Below, piece by piece: positions 1 through 41,754 of a DNA stretch of 41,754 nucleotides. Source of the DNA: a candidate division WOR-3 bacterium. Its GTDB lineage: Bacteria; Hydrothermota; Tepidihabitantia; SM23-42. The notes under the pieces were generated by a model. The model had not been told where the DNA came from. It made no database searches and was given only the letters and a program-made list of their open reading frames with translations. Every line of letters starts with the position of its first letter. The stretch's first letter is position 1. The DNA is taken from the NCBI GenBank assembly GCA_011052815.1, contig DRIG01000030.1, positions 1 through 41,754 on the forward strand. The letters run 5' to 3'. A program made the translations under genes and the position numbers.

Positions 1-1
1 G

Positions 2-973
2 CTGGGTGCACTCATTGCGCGTGAGAAACGGGCACGGGTCAGTTTCCCGGGCGGCTGTGCCATCGGTCCGAGACCGATCGATCTTCATATCAAGGGTTTT
101 GAGACACTCGGCGCCAGGATTGAGATCGAAGATGGGTATATCAATGCACGGGTGCGGAGTTTGACCGGAAATGAGGTCAATATTCCTGGTCCCAAAGGTA
201 CCTCGGTCGGTGCTACGATAAATGTTATGATTGCCGCCGCCGGTGCAAAAGGGGAGACCAGAATAACACCCGCCGCCTGTGAGCCTGAGGTCGTGGATGT
301 CGCCAATTTTCTAAAAGCCCTGGGATATGATATTTCAGGGCAGGGAACACATACCATTACGGTCAAAGGTGGAGATTCTTCAGCAGGGGTGCGTTATCGT
401 ATTATCCCGGATCGTATTGAAGCCGGTACTTTTGCCGTTGCCGGTGCAATCACCCGGGGTAAGATAACCATCAAAGACTGCGAGCCCGGCCATCTGACAA
501 GCGTGCTCGACAAACTCAGCGAGATCGGTGTTGGTATTGAAACAGGCGAGAAGTATGTTGTCGTCGACGGAGTTCAAAAGATGCACGCCGCTGATATATT
601 TGTAGCTCCTTATCCCGGTTTTCCTACTGATATGCAATCGCAATTTATGGCGCTTTTTTCGATCGTGCCGGGCACCAGTACAATCAAAGAGACGATATTT
701 GAAAATCGCTTTATGCAGGCGGTGGAGTTGATGAGGATGGGAGCAAAGATTACCATTGAAGGGGATACTGCGGTCATTAAGGGTGTAAAAAAATTGTCCG
801 GAGCCACACTTATGGCGTCGGATTTGCGTGCTTCCGCGGCTCTGGTGTTGGCAGGCCTTATCGCTTCAGGTAAGACAATCGTCCGACGGATCTATCATCT
901 TGACCGCGGTTATGAAAAATTTGAGCATAAGTTGCGTCGTTTAGGCGCAAGAATCAAGAGACAGAATGAATGA
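2..973 (+). CDS. murA: UDP-N-acetylglucosamine 1-carboxyvinyltransferase (MurA), 5' end missing
   Basis: MurA transfers enolpyruvate from PEP to UDP-GlcNAc, the first committed step of peptidoglycan synthesis in the cytoplasm. The reading frame is open from base 2, so the N-terminal part (about 100 residues of the usual ~420) lies outside the window. The motif PGGCAIGPRPIDLH is seen near the start; its Cys (codon 56-58) is the equivalent of the catalytic Cys115 of E. coli MurA. The C-terminal half keeps the family pattern, including AGTFAVAGAI, PTDMQSQFMAL, ENRFMQAVELMRMGAKI and DLRASAALVLAGL. An ATG at 152 would leave out the catalytic Cys and is not the real start. The TGA stop overlaps the ATG of ispG (ATGA at 970-973), so the two are translationally coupled. 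Confidence 0.95.
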   Translation: MGALIAREKRARVSFPGGCAIGPRPIDLHIKGFETLGARIEIEDGYINARVRSLTGNEVNIPGPKGTSVGATINVMIAAAGAKGETRITPAACEPEVVDVANFLKALGYDISGQGTHTITVKGGDSSAGVRYRIIPDRIEAGTFAVAGAITRGKITIKDCEPGHLTSVLDKLSEIGVGIETGEKYVVVDGVQKMHAADIFVAPYPGFPTDMQSQFMALFSIVPGTSTIKETIFENRFMQAVELMRMGAKITIEGDTAVIKGVKKLSGATLMASDLRASAALVLAGLIASGKTIVRRIYHLDRGYEKFEHKLRRLGARIKRQNE

Positions 974-2028
974 GAAGGACGAAAAAGGTTGTAAAAGTTG
1001 GTGATTTGAAGATCGGAGGTGATTCTCCGATCGTCGTACAATCGATGACCAAGACGAAAACACGTGATACAAAAGCGACGATCAGACAGATCAGGAGGCT
1101 TGAAAAAGCCGGTTGTGAAATGGTGCGGTTGGCGGTTGTAAATCGAGACGACGCCGCCGGCCTCAAGGTGGTGAAGCAGGCGGTATCCATTCCTCTTATA
1201 GCCGATATACATTTTGATTATCGCCTCGCATTGGCGGCGATCGCCGCCGGAGTGGACAAGGTTCGGATAAATCCGGGCAATATAGGTGAATCATGGAAAG
1301 TATACGAGATAATCAAAAGCGCAAAGGACAGCGGTATTCCCATCAGAATCGGGGTGAATTCCGGATCCATACCACAACCGATTCTCAAAAAATACGGTCA
1401 TCCTGAACCGCGGGCCGTTATTGAAGCGGTCCGGAAAATGGTCGATCTTTTCCGCAAAAAGGATTTTGATGATATTGTTCTTTCAGCAAAAGCCGCGGAC
1501 GTGAGAGATACGATAGCCGTCTATCAGAGATTGAGTGAAGAATTCGACTATCCGTTGCACATCGGAATCACCGAGGCGGGTTTGCCGTTCCGCGGTGGTA
1601 TAAAGAGCGCCGTCGGGTTGGGTATTTTGCTCAATGAAGGTATCGGTGATACGATTCGTATCTCTTTGACCGCGGATCCCACTGTGGAGGTGGCTGCCGC
1701 CTATGAAATACTGAATGCCTTGGGACTCCGACGCCACGGGCCGGTGTTGATAAGCTGCCCCACCTGCGGTAGGTGTGAGGTCGACCTTGATAAGATTGCA
1801 CGCAGTGTTGAAAATAGATTGAAAAGATACAGCAACTTTATGAAGGTTGCGGTTATGGGTTGTGTTGTGAACGGCCCGGGTGAGGCACGTGAGGCCGATT
1901 TCGGAATCGCCTGCGGTAAAGGCCGCGGCGTGGTATTTGTCAAAGGAAAAGAAGTGAAGCGCTCCCATGAGAATGGACTTGTGGAGGCTTTGTTCGAGGT
2001 GATCGATGAGAACATTGATAATCGATAA
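970..2028 (+). CDS. ispG: 4-hydroxy-3-methylbut-2-enyl diphosphate synthase (IspG/GcpE)
   Basis: IspG makes HMBPP from MEcPP, the penultimate step of the MEP isoprenoid pathway, using a [4Fe-4S] cluster. The protein is 352 aa, the normal length for the bacterial short form. The N-terminal TIM-barrel shows VVQSMTKTKTRDT, PLIADIHFDYRLAL and DKVRINPGNIG. The C-terminal cluster domain has CPTCGRC (C263, C266) and MGCVVNGPGEA (C298), the three expected cluster ligands. Its start codon overlaps the murA stop, and its 3' end overlaps the next gene by 23 bp, so it sits inside a compact operon with murA. Confidence 0.96.
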   Translation: MRRTKKVVKVGDLKIGGDSPIVVQSMTKTKTRDTKATIRQIRRLEKAGCEMVRLAVVNRDDAAGLKVVKQAVSIPLIADIHFDYRLALAAIAAGVDKVRINPGNIGESWKVYEIIKSAKDSGIPIRIGVNSGSIPQPILKKYGHPEPRAVIEAVRKMVDLFRKKDFDDIVLSAKAADVRDTIAVYQRLSEEFDYPLHIGITEAGLPFRGGIKSAVGLGILLNEGIGDTIRISLTADPTVEVAAAYEILNALGLRRHGPVLISCPTCGRCEVDLDKIARSVENRLKRYSNFMKVAVMGCVVNGPGEAREADFGIACGKGRGVVFVKGKEVKRSHENGLVEALFEVIDENIDNR

Positions 2029-2611
2029 CTATGCACCCAATTCTCCCCAAATAGAACACCTTTATAATGTAATAAAGGATGTAACGGTCCATACTGTTGA
2101 GGTGATAGATTACAGTACACTCAGCCGCAGCGAGGAGTTCAAGAATTTCGATATCATCATCCTTTCCGGCTCACAGCGGAAACTTGCCGAGCCGGGGGTT
2201 TTTGAGGCTTATGCTGTGGAAGCCGAGATTATCAAGGCGACGGAGAAACCCCTGCTCGGGATTTGTTTCGGTCATCAACTCCTTGGTATGGCGTTCGGTG
2301 AGCCGGTCAAGTCATCCGGAAAGATGCTGGAAGGATATTATATGGTGAGACGTCTCGTCGATGACGAAATTTTTGAGGGGCTGGGTGAGAAGTTTCTGGT
2401 TATGGAATCTCATGAAGAATATATCCAGTCGGCGCCCTATGATTTTGTAAAACTCGCCGAGTCACCGAATTGTCCTGTCGAAGTGATAAAGCACCGCATC
2501 TTACCGAAATACGGTGTGCAGTTTCATCCAGAGCGTTTCGATGACAAACATCCGGCCGGGATTGTTATTCTGGAGAACTTCTTCAAATTGGCAACCTGGT
2601 ATATAAAATAA
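2006..2611 (+). CDS. class I glutamine amidotransferase (GMP-synthase-type GATase domain)
   Basis: This 201-aa protein is a free-standing triad glutamine amidotransferase domain that would release ammonia from glutamine for a partner synthase. The nucleophile elbow GICFGHQ carries Cys87, and the QFHPE motif supplies His174 and Glu176, so the triad is complete. It resembles the amidase half of GMP synthase (GuaA) and related free GATases; no synthetase domain is fused or adjacent, so the acceptor reaction is unknown. The ATG at 2006 lies inside ispG and has a GAGGTG Shine-Dalgarno site at about 1996-2001. It is probably co-transcribed with ispG and the following peptidase. Confidence 0.85.
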   Translation: MRTLIIDNYAPNSPQIEHLYNVIKDVTVHTVEVIDYSTLSRSEEFKNFDIIILSGSQRKLAEPGVFEAYAVEAEIIKATEKPLLGICFGHQLLGMAFGEPVKSSGKMLEGYYMVRRLVDDEIFEGLGEKFLVMESHEEYIQSAPYDFVKLAESPNCPVEVIKHRILPKYGVQFHPERFDDKHPAGIVILENFFKLATWYIK

Positions 2612-2657
2612 TGACGGAGATTGTAGAGTTTTTGTATGTTTGCTGAAAAGGAGTGTA

Positions 2658-3878
2658 ATGAAGAAAGATATTGATAAATTAATGAAGAAAAAGAAGATAG
2701 ATGTTATTTACGCCGAAGGCGGTCCAAGTAAGGATGCAAACTTATATTATCTCCTTAACGGAGTAAAGGTCTTCTGCCGTTATATAAAAAAACAGGGGCG
2801 GAAACCCTATCTTATCCATTCGACGATTGAACGTGAAGTCGCGGAGAAGACCGGTTATCGTTTGATTAATATGAACAGATACAATCTGAAGCGGATATTT
2901 GATCGCTACAAAGATTTGAACAGAGCAAAGGCGGCTTTGACGAATGAAATTTTCAACGATTTAAAAATAAAGGGGAATGTCGTTTTCTACGGCAGTATGC
3001 AGCTGGGTACTGCTTATAATTATCTTCGGGAACTCCGCAGGCTCAACAAAAAAATCAAGCCGCATTACGAACCAGAAAAAGACTTGATCACCCTCGCCCG
3101 TGAGACCAAAGACAAAGAAGAGGTTGCACGTATCAAAAAGGCGGGGCGGGTTGTGGCTCAATCATTCAAGAGTCTCCTGGATTATGTCCGGACTTTGAAA
3201 ATCAGAAACAACGCCATCTGGAAGAGTCGAACCAGTAAATTGCTTATCGGTGATCTCCGCGCCATGCTGCAGAGAACATTATTTGAAAAAGGATATGTAA
3301 ACTCAGCGGGTATAATCGTAGCTCAGGGAAGAGATGCGGGTGTTCCTCACAACGCCGGCAATGACCGTGAGGTGGTCAGACCGGGTAAGACGATTGTTTT
3401 TGACATCTTTCCCCAGGAACTCGGCGGCGGTTATTTTTTCGACTTTACACGTACTGTTTGTTTCGGCTATGCTTCCAAAAAGTTGAAGAAGATATATAAG
3501 ACGGTCAGGGATGCGCAGGACTATGTGGTAAGTATGTTGAAGGTGGGGAAGAGGACCGTGGAGATAGAAAGGTCGCTCTGCAGATTTTTCGAGAAGAACG
3601 GGCATCCTACTTTTTTGACTTCACCGAAGATTCAGTCCGGATACTGTCATTCCCTGGGGCATGGTTTGGGACTTAATGTGCACGAAACCCCCACTTTCGG
3701 GTTGTTCACGACCAACAAAGACAGGATCAGTCGTGGTCATGTTTTTACTGTTGAGCCGGGTCTGTACTATCCTGACGAAGGATTCGGTATAAGACTCGAA
3801 GACGTTATCTATATCGACGGCAGAGGCAGGGTGGTGAACCTGACCCGTACGGCGAGGAGGTTTGTCATCGAAATGTGA
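2658..3878 (+). CDS. M24 family Xaa-Pro aminopeptidase-like metallopeptidase
   Basis: A pita-bread-fold aminopeptidase of about 406 aa, predicted to cleave Xaa-Pro N-termini with two metal ions. An N-terminal creatinase-like domain (about 1-145) precedes the catalytic domain. All five metal ligands are visible: D249 (VFDIFP), D262 (FFDFTR), H335 (SLGHGLGL), E366 (TVEPGLY) and E381 (RLEDV). I place the start at ATG 2658, preceded by AAAAGGAG at 2646-2653, rather than the TTG at 2640, which lies upstream of this ribosome site. The TGA stop overlaps the GTG start of the recombinase gene. Confidence 0.9.
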   Translation: MKKDIDKLMKKKKIDVIYAEGGPSKDANLYYLLNGVKVFCRYIKKQGRKPYLIHSTIEREVAEKTGYRLINMNRYNLKRIFDRYKDLNRAKAALTNEIFNDLKIKGNVVFYGSMQLGTAYNYLRELRRLNKKIKPHYEPEKDLITLARETKDKEEVARIKKAGRVVAQSFKSLLDYVRTLKIRNNAIWKSRTSKLLIGDLRAMLQRTLFEKGYVNSAGIIVAQGRDAGVPHNAGNDREVVRPGKTIVFDIFPQELGGGYFFDFTRTVCFGYASKKLKKIYKTVRDAQDYVVSMLKVGKRTVEIERSLCRFFEKNGHPTFLTSPKIQSGYCHSLGHGLGLNVHETPTFGLFTTNKDRISRGHVFTVEPGLYYPDEGFGIRLEDVIYIDGRGRVVNLTRTARRFVIEM

Positions 3879-4765
3879 ACGTACTGAGTCGGCAACTGCA
3901 GGAGTTCGAAAATTTTCTGATTTCAGAGGGCGATGAATTAAATACAGTCCGTTCATATCTATACGACCTTAAACAACTGGAACAATTCCTGCAACAAAGG
4001 AAGAAGAGTCTCACCGACGGTTCCACTGAAGATCTGCGTGATTTCATCCACGGCCTTTTTGATTTACGGTTATCACCTGCATCCATCAACCGTAAGATTT
4101 CCAGTATCAAGACATTTTACAGATTTCTCGTTTTTCAGAAAAGAATAGGATTTGACCCGGCGTCTGACCTGGAGCTGCTTAAGACAGGCAGAAAACTTCC
4201 TGCTTTTATGTCGATCGAAGAGGTCACCGCGATCATCGAGGCTGCTGATGATAAGAGCCCTGCGGGTCTGCGGGACCGTGCATGTCTGGAATTATTGTAT
4301 GGAGCGGGTTTGAGAATCTCAGAACTTCTGGGATTAAAGATTAAAGATATAGACAGGGAAAATGATCTGCTCAGTATCATCGGGAAGGGGAATAAACAGC
4401 GGATTGTCCCTATCGGTAAGAAGGCGCTCAGGGCGATTGATGAATATCTTGCAAAAGGCAGGGGAGAGATTCTCAAAAAAAGGAGTTCTCCGTTTCTCAT
4501 CTTAAATATGCGCGGTCAGAGGCTTTCACGAATGGGATTTTTAAAGATACTGCGGAAATATCGGATCAAGTCAGGAGTGAAGAAACGGGTGACCCCCCAT
4601 ATGTTCCGGCACAGTTTCGCCACCCATCTTTTGGAAGCCGGCGCGGATTTACGTGTTGTCCAGGAGCTTCTCGGCCACTCGGATATTTCAACAACCCAGA
4701 TCTACACACATATCGACCGTGAATATTTAAAAGAGATATACAGAGAACACCATCCCCGAGCGTAA
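3875..4765 (+). CDS. tyrosine recombinase of the XerC/XerD type
   Basis: A 296-aa site-specific recombinase of the Xer family, which resolves chromosome dimers at dif sites together with FtsK. The N-terminal SAM-like core-binding domain (about 1-90) is followed by the catalytic domain. The full active-site set is seen: R147 (GAGLRISELLG), K171 (GKGNKQR), H242 and R245 (PHMFRHSFATHLL), H268 (LLGHSDI) and the nucleophile Y277 (TQIYTHI). The GTG start overlaps the preceding TGA stop (GTGA), so translation is probably coupled. Length, completeness and housekeeping context argue for a chromosomal Xer protein and not a phage or integron integrase; XerC and XerD cannot be told apart from sequence alone. 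Confidence 0.9.
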   Translation: MNVLSRQLQEFENFLISEGDELNTVRSYLYDLKQLEQFLQQRKKSLTDGSTEDLRDFIHGLFDLRLSPASINRKISSIKTFYRFLVFQKRIGFDPASDLELLKTGRKLPAFMSIEEVTAIIEAADDKSPAGLRDRACLELLYGAGLRISELLGLKIKDIDRENDLLSIIGKGNKQRIVPIGKKALRAIDEYLAKGRGEILKKRSSPFLILNMRGQRLSRMGFLKILRKYRIKSGVKKRVTPHMFRHSFATHLLEAGADLRVVQELLGHSDISTTQIYTHIDREYLKEIYREHHPRA

Positions 4766-4823
4766 GCCCCTGGGGTCAAATCTTCTTTGAACTTCAATTT
4801 AAGCGTCGTAAATACAATAGGTG

Positions 4824-4851
4824 TTGACAATTTTGAATTTCAGGCTATAAT
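4824..4851 (+). promoter_or_regulatory. sigma70-type promoter for tRNA-Gly
   Basis: A consensus -35 TTGACA (4824-4829) and -10 TATAAT (4846-4851) with a 16-nt spacer end 15 nt before the tRNA-Gly gene. The tRNA-Cys downstream could be served by the same transcript. Confidence 0.85.
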
Positions 4852-4866
4852 ACAGTGGTTTAGGCT

Positions 4867-4938
4867 GCGGGAGTAGCTCAGTGGTAGAGCGTCACCTTGC
4901 CAAGGTGAGGGTCGCGAGTTCAAATCTCGTCTCCCGCT
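4867..4938 (+). tRNA. tRNA-Gly (anticodon GCC)
   Basis: A cloverleaf is readable by eye. The acceptor stem GCGGGAG (4867-4873) pairs with CTCCCGC (4931-4937), the anticodon loop TTGCCAA carries GCC (4899-4901), and the T-arm is GCGAG-TTCAAAT-CTCGT with one weak end pair. The discriminator is T4938, usual for bacterial tRNA-Gly. CCA is not encoded, so it must be added by a nucleotidyltransferase. Confidence 0.96.
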
Positions 4939-4993
4939 TTTCAATAAACAGACGTAAACAGAAAGAAGAAGCGATTTTTGTTTTTTAAACTGC

Positions 4994-5065
4994 GGCGGCA
5001 TAGCCAAGTAGCAAGGCGGCGGTCTGCAAAACCGCTATTCGCCGGTGCAAATCCGGCTGCCGCCT
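4994..5065 (+). tRNA. tRNA-Cys (anticodon GCA)
   Basis: The acceptor stem GGCGGCA (4994-5000) pairs with TGCCGCC (5058-5064), the anticodon loop CTGCAAA carries GCA (5026-5028), and the T-arm is CCGG-TGCAAAT-CCGG. The discriminator T5065 starts a run of seven T residues, so the tRNA end probably doubles as a transcription stop. CCA is not encoded. Confidence 0.96.
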
Positions 5066-5084
5066 TTTTTTATTCATAAAAGCC

Positions 5085-5112
5085 TTGACATTTCAATAAT
5101 TGTCTCTATACT
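5085..5112 (+). promoter_or_regulatory. promoter of the small membrane protein gene
   Basis: TTGACA (5085-5090) and TATACT (5107-5112) are separated by 16 nt. Predicted transcription start is near 5119, exactly at the left arm of a perfect palindrome (5117-5145), so the palindrome is either an operator or a 5'-terminal RNA hairpin. Confidence 0.75.
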
Positions 5113-5116
5113 TTAG

Positions 5117-5145
5117 ATAAAGATACCTGCTGCAGGTATCTTTAT
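5117..5145. promoter_or_regulatory. perfect 14-bp inverted repeat at the predicted +1
   Basis: Arms ATAAAGATACCTGC (5117-5130) and its exact reverse complement (5132-5145) flank a single central T. A one-base centre is too short for an RNA loop without opening pairs, and dyads of this kind are typical of dimeric repressor operators. An RNA hairpin protecting the 5' end is the alternative. Confidence 0.7.
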
Positions 5146-5189
5146 ATTATATATTCATATACCAGATTGTCAGAAAGGAGGTGAAAAGT

Positions 5190-5558
5190 ATGGAAGGTGG
5201 TTATCAACAGTTAGAGCCGGGCGTCACTGCGGCATTTATGATAGTCTATTTCATTATCATTGCTGTATTCTATATTTATATGGCGATATGTTTGCAGACG
5301 ATAGCCAAAAAGACGAATACAGATAATGGCTGGTTCGCCTGGATTCCGATTCTCAATGTTATCCTGATGCTGATGATTGCCAAAAAACCTTTATGGTGGT
5401 TCATCCTTATTCTCATTCCGATCGTCAATATAGTCATCAGTATCATTGTATGGATGGCGATAGCTGAGGCACGCGGTAAACCGAATTGGCTGGGTATATT
5501 GATGATCATACCGATTGCCAATATTATCATCCCCGGGTACCTGGCGTTCTCAGAATAG
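5190..5558 (+). CDS. small multi-pass membrane protein, DUF5684-like
   Basis: A 122-aa protein with four hydrophobic segments (about 12-35, 50-64, 70-92 and 99-118) and almost no soluble part, so an integral inner-membrane protein. The pattern of W-F-A-W-I-P-I-L-N, then K-K-P-L-W-W and G-K-P-N-W-L-G-I-L is what I know from the DUF5684 family, often labelled signal peptidase I-like or hypothetical; no function is established. The ATG at 5190 is chosen because AAAGGAGGTG (5175-5184) sits six bases upstream; the GTG at 5181 is part of that ribosome site. The gene stands alone between its own promoter and a terminator. Confidence 0.75.
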   Translation: MEGGYQQLEPGVTAAFMIVYFIIIAVFYIYMAICLQTIAKKTNTDNGWFAWIPILNVILMLMIAKKPLWWFILILIPIVNIVISIIVWMAIAEARGKPNWLGILMIIPIANIIIPGYLAFSE

Positions 5559-5590
5559 AAAGAACGGCAGTTCCGGATTGAGTGTTTTAA

Positions 5591-5639
5591 AAGTTTCAGC
5601 TCCTGATATCTATATAAATATCAGGAGCTGAACTTTTTT
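5591..5639 (+). terminator. rho-independent terminator of the membrane protein gene
   Basis: A 15-bp stem (CAGCTCCTGATAT pairs with ATATCAGGAGCTG, extended by TT/AA) with an 8-nt loop is followed by TTTTTT at 5634-5639. The other strand gives AACTTTTAAAAC after the stem, so it may also stop the oligopeptidase transcript coming from the right. Confidence 0.85.
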
Positions 5640-5654
5640 CGGTCGAGGGGTTGC

Positions 5655-7796
5655 TTATCTCATACCGAGCACATAGAGGATGAATGCATATTCAAAGGCG
5701 ATTTCTTTCAAAAAATCATAACGGCCTGACGCTCCAAGATGGCCTGTACCCATATTTGTTTTCAGCAACAATAGATTATTGTCTGTTTTAAGCGCACGCA
5801 ATTTTGCGGTCCATTTCGCTGCTTCCCAGTACATAACCCTTGTATCATTCAACCCCGCAGTAATCAGCATATTGGGATAATCCTGCGCAGCGACGTTGTC
5901 ATAGGGCGAATAAGAAATCATATAGTCATAGTACTCTTTTTCATAGGGGTTGCCCCATTCTTCGTACTCGAGCACGGTCAAAGGAAGTGTTGAGTCGAGC
6001 ATGGTATTGATCAGATCAACAAAAGGTACATCTGCAATTGCAATCTTGAAGAGTTCTGGCCGCATATTCACGACCGCACCGATCAATAAGCCGCCGGCAC
6101 TGCCTCCGGAAATGACGAGTTGTTCCGGAGAGGTATATTTTTGTCGGATAAGATGCTCGGCGCAGGCGATGAAATCAGTGAACGTATTCTTTTTATTCAA
6201 CAGTTTACCCTGGTCATACCAGTATCTGCCCATCTCGCCGCCGCCGCGGATATGTGCAATGGCGTAGATGAACCCCCGGTCCAGCAGACTCAGGCGGTTT
6301 GAAGAGAAATAAGGGTCGTAACTGCTGCCGTAGGCTCCATAACCGGCCAGTAAAAGAGGGGCGTTTCCGTTTTTTAAGGTTCCCTTTTTATAGACTATTG
6401 AAATCGGTATTTTTGTACTGTCCGCTGCCACGGCGAAGATCCTTTCTGAAATATACATCGACGGGTCGTATCCTCCGAGTACTTCATACTCTTTTTTCAG
6501 CTCTTTTATTTTTTTATCCATATCATAATCGAAGACAGAGCGGGGTGTTATTAATGAAGTATAGGTAAAACGCAGTTTATTGGTATTGAACTCCCGGTTT
6601 CTGTGGCGCCAGAATGTATAGGTCGGTTCCGGAAAATCGACATAATGGGTTTCCCGGGTTTTCAGATTGATGATGCGTATCTTCTTTAAACCGTTCTGTC
6701 TTTCATAGACCACGAGGTGGTTTTTAAAGACTTCAAATCCTTCAAGCTTTACTGAATCACTGTGCGGGATTACCACTTTCCAGTTCTCCGTCGTCGGAGC
6801 ACTTACCGGCGTTTTCACTAATTTGAAATTTTTCGCGCCGTCGTTGGTGAGAATGAAAAAACTGTCGCCGTGGTGAGCGACATAATACTCTATCTGTGAT
6901 TGACGTCTGCGGATCAATCTGAATGTGTCGGTCGGGGTATCGGCGTTAAGATAATATGCTTCAGATGTGGTATGACTGCCGATGTCAATGATCAGGTAAC
7001 CGCCGCTTTTTGTTCTGTAGATATCCAGCCAGAAGGTGTTGTCTTTCTCAAAATAAACAAGTTTATCATCGCTTACCCCGGTGCCCACCTGATGGCGCAG
7101 GATTTTATAAGGCCTTTTTGCTTCATCCAGGGTGGTGTAAAAAAATGTTTTGTTGTCATTCGCCCAGGCGACCGAATAACCTGTATTGGTTATCGTCTCT
7201 TTATAAATCTTATCGGTTTCCAGATTCTTGATATAGAGCGTGAACTTTTCAGCACCTGTGGTATCAATGGAATACACAAGAAGTTTATGATTCGGGCTGA
7301 CTTCAAATACCCCGAGGTCGAAGTAGTTATGGCCTTGAGCCAGTATGTTCTGATCGAGTAATACCTCTTCTTCAGCATTCATATTTCCTTTTTTCCTGCA
7401 GTAGATGGGATATTGTTTACCTTCTTCAGTACGGGAATAATAGAAATAATCTCCGATTTTTTCCGGTACTGAGAGGTCGGTTTCTTTGATCCGGCTGAGC
7501 ATTTCCCGGTACAGGGTATCCTGGAGCCCTTCTGTCGGTTTCATTACTTTTTCGGTGTATTCATTTTCGGCATTGAGATATTCGAGCACTTCAGGTCTGT
7601 TTTTATTGCGCAACCAGTAATACTCATCGACACGTACCACATTGTGGATGGTGTCTATTCTGGGTATCTTTTCAGCTATCGGCGGTACTATGCTGTCGGG
7701 AATGAAAACCTGACCCGACATCCGATCGGCTAAAGTATAGACTATAATTACTGATAAAAATTTAATGATGTAATGATTGAATTTTCTGCAGTTCAT
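5655..7796 (-). CDS. oligopeptidase B / prolyl oligopeptidase family (S9A) serine peptidase, probably exported
   Basis: A 713-aa S9A peptidase that cleaves short peptides inside a beta-propeller-gated cavity. The N-terminal propeller (about 75-440) precedes an alpha/beta-hydrolase domain. The catalytic triad is S566 (GGSAGG), D651 (LNDTR) and H686 (TGHLGASGR). The stretch around TMLDSTLPLTVLEYEEWGNP, with YMISYSPYDNV close behind, is characteristic of oligopeptidase B (protease II), which prefers cleavage after Arg/Lys. Residues 8-30 are hydrophobic and followed by SGQ, suggesting a signal peptide and a periplasmic location. The promoter at 7803-7830 places transcription start on the ATG itself. 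Confidence 0.9.
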   Translation of the reverse strand: MNCRKFNHYIIKFLSVIIVYTLADRMSGQVFIPDSIVPPIAEKIPRIDTIHNVVRVDEYYWLRNKNRPEVLEYLNAENEYTEKVMKPTEGLQDTLYREMLSRIKETDLSVPEKIGDYFYYSRTEEGKQYPIYCRKKGNMNAEEEVLLDQNILAQGHNYFDLGVFEVSPNHKLLVYSIDTTGAEKFTLYIKNLETDKIYKETITNTGYSVAWANDNKTFFYTTLDEAKRPYKILRHQVGTGVSDDKLVYFEKDNTFWLDIYRTKSGGYLIIDIGSHTTSEAYYLNADTPTDTFRLIRRRQSQIEYYVAHHGDSFFILTNDGAKNFKLVKTPVSAPTTENWKVVIPHSDSVKLEGFEVFKNHLVVYERQNGLKKIRIINLKTRETHYVDFPEPTYTFWRHRNREFNTNKLRFTYTSLITPRSVFDYDMDKKIKELKKEYEVLGGYDPSMYISERIFAVAADSTKIPISIVYKKGTLKNGNAPLLLAGYGAYGSSYDPYFSSNRLSLLDRGFIYAIAHIRGGGEMGRYWYDQGKLLNKKNTFTDFIACAEHLIRQKYTSPEQLVISGGSAGGLLIGAVVNMRPELFKIAIADVPFVDLINTMLDSTLPLTVLEYEEWGNPYEKEYYDYMISYSPYDNVAAQDYPNMLITAGLNDTRVMYWEAAKWTAKLRALKTDNNLLLLKTNMGTGHLGASGRYDFLKEIAFEYAFILYVLGMR

Positions 7797-7802
7797 AAAC
7801 CT

Positions 7803-7830
7803 ATTCTAATCGAGACGGATGGTTTGTCAA
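7803..7830 (-). promoter_or_regulatory. promoter giving a leaderless oligopeptidase mRNA
   Basis: Read on the minus strand, TTGACA (7825-7830) and TAGAAT (7803-7808) have a 16-nt spacer. Only six bases separate the -10 box from the ATG at 7796, so +1 should fall on the A of the start codon. No Shine-Dalgarno site is present. Confidence 0.75.
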
Positions 7831-7842
7831 GCAGAGTAAAAA

Positions 7843-8076
7843 CTGACTCCTTTCCACTTTTTTATCATCCCTCTGCCCGCTCTTTTGTCATTCTGAAGGA
7901 GTCTGCTTTAAGCAGACGGCTGAAGAATCTCAATGACTAATGACTGATAAAGATTCTTCGTTTCACTCAGAATGACAGAGAAAGAAGGCAAACTCAGACG
8001 TTGTCCTGAGTGTAACGAAGGAATGACGGAGAAGAAGGGTCTTCAAATAAAAACGAAAAAAGTGGAGAGGAGTCAG
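7843..8076. repeat. 234-bp inverted-repeat element (MITE-like)
   Basis: The ends are 21-bp terminal inverted repeats, 7843-7863 and 8056-8076, matching at 20 of 21 positions and beginning CTGACTCC. Inside is a second nested inverted repeat: TGTCATTCTGA at 7886-7896 against TCAGAATGACA at 7967-7977, and GAAGAATCT at 7922-7930 against AGATTCTTC at 7951-7959. A small hairpin lies at 7901-7917. A further related TCCTGAGTG...GGAATGAC segment lies at about 8004-8027. No open reading frame is seen. The 8-mer AGTAAAAA lies directly left of the element (7835-7842) and again one base right of it (8078-8085), as a target-site duplication would. This accounts for most of the gap 7797-8134. Confidence 0.7.
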
Positions 8077-8080
8077 AAGT

Positions 8081-8113
8081 AAAAAAAGGAGCGGCATAAG
8101 CCGCTCCTTTTTT
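8081..8113. terminator. bidirectional rho-independent terminator
   Basis: The stem GGAGCGGC (8088-8095) pairs with GCCGCTCC (8100-8107) around an ATAA loop, with seven A on the left (8081-8087) and six T on the right (8108-8113). It can act on both strands and lies just downstream of the minus-strand gene ending at 8135. Confidence 0.9.
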
Positions 8114-8134
8114 ATTAATCAGTTCGTGATTTTT

Positions 8135-10000
8135 CTACTTTATCAAGAGTATCTTCTGAGTTTCTGTGGTATCTCCGGTCGTGAGTTTTAAGAAGTAGAC
8201 ACCGCTTGCAACTTGAGCTCCCTGTGCGTCTCTGGCGTTCCACACTACTTCATGGCTTCCGGGATTCTGGATTTCATTGACGAGTGTCTTAACAAGTTGT
8301 CCTGAAACATCATAGATATTGAGTTTTACCTGCTGACGGGATGGGATTTGATAACGAATCAGTGCATTATTCCTGAGCGGGTTGGGTGTTATCTGGTAGA
8401 GTGTTGTTTTTGCTGAAAGTTCAGAGCCTCTCTCTTCGACACCGGTATATGTGATGGGAATTACCTTCAGTCTGATCATGAAGTCTCCACCGTCATAGCC
8501 GGGTTGGGTCCATGCACCGTTGAGCCAGCCCCACATATGGGTGGGATACTCCTGGACCGGATCCATCAAAACACGGGTTGTGTCGCCGCCGCTCGCCTGG
8601 GAGATGAATCCCACAACGACGTCGTCTCTTGTTTGAATATCCAGAGTGGTTATTTCTACAGTAGCTATTTCATAACCATTGGATATAAGCCCCTGAAGTG
8701 AATCGATTAAGCTTCCGGGTTGCGTTGCGCCGGCTTGATAGATGTGAAGGTCGAAAGGACCGGGACCGTCGAAATAGAGCATTGCTTTATGCAGTAAGCC
8801 GCTGTCGATTCCGACATCATTGAAGTGGAACTGGACAAAGAGACCGCTGCCCGGTTGAAGATCGCCGGGAATCCAGTATGGTTGTCCGTCGTCATACTGA
8901 ATCGTCAGGGCGTTGGTGACTTCAAAATTGTAAACCGGAGTGGCTGCCTCATTGCCGGCGAGGTCGGCCGCGGTGATCTGGTAATAGATATCGGTATGAT
9001 AATTCTGCGCGGGTATTGTGGCTTCGTAGACATCAGGGTTGCCGGTTCCGACTGTATCCATCTTTACGTCGACTACTGAACCGGATTCGATCTGATAATG
9101 GAGATAGACTGAATCATAATCAACACCGCTTCCGTCGTCCACGACCGTCGCGGAGATGACATATGCATTGAGCGTATCCGGGGTGTCGTTCAGCGGGGTG
9201 TGGGTGATGACCGGCGGTTGAAGATCAGGTGGCGGAGTATCGGCGATACGGATATCATCTATAAACCAGCCCTGACCACCGGAAAGTGCATCAGAAGCAA
9301 AGGTGAAGCGGATGCGCAATTGATCTCCATTCGCCGCATAACCGAGCGCCATAAGGTTCTGCGAACTTACCGCAACCCAATCAGGATCAGTGTCGTAACA
9401 ATAAGCCCAGGCATTGCCCAGCTGACCGGTTCCAGCCAGTTGTGAATCATAGGTGGGATTCAGATGTCCCTGGGCATTAGGGTCTATCTGTGTCCAGGTC
9501 GAGCCGTCGTCGGTTGAAATTTCCACGATGCCTCCGTCGAAATTTGTCGCTTCTCCCTCAAAATCACCCCAGTAGTTGAAAGAGATAAAGAGTGAATCCC
9601 AGCCGGTGAGGTCGATCGTTGGTGAGGTCAGGTAAGTGATGAGACCGGGGTTGGAGCCGCTGCAGGGATATGATGACGTATCAGTAGCCGGATGTCCGGG
9701 ATATTGATATCCTGATACTGCAGGTGCCTGGGGACCATAGGTATTTGTTGTGTCCCTTATGCCCCAGTTTGTCTGTCCTGAACTGGTCCAGGGATCGAGA
9801 GTGGTTCGCTCAAAACTGTCCACGAATTCGGCACGCATGGTGATATAATGATTTGAAATTTGTGTCGTGTAGTTGAGTTTAACATCGGTTCCGTTGTTAT
9901 AGCGTTGAAAACCATTTCTGAATGCGATTGCATTGCTCCAGCCGACTGTTACTGCAATGGCCAGTAATAGTATTACGGCCTTTGACGCATATCTTTTCAT
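8135..10000 (-). CDS. secreted protein with Ig-like region and type IX-like C-terminal sorting domain
   Basis: A 621-aa exported protein. Residues 1-26 form a classic signal peptide. Residues about 55-255 look like a MAM/jelly-roll-type domain seen in immune-inhibitor-A-like secreted proteins (a WDSLFISFNYWGDFEG stretch, then VEISTDDGSTW and GGQGWFIDDIRIAD). Residues about 260-365 are an Ig-like domain (DGSGVDYDSVYLHY, then ITAADLAGNEAATPVYNF). The last ~85 residues hold the hallmark ITPNPLRNNALIRYQIP, then VKLNIYDVSGQLVKTLVN and GVYFLKLTTGDTTETQKILL, a Por-type/FlgD-like C-terminal domain used for export or anchoring in FCB-group bacteria. No peptidase motif is seen. The start is supported by AAAGGAGGTTGAT directly before the ATG. 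Confidence 0.85.
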   Translation of the reverse strand: MKRYASKAVILLLAIAVTVGWSNAIAFRNGFQRYNNGTDVKLNYTTQISNHYITMRAEFVDSFERTTLDPWTSSGQTNWGIRDTTNTYGPQAPAVSGYQYPGHPATDTSSYPCSGSNPGLITYLTSPTIDLTGWDSLFISFNYWGDFEGEATNFDGGIVEISTDDGSTWTQIDPNAQGHLNPTYDSQLAGTGQLGNAWAYCYDTDPDWVAVSSQNLMALGYAANGDQLRIRFTFASDALSGGQGWFIDDIRIADTPPPDLQPPVITHTPLNDTPDTLNAYVISATVVDDGSGVDYDSVYLHYQIESGSVVDVKMDTVGTGNPDVYEATIPAQNYHTDIYYQITAADLAGNEAATPVYNFEVTNALTIQYDDGQPYWIPGDLQPGSGLFVQFHFNDVGIDSGLLHKAMLYFDGPGPFDLHIYQAGATQPGSLIDSLQGLISNGYEIATVEITTLDIQTRDDVVVGFISQASGGDTTRVLMDPVQEYPTHMWGWLNGAWTQPGYDGGDFMIRLKVIPITYTGVEERGSELSAKTTLYQITPNPLRNNALIRYQIPSRQQVKLNIYDVSGQLVKTLVNEIQNPGSHEVVWNARDAQGAQVASGVYFLKLTTGDTTETQKILLIK

Positions 10001-10036
10001 ATCAACCTCCTTTTTCGTTGATTTGAAACCTCTTTA

Positions 10037-10064
10037 ATTGTATATATATTATATCTTATGTCAA
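10037..10064 (-). promoter_or_regulatory. promoter of the secreted protein gene
   Basis: On the minus strand, TTGACA (10059-10064) and TACAAT (10037-10042) with 16 nt between them, followed by a leader of about 30 nt with a strong Shine-Dalgarno site. Confidence 0.65.
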
Positions 10065-10072
10065 TGGTGATT

Positions 10073-11917
10073 TTACCGAACAATGCGGTCCAGATAGGTG
10101 CGGGCTTTTCTCAGAGCGGTATAACTTTTATAAAGAGGCCGCAGTTCAGGAGCGACCTCATCGAGCGGTACTTTTCCGCTGCCTTCATACTCTTTAATCA
10201 ATTTATAAACATAGACGCCGCCGAGGACCTTGAGTACCCGCCTGTCCTTGGTCGGGTTCTGAAATGCGGCGTATGCCAGGGGTTCCAGGGCACCGGGATA
10301 CACAGTGATCTTCTCAGTCATTTCTGCTTTTTTTATGAGTTCTTCATCGGTCATAGCGGTATCCATTGAAGCATCATCGTAAAAGGCGTAGCACAGTTCT
10401 TTTGTCGGTGGTTCGACAAGTGTATCACCCAGGGGGAAAACGATCGAATCGAGGATTTTGAAGAGTATAACATCTTTCTTGATATGTTCATAGAAATTTC
10501 TGCTATTCAACCCCAGTTTTTTGAGGTCGTTTTCAGGCGCTGTAGATAGAGAAAAGAGATAATCATTGAACCCTCTGATTGAATCCTCTGGAGGAATATC
10601 TTTATCAGTAATTTGAGCTAGTATCCTTTCTACAATCAGGGAATCAGTAAACACGTTTTTTATAACGGCGGTATCGGTTGTCCGATATTCGCTCGAATCA
10701 TTAAATGGAATGTCGTTAAACCTATCGAAATCGACCATCGTGTCCAGCGCCGTGAAGTCGAAGAAACATACCCCTGCTGCATCATTCTTATTCACTTCTT
10801 GAACCTGTCTGAATGCGATCGGTTCAAACCCGCGCCAGAGAAAACCGATGCCGAATATCGCCTTTTCACAGTTTGATATTACAAAATCGAACAGGCGTGT
10901 GAAGTCTGTGATATTGTTAAGGTATGTCATCACTATCGGGTATTCTATTGTCTTCTTCCACTTCTGCCAGTTCTGACAAAAACGGTATCGGGCAAGTGAG
11001 GGATTGGGGAACACCGCAGCGGTGAGAATGCAGGTTTTCTTGAGCGCGCTGTTCTTAATCGTTTTATTGATCTGTTCTACTATTCGGAAGATATTCTTTT
11101 CACGCTCCCGGTTATATTTCCACAGATGCCAGACCATCCAGCGCATAACAAGAGAAAGTCGGGGATAACGCGAGAGGTTCATCCACTGGAGTTCTCTTCC
11201 GCCAGGACCGGCGAATATCGCCGCGGTGTCGTTTTCCGGAAGGCCCCACAGGGTTCCCGGGTACCTTATGAAATCGAGATGGATGCCGTCGATCGGATAA
11301 TTACTGCACAGCTCTGCACAGACTTTCGTGAGGTGGTTACGTACTTCGGGCAGAGCCGGATCAAGATAGAGACCCTCGAGCCCTGCATCACACCGGTCTT
11401 GATATGAATAGGTCACCATACTTCTGCCGTTGATATCTTTTATAAACCACTCGGGAGCGGTATAGAAGATGTGGCGTGTGGAGTCAGGCGGTTCTTTCAA
11501 TGACCAGACAAGCAGGGCATTGACCCACGTATGGACACGGATTTTTCCTTTTTTACATATCTTAAGCAGACTGTTGAGGGGGTCGTATTCGGTTCCTGAA
11601 GTTTTCGAGAGATACTGACTGCGCGGTAGGATTTCAGAGTTATAATAAGCATATCCGGCGACAACAACCTGGACATAGATATCGGTGATATTGAGTTTTC
11701 TTACGATTTTCATAATACGGTTGATTGAATCAGGACTGGCGATCGAGACCGCCCTTATCCAGAGTCCGCGGTGCCGTGGTGGTTGATGTTCGGCTCTCTC
11801 TGGATAGATTTGTCCGCTTACCGGGTGTTGTTTAGGACATCCTGAGCAGAAAATGATCAGAATTATGGAGATGAGCAGGAAGATTATCTTTCTGGAGAGA
11901 TGATTCCGGTTTATCAT
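10073..11917 (-). CDS. GHL10-type (family 10-like) glycosyl hydrolase lipoprotein
   Basis: A 614-aa predicted lipoprotein: hydrophobic residues 10-24 are followed by FCSGC with the candidate lipidated Cys27, though Cys at -3 makes the lipobox imperfect. Residues about 48-400 match the GHL10/DUF187 glycoside-hydrolase-like barrel: RGLWIRAVSI, TDIYVQVVVAGYAYYNSEI, VHTWVNALLVW and the hallmark PIDGIHLDFIRYPG, which carries the probable catalytic Asp. Known relatives act on cell-wall or surface polysaccharide, but substrates are mostly unknown. The remaining ~200 residues have no family I recognise. The promoter leaves only a 4-5 nt leader and no Shine-Dalgarno site. Confidence 0.75.
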   Translation of the reverse strand: MINRNHLSRKIIFLLISIILIIFCSGCPKQHPVSGQIYPERAEHQPPRHRGLWIRAVSIASPDSINRIMKIVRKLNITDIYVQVVVAGYAYYNSEILPRSQYLSKTSGTEYDPLNSLLKICKKGKIRVHTWVNALLVWSLKEPPDSTRHIFYTAPEWFIKDINGRSMVTYSYQDRCDAGLEGLYLDPALPEVRNHLTKVCAELCSNYPIDGIHLDFIRYPGTLWGLPENDTAAIFAGPGGRELQWMNLSRYPRLSLVMRWMVWHLWKYNREREKNIFRIVEQINKTIKNSALKKTCILTAAVFPNPSLARYRFCQNWQKWKKTIEYPIVMTYLNNITDFTRLFDFVISNCEKAIFGIGFLWRGFEPIAFRQVQEVNKNDAAGVCFFDFTALDTMVDFDRFNDIPFNDSSEYRTTDTAVIKNVFTDSLIVERILAQITDKDIPPEDSIRGFNDYLFSLSTAPENDLKKLGLNSRNFYEHIKKDVILFKILDSIVFPLGDTLVEPPTKELCYAFYDDASMDTAMTDEELIKKAEMTEKITVYPGALEPLAYAAFQNPTKDRRVLKVLGGVYVYKLIKEYEGSGKVPLDEVAPELRPLYKSYTALRKARTYLDRIVR

Positions 11918-11928
11918 ATCTGATGTAT

Positions 11929-11956
11929 ATTATACAGAAGGTTTTATTGAATGCAA
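11929..11956 (-). promoter_or_regulatory. promoter of the GHL10 lipoprotein gene
   Basis: On the minus strand, TTGCAT (11951-11956) and TATAAT (11929-11934) with a 16-nt spacer. Eleven bases lie between the -10 box and the ATG, so the mRNA leader should be only 4-5 nt. Confidence 0.7.
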
Positions 11957-11979
11957 TAGACTTATGGACAAATTACCCT

Positions 11980-12007
11980 TTGACTTTTTTAAAAATTTAG
12001 GTACAAT
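11980..12007 (+). promoter_or_regulatory. promoter of tRNA-Sec
   Basis: TTGACT (11980-11985) and TACAAT (12002-12007) with a 16-nt spacer. Expected +1 is near 12014, giving a ~27-nt 5' leader that RNase P would remove. Confidence 0.7.
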
Positions 12008-12040
12008 TATTCTTGAAGAGAGGGGAAGAGTCATTTTGAA

Positions 12041-12134
12041 GGAGGCGGATGGGTGCTGGTGTGCCTGCTGGACTTCAAATCCAGATGTCCTTCGAAAGGG
12101 GGACGGTAGGTTCGATTCCTACACGCCTCCGCCA
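12041..12134 (+). tRNA. selC: selenocysteine tRNA (anticodon TCA)
   Basis: A 94-nt tRNA with all hallmarks of bacterial tRNA-Sec. The acceptor GGAGGCG (12041-12047) pairs with CGCCTCC (12124-12130); an eighth pair would be G12048 with A12123. A 6-bp D-stem (12051-12056 with 12061-12066) closes a four-base loop. The anticodon stem CTGGA/TCCAG encloses CTTCAAA with TCA at 12075-12077, which reads UGA. A long variable arm is closed by GTCC/GGAC (12087-12090, 12101-12104). The T-arm is GTAGG-TTCGATT-CCTAC. The discriminator is G and CCA is encoded (12132-12134), followed by a T-run that can end transcription. The facing gene is selB. Confidence 0.96.
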
Positions 12135-12158
12135 TATTTTTTTGTAACCGAAGGAAAC

Positions 12159-14072
12159 TTATTGGTATTTCTGACCGAGCACCCTCACTTCACCACGTTT
12201 TATCGTGATGTTGTTGGTGTCGAAATAGATCAACAGAGGCAGGACATATCTGCGGCTCGCCTTGAGCATATCCCTGAACTGAAATACTTTGATTTCTTTG
12301 TTTTTCTTTAAAAAATCGACCAGCTTCTTTTCAGCCTCTTTGACCAATTCCCGGTGCAGGATAATGGACTCTCCTACATTTATGAGAGTTCCTTTCTCAA
12401 TCATATAGCGGTATGCCTTTTTGACGAGTTCTGCAGGTCCGAGATTTTTATTGAGCAGTGTTTGGTAATCAGGTGGTTTATAACCCGCTTCAAGAAACAA
12501 TTTTTCGATCTTTCTGCTGATCCGTTCCAGATTTTCATCAAGAACCACATCAAAATCATAGAGGCTTATTCTGTTATCACCCTGGATTTTAATACTCTTT
12601 TCTTGAACCATTCTTTCCAGGGTGTAGTTGAGAAGACTCTTGTCAAGGCCGGTGCTTATCGCCTTATAGAGCTCAAGCTGGGGCATTCCGATTTTTGTCG
12701 GGTTCTTCTTATGATAATCTCCTAAAATTTCTCTGATTTTCTTTTTAAGTTTTTCCAGGTTGTTCGACGAGTAATAGAGATTTCTTTTTTCGTCGATACA
12801 CAATACTTTCTCTTCCTGAATCAGGCGTTTAATAAATTCCTCCACCTGATCCGCCGGCAGATTGAGGTCGTGGCCGATTTCAAATATCTTTCTCGGCAGT
12901 TCAAAATTACTGAGGAGATTCTCTTCAATCATAACCATCGGGTCCCCGGTTTCAACCTTCTGGAGATGTTTGAGAAGCTTTTCATCGAAGCCCTTTGTTT
13001 TCTGTGCTTTAGGTTCAATGATAACACCGCCGCCGATGGTCATTTGGGGCGAATAGGTCCGTATGACATAGCGGTCTCCGACATCACTCACTGCAGGTGT
13101 TTCGAGACGGAATTGCGCCATCGCTTTTTCACCGGGGTTCAAGATTTTTTTGTCGAGCAATGCCACTCTACCGAAAATCTCTTTTGTCCCCAGGTGTATT
13201 CTCAGTCTTGTCAGGTTTTTCAAAGGGCCCGGTGCCGATTTCAGCAGATAGAGCGAGACGTTCATATAGTTCGATGGTTCAAAATAGCCGACCTGACTCA
13301 GGGTGTCGCCGCGTTTTATCTCTTCTTTTTCAACACCGGCGAGGTTTATCGCAGTTCGGAATCCAGTGCCCACTTTATCCACCTTCTGGTTGTGAACCTG
13401 GATACCGCGTACCTTCACCTTTTTTCTCGCCGGCATGAGTTCCAGGGTGTCACCGATCTTTACACTGCCGGAGAGTACTGTTCCGGCAATGACCGTTCCG
13501 AACCCTTTTATTGTGAAACAACGGTCAATGGGCAGTCTGAAGATACCACGGTCTTTTTTCGTTTCGGTCCCGGCGATTATCTTGTCAAGCGTCTCCTGTA
13601 ACTCTTTGATACCCTCTCCTGTAATATTGGAGACCGGAATAATCGGCATTCCATCGAGAAAGGTTCCTGCTACGAGATTCCGCACGTCGTTTATGACTGT
13701 CTGCAATTGCTCTTCCGGTACCAGATCTTTTTTTGTCACTGCAATGAGTCCTTGTTTGATTGCCAGGAGCTTCAGAATGTCGAGGTGTTCGATTGTTTGG
13801 GGCATGACACCGTCGTCGGCAGCGACGACGAAGATGACCAGGTCGATGGTGCTTGCACCTGCGACCATATGTCGGACGAATTTTTCATGGCCCGGAACAT
13901 CGATTATCGTTACGTCACTCCCATAGAAGACAAAACCCAGGTCGGTCGTCATACCGCGTTCTTTCTCTTCTTTCAATCGGTCGGGATCGACACCGGTGAG
14001 TGCTTTTATCAGGGCGCTCTTTCCGTGGTCGATATGTCCGGCTGTGCCGATGACGATATGCCGTTTGCCCAT
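12159..14072 (-). CDS. selB: selenocysteine-specific elongation factor SelB
   Basis: SelB is the GTPase that brings Sec-tRNA to UGA codons marked by a SECIS hairpin. This 637-aa protein starts with an EF-Tu-like G domain: G1 AGHIDHGKS (11-19), the switch sequence [11 protein letters not shown]3 DVPGHEKF and G4 TKKD. The beta-barrel domains follow ([17 protein letters not shown]), and from about residue 380 the C-terminal winged-helix repeats bind the mRNA hairpin. It lies 42 bp downstream of selA with AGAGGT seven bases before its ATG. Its stop lies only 24 bp from the 3' end of the convergent tRNA-Sec gene, with no clear terminator between. Confidence 0.96.
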
Positions 14073-14114
14073 CTTATATACCTCTGGTGATGCGGTCTTT
14101 ATGTGGGGATTCTG

Positions 14115-15512
14115 TCATTGGAGTACCTCGGAGAAGGCCTGGACAATAAGTTTTTCTTCATTTTTCAACACGGTGCGGAAATCAAGGAGCAGTGTATTTT
14201 CAGATACCCTGCCGTATATCGGCGTGGTGCACATCCTTAATTTCCGCGCCAGATCCTGTACCGGAATATTTTTAGGTTTTATCACAACCACGAAGGTGGG
14301 CAGTTGCTCAGTACTCAAAGAACCGCCGCCGATTTCTGAATGGTCTCTTGCCACCGCGATTTCCAGATCTTTGGAGAACTCCTTTTTCAATAAACGCGCG
14401 CACTTGTTCGCCTGGAGCCTTATCGTCTTGAGCGGTTTTAAGAGGAGACGCATAACCCCATGGTTTTCCAGGATAAACTGCTCATTCGAGAGAAATAACT
14501 TCAGCGTTGATTCAAGCACGATATTGGTCATTTTATCACATCGCAAGGCACGGGTGAGGGGATTTTTCTTTATCTTCTCGATGAGCTTCTTCTTACCGAC
14601 TATGATACCGCATTGCGGTCCGCCGATCAATTTGTCGCCGCTAAAACATACGATATCCGCACCTGTTTTAATGCTTTCCTGCACTGTCGGCTCTTTGGGA
14701 AGCCCATATTTTGAAAAATCGATGAGTGCGCCGCTTCCCAGGTCATCGATGACCGGAAGGTTGTACTTTTTGCCGAGGGCGACGAGTTCATTGAGCGGTA
14801 CATCTTTGGTGAACCCGATGATTTTATAATTTGATTGATGGACGCGCAAAAGGGCGGCGGTGTTTTCATTGATCGCTTCTTCATAATTTCTTAGGTGGGT
14901 GCGGTTTGTTGTACCGATTTCATGCATTATCGCGCCGCTCTGCTCCATTATTTCCGGGATGCGAAATGCACCGCCGATTTCAATAAGTTGTCCTCTTGAT
15001 ACGATTACTTCTCTTCCTTTCGCCATGGTGTTGAGAATCAGGAGTGTGGCACCTGCATTGTTATTTACGATTACCCCTGCTTCGGCACCGGTGAGTATGC
15101 TCAATATCTTGCTTAATTTTCTGTAACGGTCGGCTCTCCTGCCTTCTTCGTCGATCTGGAGCTGGGAATATCCAACGGTTGCATCTTTCAGTATTTCCGG
15201 GATGCTGTTGCTGTATGGTGCTCTTCCCAGGCCGGTGTGGAGCACAATACCGAGGGCGTTGACGGCGTGTCGGAAATAAGGGGTCAGCAGATCCTTGAAT
15301 TCTTTGATAATGCTGTTCTTTAAGAACGTGAGGTTAAGTTTTTCACCGGCGAGTACTCTTTTTCTGAAGTCATCCACGATCTTTCGCACTATCGCCGCCG
15401 CATATTGCTGCTCGATTGAAGAGAGAAAACCCTGCAGTTCTTTCCACTGGAGTATTTTATCGATCGACGGTATTTTGCGTAGAACATCTTTAGTGGAATC
15501 TTTCGCTTTCAT
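14115..15512 (-). CDS. selA: L-seryl-tRNA(Sec) selenium transferase SelA
   Basis: SelA converts Ser-tRNA(Sec) to Sec-tRNA(Sec) with selenophosphate. The protein is 465 aa, the usual length. The PLP-binding lysine is K294 in [14 protein letters not shown]. Other family marks are the TGLGRAPYS motif, [42 protein letters not shown] and [11 protein letters not shown]. The ATG at 15512 is supported by a promoter whose -10 box ends six bases upstream, which predicts a leaderless mRNA. The corrinoid operon ends only 47 bp upstream with no terminator visible, so read-through is also possible. Confidence 0.97.
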
Positions 15513-15518
15513 TGAAAA

Positions 15519-15546
15519 ATTATAGTTAAAAGGCAGGAAATGTCAA
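15519..15546 (-). promoter_or_regulatory. promoter giving a leaderless selA mRNA
   Basis: On the minus strand, consensus TTGACA (15541-15546) and TATAAT (15519-15524) with 16 nt between. Six bases separate the -10 box from the ATG of selA at 15512. Confidence 0.85.
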
Positions 15547-15559
15547 GGTCGGTTGAAAG

Positions 15560-16282
15560 TTATTGGGAGAGCGCCGCTCCGATGGCGCCGATGAGTTGTG
15601 GTTCTTCCGGGATCACCACCTCATTGTCGATCTGTTTTATTGCTTTAACAAGACCGGGATTCAGTGCTCCGCCTCCGCAGAAAAGAAGGGGTTCTTCTAT
15701 TCCGATCTGAGCACCGATACTTATAATACGTCGGATCAACGAATTACAGACACCTGCGACGATATCCTCAATATTTTTGCCTTCTCCTATCAAACTTAGA
15801 ATTTCACTTTCCGCCATTACCACACACAGTGAATCAATCGTTTCCGGCGCATGAGATTTTGTCGCCAGATTGCCGAATTCTTTAATCGTCAGATCAAGTG
15901 CCTGGGCGATCTTTTCGATGAAGTTACCTGTGCCCGCAGCACAGCGATCATTCATTATGAAATTTTCAACCTTGCCGTCTTTGATTCGTATTATTTTACT
16001 GTCCTGCCCGCCGATATCAATCACCGTGCGCACTCTTTTATCGACATACCAAGCGCCGCGGGCAAAAGCGCTTATTTCCGTAATGGTCTTTACGGCGTCG
16101 ACAACCATTTTCCGTCCGTAACCTGTGGCAACAATTTTTCGATAACCTGTAAGTTGTTTTTTTATTTCTTCAATGGCTTCTTTTGGTTTAAAGGATGTTT
16201 TGACGACATATTTTTCTTTTATGCCGTTGTCAAATAGAACACCTTTGGCATAACATGAGCCGATATCTAATCCCAATACCAT
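15560..16282 (-). CDS. HgdC/BadF-BcrA-type ATP-dependent activator (ASKHA family)
   Basis: A 240-aa ATPase of the 2-hydroxyacyl-CoA dehydratase activator family. Such proteins hydrolyse ATP to push one low-potential electron from ferredoxin or flavodoxin onto a partner iron-sulfur enzyme. The actin-like phosphate loops are LGLDIGSCYAKGV and VIDIGGQDSKII. The bridging [4Fe-4S] cluster of the homodimer would be held by C114 (NDRCAAGTGNF) and C153 (LCVVMAESE), both present. The start is supported by AAGGAGGT just before the ATG, inside the upstream methyltransferase gene. It is the last gene of the corrinoid operon, and its natural partners are the HgdA/HgdB-like products of the same operon. Confidence 0.9.
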   Translation of the reverse strand: MVLGLDIGSCYAKGVLFDNGIKEKYVVKTSFKPKEAIEEIKKQLTGYRKIVATGYGRKMVVDAVKTITEISAFARGAWYVDKRVRTVIDIGGQDSKIIRIKDGKVENFIMNDRCAAGTGNFIEKIAQALDLTIKEFGNLATKSHAPETIDSLCVVMAESEILSLIGEGKNIEDIVAGVCNSLIRRIISIGAQIGIEEPLLFCGGGALNPGLVKAIKQIDNEVVIPEEPQLIGAIGAALSQ

Positions 16283-17298
16283 CCGACCTCCTTGGCTGCT
16301 TTAATAAATGCCTTCACGTTTTCCATGGGCGCTCTTATGGGAACTTCACAGCCGGTTGAAGCGATATATCCCTTGGGTGCATTGACGCTGTTTGCAACCA
16401 TATCTTTTACTTCTTTATCGATGTCTGACGGTGAAGAGAAAGCGATTTTTGATGTATCGAAGTTCCCTATGATGCGGACTTTTTTTGACAGTTTTTTCAG
16501 GACCGTGCTTAAATCCACCCGGTCTATACTTACAAGGTCAGCACCGGTTTCCGGCAGGAATTCCAGAATCGGTTCGGTCTCTCCGCAGATATGGAGGATG
16601 ATATCAAGGTCATAACGATGCAGGAAACCGATCAGTCTCTGTTCATAAGGGAATGCAAATTCTTTATATGCGGCGGGGCTGATGACACTGGAGGAAGCAA
16701 GCGGGTCGACGACAACCGGCAAGCCTCCGGCGTCGATGATATGATAACAGAATTCCATCGCGGCAGACAGTGCTTTTTCCAGTATTTCCACGACCCTGTC
16801 TTTTTCACGTATTGTCTGAATCAGGAATCTATTGGGGTCTGAAAGCATCATCCCGGTGGTAAAAGGCGCCGGTACATAAGCAAGGAGCGGAATCCTGTCA
16901 CCGATGGAGTGGTAGGCGTATTCTATTGCCTCCAGATACACCGGCAACCTTTTGTCCGAGCATGGATCAGGGATTTTCAAATCCGAGATATCGTGTTTTA
17001 CCAGCGCCGGTGTTTTGAGCACGGGCAGGTCTTCATCCGGGTAAAGAAACTCTGAACCCATTGCCTCAGCGATGATGCCCACTTCGGAAAAGAATGACAG
17101 TGCATCATGGTTATACTCTTCGATTGCGGCGATCTGCGCCTCCGCCATTTTTTTGCCGTCGGTGTAGTAGTCCCGTAGTTTCGTCCTGTTGACGGTGGCG
17201 GCATGCGATGTTATGAGGGGGATGATATTGCATCGGTCAGGTCTTTCGTCTATTACCAGAAGTCCGAATCTTTCCCTGGATGTCAGTATCTCTTTCAT
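16267..17298 (-). CDS. uroporphyrinogen-decarboxylase-fold (MtaA/CmuA-like) corrinoid methyltransferase, 343 aa
   Basis: A UroD-superfamily protein of the methyltransferase branch, which moves methyl groups between corrinoid proteins and thiols or other acceptors. The zinc-site pattern His-X-Cys...Cys is seen as H236 and C238 (ILHICGET) and C317 (ASTGCEVP). The motif DPLASSSVISPAAYKEFAFPYE matches the family core. True uroporphyrinogen decarboxylases lack the HXC motif, so heme synthesis is unlikely. It overlaps its upstream neighbour by 4 bp (ATGA) and the activase by 16 bp. The acceptor or donor cannot be read from the sequence; it shares the operon with a second, diverged UroD-type protein. 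Confidence 0.85.
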   Translation of the reverse strand: MKEILTSRERFGLLVIDERPDRCNIIPLITSHAATVNRTKLRDYYTDGKKMAEAQIAAIEEYNHDALSFFSEVGIIAEAMGSEFLYPDEDLPVLKTPALVKHDISDLKIPDPCSDKRLPVYLEAIEYAYHSIGDRIPLLAYVPAPFTTGMMLSDPNRFLIQTIREKDRVVEILEKALSAAMEFCYHIIDAGGLPVVVDPLASSSVISPAAYKEFAFPYEQRLIGFLHRYDLDIILHICGETEPILEFLPETGADLVSIDRVDLSTVLKKLSKKVRIIGNFDTSKIAFSSPSDIDKEVKDMVANSVNAPKGYIASTGCEVPIRAPMENVKAFIKAAKEVGWYWD

Positions 17299-18698
17299 TT
17301 CTGCCTCAACATTTCGGCGAAAGCCGCAATTCTTGTTTTTAATTGTTTTGTTATACCGAACGGCGGCGGTACGTCAACGGCGAGCACCGGCACTCTGTCG
17401 AGTTTTTCCGCAATCAACTTCGTTTCCATGGCGCAGTGTGATGCCCCGAGCATATTTGTAATGAATACGCCGTGGATTACTCCTTTGTCGATAGCAGACT
17501 TTATTCTCTCTATCCGTTCCTCAGTGGAACCTATGAGAGAACCGTTTAGAAACGACCGGGCGAGGGCTCTGAACGGTTCAATGTTTTCTTCGATTTCGAC
17601 AAGCGCCTGTCTGATTACGTATTCAGTGGCTGCAACCCGCAGTCCCATTTCTTCAATAAGGTTTAAAAGATAGGGGTCTGCAGAGGGGGTTATCCAGGCG
17701 ATCGGTATCGCATCTGTTGGGAGAACACCGACTTTTTTCCGACTTCGTTCTTCGACCGTCTCAAGGAGCATTTCCAGAATACCGAGCCATTCATCGATAT
17801 CAGCATAGCCGTAGAGATTGCCGAATTCTATCGTCATCAACTCGAGCGCCGGTAACGGTGTCGGAACGACGGTGTAAGTCAATTCTTTTATTTTTTCGAC
17901 CAGTTTCCTCATTCTGTTTACCTTTTTGATGCTTTCTTCCAACATTCTGAGGTCGTTGATCCCGGTGAGGTCAGACATTATCCGCCAGACTTTTTTATAT
18001 TCTTCGATGAGATAACTTTCCAGGCGCAGAGGATATTTGAACCCATCTGATGTTTCACCGTATTTCTCCGCGGTGTAATATTTTTTGGTTCTTTTTCGAT
18101 AAGGAATTTCAAGCCAGGTTACCGGGTAACCGATACCTTCCACAAGATTCATGATACAGGAGTAGTCATCACAGGCGGCGCCGGTGGATGCGAATATCAA
18201 ATCCGGTTCCGGAAAATACGCTTTCTTTTGGAACGCAGCGAGTACCGTTTTTGAAAAACAGGTTGCTTCAGGAATCCCTAATTGACCGGCTCTGTCCAGT
18301 AGAACGGTGGATTCATTGAAGAAGGGAGTCCACCAGATACATTCCGGATAGAATGGTATACAATCAGGGAATGATTGAACAATCACCGGGACCGTGCCGA
18401 GATCGCCCATCGTCGCGATGACTTTTTTGCCGCACTGGTGTGCCCTGAACAACCTTTCTGATTCATTGAAGACGAATCCCCAGAGTCTGAGGGCTGCGAA
18501 TGAATTGTCGAGTTTGAGCCGTTTTAATTCACGGGCGCCGTAAACCATAAAAGTCGCCGGCGGCTGAAGATATCCACCCCATTCTTCATTATCATAATAG
18601 GTGTATTGTTTAATGATGCCATCATCGATCCTGCGGAACTGTTCACTCCATTCGTTGAGGGTGATTTTTTTCGGTGGTCCGAAATCCACTGGTATCAT
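17295..18698 (-). CDS. 2-hydroxyacyl-CoA dehydratase family protein, larger subunit (HgdA-like)
   Basis: A 467-aa protein, close to the length of HgdA/FldB-type subunits, which together with an HgdB-like partner hold [4Fe-4S] clusters for radical dehydration or reduction. Cysteine-containing stretches are seen at FPDCIPFYPECIWW, ASTGAACDDYSC and NMLGASHCAMETKL, together with DIDEWLGILEMLLE and LAVDVPPPFG. Direct assignment to a substrate is not possible; related families include benzoyl-CoA reductase subunits and the double-cubane cluster reductases. It overlaps the HgdB-like gene upstream and the methyltransferase downstream by 4 bp each (ATGA), so equal expression is expected. Confidence 0.8.
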   Translation of the reverse strand: MIPVDFGPPKKITLNEWSEQFRRIDDGIIKQYTYYDNEEWGGYLQPPATFMVYGARELKRLKLDNSFAALRLWGFVFNESERLFRAHQCGKKVIATMGDLGTVPVIVQSFPDCIPFYPECIWWTPFFNESTVLLDRAGQLGIPEATCFSKTVLAAFQKKAYFPEPDLIFASTGAACDDYSCIMNLVEGIGYPVTWLEIPYRKRTKKYYTAEKYGETSDGFKYPLRLESYLIEEYKKVWRIMSDLTGINDLRMLEESIKKVNRMRKLVEKIKELTYTVVPTPLPALELMTIEFGNLYGYADIDEWLGILEMLLETVEERSRKKVGVLPTDAIPIAWITPSADPYLLNLIEEMGLRVAATEYVIRQALVEIEENIEPFRALARSFLNGSLIGSTEERIERIKSAIDKGVIHGVFITNMLGASHCAMETKLIAEKLDRVPVLAVDVPPPFGITKQLKTRIAAFAEMLRQK

Positions 18699-19669
18699 AA
18701 AATCTCCCTGAAGGCAGCGAGTCTGATCTTCAGTTGACTGATATTTTGATGTGACAGATCACTCTTTATGTGAAGAAGCGGCAGCTTGAAAATTTCCCTC
18801 ATCCTTTTTATTTCAAATTCATATGTATCACAATAATCGAGGGTCCAGACGATCACTCCGTTGCAAGCGCGTTCCTTCAGTTGAGTATTGATATAATCAT
18901 AGAATTCTGCATTCGGTCTTTTGAAAAGACCGGGAGTTTGATGATAATACGCCGTTTTCAAGCCTTCTAAATTCTTGTTTTCGACCGTGATGTTCAAGAA
19001 TCTTGAAATACCACAGACAAAATCCCCGATGATACGGACTTCTTTTTCTATCAGTTCGAGCAACCAGTTGGATTCATAAGTTATCTCACTGCCCAGCAAA
19101 AAGACCCTTGGTTTGTTTGAATGATCTTCAGGCACGGTCGGTTTTTCCTCGATACCGCCCTTATAATACCCTTCCGCCGCATTATGAAAACTGGTAGTGG
19201 AGAGCAGGGAAGGGGTTGCCTTTCTTTTTTTATCCAGCATGCGGAAATTTCGTCGGAGCGTTTCCCATTTTTCGATTTCCTCGTGAATCACTGTTTCGTC
19301 CCATCTCCTTCCACTGAGGTGTTTAAGTTCGTTGGTTAACCAGTCGATTTCATCATAAAATATCCCCGGTTGTCGGGTTCTGGGGTTATTAATGACATAA
19401 ATCGGAATTGATGTTTTATCTTCGAGGATTTCGAACATCCTTCTCAACATATCACATTCCGTCGCACCGACGACGGCGCCGAATCTCTTTTGATTTTGAA
19501 TTACAAATGCTATGTTGGATTTCACTAAGGGACATGCATCGATCCGTACGTATTCTTCACCTGATTGCGACAATTCAATATCACCGTGCAGCAGGCGATA
19601 TGGTTTCAAACCAGTCAGAGATAATATCTCAACAGGGATATAAGGGGATGTATATCCGATTAATTCCAC
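18695..19669 (-). CDS. 2-hydroxyacyl-CoA dehydratase family protein, smaller subunit (HgdB-like)
   Basis: A 324-aa protein resembling the D/B subunit of 2-hydroxyacyl-CoA dehydratases. It opens with the family's characteristic SPYIPVEILSLTGLKPYRL and carries cysteines at DACPLVKS, GATECDMLRR and WTLDYCDTYEFE, the places where cluster ligands are found in relatives. The C-terminus KLPLLHIKSDLS, followed by QLKIRLAAF, is also typical. The GTG start at 19669 overlaps the last codons of the upstream activator gene by 10 bp. It is slightly shorter than HgdB (about 380 aa). It probably forms a heterodimer with the 467-aa product next to it. Confidence 0.82.
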   Translation of the reverse strand: MELIGYTSPYIPVEILSLTGLKPYRLLHGDIELSQSGEEYVRIDACPLVKSNIAFVIQNQKRFGAVVGATECDMLRRMFEILEDKTSIPIYVINNPRTRQPGIFYDEIDWLTNELKHLSGRRWDETVIHEEIEKWETLRRNFRMLDKKRKATPSLLSTTSFHNAAEGYYKGGIEEKPTVPEDHSNKPRVFLLGSEITYESNWLLELIEKEVRIIGDFVCGISRFLNITVENKNLEGLKTAYYHQTPGLFKRPNAEFYDYINTQLKERACNGVIVWTLDYCDTYEFEIKRMREIFKLPLLHIKSDLSHQNISQLKIRLAAFREIL

Positions 19670-21081
19670 GGCTCGAGTTTCAGTGCGTTGACAAAGACTT
19701 TTTGGAAATTCGGCAGTGTCGCCAGATCGATATGAGTACTCATCCTGCGTATTTCTTCGGCTTGAGCCAATACTCCATCATCTTTCAGTGCGGAGATTGC
19801 TCCTTTAAGCGGGAGGTCCTTTTCAAAGCGGACTTTTTTGATACCGGTCGGTAGAAGTCCGATTCGTTGAAGCGCGGTGATATTTACTTTCGTCCCGAAC
19901 TCACCGGTTATGACGGCTTCTTCAAGTTCGCCCGCTTCAATCGAAAATTCCGATAAAAGACTCTGAATGCCGGTATGTACCGCCGCAACAGCAAGCTGTA
20001 ATTTTCTGATGTCCGCCTGGGTTATGGTGAGACCTTTTAATCTTATGGTTTTTGGTAGACGTCCGTTCGTTTGAAGTGCTTTTCTGGTCAATAAAAGAGA
20101 AAGAAGGTCGATCAGCCCTGACGCACACAATCCTATCGGCGGCTGGTTTTTTATGGTCTGGACGATAAATTCACCGTTCCGAAACTTTATCCGCTCGATT
20201 GCGCCGGGTACAGCAAGGCAGCCGCAGCTTAGACCGACACCCTCGAATGCCGGACCGGCGGCGGTCGAAGTGGCTGTTATTTTTCTATTCGAGATGAGAA
20301 CCACTTCACCGTTTGTTCCCAGGTCGATATATAGGCTGGTCTTCTTTTTTTTATAAACACCGCTTGCCAGGATACCGGCTATTGTGTCACCGCCGACAAA
20401 TCCTCCGATGACGGGAAAAACAAATCGGGCGGGGTTTTTCAAAAAAACGCCCTTGTCTATCGCACTCTCAAAGGGAAAACGGGCTAACCCTTTTACTGAT
20501 TTATTTAAATAGAAAGATAACATTACCGGGTTACCGACCACCGTGGTGAACAATGGATTTTTCACACCCAGTTCTCTTTTCAGCTCTTCAATACTTTTCT
20601 GGAGCAATCGTCGTAATCGTGTGTACTTTCCGTTGATGGCTTCGCTGATTCTTGTGATTATATCCCCACCCATATTGTTCTGTAGATTGAAAATTTTTGT
20701 TTTCTTTATTCTCTCTGTTTCAAAATTTAAAGCGGCTCCTTTTATGACCGTCGTTCCTATATCCAGGGCGAGGCCTGAAGGGGTGGACATTATGGATTTT
20801 TTTCTTTTTTTCATCGGAGCGGTCACCGTGATATTCTGTTCTATCTTATGGCGGCAGGCGAGGCGATAGCCCTGTTCAAGAAGTTTTTGTGGAATCAAAG
20901 ACGACTCGATGATGTCGGGTGGTTTTATCTTTCCGATGATTTTCACCCTGCAGAGACCGCAGCGTCCCCGACCTCCGCAGGAGGCTGTGATCGGAACACT
21001 CTTTTCAATAAGCAGGTCGAGTAATATTTTACCTTTTCTTACGCGGTATCTGCCGAAGCCGTTAATTGTTACATAATTCAT
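19660..21081 (-). CDS. reductive activator of corrinoid proteins (RACE; 2Fe-2S ferredoxin plus ASKHA domain)
   Basis: A 473-aa protein of the RACE (RamA-analogue) family that reduces inactive Co(II) corrinoid back to Co(I) with ATP. The N-terminal plant-type [2Fe-2S] domain has C35, C41, C44 (CGGRGRCGLC) and C76 (RLACRHK). From about residue 95 follows the ASKHA/DUF4445 domain with LALDIGTTVIKGA, IGGFVGGDTIAG, YIDLGTNGEV, AAGPAFEGVGLSCG and AVITGEFGTKVN. It overlaps its upstream and downstream neighbours by 20 and 10 bp. The corrinoid protein two genes upstream is the obvious client. Confidence 0.92.
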   Translation of the reverse strand: MNYVTINGFGRYRVRKGKILLDLLIEKSVPITASCGGRGRCGLCRVKIIGKIKPPDIIESSLIPQKLLEQGYRLACRHKIEQNITVTAPMKKRKKSIMSTPSGLALDIGTTVIKGAALNFETERIKKTKIFNLQNNMGGDIITRISEAINGKYTRLRRLLQKSIEELKRELGVKNPLFTTVVGNPVMLSFYLNKSVKGLARFPFESAIDKGVFLKNPARFVFPVIGGFVGGDTIAGILASGVYKKKKTSLYIDLGTNGEVVLISNRKITATSTAAGPAFEGVGLSCGCLAVPGAIERIKFRNGEFIVQTIKNQPPIGLCASGLIDLLSLLLTRKALQTNGRLPKTIRLKGLTITQADIRKLQLAVAAVHTGIQSLLSEFSIEAGELEEAVITGEFGTKVNITALQRIGLLPTGIKKVRFEKDLPLKGAISALKDDGVLAQAEEIRRMSTHIDLATLPNFQKVFVNALKLEPWN

Positions 21082-21991
21082 GGCTGTAATTTATCATCGT
21101 CTCTATCTGCTCAGGGGCTGTTTCAACCGGTACATCGCAGGCGGTTGAAAGAATCAGATATGGTTCCTGTAATGCCTCTGTTATCTCCTGATGGATATCG
21201 GCGGGAAGACCGTAGAGAATCGTGTTGGTCGCGACTCCGCCCATTTTCAGTGTCTTTGTTTTTATGGTGATGTCTTCAAGACTCAGTATATCGAGACCCA
21301 GTGTGTCGAGTTGTTCGATTATCGGTTTTGTGTCACCACAGATATGAAGGGCGGCGAGCAGCCTTTTATTCTTTATTTCTTTGACAAGCTCCTTGAGTGG
21401 TCCATAAGCGAATTCTGAAAATATCTCAGGTGATATGACACTTCCCGAAGCCACGGGGTCTCCGATGAAGATGTTCGCCTCCAAACAGAGGAGTTTATTC
21501 AGATATCGCTTTTGAAAGTCGAGTGCTTCTTCAATGAGTTTACGTGTCTCTGATTTATTCTTCAAAGTCATTTTGAGGAATTCCTTGATTCCGGCAAGGA
21601 ACGCCGCCAGTGAAAACGGGCCTTTTACCGAAACAAAGATCGGTACATCTACTTTTTCTTTGAGTATTTTGAGTGCCTTGATGATTTCCGGAGTTCGGTC
21701 GATGGTGTGATCGGTTCTTGAACCCGTGAGGGTCGGGAACGGATCGAGTTTCACCGGACAACCGAGTGCCTGTGCTTCAATATAGGGGTCTGAAAAAACG
21801 AGCAGCATATCATAATTATATTTTTTTAGTCCGTATTCAAGGACTGCGGCGAGTTTTTCGCCGTCGACGGCGACTTCCTGAAATTTGAGACCGAGAAGAG
21901 AGGCGCAATGGTCGGCACAAACCATGGGAAAGACCGCATATCTTCTTTTCTTTTCAACGACTTCCCGTATTCTATCCATGGATGAGTTCAT
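21062..21991 (-). CDS. uroporphyrinogen-decarboxylase-fold (MtaA/CmuA-like) corrinoid methyltransferase, 309 aa
   Basis: A second UroD-superfamily methyltransferase, shorter than the 343-aa one. Zinc-site candidates are H216 and C218 (ALHICGDT) and C285 (LSTACDVPVETAPE). The core motif GDPVASGSVISPEIFSEFAYGP is clear, and VSVKGPFSLAAFLAG matches the substrate-cavity region of MtaA-type proteins. The ATG at 21991 overlaps the corrinoid gene by 20 bp; a second ATG four codons in is equally possible because neither has a strong Shine-Dalgarno site. It probably works directly with the neighbouring corrinoid protein. Confidence 0.88.
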   Translation of the reverse strand: MNSSMDRIREVVEKKRRYAVFPMVCADHCASLLGLKFQEVAVDGEKLAAVLEYGLKKYNYDMLLVFSDPYIEAQALGCPVKLDPFPTLTGSRTDHTIDRTPEIIKALKILKEKVDVPIFVSVKGPFSLAAFLAGIKEFLKMTLKNKSETRKLIEEALDFQKRYLNKLLCLEANIFIGDPVASGSVISPEIFSEFAYGPLKELVKEIKNKRLLAALHICGDTKPIIEQLDTLGLDILSLEDITIKTKTLKMGGVATNTILYGLPADIHQEITEALQEPYLILSTACDVPVETAPEQIETMINYSHELCNN

Positions 21992-22604
21992 CGATAAGTT
22001 TCACCGCATCTGCGGCGTCTTCACCATAAGCATCTGCTTTGATCCTTGCCGCGAATTCCCGGTTGACCGGCGCGCCGCCGATGATGACCTTCACTCTATC
22101 CCGGAGATCTTTCTTTTTAAGCTCTTTTATGATCTCTTCCATTTTCGTCATTGTGGTTGTCATCAGACTGGACAGGGCGAGGACGGCCGGTTTCTCCTTT
22201 AATACGGCGTCGATGAATCTTTCGGTCGGTACGTCTTTGCCGAGATCGATGATTTGATACCCGGATGATTCTATCAACACCTTGACGATATTCTTTCCGA
22301 TATCGTGGATATCGCCTTCCACGACTCCTATTACGATCTTTGCTTCTGCCCGTCGCACCGTTGAACTTATGAGGGGGCTTACTATATTAAATCCGGCGTA
22401 AAACGCTTCAGACGCCAGCAGTACTTCCGGAACAAAATATTCTTTTCGTGAAAAGAGCTCACCGACTTCTTTCATTCCGGGGATCAGTCCTTTGTTCAGG
22501 ATGTCATACGGCTTTATCCCTTTTTTCAGGGCGCTTTCTATGAGTTCTTTGATACCGCCGTCGTCCATTTCAATGACGGCTTTTTTTATTTTTTCAAGTT
22601 TCAA
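21972..22604 (-). CDS. corrinoid (B12-binding) methyl-carrier protein, MtaC/MtbC/MttC-like
   Basis: A 210-aa two-domain protein. The N-terminal helical cap (about 1-85, with PGMKEVGELFSRKEYFVPEVL) is followed by a Rossmann-like B12 domain. The B12-binding signature is complete: GDIHDIGKN with the cobalt-ligand His100, then SSLMTTTM and IGGAPVN. It carries the methyl group between the two methyltransferases of the operon. The start is TTG at 22604, supported by GGGAGG five bases upstream; the next ATG would remove part of the cap. It is the first gene of the operon, behind the promoter at 22647-22674. Confidence 0.93.
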   Translation of the reverse strand: MKLEKIKKAVIEMDDGGIKELIESALKKGIKPYDILNKGLIPGMKEVGELFSRKEYFVPEVLLASEAFYAGFNIVSPLISSTVRRAEAKIVIGVVEGDIHDIGKNIVKVLIESSGYQIIDLGKDVPTERFIDAVLKEKPAVLALSSLMTTTMTKMEEIIKELKKKDLRDRVKVIIGGAPVNREFAARIKADAYGEDAADAVKLIDELIHG

Positions 22605-22646
22605 TTCTTCCTCCCTTGGCGTAATCCGGTTTAGACCTGGTGGTTG

Positions 22647-22674
22647 ATTATAGTGACTGTCGGCGTCAAGTCAA
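22647..22674 (-). promoter_or_regulatory. promoter of the corrinoid operon
   Basis: On the minus strand, TTGACT (22669-22674) and TATAAT (22647-22652) are separated by 16 nt, giving a leader of about 36 nt before the TTG start. Confidence 0.75.
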
Positions 22675-22700
22675 GTGGTCGGGATTATGATGCAGATTTT

Positions 22701-22737
22701 CGGGCGTCTTCACCCGCCGTACGGATGAAGACGCCCG
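22701..22737 (-). terminator. strong hairpin after the SAM-methyltransferase gene
   Basis: The 12-bp stem CGGGCGTCTTCA (22701-22712) pairs with TGAAGACGCCCG (22726-22737). On the minus strand it follows the methyltransferase stop but is trailed by AAAATCTG and not by T residues, so it may be a 3' stabiliser or an imperfect terminator. Confidence 0.5.
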
Positions 22738-22746
22738 GAGTGTTTG

Positions 22747-23541
22747 TTATTTCTCTGCGATAAAGAAACCGCGACCGACTTTATGTTCTTTCGCCGCCTT
22801 ACGCCAGATCGTAACCAGATTGGAGGCGAAGTCGAAGAGTTCCTGACCGAAGTTCTCCAGGATTGTCGGTTTTAATTCAACGTGCACTTTATCGTAGTAT
22901 TGATCAAAGCACTTTGCAAACTCATCGGTCTGGTCCAGCGCCTTGATTATTTTGAAACCGGTGTTTTTAAGCAATTCCTGATATCCTTCGAATGTCTCCA
23001 TATAAGGGAACTGCATTGTGTCATAGAGGGGATCGAGTTCTTCTTTGGTTATTTCTCCCGTGATAATCCAGTCGGTGAATCCAATCTTACCACCCGGCTT
23101 CAGAACACGGTATGCTTCTTTCAGAAGTTTTTCTTTATCAGTTACGTAGCACCATGCTTCCTGTCCCCAGACGATATCGAACATCTCGTCGTCAAACGGC
23201 AGATCCATGACATTCGCCTCATAGTATTCGATCATATTTTCCAGTCCGGCTTTTTTGGTTCTTTCCCGTGCCTTTTCCAGCATGGTTTTTGTCATATCAA
23301 CGCCTTTTACTGTAACGCCGTATTTTTGTGCTATGTGGCGCGCCGGTGCTCCCAGAGCGCTGCAGAGATCTACAACGACCATACCTTTTTTCAGACCCAG
23401 TGCTTCAGCAAGCGCGTCAGTGGCTTCCGGACCGCCGGAGTGGATTTGCTCGCCCATTACAGCCTCCCAGAGCAGACCACCCGGTCCGTCATAAACTTCC
23501 TGTACTTCTTTTTCTGCATATGGTTTCTTATATCTTTCCAT
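22747..23541 (-). CDS. SAM-dependent class I methyltransferase, glycine/sarcosine-methyltransferase-like
   Basis: A 264-aa Rossmann-fold methyltransferase. Motif I is VVDLCSALGAPARH, the acidic loop is VKGVDMTKTM, motif II/III is FDIVWGQEAWCYVTDKEKL, and the RVLKPGGKIGFTDW block follows. The N-terminal VQEVYDGPGGLLWEAVMGEQ, then HSGGPEAT, matches the small-molecule N-methyltransferases of the glycine, sarcosine or phosphoethanolamine kind. Substrate is uncertain. A strong AAGGAGG site precedes the ATG. The UUCG-capped terminator upstream suggests expression independent of the transporter operon, though partial read-through is possible. Confidence 0.8.
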   Translation of the reverse strand: MERYKKPYAEKEVQEVYDGPGGLLWEAVMGEQIHSGGPEATDALAEALGLKKGMVVVDLCSALGAPARHIAQKYGVTVKGVDMTKTMLEKARERTKKAGLENMIEYYEANVMDLPFDDEMFDIVWGQEAWCYVTDKEKLLKEAYRVLKPGGKIGFTDWIITGEITKEELDPLYDTMQFPYMETFEGYQELLKNTGFKIIKALDQTDEFAKCFDQYYDKVHVELKPTILENFGQELFDFASNLVTIWRKAAKEHKVGRGFFIAEK

Positions 23542-23614
23542 AATTCCTCCTTTTTAATCCAGATTTAAGAACAGCCACTACCTATTATATATATTGAATT
23601 AGTACAATATAGAA

Positions 23615-23650
23615 AAAGGATATCTATCTCCGAAGAGATAGATATCCTTT
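23615..23650 (-). terminator. 16-bp perfect hairpin terminator with UUCG loop
   Basis: AAAGGATATCTATCTC (23615-23630) pairs fully with GAGATAGATATCCTTT (23635-23650). On the minus strand the loop reads C-TTCG-G, the very stable tetraloop, and is followed by a T-rich tail. It lies 10 bp after the stop of the outer-membrane protein gene. Confidence 0.88.
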
Positions 23651-23659
23651 ATTCTACTT

Positions 23660-24499
23660 TTATTTCGGTACGAACCAGACGTCGAATCCGACTTTCCAGG
23701 CGAAGTTGCTGCCGCCTTTGTTTACCATTTCGAGGGGGTAGATGAATTTCGGCCTGAGGTTCAAACCGGGCATCGGTTTAAAGATAACACCGGGAATGAT
23801 GTTGAGACGGGTTTTGTCAGTGTGCTCGATAGTAGCGCCGGTGCTGTCCTTTGCCGCAAGCGTCTGCATAAGATTGAAGTTGAGGAACGCCTTGAATTGT
23901 TTTGTAAAGATATAGTCGATTTTGAAGATTCCTTCGAATATATCTCCGACGTCGATCTCGGCGTCGTTCTTCATATTATACCAGTAACCCGCCTTAAGAT
24001 GTAATACCATCGGTGCCATCTTATACATAAAGAGAAGACCGCCGGCGATGTCGATCGTGCGGTCGTCCAGAGCCGGGCTTGCGTCTTTACTCGAAGTGGG
24101 GAAACGAAAACCGAGAACACCGGTGAGATACGGCTGGTCTTTGCCGCCCATCAACCCGTAGCGTGTTTTTATCCAGGCATCCTGAAGACCGAATGAACTG
24201 AGTGTATCTTTACTCTTGCTCATTACAGGAATATGAGCCATAACTTCCCATTTATCCATCGGTGCGTATCCCAGCATAAAGTGGGCACCGATGACATCGG
24301 TCTTGCTTGCATCAGGCAGATCAGTCCATTCTTCATCGGTCCAGTTGTATCCTTTGCAGATGGTCGTGTAACTCAGACCAAGCATCCCGATGAATTTGCC
24401 GCTCGACATGGTTCTGGCTCCACGCCACAGCAACGGGCTGGCTTGACTCATACCTGCTATCAAAAGGATAGCCAGAATTGTGCAGTATATTTTCTTCAT
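23660..24499 (-). CDS. outer-membrane beta-barrel protein (meta-pathway-transporter-like)
   Basis: A 279-aa protein with a signal peptide (1-20, cut after MSQA) and a series of alternating amphipathic strands rich in Gly, Tyr, Trp and Phe, typical of an outer-membrane barrel. Segments such as MAHIPVMSKSKDTLSSFGLQD, shortened here to its core IPVMSKSKDTLSSFGLQD, resemble the MetA-pathway-of-phenol-degradation porin group (GxGDxxxxxK-type turn). It probably forms the outer-membrane pore for the solute imported by the ABC system just upstream. The Shine-Dalgarno site AGAGGAGG lies in the 3' end of the putative small gene 24501-24596, and a strong terminator follows. Confidence 0.75.
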   Translation of the reverse strand: MKKIYCTILAILLIAGMSQASPLLWRGARTMSSGKFIGMLGLSYTTICKGYNWTDEEWTDLPDASKTDVIGAHFMLGYAPMDKWEVMAHIPVMSKSKDTLSSFGLQDAWIKTRYGLMGGKDQPYLTGVLGFRFPTSSKDASPALDDRTIDIAGGLLFMYKMAPMVLHLKAGYWYNMKNDAEIDVGDIFEGIFKIDYIFTKQFKAFLNFNLMQTLAAKDSTGATIEHTDKTRLNIIPGVIFKPMPGLNLRPKFIYPLEMVNKGGSNFAWKVGFDVWFVPK

Positions 24500-24500
24500 T

Positions 24501-24596
24501 TTACCTCCTCTTTTTATATTTTAATCCGGTATTTTGAAAAGCAGGTGGAAGAAAACCTTTTTTGAATGCATCTTGACGGCGAATCATGTCGGTCAT
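24501..24596 (-). CDS. putative 31-residue basic peptide between ABC ATPase and barrel genes
   Basis: A short gene of 31 codons plus stop. Its ATG shares one base with the TAA of the ATPase gene (TAATG), and AGGAGGT lies five bases upstream, an ideal ribosome site that has no other start to serve. The stop codon TAA lies one base before the ATG of the barrel gene. The peptide begins [13 protein letters not shown] and ends in a cluster KYKKRR; it has no membrane segment and no family I recognise. It may be a real small protein, or a coupling device that carries ribosomes from the ATPase to the barrel gene. Confidence 0.5.
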   Translation of the reverse strand: MTDMIRRQDAFKKGFLPPAFQNTGLKYKKRR

Positions 24597-25372
24597 TATG
24601 TACCTCCTGTTTTATTATCCGTCAGAATGTTCTCGAGTATTTCGCGGATTCTTATGTGGAACTCAATAAATTTTTCTGAGCGTCGATTACGAGGACGGGG
24701 AAGGGCTATCTTGAATTCCTTTTCGATACTTCCCGGTCGATCTCTCATAATCAGAATCCGGTCGGCGAGGAATATCGCCTCGTCGATGTTATGGGTGACA
24801 AAGAGAATTGTTTTCTTCTCCTGCTGCCAGATCATCAGAAGCTCTTCTTGAAGCTGATGTCTGGTACGTTCATCAAGCGCTCCAAAGGGTTCATCGAGTA
24901 AAAGGAGTTTTGGATTGTATGCAAGCGCACGGGCGATCGCCACCCTCTGCTGCATTCCTCCTGAAAGTTCATAAGGATATGCCTTTTCAAAACCCGTGAG
25001 CCTGACAAGATTGATGAACTTTTGGGCTGCTTCGTAGCGTGCCTTTTTCGGAATGGACTTCATTTCAAGACTGAAGGCGATGTTGTCCCGTACATTGCGC
25101 CAGGGAAAGAGGGAGTACTGTTGAAAGACAAGTGTCGTGTTCAGGTTTATCCCTTCGACCTTTTTGTTGTCGATCGCAATCTCCCCGGCGTCGGTATGTT
25201 CCAGGCCGGCTATCAGTCTCAAAAGGGTTGTTTTTCCGCATCCGGTCGGTCCTACGATGCACAGAAATTCTCCGTCCCGACATTCGAATGTTATATTGTG
25301 CAGAGCGACGACTTCTTCTCTGCGTTTACCGTAATAGACTTTTTTAACACCGTTCACCCGAAGAAAAGACAC
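24596..25372 (-). CDS. ABC transporter ATP-binding protein, SsuB/TauB/NrtD type
   Basis: The ATPase of a nitrate/sulfonate/taurine-type importer, about 258 aa. Walker [11 protein letters not shown]-loop [10 protein letters not shown], signature [15 protein letters not shown], Walker [13 protein letters not shown] and switch His FVTHNIDEA are all intact. I choose the GTG at 25372 because AAGGAG lies five bases upstream and the GTG overlaps the permease stop (TAGTG). The longer ATG at 25393 would sit inside the permease gene without a ribosome site. It couples to the permease encoded just upstream. Confidence 0.92.
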
Positions 25373-26142
25373 TATCGCTCCTTTGCCTGCCATACTGAAT
25401 TGCGGTCGGCTATGAATTTGACGCCGTAGCTCAGCAGTGCACCCACGGTACCGATTAGAATCATACTTGCGATCAAGATATCCATTTCAGCGAGCTCATA
25501 GGAAAACATAATCAGATAACCGATACCAGCATCACTGCCCGGCAGCATTTCAGCGGCGATGATCACCATCCAGGATATACCGAGACCAACCCGCAACCCG
25601 GTGAGGATAGCGGGTAGAGAAGCGGGCAGAATCACTTTCTTGAAGAGTTTTTTCTGATCCGCACCAAGCAGGAGTGCCGATTCAATGAAGATATTCTTCA
25701 CGGATTTAACGCCGTGGACCGTATTCAAAAAGATCGGAAAGAAACCACCGTAAAAAATGACGAAGAGCATGCCGAGCTGGATGTGGCTGAAGATGGTGCT
25801 GGTATAACGGACTCCGAATAGATTGGCGACATTGTAGGTCTTGAAGACCGCCATGGCGAACGGAATCCAGGCGATGGGGCATAGGGGCCTTAGTATTTCA
25901 ATAACCGGGCTGAAGAGCCTGTGGAAAAGGAGGTATCGACCTACTAAAAGCCCCATTGGTATGCCTACTATTGCCGCCAGAATAAACCCGAGAACGACCC
26001 TCGAGGCGCTTACTATAATATGGCGTACATAACTGCCGGTATCAAGCAGATCACTGAACGGGTGGATGAGGCGGTTGACCACATCCTCGACCCGTGGCAG
26101 GAGTGCGGGATTATCCGCTTTAATTGCGAAAAATTCCCACAC
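25372..26142 (-). CDS. ABC transporter permease, SsuC/TauC type
   Basis: Integral membrane subunit of the importer, at least 256 aa with five to six membrane segments and the EAA loop around FIESALLLGADQKKLFKKV, followed by PASLPAILTGLRVGLG. The GTG at 26142 is the first usual start codon, but it cuts the first membrane helix. The frame stays open upstream with a full helix (AILGFVIPLIIIGVWEFF) back to an ATT at 26199 that overlaps the stop of the substrate-binding protein and has GGAG seven bases before it. The true protein is therefore probably 275 aa with a rare AUU start. Confidence 0.9.
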   Translation of the reverse strand: MWEFFAIKADNPALLPRVEDVVNRLIHPFSDLLDTGSYVRHIIVSASRVVLGFILAAIVGIPMGLLVGRYLLFHRLFSPVIEILRPLCPIAWIPFAMAVFKTYNVANLFGVRYTSTIFSHIQLGMLFVIFYGGFFPIFLNTVHGVKSVKNIFIESALLLGADQKKLFKKVILPASLPAILTGLRVGLGISWMVIIAAEMLPGSDAGIGYLIMFSYELAEMDILIASMILIGTVGALLSYGVKFIADRNSVWQAKER

Positions 26143-26194
26143 CCCGATGATGATGAGTGGTATAACAAATCCCAGAATGGCCGATTTCGCTACT

Positions 26195-27313
26195 TTAATA
26201 CCACTTCTCCAGATTCAGTTCTTTGGCTGCCTGTTTCAGTGCACTGAAGTCGTAAAGGATGGATTCGACTTCAGCACCTTTTTTACCTTTGAGAGCTCCC
26301 TTCAGTTTACCCAGACGATTCATCTCGTCGATCCAGACCTGCATACTCTTGAGCCAGTCTTCGTCGGGATTCGTTGTGAATCCTGATGTCGGCAGAGACA
26401 TTTTTTCCACCTCTAATGATGTGCCGATCCATTTTGAAGCGTCTTGCGCATGCATTTCAGGGTCTTCGTTAGCGTATTGTGTAGCAAGGATGATCAACTT
26501 CAGGAATTCTTTGATGATCTCTTTTTTGTTGGCCATTGCCTCATCGGTTGCGGCGATACAACAACAGGGATGGTCTTTCCAAATACCGGGCGGCAGTTCA
26601 TTGAGGTCAGCCACGCACTTGCCGATGCCCTTGCTTTCGGCGATCGCACACCAGGGATTATTTGAGATATAGCCGTCGATGATCTTATTTTGAAGACCGG
26701 GCACGAGATTCTTTTCGCCCTTCAACAGAATCATAAGGACATCTTTTGTTCTGTCTGATTCGTCACTGGTATAGGTCAATCCTTCTTCTTCGAGAGCACG
26801 TTCGAATATCAACTTGGCGACTGCGACGGGATTCTTAAAGCCGATTCTGATCGGTTTCTTCGACTTTTTCGCCCACTTAACGAACTCTTCCCATGATTTC
26901 ACAGGATTGTCCGGTTGAAGCACGAGCATATCACCTTTTGTGTGAAGCGGAGCGATGATCTTCATAGGTGAGCCTTTATCCGTGAAGAAGGCGACAGCCG
27001 CGACGCCGCCGAAGCCGACTTCAAAATGTCCCTGTGACATCAACGTGGGCATTTTCGAACCGCCGCCTGAAAGATAGAGTTCGATATCAGCGATCTTCTT
27101 GTTGTTTTTAATCAGTTCATAGTGTTTTTTCGCCTCGACTTCTTTCAGATATACTCCACAATCTTTCTTTGTTCTTGCATGTTCAAGAGCGGCGACATAG
27201 AGGGCCGACTGGTGGTCATGACCCACATAGCCCACTTTTAGCACCGGTACTTCCTGCTGAGCGCAGGAGATGAACAATGCCAGGACAAAAGATAGTGCAA
27301 TCAGTTTTTTCAT
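26195..27313 (-). CDS. ABC transporter substrate-binding lipoprotein, SsuA/TauA/NMT1-like
   Basis: A 372-aa binding protein. The signal sequence ends in ALFISC with lipidated Cys17, so it is tethered to a membrane. The fold follows the NrtA/SsuA pattern: LKVGYVGHDHQSALYVAALE, GHFEVGFGGVAAVAFFTDKG, then RIGFKNPVAVAKLIFERAL and a hinge at NNPWCAIAESKG. A run HPCCCIAATDEA contains three consecutive cysteines. The ligand cannot be read from the sequence; known ligands of the family include nitrate, sulfonates, taurine and thiamine precursors. AAGGAGGT precedes the ATG, and the gene follows the reductase-like gene by 13 bp. Confidence 0.87.
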   Translation of the reverse strand: MKKLIALSFVLALFISCAQQEVPVLKVGYVGHDHQSALYVAALEHARTKKDCGVYLKEVEAKKHYELIKNNKKIADIELYLSGGGSKMPTLMSQGHFEVGFGGVAAVAFFTDKGSPMKIIAPLHTKGDMLVLQPDNPVKSWEEFVKWAKKSKKPIRIGFKNPVAVAKLIFERALEEEGLTYTSDESDRTKDVLMILLKGEKNLVPGLQNKIIDGYISNNPWCAIAESKGIGKCVADLNELPPGIWKDHPCCCIAATDEAMANKKEIIKEFLKLIILATQYANEDPEMHAQDASKWIGTSLEVEKMSLPTSGFTTNPDEDWLKSMQVWIDEMNRLGKLKGALKGKKGAEVESILYDFSALKQAAKELNLEKWY

Positions 27314-27326
27314 CTTACCTCCTTAT

Positions 27327-27626
27327 CTATGTTTCTTTTTTATAGAAAAGACGGCAGTAACAGTGGCCGTCTTTATTCACCTCTTGTTCAAGGGTCGAAC
27401 AAGGACATACGACATCCTTTGTCGGATCAAGCGGATGACTCTGCTTGCAGGGGCAGTAATATTTATTGTATTCTTTGAAATTCATCGTCATCAGTCCCAC
27501 TACTTTTTTCACCCGTTCTTCATCAGGGTTTAAAATGAAACCTTTCTCTTCCGCGATATTTTTTATTCTTTCAAGATTTTCATTATATGGAGCGGTTCCG
27601 ACGACACCATCCCATGGATTAGCCAT
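27327..27626 (-). CDS. ferredoxin:thioredoxin reductase catalytic-subunit-like protein
   Basis: A 99-aa protein with the six conserved cysteines of the FTR catalytic chain: C58-P-C60, C74-P-C76 and C89-Y-C91. In plant-type FTR four of these hold a [4Fe-4S] cluster and two form the redox disulfide that reduces thioredoxin. Here the gap between the first two motifs is shorter, the gap to the last is longer, and the last motif is CYC and not CHC, as in the FTR-like proteins of anaerobes. No variable subunit is encoded nearby. It is the first gene of the transporter operon, with AAAGGAGG before its ATG and a long structured leader. Confidence 0.85.
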   Translation of the reverse strand: MANPWDGVVGTAPYNENLERIKNIAEEKGFILNPDEERVKKVVGLMTMNFKEYNKYYCPCKQSHPLDPTKDVVCPCSTLEQEVNKDGHCYCRLFYKKET

Positions 27627-27788
27627 TTATATTCCTCCTTTCGTTGATGGTCGGATTATCTGTTCTTCTGAAAAGAAGATAATGGTGTTATTTAAATAAT
27701 ATAATGAATAAGATCGGAAAATGGGTGGGGGAGTGAGTGTGATGTTTCTCTTTCGGGCTCGACCGAGCCCGTATGGATAATATCTCAC
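27627..27788 (-). CDS. possible 53-codon leader ORF ahead of the FTR-like gene
   Basis: A GTG at 27788 with GAGGAGGGG five bases upstream opens a frame of 53 codons that ends in TAA directly against the ATG of the FTR-like gene (TAAATG). It covers a GC-rich hairpin, CGGGCTCG with CGAGCCCG (about 27754-27771), and the ribosome site of the next gene. The predicted peptide is rich in Arg, Pro and Ile and looks like no known family. It may be a regulatory upstream ORF, or the good ribosome site may be chance. Confidence 0.25.
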   Translation of the reverse strand: MRYYPYGLGRARKRNITLTPPPIFRSYSLYYLNNTIIFFSEEQIIRPSTKGGI

Positions 27789-27806
27789 TTTTTCCCCTCC
27801 TCAAGT

Positions 27807-27835
27807 ATTTTAATTGTTTGATTAAAGTGTTGCAA
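27807..27835 (-). promoter_or_regulatory. possible second, proximal promoter of the FTR/ABC operon
   Basis: On the minus strand, TTGCAA (27830-27835) and TAAAAT (27807-27812) with 17 nt between them. It would start transcription just before the putative leader ORF. Confidence 0.4.
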
Positions 27836-27854
27836 GGTAAGGAACAAGGAATTT

Positions 27855-27972
27855 ATATTTCTGGATTGTGATTCGGAGATAGCAAGAGGACGGTGGATGC
27901 GGACGCGGCCCGGCCCGCGGAGATTATTCTTCACCTTTTGCCTCCCACCAGGAAATATCCTTTGAAACTCAT
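27855..27972 (-). ncRNA. candidate structured 5' leader RNA (riboswitch-like) of the FTR/ABC operon
   Basis: The predicted transcript from the promoter at 27979-28006 starts near 27972. Its first ~120 nt fold by eye into a closed domain: AUAUUUCCUGG (27958-27948) pairs with CCAGAAAUAU (27864-27855) with one bulged C. Inside are a very stable hairpin CGCGG/CCGCG (about 27918-27903) and a possible GGUGG/CCACC helix that competes with part of the closing stem. The block is far richer in GC than the surrounding intergenic DNA. It matches none of the riboswitch consensus sequences I know. A stand-alone small RNA is also possible. Confidence 0.45.
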
Positions 27973-27978
27973 TAGTAG

Positions 27979-28006
27979 ATTATATACATAATTCTTGAAA
28001 TGTCAA
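27979..28006 (-). promoter_or_regulatory. distal promoter of the FTR/ABC operon leader
   Basis: On the minus strand, consensus TTGACA (28001-28006) and TATAAT (27979-27984) with a 16-nt spacer. Start would be near 27972, about 345 nt before the first gene of the operon. Confidence 0.75.
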
Positions 28007-28022
28007 TAAATTTTTACGCTTA

Positions 28023-28051
28023 TTGACAAAATTCTGATTTTCCCATACAAT
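28023..28051 (+). promoter_or_regulatory. promoter of the AIR-synthase-like gene
   Basis: TTGACA (28023-28028) and TACAAT (28046-28051) with 17 nt between, divergent from the promoter at 27979-28006. The leader is about 20 nt with GGAGGT at 28069-28074. Confidence 0.7.
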
Positions 28052-28078
28052 GGAGGGTGAGAAATATGGAGGTAAGTG

Positions 28079-29146
28079 ATGATTAAACTGCCTGAGATAG
28101 GTAAGATTTCAGCTGAGGTGTTCAACGAACTTATCTTTCCACACCTCGGTGCAGAACGTCCGGAAATTCTGGTCGGTCCCCGCCACGGGGTTGACGTCGG
28201 TATCGTAAAGATCGGCGATAAAGTTATTGCGATGACCAGCGATCCGGTCTTTATCGTGCCTGAATACGGATTTGAACGCGCCGCCTGGTTCGCCGTCCAC
28301 ATCCTCGCTTCAGATGTCGTCACCTCTGGTTTGCCTCCGACTTATCTGACGATTGACCTGAATCTGCCGCTTTCAATATCTGAAGAACAGTTGACCGTAG
28401 TATGGAAGACGATCGACCGGGAGTGCAAAAAGATGGGTATGGCGATTGTCTGCGGACATACCGCACGTTATGACAATTGTCATTACCCGATGGTCGGCGG
28501 TGCCACGATCCTTGCGCTTGGGGATATCGATCAGTATGTTTCACCCGTTTTTGCGCGGGTCGGCGACAGGATAATAATCACCAAAGGTCCGGCAATCGAA
28601 GCGGCGGGTATTTTTGCGACGATGTTTCCTGAGTATATCGCTGAAGAGTACGGAGAAGATTTTGCAAAGAAGTCTCAGGAGATATTCTTCAAGATGTCGG
28701 TCGTTGAAGACGCATTGACCGCCGTAAGCGCGGGTATTCGTGACAACGGAGTTTCATCGATGCATGACGCGACCGAATGCGGCATCTGGGGCGGTGTCTT
28801 TGAAATCGCCGAAGCCGCCGGTGTCGGCGCCAGAATCAATAAAGAAGCGATCGTGGTTGAAGAGTGTGTCCGGGAGATATGTGAATTGTTCAAAATCGAC
28901 CCCTATAAGTCGATCAGCGAGGGAACATTGATTATCACCTGTCGGGAACATAAAGCCGACGCCGTGGTCGACGCTCTCAACAAAAAGGGAATAAAGTCTT
29001 CTGTCGTCGGTGAACTTATTGAAAAGAAGTTCGGCATAAATGTCGTCGAGGGAAAGAGAGAAAGAAAGATAGAACATCCGCGTGTCGACCCCTTCTGGAA
29101 GGCGTTTTACGATGCCCTGGAAAGGCATAAAGAATTTAAAAAATAA
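28079..29146 (+). CDS. AIR synthase-related protein, HypE-like
   Basis: A 355-aa ATP-dependent PurM/HypE/SelD/ThiL-superfamily enzyme. The N-terminal ATP-binding half has GPRHGVDVGIVKIGD, AMTSDPVFIVP and AVHILASDVVTSGLPPTY; the C-terminal half has VSSMHDATECGIWGGVFEIAEA. It is closest in layout to the HypE-like AIR-synthase proteins of anaerobes. It lacks the C-terminal Cys that HypE thiocarbamoylates (here the end is HKEFKK), so hydrogenase cyanide-ligand synthesis is doubtful. It also lacks the N-terminal Cys/Sec loop of SelD. The ATG at 28079 is preferred over the GTG at 28076 because GGAGGT is five bases upstream of the ATG. Confidence 0.8.
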   Translation: MIKLPEIGKISAEVFNELIFPHLGAERPEILVGPRHGVDVGIVKIGDKVIAMTSDPVFIVPEYGFERAAWFAVHILASDVVTSGLPPTYLTIDLNLPLSISEEQLTVVWKTIDRECKKMGMAIVCGHTARYDNCHYPMVGGATILALGDIDQYVSPVFARVGDRIIITKGPAIEAAGIFATMFPEYIAEEYGEDFAKKSQEIFFKMSVVEDALTAVSAGIRDNGVSSMHDATECGIWGGVFEIAEAAGVGARINKEAIVVEECVREICELFKIDPYKSISEGTLIITCREHKADAVVDALNKKGIKSSVVGELIEKKFGINVVEGKRERKIEHPRVDPFWKAFYDALERHKEFKK

Positions 29147-29280
29147 TGTTCTTTTTCGCTATTCCAGAAGAATCAGTTTTTCGATTCTTTTAATGTCGTT
29201 ATTCTTCACAGCTTGCCTCCGGTTTTTCTTTGATTGCGACATTTGCCCGCGTCTATTTTCATAATCAACTAATTATATAT

Positions 29281-29303
29281 AAAAAATATCCCTTGTTAAA
29301 GGG
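29281..29303 (-). terminator. weak terminator of the Rrf2 gene
   Basis: A short stem CCCTT/AAGGG (29290-29303) is followed on the minus strand by a T-run (29286-29281). The interval 29147-29321 between the convergent genes otherwise shows nothing I can name. Confidence 0.45.
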
Positions 29304-29321
29304 TGAGTTGGTTTTTAAATA

Positions 29322-29723
29322 TTATTTTCGCACCAGCTCGGCGAGGGTCTTTTCTTCAAAGATTCTTTTGATTGATTTTTCAAGTTCGATCCAGAGTTTT
29401 CGCGTAGGACAGGTTTCTATCATTGTGCAGATATCAGGGTTTTTGAGACAGTCCACAGGTGCATAGGGTCCTTCCAGGATTTTATAAATATCAGTAAGTT
29501 TTATTTCATCAGGTGGTTTGATCAAAAAATAACCGCCCCGAGCGCCGCGGGTCGCGCCGATCAGCCCGGCGGTTCTGAGGGTGATTACAATCTGTTCCAG
29601 ATATTTTTTTGAAATTTTCTCACAGCTCGCAATATCCTTAAGAAGAATGGGTCCTTTTTGATAGTTCGCCGCCAGGTCCACGAGCAGTCTCAGACCATAG
29701 CGGAACCGGGAAGATACTTTCAT
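29322..29723 (-). CDS. Rrf2 family (IscR-like) iron-sulfur transcriptional regulator
   Basis: A 133-aa winged-helix regulator. The N-terminal RFRYGLRLLVDLAANYQKGP, the helix ISKKYLEQIVITLRTAGLI and the wing GATRGARGGYFL match the Rrf2 DNA-binding domain. Three cysteines, C92, C99 and C105 (in CLKNPDICTMIETC), match the cluster ligands of IscR, so it probably senses iron-sulfur, redox or nitric-oxide status. It follows the small lipoprotein gene by 12 bp, with AGGAGG before its ATG. The two are co-transcribed; whether it controls the neighbouring FTR/ABC operon is not known. Confidence 0.9.
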   Translation of the reverse strand: MKVSSRFRYGLRLLVDLAANYQKGPILLKDIASCEKISKKYLEQIVITLRTAGLIGATRGARGGYFLIKPPDEIKLTDIYKILEGPYAPVDCLKNPDICTMIETCPTRKLWIELEKSIKRIFEEKTLAELVRK

Positions 29724-29735
29724 ACTTTCAGCCTC

Positions 29736-30125
29736 CTATTGTGTTATATACAGAATAACCGTATCAACCGCTCCGTAGATATCCGGATGCCAGTATTGAT
29801 TCGGCCATCCGGGATTACTGGTGCTGTCGAGGAAGATCGTGACATAACCGGTGCCCTGCATCTTTGATGTGCCGTAACAGACACTGTCCACCTCAAAAGA
29901 CCCCGGCATTGAATCGATCGTCGCCGTTGTGATGAGTCTTTCTCGTGACTGTTCGGTGTTGTATGGATCGATATCTCTGAGGCGGAGTATTATTCCGTCC
30001 ACACCGGTTGAGTCACTCTCTTTTCTTACCCAGCCGTACACATGGCAGACAAGGGGTTCTGCTGTTTCCGCGCACTGCAGAACCAGAAGAGAAAACATAA
30101 TACACAAAAGCGTGATTTTTTTCAT
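29736..30125 (-). CDS. small exported protein, possible lipoprotein, function unknown
   Basis: A 129-aa protein with a signal sequence (1-17) followed by Cys18 in LLVLQCAETAE; Gln at -1 is unusual for a lipobox, so lipidation is uncertain. The remaining ~105 residues are rich in beta-forming residues (VYGWVRKESDSTGVDGIILR, then GYVTIFLDST and DTVILYI), as in carboxypeptidase-regulatory-like or Ig-type modules. I recognise no family. It shares a promoter and transcript with the Rrf2 regulator. Confidence 0.65.
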   Translation of the reverse strand: MKKITLLCIMFSLLVLQCAETAEPLVCHVYGWVRKESDSTGVDGIILRLRDIDPYNTEQSRERLITTATIDSMPGSFEVDSVCYGTSKMQGTGYVTIFLDSTSNPGWPNQYWHPDIYGAVDTVILYITQ

Positions 30126-30142
30126 TTTTTTTCTCCATATTT

Positions 30143-30170
30143 ATTATATAGATTATCCTTGAAATGTCAA
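30143..30170 (-). promoter_or_regulatory. promoter of the lipoprotein-rrf2 pair
   Basis: On the minus strand, TTGACA (30165-30170) and TATAAT (30143-30148) with 16 nt between. It overlaps the divergent promoter at 30159-30186, so the two cannot be occupied at the same time. Confidence 0.8.
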
Positions 30171-30186
30171 CTCTTATGACTATAAT
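30159..30186 (+). promoter_or_regulatory. promoter giving a leaderless glycosyltransferase mRNA
   Basis: TTGAAA (30159-30164) and TATAAT (30181-30186) with a 16-nt spacer. Seven bases separate the -10 box from the ATG at 30194; no Shine-Dalgarno site is present. Confidence 0.75.
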
Positions 30187-30193
30187 TTAAATT

Positions 30194-31285
30194 ATGAAGG
30201 TATTGATAATGCCCGTGCCGATCGGTGCAGGCCATATCAAAGCGGCGAAGGCACTCAAACAGGCGCTCGTGGCTCTGGCACCGGAAATCGAGGTGCGGTT
30301 TGAAGATTGTTTTGACTGGGTTTATCCTTTATACGGCACTGCTTACAGGAAGATATACGACTACGCCCAGAAAAAGGGGAGGGCGCTGTTGAAATTTCTG
30401 TATCGGGGCGTGGGCATAAAGAGCGGTTCTTCGGAATTCCTCTATCGAATACATAAAGTTCTCGCCCACAAAATCAGGACACTGTTGAAAGAATATTCTC
30501 CTGATTATGTACTCTGCACCCATTTCTCGCCGGGATATTTCGCCGCCCTGTATAAGAAAGAATATCTTTATAAGATAGGTATCGTGGTGACCGACTATTA
30601 TGTGCATCCTCACTGGAGCAATAAGGAGATCGACCATTATTTCATCCCCCATGAATTTTTGATTGAACAGGTTGTTTCCTACGGAGCTCAGAGAGAGAAT
30701 ATTTTTCCGTTCGGTATTCCCGTCGCCCTGGAACTCGAAGGAGAGATCGACAAGGATGCGGCGCGTAAGAGATTCGGGCTGTCGAAGAGCCGAATATCCG
30801 CCACCGTGATGGGAAGCAGGGTTTTCGGCGGAGAATGGTTTGAGATTGTAAAGGAGATCGTCGACTTTGATTACGACCTTCTCGTCCTGTGCGGAGAGAA
30901 TCAGGAGGTTATGGAGAGAATAAAGGCGTTGAAGGGGAGAGCGAGATTGAGCACCTATGGTATGGTGAAAGACATCCATGAGTTGATTGCAGTGACCGAC
31001 ATCCTCATCACCAAAGCCGGCGGCATTACAACGACCGAGGCGATCAAGGCGGGTCCCTGTTTGCTCTTTGCCAATTCAATCGTCGGGCTTGAGGACAAGA
31101 ACGAGGACTTTCTGATCAAACACGGAGCGGCTCTGCGCCTCACCCGTGAAAATGCAAAGGCAACGGTCGGCGGTCTGTTAAAAGACCCTGAAAAGATGGC
31201 GGGAATGAGGCGTGCGATTAAAAAATTACGGAAAAAAGACTCGGCTGCGAATATCGCGAGGGTGATCCTCGACAGTATAAAATGA
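30194..31285 (+). CDS. GT28-type glycosyltransferase, MGDG synthase/processive diacylglycerol glucosyltransferase-like
   Basis: A 363-aa GT-B glycosyltransferase. The N-terminal domain has the family opening MPVPIGAGHIKAAKALKQAL and the MGDG-synthase block SPDYVLCTHFSPGYFAAL. The C-terminal domain carries the nucleotide-sugar site VTDILITKAGGITTTEAIKAG, with a conserved Lys/Gly-Gly and Glu. Relatives add galactose or glucose to diacylglycerol at the inner membrane; the sugar and acceptor are not decidable here. The TGA stop overlaps the ATG of the zincin gene (ATGA). Confidence 0.85.
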   Translation: MKVLIMPVPIGAGHIKAAKALKQALVALAPEIEVRFEDCFDWVYPLYGTAYRKIYDYAQKKGRALLKFLYRGVGIKSGSSEFLYRIHKVLAHKIRTLLKEYSPDYVLCTHFSPGYFAALYKKEYLYKIGIVVTDYYVHPHWSNKEIDHYFIPHEFLIEQVVSYGAQRENIFPFGIPVALELEGEIDKDAARKRFGLSKSRISATVMGSRVFGGEWFEIVKEIVDFDYDLLVLCGENQEVMERIKALKGRARLSTYGMVKDIHELIAVTDILITKAGGITTTEAIKAGPCLLFANSIVGLEDKNEDFLIKHGAALRLTRENAKATVGGLLKDPEKMAGMRRAIKKLRKKDSAANIARVILDSIK

Positions 31286-31617
31286 ATCGGGAGATATTCG
31301 AAAAGGTCGTCATAGACGTTATAGATTCCCTGCCTCGGTTTCTGCGTGAAAAACTGGAGAACCTGGAGATCGTGATTGAAGACGAGTATATCGAAAAGAA
31401 GTCCCTCCTCGGTCTGTACCAGGGGGTTCCTCTCAAGAAGAGGGGTGCGTGGTATGGAAACGTGCTTCCGGACAAGATCATTTTGTTCAAGAACAATATC
31501 GAGCGTCTGAGCCGTAATGAAGATGAATTGAAGGAGTGGATTCGCAGGGTCGTGATACACGAGATCGGTCATTATTTCGGTTTCGGTGAGGAAGAATTGA
31601 GAAAAGCCGGGTATTAG
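31282..31617 (+). CDS. minimal zincin-type metallopeptidase (Zincin_1 / PF06262-like)
   Basis: A 111-aa protein with the zinc motif HEIGH (H93, E94, H97) followed by YFGFGEEEL, the layout of the small zincin-like family widespread in bacteria whose substrates are unknown. LGLYQGVPLKKRG and KIILFKNNIER also fit that family. It is translationally coupled to the glycosyltransferase by a 4-bp overlap, with no promoter of its own. The stop lies one base from the stop of the convergent cyclase-like gene. Confidence 0.85.
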   Translation: MNREIFEKVVIDVIDSLPRFLREKLENLEIVIEDEYIEKKSLLGLYQGVPLKKRGAWYGNVLPDKIILFKNNIERLSRNEDELKEWIRRVVIHEIGHYFGFGEEELRKAGY

Positions 31618-31618
31618 T

Positions 31619-34600
31619 CTACATCTTTGTCTCTTTTTTAAATTCTGCAAATTCCCGATACAACCGACGGTCGAGGAACCGTCTGCGGTCGTCTTCTTCT
31701 TTCAAATACTGCAGAATTTCTTCACGGAGCTGCATCGCCTTTGTAAAGAAATTTCTTGTTTCGTCAGGCACTCCCAGATAATAATTGATTCTGCTTAGGT
31801 AAAAATAGAGCTGAAACTTTGTCTCTTTGGCGCCCCTTAATTTTTCAACCCGTTCCTTGATCTTCATCAGGATCTCTTTTGCATCGTTCAGGTACGTTAT
31901 CAAAAGTTTTTTATTGGTAAGCGCCTGTGCGATTCTTATCTCCGCCTTTAAAAGGGCGGCGTCGATCTGCAACCCGTGAAATTCACTTCCTTTTATTCGA
32001 TTGATGATCTCTTCACACATCGTATAGGCTTTTTCATATTCTCTCTGGTGGTGGAAGAGTCGGGCGCGGCTCAGTTCGACATTCAACTCCATTATCCTGC
32101 TGCCGAGTTCCTTGAAGATTGTAACCGCCCTGTCGAAATATTCTTTCGCCGCGGTGAAATCTTCTTTCACAAGTTTCAACATCCCGAGTCCCCAGGTTCC
32201 ATAGCCATTACCCAGGCGGTTGTTGATCTGTTTATTGATCGCCATATATCTTTCAAAATATTCCTCTGCCTTTTGATAATCACCGAGCTGAAAATAGGTG
32301 TCGCCGATATTGTAAATCGAGATCGCCTGGGAAAGCAGGTTTCCGGTCTTCACCGCAACCTGAAGTGATTTCTCGAGGTAATCGAGGGCGGCGAAGTGGT
32401 CCCCTTTGTCGGAATAATATCCGCAGATGTTGTTGTATATGACACTCTGACCCATGATATCGTCGATTATTTCATATAGTTTCAGCGCCTTGCTATAGTA
32501 TTTAAAGGATTCCTCACGTTCACCTGTGTGGCTGTATATCGCTGCGAGTATGTTGTACGCCCTGGCGGTGATCTTGCGTGCCTTCATATCCACTGCATCT
32601 TTGATTTCGGTGAGCAGTTCATCAAGCAGGGAGAGCGCCTTCTGATAATCACCCTGGAGATAGTATACCCATGCGATGCCTATTTGAATCTGCGCCCTGT
32701 CGATCTTCGATTCATCGGATATCTTTTCAAGGGCGCGGTTGTAGTATTCGATTGCTCTGGGGTAATCACTGATTTTCTGGTAACTGTCCGCGATGGCGGC
32801 GTTGATGTCCGCCTCCTGTTTTCGCACAGTACAATATTTCAACGCCTGATTGAAGAACTCAAACGCCTCTTCATTCCGGCCGATGAGGGCGTGTATCTTA
32901 CCCAGGTTATTCAGGACCTCCCTTTTTCGGTCTTCGTTGTCCCGGAACTTGTTCAGTTCTTCAAGCACCGCCTGATAAAAGAGGATCGCCTCCTGATTGG
33001 CATAGCGTTTGCGGGCGTTCTCCGCTGCTTTTATACCGTATTCGATCGTCTTTTCGTAGTCTCCCGCCTGGCTGTAGTGCTCAAAGAGCACCTCGCAGAA
33101 TTCAGACAGGCGGTCTTTATAAAGAGACTCGATCGTCTCGGCGACTTTTCGATGGAGTGATTTTCTTCTCTTTTCCGGAATACCGGTGTAGAGCACCTCA
33201 CGCACCAGCGAGTGGTTGAACGAATAGTCTTCGCCGTTGTCGGTCGTGATGAACCCAAGTTCGGTGATTTCTTCTATCAGTTCATCGAATGTTTCCCACT
33301 CTTCAGTGAAGAAGTTCACCACTTTCTTTGAAAAGTTCCGTCCGGCGACCGCGATCTCCTCAAGAATATTCTTCAACTGCGGATTCAGGGTGTCGCAGCG
33401 GCTCCTTATGATTGCATCGATATTATAGGGGATGGCGAAGTCTATCTCCTGTTCTGAGGCGATCCATTCTCTTCCCCGCCTCAGCAGTTTTTTCTTCGCG
33501 ATCAGCAGCTTGATTATCTCTTCAAGGAAGAATGGATTTCCGTCCGCTTTCTCGACTATGTCGTTCAGTAAAGTTCCGGGAAGTTTGGGGATCTTCAGCA
33601 GATTTTCGGATATCTGCTTTGTCTTTTCTTTACTCAGGCGCATCAAATTCATTTCATGGATCTTGCGCTGTTTTTTGATCTTTTCTTTAATCCGCCAGAA
33701 CGGTTTTTCCTTATCCGGCCTCGAGAGAAGAATCAGCAGGGCGTTCATATCTGCAGCCGTTTCTAGGAAGAATTCCAGTGCCTCGAGCGTCGGCGAATCG
33801 GCGAGGTAGAGGTCATCAATGACATAGACACAGGATGCTTTTCGGGCGTAGTTTTTTAAAAGTGTGGTGACGGCGACCTGGGTCCGCAGCTTGAGTTCTT
33901 CAGGTTTAAGGTATTCTATTTTCTCTTGATATTTTTCTCCCAGTCTGATGTTAAAGAGGTTCGCAATACTCGCATACAGTTCATCGGCGTCCTCTGGAGC
34001 GAGGAGATTTATCTGTTTGAGCAGTTTCTCTGTGATCTTCTTTTCGCTGTCAGAACTTTCAATACCGCAGATCTGTTTTATTATTTCAATGAAAGGAAGA
34101 TAGATCGCTTCTTTATAGGGCGAGCAATAACCGCTGCACCAGTTTATCACCTTTGCCCGTTCCAGTGAGATCGACAGGGAATAGGTGAACAACTCTTCAA
34201 TGAGTCTTGATTTACCGACACCGGCTTCTCCTATAATGATTACGGTATTGCCGATATTGTTCATTACATCCTCAAGATATTTTTTGAGAATCTTCAGTTC
34301 CTCATCCCTGCCGACCAGGGGCGACTTCAGCCCTTCGATGCCGCGCCGTCGGACAAACCCGCTCTTCTGACCCGTCACCTCGAATACTCTGAGCGGTTCG
34401 GTCAATCCCTGTGCCTGGATTTCAAAACCCTCGGAAAAGATAAAGACGGGTTTTGTAATTTGATGGATTTCTTCACTCACCAGGATCTGATCAGGCTCTG
34501 CTCTTTCCATGATACGTGCCGCGATATTGACCGCATCACCCATCACCGTATATTCCTTTTTGATCTCTGAACCGACGTCACCAGCATACACCCTTCCGAG

Positions 34601-34930
34601 ATTCATTCCGGCACTCATCCGCAGCGAAGATTTATTCTTTTCATTGTATGCCGCAAGTTTCTTTTTAAAGAGAAGGGCTGATTTTATCGCCCTTTCCGGG
34701 TCCTCTTCATGGGCTACAGGTACCCCGAAGGTCGCCATAAATATCTTTCCTTCGTGTTTATCGATATGGCCCTCATACAACTTGATCGTCTCTTCGTGGA
34801 GTCCGGCGAGGTCTTTGATGATATTGGCGTACTCTTCAGGCTCCAGGGGTTCACCTTCTCGTTCGATGCCATGAATCTTTATAAACTGAATGACACAGTA
34901 CTTTATTTCTGATTTTATCGAACCGTTCAT
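31619..34930 (-). CDS. cyclase-homology/AAA-ATPase/TPR protein 3 (C2-like cyclase domain)
   Basis: A 1103-aa cytoplasmic protein. Residues about 10-185 are a class III nucleotide-cyclase homology domain; about 205-480 a STAND/AAA-type ATPase with Walker A GEAGVGKS (234-241) and Walker B CVYVIDDLYLAD; about 480-640 a winged-helix/connector; and from about 640 at least eight TPR repeats such as FEFFNQALKYC and ALDYLEKSLQVAVKTGN. In the cyclase domain the two metal Asp positions are K18 and K62, so it cannot catalyse alone. N135 and R139 (MGDAVNIAARI) are kept, with Thr128 at the adenine-recognition position as in class IIIb cyclases. It has its own promoter. It is a paralogue of the next gene, with long stretches nearly identical. 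Confidence 0.88.
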   Translation of the reverse strand: MNGSIKSEIKYCVIQFIKIHGIEREGEPLEPEEYANIIKDLAGLHEETIKLYEGHIDKHEGKIFMATFGVPVAHEEDPERAIKSALLFKKKLAAYNEKNKSSLRMSAGMNLGRVYAGDVGSEIKKEYTVMGDAVNIAARIMERAEPDQILVSEEIHQITKPVFIFSEGFEIQAQGLTEPLRVFEVTGQKSGFVRRRGIEGLKSPLVGRDEELKILKKYLEDVMNNIGNTVIIIGEAGVGKSRLIEELFTYSLSISLERAKVINWCSGYCSPYKEAIYLPFIEIIKQICGIESSDSEKKITEKLLKQINLLAPEDADELYASIANLFNIRLGEKYQEKIEYLKPEELKLRTQVAVTTLLKNYARKASCVYVIDDLYLADSPTLEALEFFLETAADMNALLILLSRPDKEKPFWRIKEKIKKQRKIHEMNLMRLSKEKTKQISENLLKIPKLPGTLLNDIVEKADGNPFFLEEIIKLLIAKKKLLRRGREWIASEQEIDFAIPYNIDAIIRSRCDTLNPQLKNILEEIAVAGRNFSKKVVNFFTEEWETFDELIEEITELGFITTDNGEDYSFNHSLVREVLYTGIPEKRRKSLHRKVAETIESLYKDRLSEFCEVLFEHYSQAGDYEKTIEYGIKAAENARKRYANQEAILFYQAVLEELNKFRDNEDRKREVLNNLGKIHALIGRNEEAFEFFNQALKYCTVRKQEADINAAIADSYQKISDYPRAIEYYNRALEKISDESKIDRAQIQIGIAWVYYLQGDYQKALSLLDELLTEIKDAVDMKARKITARAYNILAAIYSHTGEREESFKYYSKALKLYEIIDDIMGQSVIYNNICGYYSDKGDHFAALDYLEKSLQVAVKTGNLLSQAISIYNIGDTYFQLGDYQKAEEYFERYMAINKQINNRLGNGYGTWGLGMLKLVKEDFTAAKEYFDRAVTIFKELGSRIMELNVELSRARLFHHQREYEKAYTMCEEIINRIKGSEFHGLQIDAALLKAEIRIAQALTNKKLLITYLNDAKEILMKIKERVEKLRGAKETKFQLYFYLSRINYYLGVPDETRNFFTKAMQLREEILQYLKEEDDRRRFLDRRLYREFAEFKKETKM

Positions 34931-34966
34931 GATATTCTTCCTCTGATGAAATTTCAGATGAACAAT

Positions 34967-34994
34967 ATTTTATCCAAAAGAAGTGCGGAGTCAA
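34967..34994 (-). promoter_or_regulatory. promoter of cyclase-like gene 3
   Basis: On the minus strand, TTGACT (34989-34994) and TAAAAT (34967-34972) with 16 nt between. Leader about 31 nt with GAGGAAG before the ATG. Confidence 0.65.
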
Positions 34995-35024
34995 GCATCC
35001 TGAAATTTAAAAGGTGATGATTTC

Positions 35025-38000
35025 TCAGCTGACTTTTATCTCTTTACAGAAATTTTCAAACTCCCGGTACAATCTGCGGTTGAGGAGTTTTCTCTTCGCC
35101 TCATCACCTTCCATGAATTCCATCATTTTTTCTTTGACTCCGACGGCGTCTTTATGAAATTTCATCGTTTCCGCGGGCAGGCCCAGTTGATAATGGATAC
35201 GGCACAGATGGAAATAGACCTGGAATTTTGTTTCCAGACTCGCTCCGTATTTATCGATTGTATCATTCAATTCATTCAGAAGCGTCTTTGCATCCTGCAG
35301 ATATGTGACAGCCAGTTTTTTGTTCCCGGCGGCTTGAGCGAGTCTGATCTTCACCTGGGTGATTTTGACTTCGTTCATCATATCATAATCCTTTATCTTC
35401 TTGGCGATCAACATCGTATTTTCAGACAACTGCCAGGCTTTTTCAAATTCTTTCTGATAAAGGTACAGCTCAGCGATACTCGTCATTACGGCGATCTGCC
35501 ACATCTTGCTACCTATTTTATTGAAGAGGGAGAGGGCGGTGTTGTAATACTGTTCCGCTTTTTTCAGGTCGTCCTTTTCCATGGCGAGCAGTCCCAGACC
35601 CCAGGAATTATATCCGACGCCGAGGTTGTTGTTGATCTTCTTCGCTATCTCCATACTCTGGAAGTAATTCTGCTCCGCCATTTCGAAATCACCGATCTGG
35701 TAGTAGGTGTCTCCGGTGTTGTAATAGACGATCACCTGACCGAGAAGGTTACCGGTTGCGATGTCGATCTCTAAGGATTTGCGGAGATATTCAAGGGCGC
35801 TCTGATAATCACCGAGACTTGTGTAGTAGTCGCACAGGTTGTTGTAGATCGCACCCTGGCCGTGCCTGTCTTCGATGATTTCATATAATTTCAGCGCCTT
35901 CTTATAATGTTCAAAAGATTTCTGTTTTTCACCCAGTGCATAGTATGCCGACCCGAAACGGTTGTAAATCCGCGCCTGGATCTTTCGGATCTCCACGGTC
36001 GCCGAGTCACCGAGCAGCGTCAATGCCTTTTCGAGCAATCTGCAGCATTTCATGTAGTCGCCTCTTTCATAGTGGATTCGTGCGATGCCTGTTTCAATGG
36101 CAGCCCTTTCGGTTATTGAATCATCGTCGAGCAGATTCATCGCCTTGTTATATGACTCGATTGCTTTATCGTATTCACTGATATTTTCATAGACATCCGC
36201 GATCGACGTATGGATCTTTGCTTCGTTTTTCGGGTTATCACAGTATTTCAGCGCCTGGTTGAAGAACTCAAAGGCGTCTTCATTCTGTCCGATGAGGGCG
36301 TGTATTTCGCCCAGGTTCTTCAGGATCTCCCTTTTTTGGTCTTCGTTGTCCCGGAAATTATTCAACTCTTTAAGCACCGCCAGATAAAAGAGGATTGCTT
36401 CATGGTTGGCATAGCGTTTGCGGGCGTTCTCCGCTGCTTTTGTGCCGTATTCGATCGTCTTTTCGTAGTCTCCTGCCTGGCTGTAGTGTTCGAATAGTAT
36501 CTCGAAAAATTCAGGGAGGCGGTCTTTATACAGGGTCTCGATCGTCTCGGCGATTTTAAGATGAAGATTTCTCTTTCTCTTCTCCGGAATACCGCCGTAG
36601 ATGATCTCCCTGACCAGTGCATGATTGAAGAAGAAATCTTCGTCGTTGCTGGTCGAGACGAAATCGAGTTCTTTTGTTTCTTTGATTAATTCGTCGATAG
36701 TTTCCCAGTGGACGCTGAATGCACTCAGGATTTTTTTGGAAAAATTTCTGCCGACCACCGACATCTCTTCCAGCACCGTCTTCAGTTCGCCGCTCAGGGT
36801 GTCGAATCGATTTCGAATCACCGCCTCGATTGTATAGGGAATGTGGAAATCGACGTTCGACTCGGCGGCGCACCACTTTCCTTCTTTCTTGAACAAAATC
36901 CCTTCGGCGATCAGGAGCTTGATGATTTCTTCTAAGAAAAAAGGATTTCCGTCCGCTTTTTTTATCACCTCATTCAACAAAGAAGCCGGTAACCCCGGAG
37001 TTCGAAGCAGATTTTCGGATATTTTTCTCGTGTCATTACGGCTGAGGCGTTGGACATTGATTTCGTGGATGGTCTGACTGTCGCGGAGTTCTTCAAGGAT
37101 TTTCCAGAATGGTTTGCTCTTATCGGTCCTCGTTATCAAAAAGACGAGCATCGGGATATCTTTATTGGTTTCAAGAAAGAATTTGATCGCTTCCAGGGTC
37201 GCCATATCGGCGAGATAGAGATCGTCTATAACATAAACACAGGGAGCCTTCAGTGCGAAGTTCTGCAACAGGGTGGCGACGGCGAGATGGGTCTGCAACT
37301 GGAGCACCTGAGGTTCCAGATATTTGATTTTCGTTTCATAACGCGAGTCCAATCTGATATTGAAGATATTGGCGATATAGGGATATATTTCATCTGCCCG
37401 TTCACCGGCGAGATTATCGATTGTTTTGAGCAGTTTTTCGGTTATACTCTTTTCACTGTTCTTGCTGTCGATTCCGCAGATCTGTTTTATTATTTCAATG
37501 AAAGGAAGATAGATCGCCTCTTTATAGGGCGAGCAGCACCCGCTGCACCAGTTTATCACCTTTGCCCGCTCCAGTGAGATCGACAGGGAATGTGTAAAGA
37601 GTTCTTCGATGAGTCTTGATTTACCCACACCGGCTTCACCGGTGATGACCACTGTGCTCTTTGAACCCTTGAGAAGTTTATCCAGGAACTCCTTCAATAC
37701 ATTGAAGATCTCGGTTCGGCCTACAAGCGGAGACTTCAGCCCTTCGATGCCGCGCCGTCTGACAAAGCCCGCCTGCTGATTGAGTACTGGAAAGAGATTG
37801 ATTTTTTTGTCATAACCACGGGGCTGGAATTCCATCATCTCCGCGAACTGGAACACGGGTTTTGTAATCCGGTGGATCTCTTCGCTCACCAGGATCTGAC
37901 CGTCGTCCGCATATTCCATGATGCGTGCCGCGATATTGACCGCATCACCCATCACCGTATATTCCTTTTTGATCTCTGAACCGACGCTTCCCGCATAAAC

Positions 38001-38339
38001 CTTACCGACGTTTATCCCCGCTTTTATGGTCAGGGCGGTGTCGTTTTTTTCATTGTATTCTGCAATCCTTTTTTTAAAAAGAAGGGCTGATTTTATCGCC
38101 CTTTCCGGGTCCTCTTCATGTGATACAGGCACCCCGAAGGTCGCCATAAATATCTTTCCCTCGTGTTTGTCGATATGGCCCTCATACAACCGGACTGTTT
38201 CGTCATAGAGTGATGTTATCTCCTTTATCCGATTGGCGTACTCTTCAGGCTCCAGCTCTTCGCCTTCTCTGTTTATCCCTCTTATCTCCACGAACTGGAT
38301 GACCGAAGGTTTTATCTCTGATTTCTCAATGCTTCCCAT
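35025..38339 (-). CDS. cyclase-homology/AAA-ATPase/TPR protein 2 (C2-like cyclase domain)
   Basis: A 1104-aa paralogue of the protein encoded next to it, with the same order: cyclase-homology domain (about 10-185), ATPase with Walker A GEAGVGKS (234-241) and Walker B CVYVIDDLYLAD, connector, then a TPR array (about 640-1075). In the cyclase domain the first metal Asp is E18 and the second is K62, while the transition-state pair N135/R139 (MGDAVNIAARI) is intact. The ATG at 38339 lies inside the 3' end of the preceding gene, overlapping it by 28 bp, so these two are made from one mRNA. It is likely an oligomeric signalling ATPase that pairs with another cyclase half. Confidence 0.88.
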   Translation of the reverse strand: MGSIEKSEIKPSVIQFVEIRGINREGEELEPEEYANRIKEITSLYDETVRLYEGHIDKHEGKIFMATFGVPVSHEEDPERAIKSALLFKKRIAEYNEKNDTALTIKAGINVGKVYAGSVGSEIKKEYTVMGDAVNIAARIMEYADDGQILVSEEIHRITKPVFQFAEMMEFQPRGYDKKINLFPVLNQQAGFVRRRGIEGLKSPLVGRTEIFNVLKEFLDKLLKGSKSTVVITGEAGVGKSRLIEELFTHSLSISLERAKVINWCSGCCSPYKEAIYLPFIEIIKQICGIDSKNSEKSITEKLLKTIDNLAGERADEIYPYIANIFNIRLDSRYETKIKYLEPQVLQLQTHLAVATLLQNFALKAPCVYVIDDLYLADMATLEAIKFFLETNKDIPMLVFLITRTDKSKPFWKILEELRDSQTIHEINVQRLSRNDTRKISENLLRTPGLPASLLNEVIKKADGNPFFLEEIIKLLIAEGILFKKEGKWCAAESNVDFHIPYTIEAVIRNRFDTLSGELKTVLEEMSVVGRNFSKKILSAFSVHWETIDELIKETKELDFVSTSNDEDFFFNHALVREIIYGGIPEKRKRNLHLKIAETIETLYKDRLPEFFEILFEHYSQAGDYEKTIEYGTKAAENARKRYANHEAILFYLAVLKELNNFRDNEDQKREILKNLGEIHALIGQNEDAFEFFNQALKYCDNPKNEAKIHTSIADVYENISEYDKAIESYNKAMNLLDDDSITERAAIETGIARIHYERGDYMKCCRLLEKALTLLGDSATVEIRKIQARIYNRFGSAYYALGEKQKSFEHYKKALKLYEIIEDRHGQGAIYNNLCDYYTSLGDYQSALEYLRKSLEIDIATGNLLGQVIVYYNTGDTYYQIGDFEMAEQNYFQSMEIAKKINNNLGVGYNSWGLGLLAMEKDDLKKAEQYYNTALSLFNKIGSKMWQIAVMTSIAELYLYQKEFEKAWQLSENTMLIAKKIKDYDMMNEVKITQVKIRLAQAAGNKKLAVTYLQDAKTLLNELNDTIDKYGASLETKFQVYFHLCRIHYQLGLPAETMKFHKDAVGVKEKMMEFMEGDEAKRKLLNRRLYREFENFCKEIKVS

Positions 38340-41300
38340 TCTTCTTTTATCTCTCTATTTTCTTTTCTATTCATGAAAAAGCTCTTACGCAAATTTTCAT
38401 TGCTTATTCGATCTCCTCTTTCCTTTATATCGTTATACGCCTTTTCAAGATACAGATATGCCTCTTTATCTTTATTAAGGGATTTTAATATTTTATAATG
38501 GTTGTAATAGATGATGCTGACGACACCTTCGATTATTTTCTTCTTTTCCAGGGCGTTCACCGCGTTGCGCGACAGTTTGAATGCTTTTTTCAATTCACCC
38601 GTTTTGAAATAGATAAATGCCTGGGTTGATAAGGCGTTGATTTCATAACTTATATTCTTGGCTTTGCGCGCGATGGCGACGGCGTCCTTGGCGAGCTGGA
38701 GTGCTTCTTCCAGACGGTTGTTGAGTACCATTGCGTTGGCGAGTTCGTTTTTGTAAAAAGATATCCAGTCTATGATATTGAGTTCTATACTCAGGCCATG
38801 GGATTTTTGGATGTATTCCAGCGCCTTCTGCGGTTTTCCGAGATGGGCGTAGCTGTCGCCGATATTGCCGTATCGGATTACAATACCGGTCTTGTCACCG
38901 ACCTCTTTGCTGATTTCGAGCGCCTGTTCAAAAAAGGAGAGGGCTTGTTCAAACTTACCGACAGTGGCGAAGTTATTGCCGATGTTGTTCAGGATTATCG
39001 ATTCCCATTTTTTGTTCATTACACTCTTTACGATTTTAAGCGCCTTCTCGCAGTTCTTGATCGATTTGTCATAATCACCGAGAAGTTGATAGAGACTGCC
39101 GATGTTCGTAAGCACCTTTGCCTGGAACATTATATCACCGATGTCCTCGGCGACCTTGAGCGCTTCCTGATAAGCGGCGAGTGAGTCGTTGAATCGATTG
39201 AGATAGTAATAAGCGCTTCCCATATTAGCGATGATGCGTGCCCTGGCGACCGTGTCACCGAGTTTATCATAAAGTTTCAACGCCTGGTTGCAGTATTCCA
39301 GTGATTTTTCCTTTTCACCCATCTTTGTATAGACCAGACTGAAATTCCCCCTTATCTCTGCTTCTTTTCTGATGTCCTTGCTCTTTTGAGCCGATTTAAG
39401 GGCTTGCTGCAGGGAATTCAGCGCCGCCTTGAAATTGGATTGGTTGTAGTATGCAACACCGAGATTCTGGATGACGCGTATATCATCGCTCTTCTTACGG
39501 AGCTCTTCATAAAGCTTTATCGCTTTTTTGTATTGTGAGGTTTTCATCAAGTACCGACCTTTTAAAAGAGCGAGTTCGAGTTTTTCCGTGTCGTTTGCAT
39601 CTTTCGCCATTAAACTTTCAAGCCGTTCAATGGCGCTGCGTTCTTCTTCGCACATCCCGAGTAGGTCAAGAAGGTCCACCTGCTCTTTGAGAATACGATA
39701 TTCGGCTTTGATATTGGTCTGTCGGCAGAGCTGCAGGGCTTCATTGTACGCCTCGAGCGCCATCTCATTGGCGTGTATGTCTTTCAGTCGGCGCGCCCAC
39801 TTCAAGACATAATGGAGGGCTAATTCGTAGTCGCCGCTTTCCTTGAAATGATAAGCCAGTTTTTTGTCGTTGTCATAGGTGGAAAACCTCTCACGCAGTA
39901 TCGAAGCGATTTTGCGATGCAGCGTCTTTCGCACGCTCTTGGGCAGCCGGCTGCAGATCTCTTCTCTGAGAAACGGATTTTTAAAAGAGAGTTCACCGTC
40001 ATTCGAATTCAACAGGTCGTTTCTCACCCCGTAATCCACGGTCTCTTCATAATTGGGAGCGGCGGTCTTCAGGAATTCTTTTTCAATGGTATAGCCGTAG
40101 ACCGCACCGAGCGACAGGGTATTGAAGATGCCTACTGGAATGTGGTCGATGAGGTGGTTGAAGACTTCTTTGACCCGATAGGGGATTTTTATCCTCTCCC
40201 GCAGTTTCACGCTGTCCTGCTGGTTCTTTACATAGCGGCATATCTCTGTCGTGAACAGAGGATTGCCGCCGGCGTGGCGGCAGATCTCGTCCAGCAGTTC
40301 CTTTTCAAGTTTGACATCGTCACAGAGGTCTTTGACGATTTTGAACTGGGTCTCTTTATCAAGGGGTGTCAGTTCGAGCACCATCGGTGTGACACCTGTC
40401 GCTGATTTTAATTCATCGACCAGTTTATTGTGCAGATTATGCATTTCAAATATCGTGTAGACATCATATTCATTGATATTGTTTATTAAAAATTTGATGA
40501 AGTCGAAAGAGTTCTTATCGATGCGTTCAAAATACTGAAAGAGTAGGACAAGCGGTTTTATTTTACCTGCGGCGAATATAATTTCACAGAACTGATTAAA
40601 GAGATTGGTTTTGTATGATTCCTCGGTTACCAGCGCTATCTTTTCTTTGATTCCAAAATCCGGTTTCAATTCCATGATGATTTTTAAGATTGATTCGTAA
40701 AACTGCAGGGAACGGGCGGTCAAAAAAGAGGTTTGAAAAAGGTTGAACTTTTTTTCTTCTCTGTTCAATCGGTTGAATGTCTCGTGGATGAATCTGGTCT
40801 TGCCGATCCCCTGGTTTCCCGTTACGATGATCACCTTCTTTTTCTTAAGGATATAATTGCTGAGCGATTCGATCTCTTCTTTTCTGTTGAAAAATTTATT
40901 GGTGTATAATGCCTGCTGTTTTTTCTCGGCGAGCACCCGGAAAAAGACCTTTTCATTCTTTGAGAGCCTTTCGAAATCAAAGAATGTTTTGGTCAACTCA
41001 TAACAATTCAGGTCGATATAAATCTCTCCTGCCGGCGCCGTCTCTTCCAGATAAGAAGCCGCTTCCGTGACATATCCGTATATCTTGTCTTCATCACAGA
41101 TTATTTCACCGCTGGCGACGCCGATATGAACTTCAATGGGATAGGAAAGTCCTCTCACCGCTTCTTTGATTCTCAATGCACTGAGGATCGCCGAATATGC
41201 ATCATATCCTTGTGATTTCGGGAAACCAAAGACAGCCATAACGCGGTCGCCTTCATGGCGTAGTATTGTTCCGTCGTGGACATGGATGATTTTATCGATG

Positions 41301-41416
41301 ATCTTGAAACATTCATTGACGAGTTCGGTGATTTTTTCCGGGCCGAGCGTGGCTGTCAGTTTTGTGAATCCTGTAAGATCAGCGTAGAGGATTGTTGCAA
41401 GGCGATTCTCTCTCAC
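38312..41416 (-). CDS. cyclase-homology/AAA-ATPase/TPR protein 1 (C1-like cyclase domain)
   Basis: A 1034-aa protein. The N-terminal class III cyclase domain (about 4-165) has both metal-binding Asp: D13 (LYADLTGFTKL) and D57 (RHEGDRVMAVFG). The transition-state Asn and Arg are replaced by T117 and S121 (GYVTEAASYLEE). The ATPase domain has Walker A GNQGIGKT (200-207), but the Walker B region reads LVLLFQYFERID without the usual two acidic residues. A TPR array follows from about residue 540 (for example CNQALKLYDKLGD, ALSFFEQALEISKEVGD). The GTG start at 41416 lies seven bases from a -10 box, predicting a leaderless mRNA. The gene overlaps the next by 28 bp. Confidence 0.88.
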   Translation of the reverse strand: MRENRLATILYADLTGFTKLTATLGPEKITELVNECFKIIDKIIHVHDGTILRHEGDRVMAVFGFPKSQGYDAYSAILSALRIKEAVRGLSYPIEVHIGVASGEIICDEDKIYGYVTEAASYLEETAPAGEIYIDLNCYELTKTFFDFERLSKNEKVFFRVLAEKKQQALYTNKFFNRKEEIESLSNYILKKKKVIIVTGNQGIGKTRFIHETFNRLNREEKKFNLFQTSFLTARSLQFYESILKIIMELKPDFGIKEKIALVTEESYKTNLFNQFCEIIFAAGKIKPLVLLFQYFERIDKNSFDFIKFLINNINEYDVYTIFEMHNLHNKLVDELKSATGVTPMVLELTPLDKETQFKIVKDLCDDVKLEKELLDEICRHAGGNPLFTTEICRYVKNQQDSVKLRERIKIPYRVKEVFNHLIDHIPVGIFNTLSLGAVYGYTIEKEFLKTAAPNYEETVDYGVRNDLLNSNDGELSFKNPFLREEICSRLPKSVRKTLHRKIASILRERFSTYDNDKKLAYHFKESGDYELALHYVLKWARRLKDIHANEMALEAYNEALQLCRQTNIKAEYRILKEQVDLLDLLGMCEEERSAIERLESLMAKDANDTEKLELALLKGRYLMKTSQYKKAIKLYEELRKKSDDIRVIQNLGVAYYNQSNFKAALNSLQQALKSAQKSKDIRKEAEIRGNFSLVYTKMGEKEKSLEYCNQALKLYDKLGDTVARARIIANMGSAYYYLNRFNDSLAAYQEALKVAEDIGDIMFQAKVLTNIGSLYQLLGDYDKSIKNCEKALKIVKSVMNKKWESIILNNIGNNFATVGKFEQALSFFEQALEISKEVGDKTGIVIRYGNIGDSYAHLGKPQKALEYIQKSHGLSIELNIIDWISFYKNELANAMVLNNRLEEALQLAKDAVAIARKAKNISYEINALSTQAFIYFKTGELKKAFKLSRNAVNALEKKKIIEGVVSIIYYNHYKILKSLNKDKEAYLYLEKAYNDIKERGDRISNENLRKSFFMNRKENREIKEEWEALRNQR

Positions 41417-41423
41417 AACTATA

Positions 41424-41451
41424 ATTATAACAAAAAAAGAATATTAGTCAA
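41424..41451 (-). promoter_or_regulatory. promoter giving a leaderless mRNA for cyclase-like gene 1
   Basis: On the minus strand, TTGACT (41446-41451) and TATAAT (41424-41429) with a 16-nt spacer, seven bases from the GTG start. Confidence 0.75.
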
Positions 41452-41456
41452 TCTTT

Positions 41457-41555
41457 GCTTCCCTATTTCCATTTCCCCCTTTCTCCCTTTCTCCGTTTCT
41501 CCGTTTCCCCCTTTCCCCCATTCTCCGTTTCTCCCATTCTCCCTTTCCCCTCCGC
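41457..41555. repeat. polypyrimidine tract of imperfect 8-10-bp tandem units
   Basis: About 100 bases are almost pure C and T on the plus strand, built from variants of TTTCTCCC and TTTCTCCG with single purines. It lies between two divergent promoters. Confidence 0.85.
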
Positions 41556-41556
41556 C

Positions 41557-41584
41557 TTGACTCTTTTCCCATCTCAGATATAAT
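41557..41584 (+). promoter_or_regulatory. promoter giving a leaderless flavoprotein mRNA
   Basis: TTGACT (41557-41562) and TATAAT (41579-41584) with 16 nt between. Six bases separate the -10 box from the GTG at 41591. Confidence 0.75.
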
Positions 41585-41590
41585 GGCACT

Positions 41591-41754
41591 GTGTACAGGA
41601 AGAAAAAAGTCGCGATCATCGGTGCCGGGCCCGCAGGTATTGCCGCGGCGGTCCAGTTAAAGCGTTCAGGCATAACCCCTTTGCTCTTTGAAGGAGAAAA
41701 GCCGGGTGGTCTGCTCAATAACGCTCGATGTGTGGAGAATTATCCGGGGTTTCC
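41591..41754 (+). CDS. NAD(P)/FAD-dependent oxidoreductase, thioredoxin-reductase-like, 3' end missing
   Basis: Only the first ~54 residues are in the window. They hold the FAD-binding GXGXXG motif VAIIGAGPAGIAAAVQLKRS, followed by LLFEGEKPGGLLNNARCVENYPGF, where GGLL and ENYPGF are hallmarks of the thioredoxin reductase superfamily. The redox CXXC would lie beyond the window end, so thioredoxin reductase cannot be separated from related flavoproteins. The GTG start is chosen because the promoter at 41557-41584 places +1 on it and no earlier start fits. Confidence 0.85.
   Translation, partial: MYRKKKVAIIGAGPAGIAAAVQLKRSGITPLLFEGEKPGGLLNNARCVENYPGF

Follow-up and report, generated by a model that had tools for sequence, protein, structure and literature searches.

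In class III cyclases, a division of labour between a C1 and a C2 domain is usually presented as eukaryotic, and the bacterial enzymes as homodimers. sAC (ADCY10) has its cyclase domains followed by NTPase and TPR-like regions. In the mammalian enzymes ADCY1-9, the metal half of the site lies in C1 and the Asn/Arg half in C2, on one membrane-anchored chain without STAND or TPR parts. Two genes are used by sGC (alpha/beta) and by NeoR/RGC of chytrids: these are obligate class III heterodimers too, but eukaryotic ones and guanylyl cyclases. For sAC, two catalytic domains (C1 and C2) on a single chain with one competent site have been described (PMC4506562). NeoR can pair with RGC1 as well as with RGC2, so that a single subunit with two partners has a precedent, and class III heterodimers have been described as a trait of higher eukaryotes (PMC8815786). 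No description of a bacterial two-gene C1/C2 (heterodimeric class III) cyclase was found in the literature searched, which lacked most subscription journals.

The same C1/C2 division is found here in bacteria: it runs between separate genes, and several clusters within a single phylum show it. The window (the whole stretch of DNA analysed, 41,754 nucleotides) belongs to the 2.39 Mb draft genome of a member of WOR-3, a little-known bacterial phylum; two relatives that have P1 are listed as candidate division WOR-3 / Candidatus Stahlbacteria. Positions 31619-41416 hold three ORFs on the minus strand, in the order P1, P2, P3 (1034, 1104 and 1103 amino acids). A Pfam domain search finds Guanylate_cyc, AAA_16 (a STAND-type NTPase) and TPR in all three, and each cyclase domain exceeds the curated cut-off of PF00211. 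The features are:

38312..41416, minus strand: P1, 1034 aa; C1-type cyclase domain (metal half), NTPase (Walker A, without Walker B) and TPR
35025..38339, minus strand: P2, 1104 aa; C2-type cyclase domain, NTPase (Walker A and B intact) and TPR
31619..34930, minus strand: P3, 1103 aa; second C2-type protein, paralogue of P2
40937..41416, minus strand: P1 cyclase domain (about aa 1-160); D13 and D57 present; R53, K, E118 and Y122 at the Lys, Thr, Asn and Arg positions
37770..38339, minus strand: P2 cyclase domain (aa 1-190); E18 and K62 at the metal positions; K58, T128, N135 and R139 present
34361..34930, minus strand: P3 cyclase domain (aa 1-190); K18 and K62 at the metal positions; K58, T128, N135 and R139 present
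40217..40900, minus strand: STAND-like NTPase of P1; Walker A GNQGIGKT (aa 200-207); LLFQYFE at the Walker B position, no acidic pair
38312..38339, minus strand: overlap of the P1 end and the P2 start, 28 nt; equal length at 7/7 P1-P2 junctions
41424..41451, minus strand: promoter-like TTGACT-16-TATAAT upstream of P1; 11/12 consensus matches
34967..34994, minus strand: promoter-like TTGACT-16-TAAAAT upstream of P3; a consensus match only, weaker than the P1 site

P1 starts with a GTG codon at 41416. The promoter-like site stops 7 nt before this codon, and from its position a P1 transcript would be leaderless or nearly so. A similar TTGAC/TATAAT layout is present upstream of the P1 orthologues of G008 and G011, and other orthologues have TATAAT near the start; the assigned start is supported because TATAAT sits just 5' of the start codon in several orthologues. 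P2 and P3 are separated by a spacer of 94 nt that contains the second promoter-like site, and separate expression of P3 from this site is possible.

Six positions were scored in each cyclase domain: metal Asp 1, adenine-side Lys, metal Asp 2, adenine-side Thr, catalytic Asn and catalytic Arg. Read in this order, P1 has D R D K E Y, P2 has E K K T N R and P3 has K K K T N R. The original prediction had named D13/D57 as the metal aspartates of P1, E18/K62 (P2) and K18/K62 (P3) as their replacements and N135/R139 as retained in both P2 and P3; sequence and profile alignments agree with all of these. It was also right that P1 has lost the catalytic Asn and Arg, but the positions given for the loss, T117 and S121, were wrong by one. 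Alignments to CyaB, AC8, human sAC and an in-house model are gapless between P1 'GYVTEAASYLEE' and 'GREVNLASRLES', and therefore the Asn position of P1 is E118 and the Arg position Y122; S121, L123 and E124 are invariant among the orthologues and fit the canonical [AS]-R-L-E context. The adenine-side residues are divided in the same way: K58 and T128 are present in P2 and P3, where P1 has R53 and K. Thus, with Lys and Thr restricted to P2/P3 and the metal Asp pair to P1, all six canonical positions are partitioned. By residue content, two Asp, Asn and Arg come together only when P1 is combined with P2 or P3, and in no homodimer.

Orthologues of P1 and P2 are adjacent in six genomes from two families of the candidate phylum (G001, G002, G008, G023, G025 and G026), and the two genes adjoin wherever the locus is whole. 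The metal Asp pair is present in 9/9 P1 sequences and in none of the nine P2/P3 sequences; Lys, Thr, Asn and Arg are present in all nine P2/P3 sequences, while P1 sequences have Lys, Thr and Asn in 0/9 and Arg in 1/9 (G026). In P2/P3 the first metal position is E, K, Q or A and the second K, R or T, and the Asn position of the nine P1 sequences is always Glu or Asp. Whether homologues have random or complementary losses had been named beforehand as a test of the prediction: the complementary split is strictly kept among orthologues of 35-60% identity, with nine of nine sequences on each side. We reject random decay of the cyclase domains, because the losses are complementary and invariant. The P1-P2 overlap is exactly 28 nt at all seven junctions found (window included; two families), although protein identity between genera and families is only about 35-57%. 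Among the orthologous loci examined, no intact P2 without P1 was seen; in G011 the P1 that remains is truncated, and a search there found no P2.

AlphaFold2 models of the P1 and P2 domains (pLDDT 88.6 and 78.3) both have the class III cyclase fold and match class III structures with TM scores of about 0.7-0.9. A profile made from P1 scores C1 above C2 for sAC, AC5, AC8 and AC9 and also scores best on VC1; the P2/P3 profile is top on the C2 domains of sAC (residues 287-420), AC5, AC8 and AC9 and on IIC2. The alpha subunit of sGC is the one with the metal aspartates. Human sGC reverses the preference, the P1 profile favouring beta and the P2/P3 profile alpha, so that the profiles support the C1/C2 assignment only in part.

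P1 and P2 resemble sAC in that a class III C1 and C2 would make one site and NTPase and TPR-like regions follow. As aligned, human sAC and AC8 also have an acidic residue at the Asn position of their C1 domains, the same as every P1. Unlike in the C1-C2 chain of sAC, however, the two halves here are on different giant proteins, and an NTPase and TPRs are present in both. The bicarbonate residues of sAC are K95 and R176 (PMC12867704), and these have no clear match in P1: R53 is at the Lys position and variable residues are near the other. A bicarbonate control of the sAC type is unsupported, because the Arg position varies in P1. ADCY1-9 share with P1/P2 the metal half in C1 and the Asn/Arg half in C2 and differ in chain number, membrane anchor and regulatory domains. 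RGC1 and RGC2 retain every catalytic residue (PMC8815786), unlike P1, P2 and P3. Bacterial proteins with Guanylate_cyc, AAA_16 and TPR share domain order and size with P1, P2 and P3; cyclase-STAND-TPR proteins with all six residues can work as homodimers, and P1, P2 and P3, by residue content, cannot. The nearest NCBIfam model, TIGR03903, is matched far below its cut-off.

The NTPase regions differ as well. In P1 and the six orthologues that reach this region (7/7), Walker A (GxxGxGK[ST]) is kept and the acidic Walker B pair is lost; the Walker B position of this group reads LLFQYFE and similar. P2 and P3 have Walker A plus Walker B (VIDD); the Walker B stretch of the G008 P2 consists of undetermined bases.

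From these data it is likely that P1 and P2, and also P1 and P3, form a single-site, two-gene class III adenylyl cyclase with P1 as C1 and P2 as C2, much as the original prediction had proposed. P1 would bring both metal aspartates, and P2 the adenine-side Lys/Thr and the catalytic Asn/Arg. Since neither homodimer could build a complete site, cAMP would come only from the P1-P2 or the P1-P3 heterodimer. The Lys/Thr pair of P2 and P3, known as adenine-type from bacterial cyclases and sAC, argues for ATP as the substrate. A STAND-type NTPase and a TPR sensor would sit on each subunit. As both Walker motifs are present only in the P2 and P3 NTPases, the C2 subunit probably does the switching, through nucleotide turnover, and P1 would be the partner that binds nucleotide without hydrolysing it. 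P3 would be a second C2 with other C-terminal TPRs and possibly its own promoter, and one C1 could then serve two inputs.

P2 and P3 of the window are 60% identical overall: identity is 69-76% in the cyclase domain and the first part of the NTPase and drops to 40% in the final TPR segment. At silent sites, P2 and P3 are more alike in codons 1-300 and 600-700, which is compatible with gene conversion. In the cyclase-domain tree, P2 and P3 of the window cluster with each other; in a tree of the full-length proteins, the P3s of the window and of G002 (another genus) fall outside the P2 radiation of the family, and the duplication therefore looks older than these genera, with a weak branch separating the two P3s. 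Cyclase and first NTPase parts that are more alike than the TPRs fit one shared partner and two different inputs. The suggestion that P1 has two alternative C2 partners agrees with the anatomy of P3 (a branch outside the P2 radiation in the full-length tree, K/T/N/R kept, a promoter-like site, diverged C-terminal TPRs) but less well with its occurrence in just two genera, the window genome and G002; elsewhere it is absent or off the contig. That the shared metal subunit P1 swaps between C2 subunits with different sensors, partner choice setting which input raises cAMP, we regard as possible rather than probable.

Three other explanations were weighed against a P1-P2 adenylyl cyclase. The heterodimer could be active on GTP, CTP or UTP, with a product other than cAMP, for example a Pycsar-like signal: two residues cannot give the substrate with certainty, and PADLOC models of PycC match the cyclase domains, as they would match class III domains generally. 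These matches are only partial, however, no Pycsar effector was seen among the flanking genes examined, and the adenine-type Lys/Thr is found in 9/9 P2/P3 sequences; a defence role as PycC is unsupported on the first two grounds, and we consider another substrate unlikely. It is quite improbable that all three cyclase domains are dead and act as dimerisation modules controlling the STAND and TPR parts. No single chain has the intact residue set, and the same genome does encode a truly degenerate cyclase-like protein (L072, RKDTTQ), but dead domains would have no reason to keep exact complementary halves, invariant over deep divergence, in adjacent genes.

P1 or P2 could instead modulate the canonical cyclases of their genome in mixed dimers and not be an obligate pair. 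Several canonical class III cyclases are encoded in the window genome, some of which share the STAND-TPR layout, and class III domains have one dimer interface in common. Against this, P1 and P2 occur together, with their constant overlap, at every whole locus, and P2 was not seen intact on its own; we judge such mixed dimers to be very unlikely. The preferred reading thus remains the adenylyl cyclase formed by P1 with P2 or P3.

A search for neighbouring pairs with the same residue split in related genomes, proposed with the original prediction, found more C1/C2 pairs in the phylum. Contig 92 of the same genome encodes a C2-STAND-TPR protein of 1058 aa and, 3 nt on, a C1 domain of 214 aa that stands alone (L064). 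This solitary C1 (213-216 aa) is conserved across the two families, in about 25 genomes, and in about 20 of these its neighbour was read as C2-type. In these pairs the adenine-side Lys is not conserved, and a one-residue insertion in the large protein leaves its second metal position ambiguous; the large protein of G006 retains the first Asp. Neighbour pairs besides the contig-92 type span two more families: in G052 the C2 reads KKNTNR and the C1 DKDMEL, and in G122/G123 the C2 reads EKRTNR and the C1 DRDIFK. Where the cyclase neighbour of a C1-type domain could be read, it was C2-type in 30 of 31 cases (two of the 30 being partial); any half-type neighbour was present for 2/30 canonical domains. 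These counts are descriptive only, because sampling was directed and covered related genomes. Outside WOR-3, a scan of named genomes with the P1 profile found mostly canonical cyclases, and the C1-like domains of a deltaproteobacterium (L111) and a member of the Myxococcota (L143) had no C2 partner in the flanks examined. In a domain tree, C1s and C2s fall into a few clades, whose long branches allow no firm count of C1/C2 origins.

Contig 79 of the window genome encodes a further form, a one-chain C1-C2-NTPase protein with a sAC-like arrangement (L063). Canonical and one-chain forms thus coexist with split cyclase genes in one genome, and with the bacterial split beside these forms, the origin and the cost of the split become testable. 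The split genes also offer naturally separable halves for building two-input cyclases. Four cNMP-binding proteins are encoded in the genome and could read the cyclase product.

The genome of the window carries a second trans-split pair on another contig, and adjacent C1/C2 genes (C1, the metal-Asp half of the site; C2, the Lys/Thr and Asn/Arg half) are also found in two other WOR-3 families; a possible three-gene system (L223) is listed with them:

L064:5546-9370 (contig 92 of G000, the genome of the window), minus strand: C2-STAND-TPR protein (1058 aa), then stand-alone C1 domain (214 aa)
L203:339-4143, L221:4730-8414 and L220:3-3342 (genomes G052 and G122/G123): neighbouring C1/C2 pairs
L223:1-5485, minus strand: cyclase-like ORF, HEAT-repeat ORF and T/N/R protein

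The stand-alone C1 of the contig 92 type is kept across about 25 WOR-3 genomes. As the adenine-side Lys is not conserved within this cluster, its substrate may be a different one. L223 is possibly a three-gene split system: the first ORF is stand-alone and cyclase-like with both metal Asp present, the middle ORF (921 aa) has HEAT repeats, and the third protein has T/N/R and has lost the second Asp.

Single-chain and apparently degenerate forms also occur:

L063:1846-4575 (genome of the window): C1-C2-NTPase protein in one chain
L060:7773-8561 (G011): P1 remnant, 262 aa
L072:1490-2077 (genome of the window): cyclase-like protein, 195 aa

The one-chain protein is a bacterial example of a sAC-like layout; a Coatesbacteria contig (L133) carries a similar tandem. 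The remnant of P1, the C1-type protein, is 96% identical to P1 of genome G001 through residues 1-207 and then ends; because it stops early and no P2 (C2-type) was found in G011, it is probably decaying. The L072 protein reads RKDTTQ (metal Asp 1, adenine-side Lys, metal Asp 2, Thr, Asn, Arg), i.e. several catalytic positions are altered, and is possibly a pseudo-cyclase.

Two further features lie at or near the cyclase genes:

window 30955-31650, minus strand: TTG-start ORF, 231 aa
window 41460-41551 and L062:3530-3720, upstream of P1: G/A-rich tandem repeat, 8-bp/32-bp

The ORF, which overlaps both the end of P3 (C2-type) and a gene on the opposite strand (30194-31285) and has no Pfam match, is probably not a real gene. 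Where the end of contig 24 overlaps the window, its copy of the repeat exceeds that of the window by about 100 bp; either the strains vary here or the assembly broke at this repeat.
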